DNA of 5,772 nt from Muribaculaceae bacterium (GTDB lineage Bacteria; Bacteroidota; Bacteroidia; Bacteroidales; Muribaculaceae). The translations under genes were made by a program, and so were the position numbers. The notes beneath the pieces were generated by a model. That model was not told where the DNA came from, did no database searches, and saw only the letters and a program-made list of their open reading frames with translations. The stretch is from contig JAKSMA010000159.1 in NCBI GenBank assembly GCA_024400895.1, positions 1 to 5,772 on the forward strand. Direction: 5' to 3'. Positions 1 through 5,772 of this stretch are shown in pieces. Every line of letters starts with the position of its first letter. Position 1 is the stretch's first letter.

Positions 1-56
1 GTGTTGATGTTGCTGAATTCGTAGATGCTTCCCACGATATCGCCAATAATTGCTTC
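1..56 (-). CDS. N-terminal end of probable ADP-ribosylglycohydrolase (DraG family), partial, start codon problematic
   Basis: Reading leftward from position 56, the frame gives EAIIGDIVGSIYEFSNIN and then leaves the window. The pattern AIxGDxxGSxYEF is what I know as the very N-terminus of ADP-ribosylglycohydrolase (DraG/ARH) proteins, which remove ADP-ribose from proteins or related substrates; the metal-binding Asp motifs that would prove this lie outside the window. A near-canonical promoter sits just upstream (91-122). The expected start is odd: the in-frame ATG (60-62) is followed directly by TAA (57-59), then GAA GCA ATT ATT. So the gene either has a nonsense mutation at codon 2, starts at a rare codon such as ATT, or starts at the internal GTG and loses its first strand. 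Only about 18 residues are visible, so the family call is tentative. Confidence 0.55.
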
Positions 57-90
57 TTACATAATTTCTGTTTATTTAAATTTAATAATT

Positions 91-122
91 CTAAACTATT
101 GCCATTCTCTTCGGCAAGCAAA
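91..122 (-). promoter_or_regulatory. Bacteroidetes-type promoter for the leftward DraG-like gene
   Basis: On the minus strand TTTG (119-122) is followed by exactly 20 nt and then TAGTTTAG (91-98). This matches the Bacteroidetes primary sigma consensus TTTG / 19-21 nt / TAnnTTTG with one mismatch in the -7 box. The transcript would begin near 85, giving a leader of roughly 25 nt before the ATG at 62. Spacing and position fit; activity is inferred. Confidence 0.6.
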
Positions 123-232
123 ATTCGTGTAGTTTCACGCTGCAAAATTAGAAAGATTTTTCTTACTCACAAAATTTTTTGCGTATTTTTTACACTATTT
201 TTAAAGCCTATTCAAAGATTGCCGCTCATTTT

Positions 233-261
233 ATTGCACAATACGCATTTAAATGTGCAAT
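233..261. repeat. Inverted repeat with nested palindrome in the divergent intergenic region
   Basis: ATTGCACA (233-240) and TGTGCAAT (254-261) are perfect 8-bp inverted arms separated by 13 nt. A 10-bp palindrome, CATTTAAATG (246-255), overlaps the right arm. The element lies 28 nt upstream of the -7 box of the rightward operon, where an activator or repressor could bind. No known regulator site is recognised, and in such AT-rich DNA some palindromes arise by chance. Confidence 0.35.
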
Positions 262-288
262 TAAAGCTCTGTACTGAACTTTTTTTCC

Positions 289-296
289 TATATTTG
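289..296 (+). promoter_or_regulatory. Probable -7 element of the rightward four-gene operon
   Basis: TATATTTG at 289-296 is a perfect match to the Bacteroidetes -7 consensus TAnnTTTG and lies 20 nt before the ATG at 316, which gives a short A-rich leader. No good TTTG is present 19-21 nt upstream (265-268 reads AGCT), so the -33 half is weak or an activator is needed. Confidence 0.5.
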
Positions 297-315
297 TAAG
301 TTAAAATAGAAAAAG

Positions 316-1290
316 ATGAAAATGCATCATATACTTAGCATGATAGCTGCTGTGATGGTGACCGCATCGTGCGGTTCAAGCACAGCATCAAGCAGTTCGG
401 CAGAGAGCAGCGAAACCACAGCACCAGCTGCCGTGGTCGATTTCAACGCCGACAGCGCTTTCGCTTTCGTGAAGCGCCAATGCGACTTCGGCCCACGTGT
501 TCCCGAAACTCCTGCACACGAACAATGTGGCAGGTGGATTGAGGCACAACTTGGCCGATTCTGCGACAAGGTGGTGGCACAAAAGGCAAAACTTACCACC
601 TTCGACGGCAAAAACCTGAATGCCACCAACTATATCGGTATCATCAATCCCAATGCCAAAGAGCGCATCCTGCTCCTCGCCCACTGGGATTGCCGCCCTT
701 GGGCTGATGCCGACCCCGACGACTCGAAGCGTAAAGAACCTGTGATGGGCGCCAACGACGGTGCAAGCGGAGTGGGCGTATTGCTCGAATTGGCGCGCGT
801 CATGAAGGACAAAAAACCCGATGTGGGCGTCGACATTTTGTTTGTTGACGCTGAAGACTGGGGCGCCGACGACGAGGAGGAAAGTTGGGCTTTGGGCACA
901 CAATACTGGGCAGAGAATCCTCACGTGAAAGGCTACAAGGCCAAGTACGGCATTCTGCTCGACATGGTGGGTGCGTCCGACGCGCAATTCTACCATGAGG
1001 GTTTCTCAATGCAATGCGCTCCCGATGTAGTGGAAAAAGTGTGGTCGATTGCCGGCGACAGTGGTTACAGCAACCACTTTAAGACTATGGAATATGGTGC
1101 AGCCACCGACGACCACGTGTTCATCATCCGTGGCGGCATTCCTTGCATCGACATCATCGACATGCGTCCTGGCACCAGTGGCGGTTTCTACCCCTACTGG
1201 CACACCACCGGCGACACTATCGACAAAATCTCGCCCGAAACCCTCAAGGCTGTAGGGCAAACCATCGCTAATCTCATTTACGAATTATAA
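316..1290 (+). CDS. Lipoprotein glutaminyl-peptide cyclotransferase-like enzyme (type II QC, M28 zinc-hydrolase fold)
   Basis: Type II glutaminyl cyclases convert N-terminal Gln to pyroglutamate; in Bacteroidetes this acts on exported proteins whose mature chain starts with Gln. The 324-residue product opens with a lipoprotein signal peptide ending VTASC (lipid on C19), then a Ser/Ala/Glu-rich linker (20-40) without an acidic export signal next to the Cys, so it probably stays on the periplasmic face of the inner membrane. The catalytic fold follows: AHWD (122-125), GANDGASG (145-152, probable zinc ligand D148), DAED (178-181, catalytic Glu and zinc ligand), LLDMVGA (214-220), DDHVFIIRGGIP (265-276) and WHTTGD (295-300, zinc ligand H296). 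These match, in order, the human QC elements around D159, E201/E202, D248, D305 and W329/H330. An M28 aminopeptidase is the alternative, but the late DDH and WH motifs favour a cyclase. First gene of the operon; the leader is A-rich with no Shine-Dalgarno. Confidence 0.85.
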   Translation: MKMHHILSMIAAVMVTASCGSSTASSSSAESSETTAPAAVVDFNADSAFAFVKRQCDFGPRVPETPAHEQCGRWIEAQLGRFCDKVVAQKAKLTTFDGKNLNATNYIGIINPNAKERILLLAHWDCRPWADADPDDSKRKEPVMGANDGASGVGVLLELARVMKDKKPDVGVDILFVDAEDWGADDEEESWALGTQYWAENPHVKGYKAKYGILLDMVGASDAQFYHEGFSMQCAPDVVEKVWSIAGDSGYSNHFKTMEYGAATDDHVFIIRGGIPCIDIIDMRPGTSGGFYPYWHTTGDTIDKISPETLKAVGQTIANLIYEL

Positions 1291-1303
1291 AACATCAGCA
1301 TAT

Positions 1304-2149
1304 ATGGACAATCAGAACAACAAACCGCTGTATATTATCACTGGCGCAACCGACGCCATGGGCAGCGTCATTACCCAACGATTAGCCGAAGCCGGACACG
1401 CTATTGTCATGGCTTGCTACGACGATGAAAAGAGCGAAGCCAAGGCACAGGAACTGGCCATTCGCACCCGCAATAAAGACATCACCAGCATGCACCTCGA
1501 CCTGGGCTCTTTCGCCAGCGTGAGAGGATTCGTGAAGCAAATCAAGGCTCTCGGACGCCCTGTGGCTGTGTTGGTGAACAACGCAAGTTACATCAGCCAC
1601 CGCAGCGAAATTTCGCCCGACAGCTACGAAAAGCTCGTACAGGTAAACTCCCTGAGCACCGCATTGCTTTCGCCCCTCACCGACCCGCTAATGAAGGAAC
1701 ATGGACGCATCATATCCAGCACTTCGCTTTCCAACACCCCCGTGTCAATTCCTTACGAATTCCCTGCAGTGAACAATTTCATGCCTATCGCAGCCTACGC
1801 ACAAAGCAAATTGGCTCTCTCGTTGTTCTCTATCTACCTCTCTACTGTGCTCCGCACACACCAAGTGTCGGTCAACAGCGTAGACCCTGGATTGGTGAAC
1901 TTGAGCAAATTGGGCATGAACCGTTTCTTCAGCCGCTTCAGTTTCATCAGCAACCACACCGGCAATCTCGAAAACGGTGCAAAGGCGATGATGAGGGCTA
2001 TCGGTTCGGCCGACACTGGCTTCATTTTCAAGAGTGGCAACAAGCAAATCAAGGCAAGTTCGCTTTTGCGTAATCGTGAGGTGTTTATCAAACTTTGCAA
2101 CGACACGATGCGTGTGCTGAAAACCCAACTTGAAGACCCAAAAGCATAA
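1304..2149 (+). CDS. Short-chain dehydrogenase/reductase, retinol-dehydrogenase/WWOX-like subgroup
   Basis: This 281-residue protein has the Rossmann order of classical SDR enzymes, NAD(P)-dependent oxidoreductases, probably cytoplasmic. Visible elements are the nucleotide-binding turn TGATDAMG (13-20), LDLGS (65-69, the adenine-ring Asp), NNAS in place of NNAG (92-95), the structural Asn in VNS (114-116), the strand IISSTS with the catalytic Ser at 139 or 140, the catalytic YAQSK (Y165, K169), and VDPG (193-196). The roughly 25-residue gap between Ser and Tyr is seen in retinol-dehydrogenase/WWOX-like SDRs. The middle Gly of TGxxxGxG is Ala18. The C-terminal part (about 205-281) is the substrate region and gives no clue to the substrate. 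It begins 13 nt after the cyclase gene and ends 9 nt before the HAD gene, so co-transcription is likely. No substrate is proposed. Confidence 0.85.
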   Translation: MDNQNNKPLYIITGATDAMGSVITQRLAEAGHAIVMACYDDEKSEAKAQELAIRTRNKDITSMHLDLGSFASVRGFVKQIKALGRPVAVLVNNASYISHRSEISPDSYEKLVQVNSLSTALLSPLTDPLMKEHGRIISSTSLSNTPVSIPYEFPAVNNFMPIAAYAQSKLALSLFSIYLSTVLRTHQVSVNSVDPGLVNLSKLGMNRFFSRFSFISNHTGNLENGAKAMMRAIGSADTGFIFKSGNKQIKASSLLRNREVFIKLCNDTMRVLKTQLEDPKA

Positions 2150-2158
2150 TCTCCGACA

Positions 2159-2785
2159 ATGAACAATATCAAGAACTTGATGTTCGACCTTGGTGGCGTG
2201 GTGGTGGACATCGAACGCCAACGCTGTGTCGACTCGCTCACTGCACTCGGCATGACCAATGCCGATGAAATGATTGGTCTCTATCGCCAAAGCGGACCGT
2301 TTCTGCAACTCGAAGCGGGCGCTTTGAGTCCTGAAGAATTCTGCAACGAGATGCGCAAGAGCATGCCTGAAGGCGTGACCGATGCACAAATCAAGCAGGC
2401 CATCAGCAATTTCATCATCGACATACCTGTGCATCGCCTTGAAGCGATTCGCTCTTTGCGTGAGAAATATGGCACTTATGTGCTTTCCAACACCAACCCC
2501 ATCATGTTTGAAGGCATCATTGCCAGCCTATTCGAGAAGGAGGGCAAGGATGTGAACGCATATTTCGACGGCATTACCGTGTCGTACCGCGCGAAGCACA
2601 ACAAACCCGCTCCCGAAATTTTCCACTACGCTGAGCAAACCATGGGCATTCGCCCCGAGGAGACGCTTTTCCTCGACGACAGCCAGCACAACCTCGACGC
2701 TGCAGCCGCATTGGGTTTCCAAGTGGCGCTCGTGCCTGAAGGAGAGGAATTCATGGACATTCTCAAAAATCTCAATCTCATCTGA
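2159..2785 (+). CDS. HAD-superfamily hydrolase, subfamily IA, YihX-like phosphatase
   Basis: The 208-residue protein carries the four HAD motifs: I, FDLGGVVVDI (9-18, nucleophile D10); II, LSNTN (109-113, S110); III, K149 in NKPAPEIF; and IV, LFLDDS (170-175, D173 and D174). A helical cap of subfamily IA type lies between motifs I and II (about 18-95). The residue two after the nucleophile is Gly rather than Asp, as in the DLGN motif of E. coli YihX, an alpha-glucose-1-phosphate phosphatase, so this is a family trait and not a defect. The likely reaction is phosphate-ester hydrolysis on a small cytoplasmic metabolite. Its TGA overlaps the ribF ATG by one base (TGATG), suggesting translational coupling; a role in FMN or sugar-phosphate metabolism is possible but nothing in the sequence proves it. 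Confidence 0.85.
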   Translation: MNNIKNLMFDLGGVVVDIERQRCVDSLTALGMTNADEMIGLYRQSGPFLQLEAGALSPEEFCNEMRKSMPEGVTDAQIKQAISNFIIDIPVHRLEAIRSLREKYGTYVLSNTNPIMFEGIIASLFEKEGKDVNAYFDGITVSYRAKHNKPAPEIFHYAEQTMGIRPEETLFLDDSQHNLDAAAALGFQVALVPEGEEFMDILKNLNLI

Positions 2786-3717
2786 TGCAAATCATTGCCG
2801 ACAACGATCGCCTTCCGCAAGGCACCACTGTGGCCACCATCGGCATGTTCGACGGTGTTCACCTGGGCCACCTCACGCTCATATCGGAGGTGAAACGCAT
2901 CGCCGCAGAACGTGGTCTGAAGTCGGCTGTCATCACTTTCGCCCAGCATCCGCAAAGCGTGCTCCGCCCTGATAGCGACATAGAAATGCTGATGACGGTG
3001 GACGACAAGGTTGCAGAAATCGGGCGACAGGGCATTGATGTGACCGTGCTGATGAACTTCACCTACGAACTCTCGCTCAACAATTCACGCCAGTTTCTCC
3101 AAATCCTGCGCGACCGCTATGGTGTGGCGGCGCTGGTGGTGGGCTACGACCATCGCTTCGGCCACGACAAGACCGAAACTTTTGCCGACTATGTAAACCA
3201 CGGCAAGGAACTTGGCATCGATGTGATTAAAGCGCCCGAATATTTAGGCGAATACGCTCCTGTGAGTTCGTCAATCATTCGCCGCCTCATCGCCTCGGGC
3301 AAGGTGGACGACGCCATGCGCTGTATGGGGCGCCCTTATACGATTTCGGGCAAAGTGGTGCACGGATTTCACAATGGGCGCGGCATCGGTTTCCCCACAG
3401 CCAATGTGGGCGAAATTCCTGCTCAACTCATTCTTCCCCACAAGGGTGCTTATGCTGTGATGGTGAACGTGGCTGGTCAGTGGCGTCAGGGCATGGTGAA
3501 TGTGGGTGTGCGACCCACGCTCGAAAACGGCCCGCAACTCTCCGTGGAGGTCAACATATTCGACTTCGACGACGACATTTACGGCTTGCCCATCACCCTG
3601 CAGTTTATCAAATTCCTCCGCCTTGAATTCAAGCTCGGCAGCATTGAGGAACTCCGCGCCCAACTCACCCGCGACCGCGAAACTTCCCGCAAAATCCTCT
3701 CCTCCCTAACCAAATAG
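2785..3717 (+). CDS. ribF: Bifunctional riboflavin kinase / FAD synthetase
   Basis: RibF phosphorylates riboflavin to FMN and adenylates FMN to FAD. The 310-residue length is normal for the family. The N-terminal FAD-synthetase half has the nucleotidyltransferase signature GMFDGVHLGH (20-29), VITFAQHP (49-56), VVGYDHRFGH (118-127) and VSSSIIRRLI (160-169), the counterpart of the usual SSTxIR motif. The C-terminal riboflavin-kinase half starts near 183 with GRPYTISGKVVHG and continues with GIGFPTANV (200-208), KGAYAV (220-225), GMVNVGVRPT (236-245) and VEVNIFDFDDDIYG (254-267), where E256 is the expected catalytic base. The start ATG overlaps the stop of the HAD gene, so this is the last gene of the operon. 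Its TAG (3715-3717) directly abuts the stop of the convergent ATPase gene, leaving no room for a terminator. Both halves look intact. Confidence 0.97.
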   Translation: MQIIADNDRLPQGTTVATIGMFDGVHLGHLTLISEVKRIAAERGLKSAVITFAQHPQSVLRPDSDIEMLMTVDDKVAEIGRQGIDVTVLMNFTYELSLNNSRQFLQILRDRYGVAALVVGYDHRFGHDKTETFADYVNHGKELGIDVIKAPEYLGEYAPVSSSIIRRLIASGKVDDAMRCMGRPYTISGKVVHGFHNGRGIGFPTANVGEIPAQLILPHKGAYAVMVNVAGQWRQGMVNVGVRPTLENGPQLSVEVNIFDFDDDIYGLPITLQFIKFLRLEFKLGSIEELRAQLTRDRETSRKILSSLTK

Positions 3718-4845
3718 CTATTCTAACAGAAAAGATTCCACATTTTTTGGTGTAATCACTTCAAACACGGCATCAGGATAACTATTTACAAATTGAGTGG
3801 GACACTTCACGCCTGATTTGCGCGCATTCCACTTAAATTCAAACGCAGTCAACTTCCCATCCACTATTTCTAAATAATCAATCTCCTTTTGCTGCTGAGT
3901 GCGCCAAAACCAAGATTGGGCTAAATCACCCAACAGAAGGTTGCGCTTTATCCTTTCCGAAATCACAAAATTCTCCCACAATTCTCCTATATCTGTTCGG
4001 CTTTCAATATGTGAAAAATTGCCGATTACAGCATTTCGAACGCCAAGATCCCAAAAATAAATTTTCATACTTTTCTTCAATTCATTTCTCATATTCTTGG
4101 CATAAGATTTCAAACGGAAAACGATATACGATTTCTCTAATATATCAATGTATTTTTCTACTGTTTTAGAATCTATCCCCACAGTTTGCGCCAGTTCATT
4201 ATAACTCACCAACGAGCCAATCTGATAGGCTAATGCTTGCAACAGTTTCACCAACTTATCCGATTTGAGAATATTGTCGAACGACAATATATCGCGATAC
4301 AAATAAGAATCCGACAATTCTTTCAGCACTACGCGTTCCTCTCCAGGAGACTTCAGCACCTCTGGATAATAGCCGAAAACCATGCGATGTGGTATCATAC
4401 GGAGTTCTTCGAGCAAATTTGTGTGCGCCACCATTTCCGAGAAGCTAACAGGACACATTTTAAACTCGCGCTTGCGGCCTGTCAATGGCTCATTCACTTT
4501 CTGAGCAAGTTCAAACGAACTACTTCCAGTTGCCACAACCTGAACTTCAGGAATCTGATCTGTAACCAATTTAATTTTCAGCCCAATATTTTGAATGCGT
4601 TGAGCTTCAGCAATCACTACAATTCGATTGTTGCCAATGATACTGCGAAAACGGGTTGAAGAAATATCACTAAGCAACTCTTGCACATCCACATCATCAC
4701 CATTCAACCACAACACATCAGTTCTGTCTCCCAACATCATTTTCAGCAATGTTGATTTACCAACTTGGCGCGCACCCATTATGATGATAGCCTTGCGACC
4801 ACCTAACATTTGCCCAATTTTCTTTTGTAATGCTCTCTCAATCAT
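3718..4845 (-). CDS. ATP-binding protein with AAA_14 and DUF4143 domains, altered Walker B
   Basis: Numbering is from the ATG at 4843-4845 (375 residues, MIERALQKKIG). The AAA_14 ATPase domain has Walker A GARQVGKST (24-32), a Walker B strand RIVVIAEAQRI (74-84), sensor-like ATGSSSFEL (105-113) and LTGRKREF (121-128). The DUF4143 part (about 175-375) ends with EID (321-323) and FEFKW (335-339), which resemble a PD-(D/E)xK nuclease-like fold. Family members are common and mobile in Bacteroidetes; their role is poorly defined and none is claimed here. The family normally reads IDEAQ in Walker B, but here it is IAEAQ (A79). A longer start at 4923 exists, but its 26 extra codons run through the promoter and a tandem repeat, and family proteins typically begin at MIERxL. 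The gene is clearly AT-richer than the operon it faces, suggesting separate acquisition. Confidence 0.88.
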   Translation of the reverse strand: MIERALQKKIGQMLGGRKAIIIMGARQVGKSTLLKMMLGDRTDVLWLNGDDVDVQELLSDISSTRFRSIIGNNRIVVIAEAQRIQNIGLKIKLVTDQIPEVQVVATGSSSFELAQKVNEPLTGRKREFKMCPVSFSEMVAHTNLLEELRMIPHRMVFGYYPEVLKSPGEERVVLKELSDSYLYRDILSFDNILKSDKLVKLLQALAYQIGSLVSYNELAQTVGIDSKTVEKYIDILEKSYIVFRLKSYAKNMRNELKKSMKIYFWDLGVRNAVIGNFSHIESRTDIGELWENFVISERIKRNLLLGDLAQSWFWRTQQQKEIDYLEIVDGKLTAFEFKWNARKSGVKCPTQFVNSYPDAVFEVITPKNVESFLLE

Positions 4846-4865
4846 AATTGCAGTAAATTTGAATA

Positions 4866-4897
4866 CAAAATTAGTGGTTTTGGGGGCAAAATCCAAA
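4866..4897 (-). promoter_or_regulatory. Bacteroidetes-type promoter of the AAA_14/DUF4143 gene
   Basis: On the minus strand TTTG (4894-4897), 20 nt, then TAATTTTG (4866-4873) is a full match to the Bacteroidetes consensus TTTG / 19-21 nt / TAnnTTTG. It lies 20 nt before the ATG at 4845 and inside the longer alternative reading frame that starts at 4923, so it decides for the shorter start. The -33 box is embedded in the first copy of the 32-bp tandem repeat. Confidence 0.72.
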
Positions 4898-4968
4898 ATT
4901 CTTATAATATTTTTGGATTCCATTCCGAAATTCTTATAATATTTTCGGAATCCATTCCAAAATTCTTA
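4892..4968. repeat. 32-bp tandem repeat, about 2.4 copies, each full copy a hairpin
   Basis: Copies run 4892-4923, 4924-4955 and a partial copy 4956-4968 (TCCAAAATTCTTA). The two full copies agree at 29 of 32 positions. Each folds as an 8-bp stem around a 12-nt AT-rich loop. All three differences fall on stem positions; together with the base just before each copy they give an A-T pair replaced by G-C and an outer A-T pair replaced by T-A, so base pairing is kept. The unit is not a multiple of three, so it is not coding. It overlaps the -33 box of the ATPase promoter. Confidence 0.8.
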
Positions 4969-5041
4969 ACCCACACCAGGCTTTCCGAGAACTAAAACGA
5001 GGCACACTAAAAAGTTACAGATTATAAGGCGCTGCTATGTT

Positions 5042-5056
5042 CTGGCTGGAAGCCAG
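5042..5056. repeat. REP-like hairpin, family A copy 1
   Basis: CTGGCT and AGCCAG form a perfect 6-bp stem around the triloop GGA. The same 15 bases recur at 5132-5146, in the same orientation 90 bp away. Confidence 0.6.
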
Positions 5057-5130
5057 CAGTAGAGTAACCGTGGGGAAAAACGACGAAGGAGATTTTGCCT
5101 ACGGAAAACGATAGTCCTCACCCCCCAATC

Positions 5131-5147
5131 ACTGGCTGGAAGCCAGT
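5131..5147. repeat. REP-like hairpin, family A copy 2
   Basis: ACTGGCT and AGCCAGT form a perfect 7-bp stem around the triloop GGA. The 15-base core is identical to copy 1, while sequence on either side is unrelated, so the hairpin itself is the repeated unit. Confidence 0.6.
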
Positions 5148-5195
5148 ACCCCTCGACCATATGCTCCTCTATCTTTCCCCATTTTGCCATAGAAG

Positions 5196-5216
5196 GGACG
5201 CTCGGACCGAGCGTCC
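5196..5216. repeat. REP-like hairpin, family B copy 1
   Basis: GGACGCTCG (5196-5204) and CGAGCGTCC (5208-5216) form a perfect, GC-rich 9-bp stem with triloop GAC. It is not followed by a T-tract on either strand, so it is not a terminator. Confidence 0.65.
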
Positions 5217-5253
5217 GCCTCACACACAACAGTTCCTCAACACGCCCCACACC

Positions 5254-5274
5254 GTACGCTCGAGCCGAGCGTAC
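5254..5274. repeat. REP-like hairpin, family B copy 2
   Basis: GTACGCTCG (5254-5262) and CGAGCGTAC (5266-5274) form a perfect 9-bp stem with triloop AGC. It differs from family B copy 1 by one compensatory pair in the stem (G-C replaced by T-A) and in the loop. A run of seven A follows on the plus strand, which is the wrong polarity for a plus-strand terminator; on the minus strand the T-run precedes the hairpin. Confidence 0.65.
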
Positions 5275-5356
5275 AAAAAAAGTAGCTTTGCGATTTCACT
5301 CACAAAACTACTCTTTATATCTGGTGTCAGAAAAGACAGGAATAGGCATTAGGGGT

Positions 5357-5545
5357 TTACTTGCGCACAGCCCGGACACTCCGCCCGTCGCAACGGCCGT
5401 AGTTGTCCCAACCAATGTAGCCCGAATGGAAACTCAGGTAGTAGGCGCTGCTGCGGCTGGCGTAGAGCTCACGCGACCAGTAGAAGCCGTAGGAACCCTC
5501 TCGTCGTTCAGCTCGTCCCTCGCATTCACTTCGGAGGGAGAACAA
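5357..5545 (-). pseudogene. Orphan C-terminal end of a C-type-lectin-fold (FISUMP/DGR-target-like) protein, frameshifted
   Basis: The leftward frame ends GSYGFYWSRELY...AYYLSFHSGYI...GRSVRAVRK-stop. GSYGxYWSSxL, AYYLxFxSG and GRSVRAVR are the framework of the C-terminal repeat seen in Bacteroidetes FISUMP-like and DGR-target proteins. The sites between the framework are C-ending codons (CTC, TAC, AGC, CGC, AGC, AGC; then TAC, GAC, AAC, TAC, GGC, TGC, GAC), as expected when AAC codons in a template are randomised at adenines. Upstream of GSYG this frame makes no sense, but another frame reads RDELNDE (5500-5520), which fits the usual lead-in to GSYG; two extra bases near 5498-5499 separate them. 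So this is a shifted, 5'-truncated gene end or a stand-alone variable-repeat cassette. No adhesin body or signal peptide is present. Confidence 0.6.
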
Positions 5546-5630
5546 ACCCTGCCGTAAAGGCTTAGAACTAAACCAAGCCGGAAACGGTATGATAAATTAC
5601 TGCCGAATAAGTTAAGGAAATGTTGCAAAC

Positions 5631-5772
5631 TTAGAGAGCGAGCCGGACGCCAAAGTAGCTGCGGCGATTGACCGGGTCGTCGTAGTTACGGTACGCCACA
5701 CGGCAGTGCCTCGCGTTGTTGTTCCAGCCACCGCCCCGGTACACGCGGTGCGCCCCACTTGTAGGACGTCTA
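5631..5772 (-). CDS. C-terminus of a formylglycine-generating-enzyme/SUMF1-domain protein with DGR-like variable repeat, partial
   Basis: The last 46 codons of a leftward gene read RRPTSGAHRVYRGGGWNNNA and continue RHCRVAYRNYDD...FGVRLAL before TAA (5631-5633); the rest lies beyond the window. RVxRGGxWNNxAxxCRVAxR ... GxRL is the C-terminal core of the FGE-sulfatase (SUMF1) domain, a C-type-lectin fold used both by enzymes and as the target of diversity-generating retroelements. The variable sites are CAC, TAC, AAC TAC GAC GAC, then GTC, AAT, CGC CGC AGC TAC TTT: nearly all can be derived from AAC or AAT by changes only at adenines, while the intervening framework codons (GGC TGG, TGC CGT, CCG, CGG) match the family. 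That fits a mutated variable repeat. A catalytic FGE is not excluded; the enzyme's key Cys region is out of view. Confidence 0.75.
   Translation of the reverse strand, partial: RRPTSGAHRVYRGGGWNNNARHCRVAYRNYDDPVNRRSYFGVRLAL

Follow-up and report, generated by a model that had tools for sequence, protein, structure and literature searches.

A probable DGR-written variable region in an FGE-fold gene tail at a Muribaculaceae contig end

The 3′ end of an FGE-fold gene cut by the right end of the window (the whole of contig C67, 5,772 bases, which is the stretch of DNA analysed here) is very probably a variable region that an FGE-type DGR wrote by mutagenic homing. This reading is drawn from sequence comparison, in which the differences between the tail and its sister copy on contig C115 lie mostly where the templates of relatives carry adenine, being strongly concentrated at the adenines of such a borrowed template (20/33 against 10/90 elsewhere). 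The copy in the window is more likely a remote or leftover target than a freshly written one, since the writer is absent from the assembly and ten non-adenine differences and a codon indel separate the tail from C115; window and C115 are thus not both recent products of a single current template. Orphan FGE targets have already been published for Treponema denticola, according to the available text of that report (PMC4891356), and the window adds one more case of this known kind.

The FGE-fold tail, its host genome and its fold

The features of the window are collected in Table 1. The minus strand from 5768 to 5631 translates to RPTSGAHRVYRGGGWNNNARHCRVAYRNYDDPVNRRSYFGVRLAL-stop, and nothing but the end of the contig, and with it of the sequence, at 5772 cuts the gene short. 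Pfam FGE-sulfatase matches residues 4-44 of the tail at 20.4 bits, which is sub-threshold given the curated cut-off of 23.3 bits. An FGE/SUMF1-like C-terminus had been proposed by the first-pass annotation, and this minus-strand tail with its sub-threshold match bears the proposal out.

Table 1. Coordinates of the tail features in the window
Feature	Position	Strand	Evidence
FGE/SUMF1-fold gene C-terminus, 45 codons and stop, cut by the contig end	5631-5768	-	Reading frame; FGE-sulfatase E 0.00046
Variable-region-type segment, 41 codons and stop, gapless on the G083 template	5631-5756	-	Difference counts against template and C115
3′ end and flank common to the window tail and sister C115:688-771	5557-5640	-	96% identity, 84 bases
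Lcl_C-type C-terminus and stop, upstream domain part absent	5357-5497	-	Pfam Lcl_C E 0.015, weak

The window's own genome (G000) is a 2.18-Mb MAG in 261 contigs with a listed completeness of 67%, in which Pfam FGE gives seven matches in six genes. One clear DNA relative of the tail was found there, C115:558-728, with 80% identity, and the block shared with C115 includes the stop codon and the flank. This 3′ flank was also found, inverted, beside the tail of G043:C130 (L106 618-689). Other genes on the window encode an M28 peptidase, a short-chain dehydrogenase, a HAD hydrolase, a riboflavin kinase/FAD synthetase and, on the minus strand, an AAA_14/DUF4143 ATPase, and several protein relatives carry the label Sodaliphilus. 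Contig ends cut FGE-fold genes at three places in the genome, the end of C67, the end of C109 and the start of C211, with C109 breaking off shortly before the variable segment of its gene. Joining of the window to the end-cut genes of C109 or C211 is not claimed, since the C109 end gave no overlap. The near-palindrome CTGGCTGGAAGCCAG stands at 5042-5056 and 5132-5146 of the window and has 17 exact copies across 10 contigs of the genome, against none for the reversed control; on six contigs it is paired at a spacing of 75-90 bases, a REP-like arrangement.

The variable segment forms the 3′ end of its reading frame in a C-type-lectin-like fold, as judged from the tail's sub-threshold FGE-sulfatase match and from the TvpA match of C115. 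The nearest solved structure to C115 is TvpA, a Treponema DGR protein (PDB 2y3c, E 1.1e-42), with formylglycine-generating enzymes at about 1e-20. Because C115 is closer to TvpA than to these enzymes, the window protein is predicted to bind ligands rather than to make formylglycine. In the available text of the published surveys, annotated DGR targets have C-type lectin folds in their VR-bearing portions (PMC8144416), the FGE targets of T. denticola are of the TvpA type (PMC4891356), and DUF1566 and FGE-sulfatase are the commonest annotated DGR target domains in human metagenomes (PMC4159848). For DGRs in Muribaculaceae a literature search, with few subscription journals covered, gave one paper, a review on liver disease.

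FGE-type DGRs of the genus and the adenine contrast

A genus-wide DNA search of 101 genomes gave matches in 18, the window's own included, and led to G083 and G017, both of which hold complete DGRs consisting of an FGE target, an HRDC accessory gene, an RT and a template overlapping the RT 3′ end. The RT has 336 amino acids, and the template overlapping its last codons reads GSNRVNRGGSWNNNARNCRVSNRNNNS[P/A]DNRNNNLGLRLA. An HRDC-domain reading frame lies directly upstream of the RT in both genomes (E 2e-6 and 2.2e-7); two FGE targets surround the RT in G083 (E 2.3e-51 and 4.7e-54) and one adjoins it in G017. Between template and VR, adenines at codon positions 1-2 are changed in 16/31 and 17/31 cases in G083 and in 18/32 in G017, with no change at any non-adenine site. 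Of 155 RT relatives in the species collection the best 80 were kept, and 70 of these show, close to the end of the RT, an Asn-rich template of the FGE type. The window tail shares template length, framework and domain with these FGE-type cellular DGRs of Bacteroidota; it differs in that they have the RT, HRDC gene and template, which were not found in its own genome.

When the window was compared with C115 along the G083 template, the sequences differed at 20/33 template-adenine sites but, outside these, at only 6/51 sites of positions 1-2 and 4/39 third positions (p=9e-8). C115 also has one extra GGC codon, at which the one-codon gap was placed; with the gap placed elsewhere the counts become 22/32, 5/50 and 4/41. 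Mismatches confined to template adenines had been expected by the first-pass annotation; they are indeed concentrated there, but 10 other sites and one codon also differ from C115. The codons it had named as variable correspond largely to Asn (AAC) codons in the templates of G083 and G017. Against the G083 template, which aligns without gaps, the differences of the window number 14/33 at adenines, 7/51 elsewhere in positions 1-2 and 13/39 elsewhere in position 3. In positions 1-2 alone the contrast with the two foreign templates is weaker, at 12/31 against 7/51 (p=0.014) and 13/32 against 7/50 (p=0.009). Between the two templates there are differences at 5/51 and 10/39 non-adenine sites, plus two third-position adenine sites, so that the differences between window and template are partly species divergence.

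The same pattern was found between C115 and its apparent orthologue G043:C33, which differ at 23/33 template-adenine sites and 7/90 others (p=1.8e-11). Upstream of the segment the pair has 31 differences in 438 coding bases, 12 of them in positions 1-2, and the near-identity also extends upstream of the frame. In both FGE genes (L108 1-134 and L107 1-120) the usual N-terminus is missing from the same point and the upstream sequence is shared. Control tails from other FGE-fold genes of the window's genome (C77, C168 and C195) lack the contrast, with non-adenine differences from the template of 19-23/51 and 27-31/39. Non-adenine differences reach at most 10/51 among 41 template-length sequences from 30 genomes (39 tails and two templates), a set restricted to exact template length at examined loci, which leaves out C115, G043:C33, other lengths and some genus matches.

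Neither an RT nor a template was found in the assembly, and the expectation that both would accompany the tail thus failed in this 67%-complete genome. An RT profile gave no FGE-DGR match there; no template repeat came up when the tail or the G083 template served as query, in a search whose first pass can miss matches; and no donor copy of either window tail was found in the assembly. The window tail is for this reason not classed as a complete DGR. The only Pfam RVT_1 match in the genome is a 605-aa AbiP2-like reverse transcriptase on C239 (L001 703-2520, PADLOC E 1.9e-154), likely a defence gene, which was rejected as the writer since no template-variable pair was found in the surrounding 3.4 kb. 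A phage origin was also rejected: 50,697 phage records gave no DNA match, and the identity of the 16 viral RT relatives does not exceed 35%, whereas the nine best other genome loci (L136-L144) reach 50-59%. Full-length FGE-type RTs (over 700 bits, the next best scoring 130) occur in just two of the 101 genus genomes, G083 and G017; template- or VR-like DNA, partly short, occurs in 46. Template-length sequences were found in 30 genomes, two of them with the RT, and 16 of the 18 among these that are listed as at least 90% complete are without it. Absence from the window's genome hence need not be an assembly gap, though in a MAG only 67% complete it may be one.

The Lcl_C tail and other DGR types of the genus

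A further tail lies next to the FGE-fold tail, where the minus strand from 5497 to 5357 encodes GSYGFYWSRELYASRSSAYYLSFHSGYIGWDNYGRCDGRSVRAVRK-stop. Its domain, Lcl_C, was formerly named DUF1566. With a threshold of E 0.01, 68 of the 101 genus genomes have tails like GSYGFYWSRELYASRSSAYYLSFHSGYIGWDNYGRCDGRSVRAVRK. A complete Lcl_C-type DGR was found in G027, with an RT of 408 amino acids, a template and a 757-aa target bearing dockerin-like repeats as seen by eye; its template and VR differ at 22/44 adenines and 2/106 non-adenine sites. The window piece has the same domain type but differs in having no upstream domain and no RT near it. Against the G027 template it differs at 23/40 adenines and at 8/53 and 17/45 other sites, and a DGR origin of this tail is plausible, with less support from these comparisons than for the FGE tail.

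A third DGR type, with the order VR-template-RT and a non-FGE target, was seen near RTs in seven genus genomes (L043, L044, L045, L046, L047, L048 and L049). Its 80-base cores have no non-adenine differences in G034, G003, G049, G087 and G031, one in G070 and two in G048. With another target and a template upstream of the RT, this type is not the writer of the FGE tails. At loci with longer RTs (L055, L056, L058, L065 and L069) no template-variable pair was found within about 3.4 kb.

Proposed writing and persistence of the FGE tail

In the proposed mechanism the RT, aided by the HRDC protein, would copy the template RNA while misreading adenine, and the resulting cDNA would replace the final approximately 40 codons of the FGE-fold target, altering the binding surface on a constant scaffold. 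This chemistry is established for other DGRs; in the genus its basis is the anatomy and the adenine pattern of G083 and G017. T. denticola offers the closest published comparison, and the available text of PMC4891356 describes FGE targets, HRDC accessory genes and targets remote from the core, with 9/17 genomes complete and isolates with targets but no RT or template read as likely leftovers. The likeness extends to the FGE-fold target, the HRDC accessory gene, the adenine-restricted changes, the remote targets and the genomes holding targets without RT or template. The gene order differs, for in G083 and G017 the HRDC gene precedes the RT and the template overlaps the RT 3′ end, whereas the T. 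denticola accessory gene lies between TR and RT, again as given in the available text (PMC4891356). The host phylum also differs, and the window comes without a DGR core in the assembly.

Within the reading of a DGR-written tail, the system could still be active, with RT, HRDC gene and template in the unassembled third of the genome rewriting the tail in trans. The completeness of 67% leaves room for such a cassette, and the strong contrast at adenine sites combined with as few as 4/39 silent-site differences indicates that writing was not long ago. Remote tails, even drifted ones, can also accompany a complete cassette: RT-bearing G017 has a further tail on a separate contig (C118), which differs from that genome's own template at 16/33 adenine and 7/90 non-adenine sites. 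An active system is nevertheless rather unlikely, given the RT in only two of 101 genus genomes, its absence from 16 of the 18 genomes with template-length tails listed as at least 90% complete, and the non-adenine differences and codon indel between window and C115. Tails of a related lineage were also compared, although this lineage is not the window species; 54 of 58 proteins of 317 amino acids were kept, four of the 54 being shifted in the alignment, which was made without gaps. They fall mainly into two recurrent alleles of about 33 and 16 sequences, and for the 222 pairs whose N-parts are more than 98.5% identical the tails have a mean identity of 97.6% and a minimum of 67%. The recurrent alleles speak against constant rewriting in that related lineage, and the suggestion of a protein that is hypervariable now finds no support in them. 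Of the proposed mutagenic homing into a lectin fold, what is supported is a variable region of DGR type carried by an FGE-fold scaffold, through the DGRs of G083 and G017, the adenine contrast with C115 and the TvpA match; an active system, for which neither RT nor template was found in the assembly, does not gain such support.

Exchange of tails by recombination or gene conversion among FGE paralogues, some of them once DGR-written and no retroelement now at work, would suit a genome with several FGE-fold genes (seven Pfam matches in six genes), the 96% identity of 3′ end and flank with C115, and the tandem FGE paralogues found without an RT in G050. It is very improbable as the explanation, for no donor copy for either tail was found in the assembly and exchange alone leaves the location of the differences at template adenines unexplained. 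The notion that the tails are ordinary diverged paralogues under selection on loop residues, with a DGR never involved, is scarcely credible: FGE-fold genes are numerous and the genome lacks the RT, but third positions (4/39) and other non-adenine sites (6/51) are far more conserved than template adenines (20/33), and the other FGE-fold tails of the genome behave differently.

For a tail written by an FGE-type DGR and then left behind, a wider picture may tentatively be drawn, in which the FGE-type retroelement of the genus acts as a hit-and-run generator of a gene family. It would seed lectin paralogues and then be lost, the selected tails being kept as fixed alleles, so that a hypermutation machine leaves a standing repertoire; the window would keep neighbouring tails of two DGR lineages. 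The case shows that a single contig end, with neither RT nor template, can be enough to recognise a DGR target when it is contrasted with a sister copy and with the templates of relatives. Should closed genomes bear out the pattern of 16 in 18, the majority of FGE-type DGR-written lectins in the genus outlive their writer, and the long-term fate of DGR products would then be testable across natural species.
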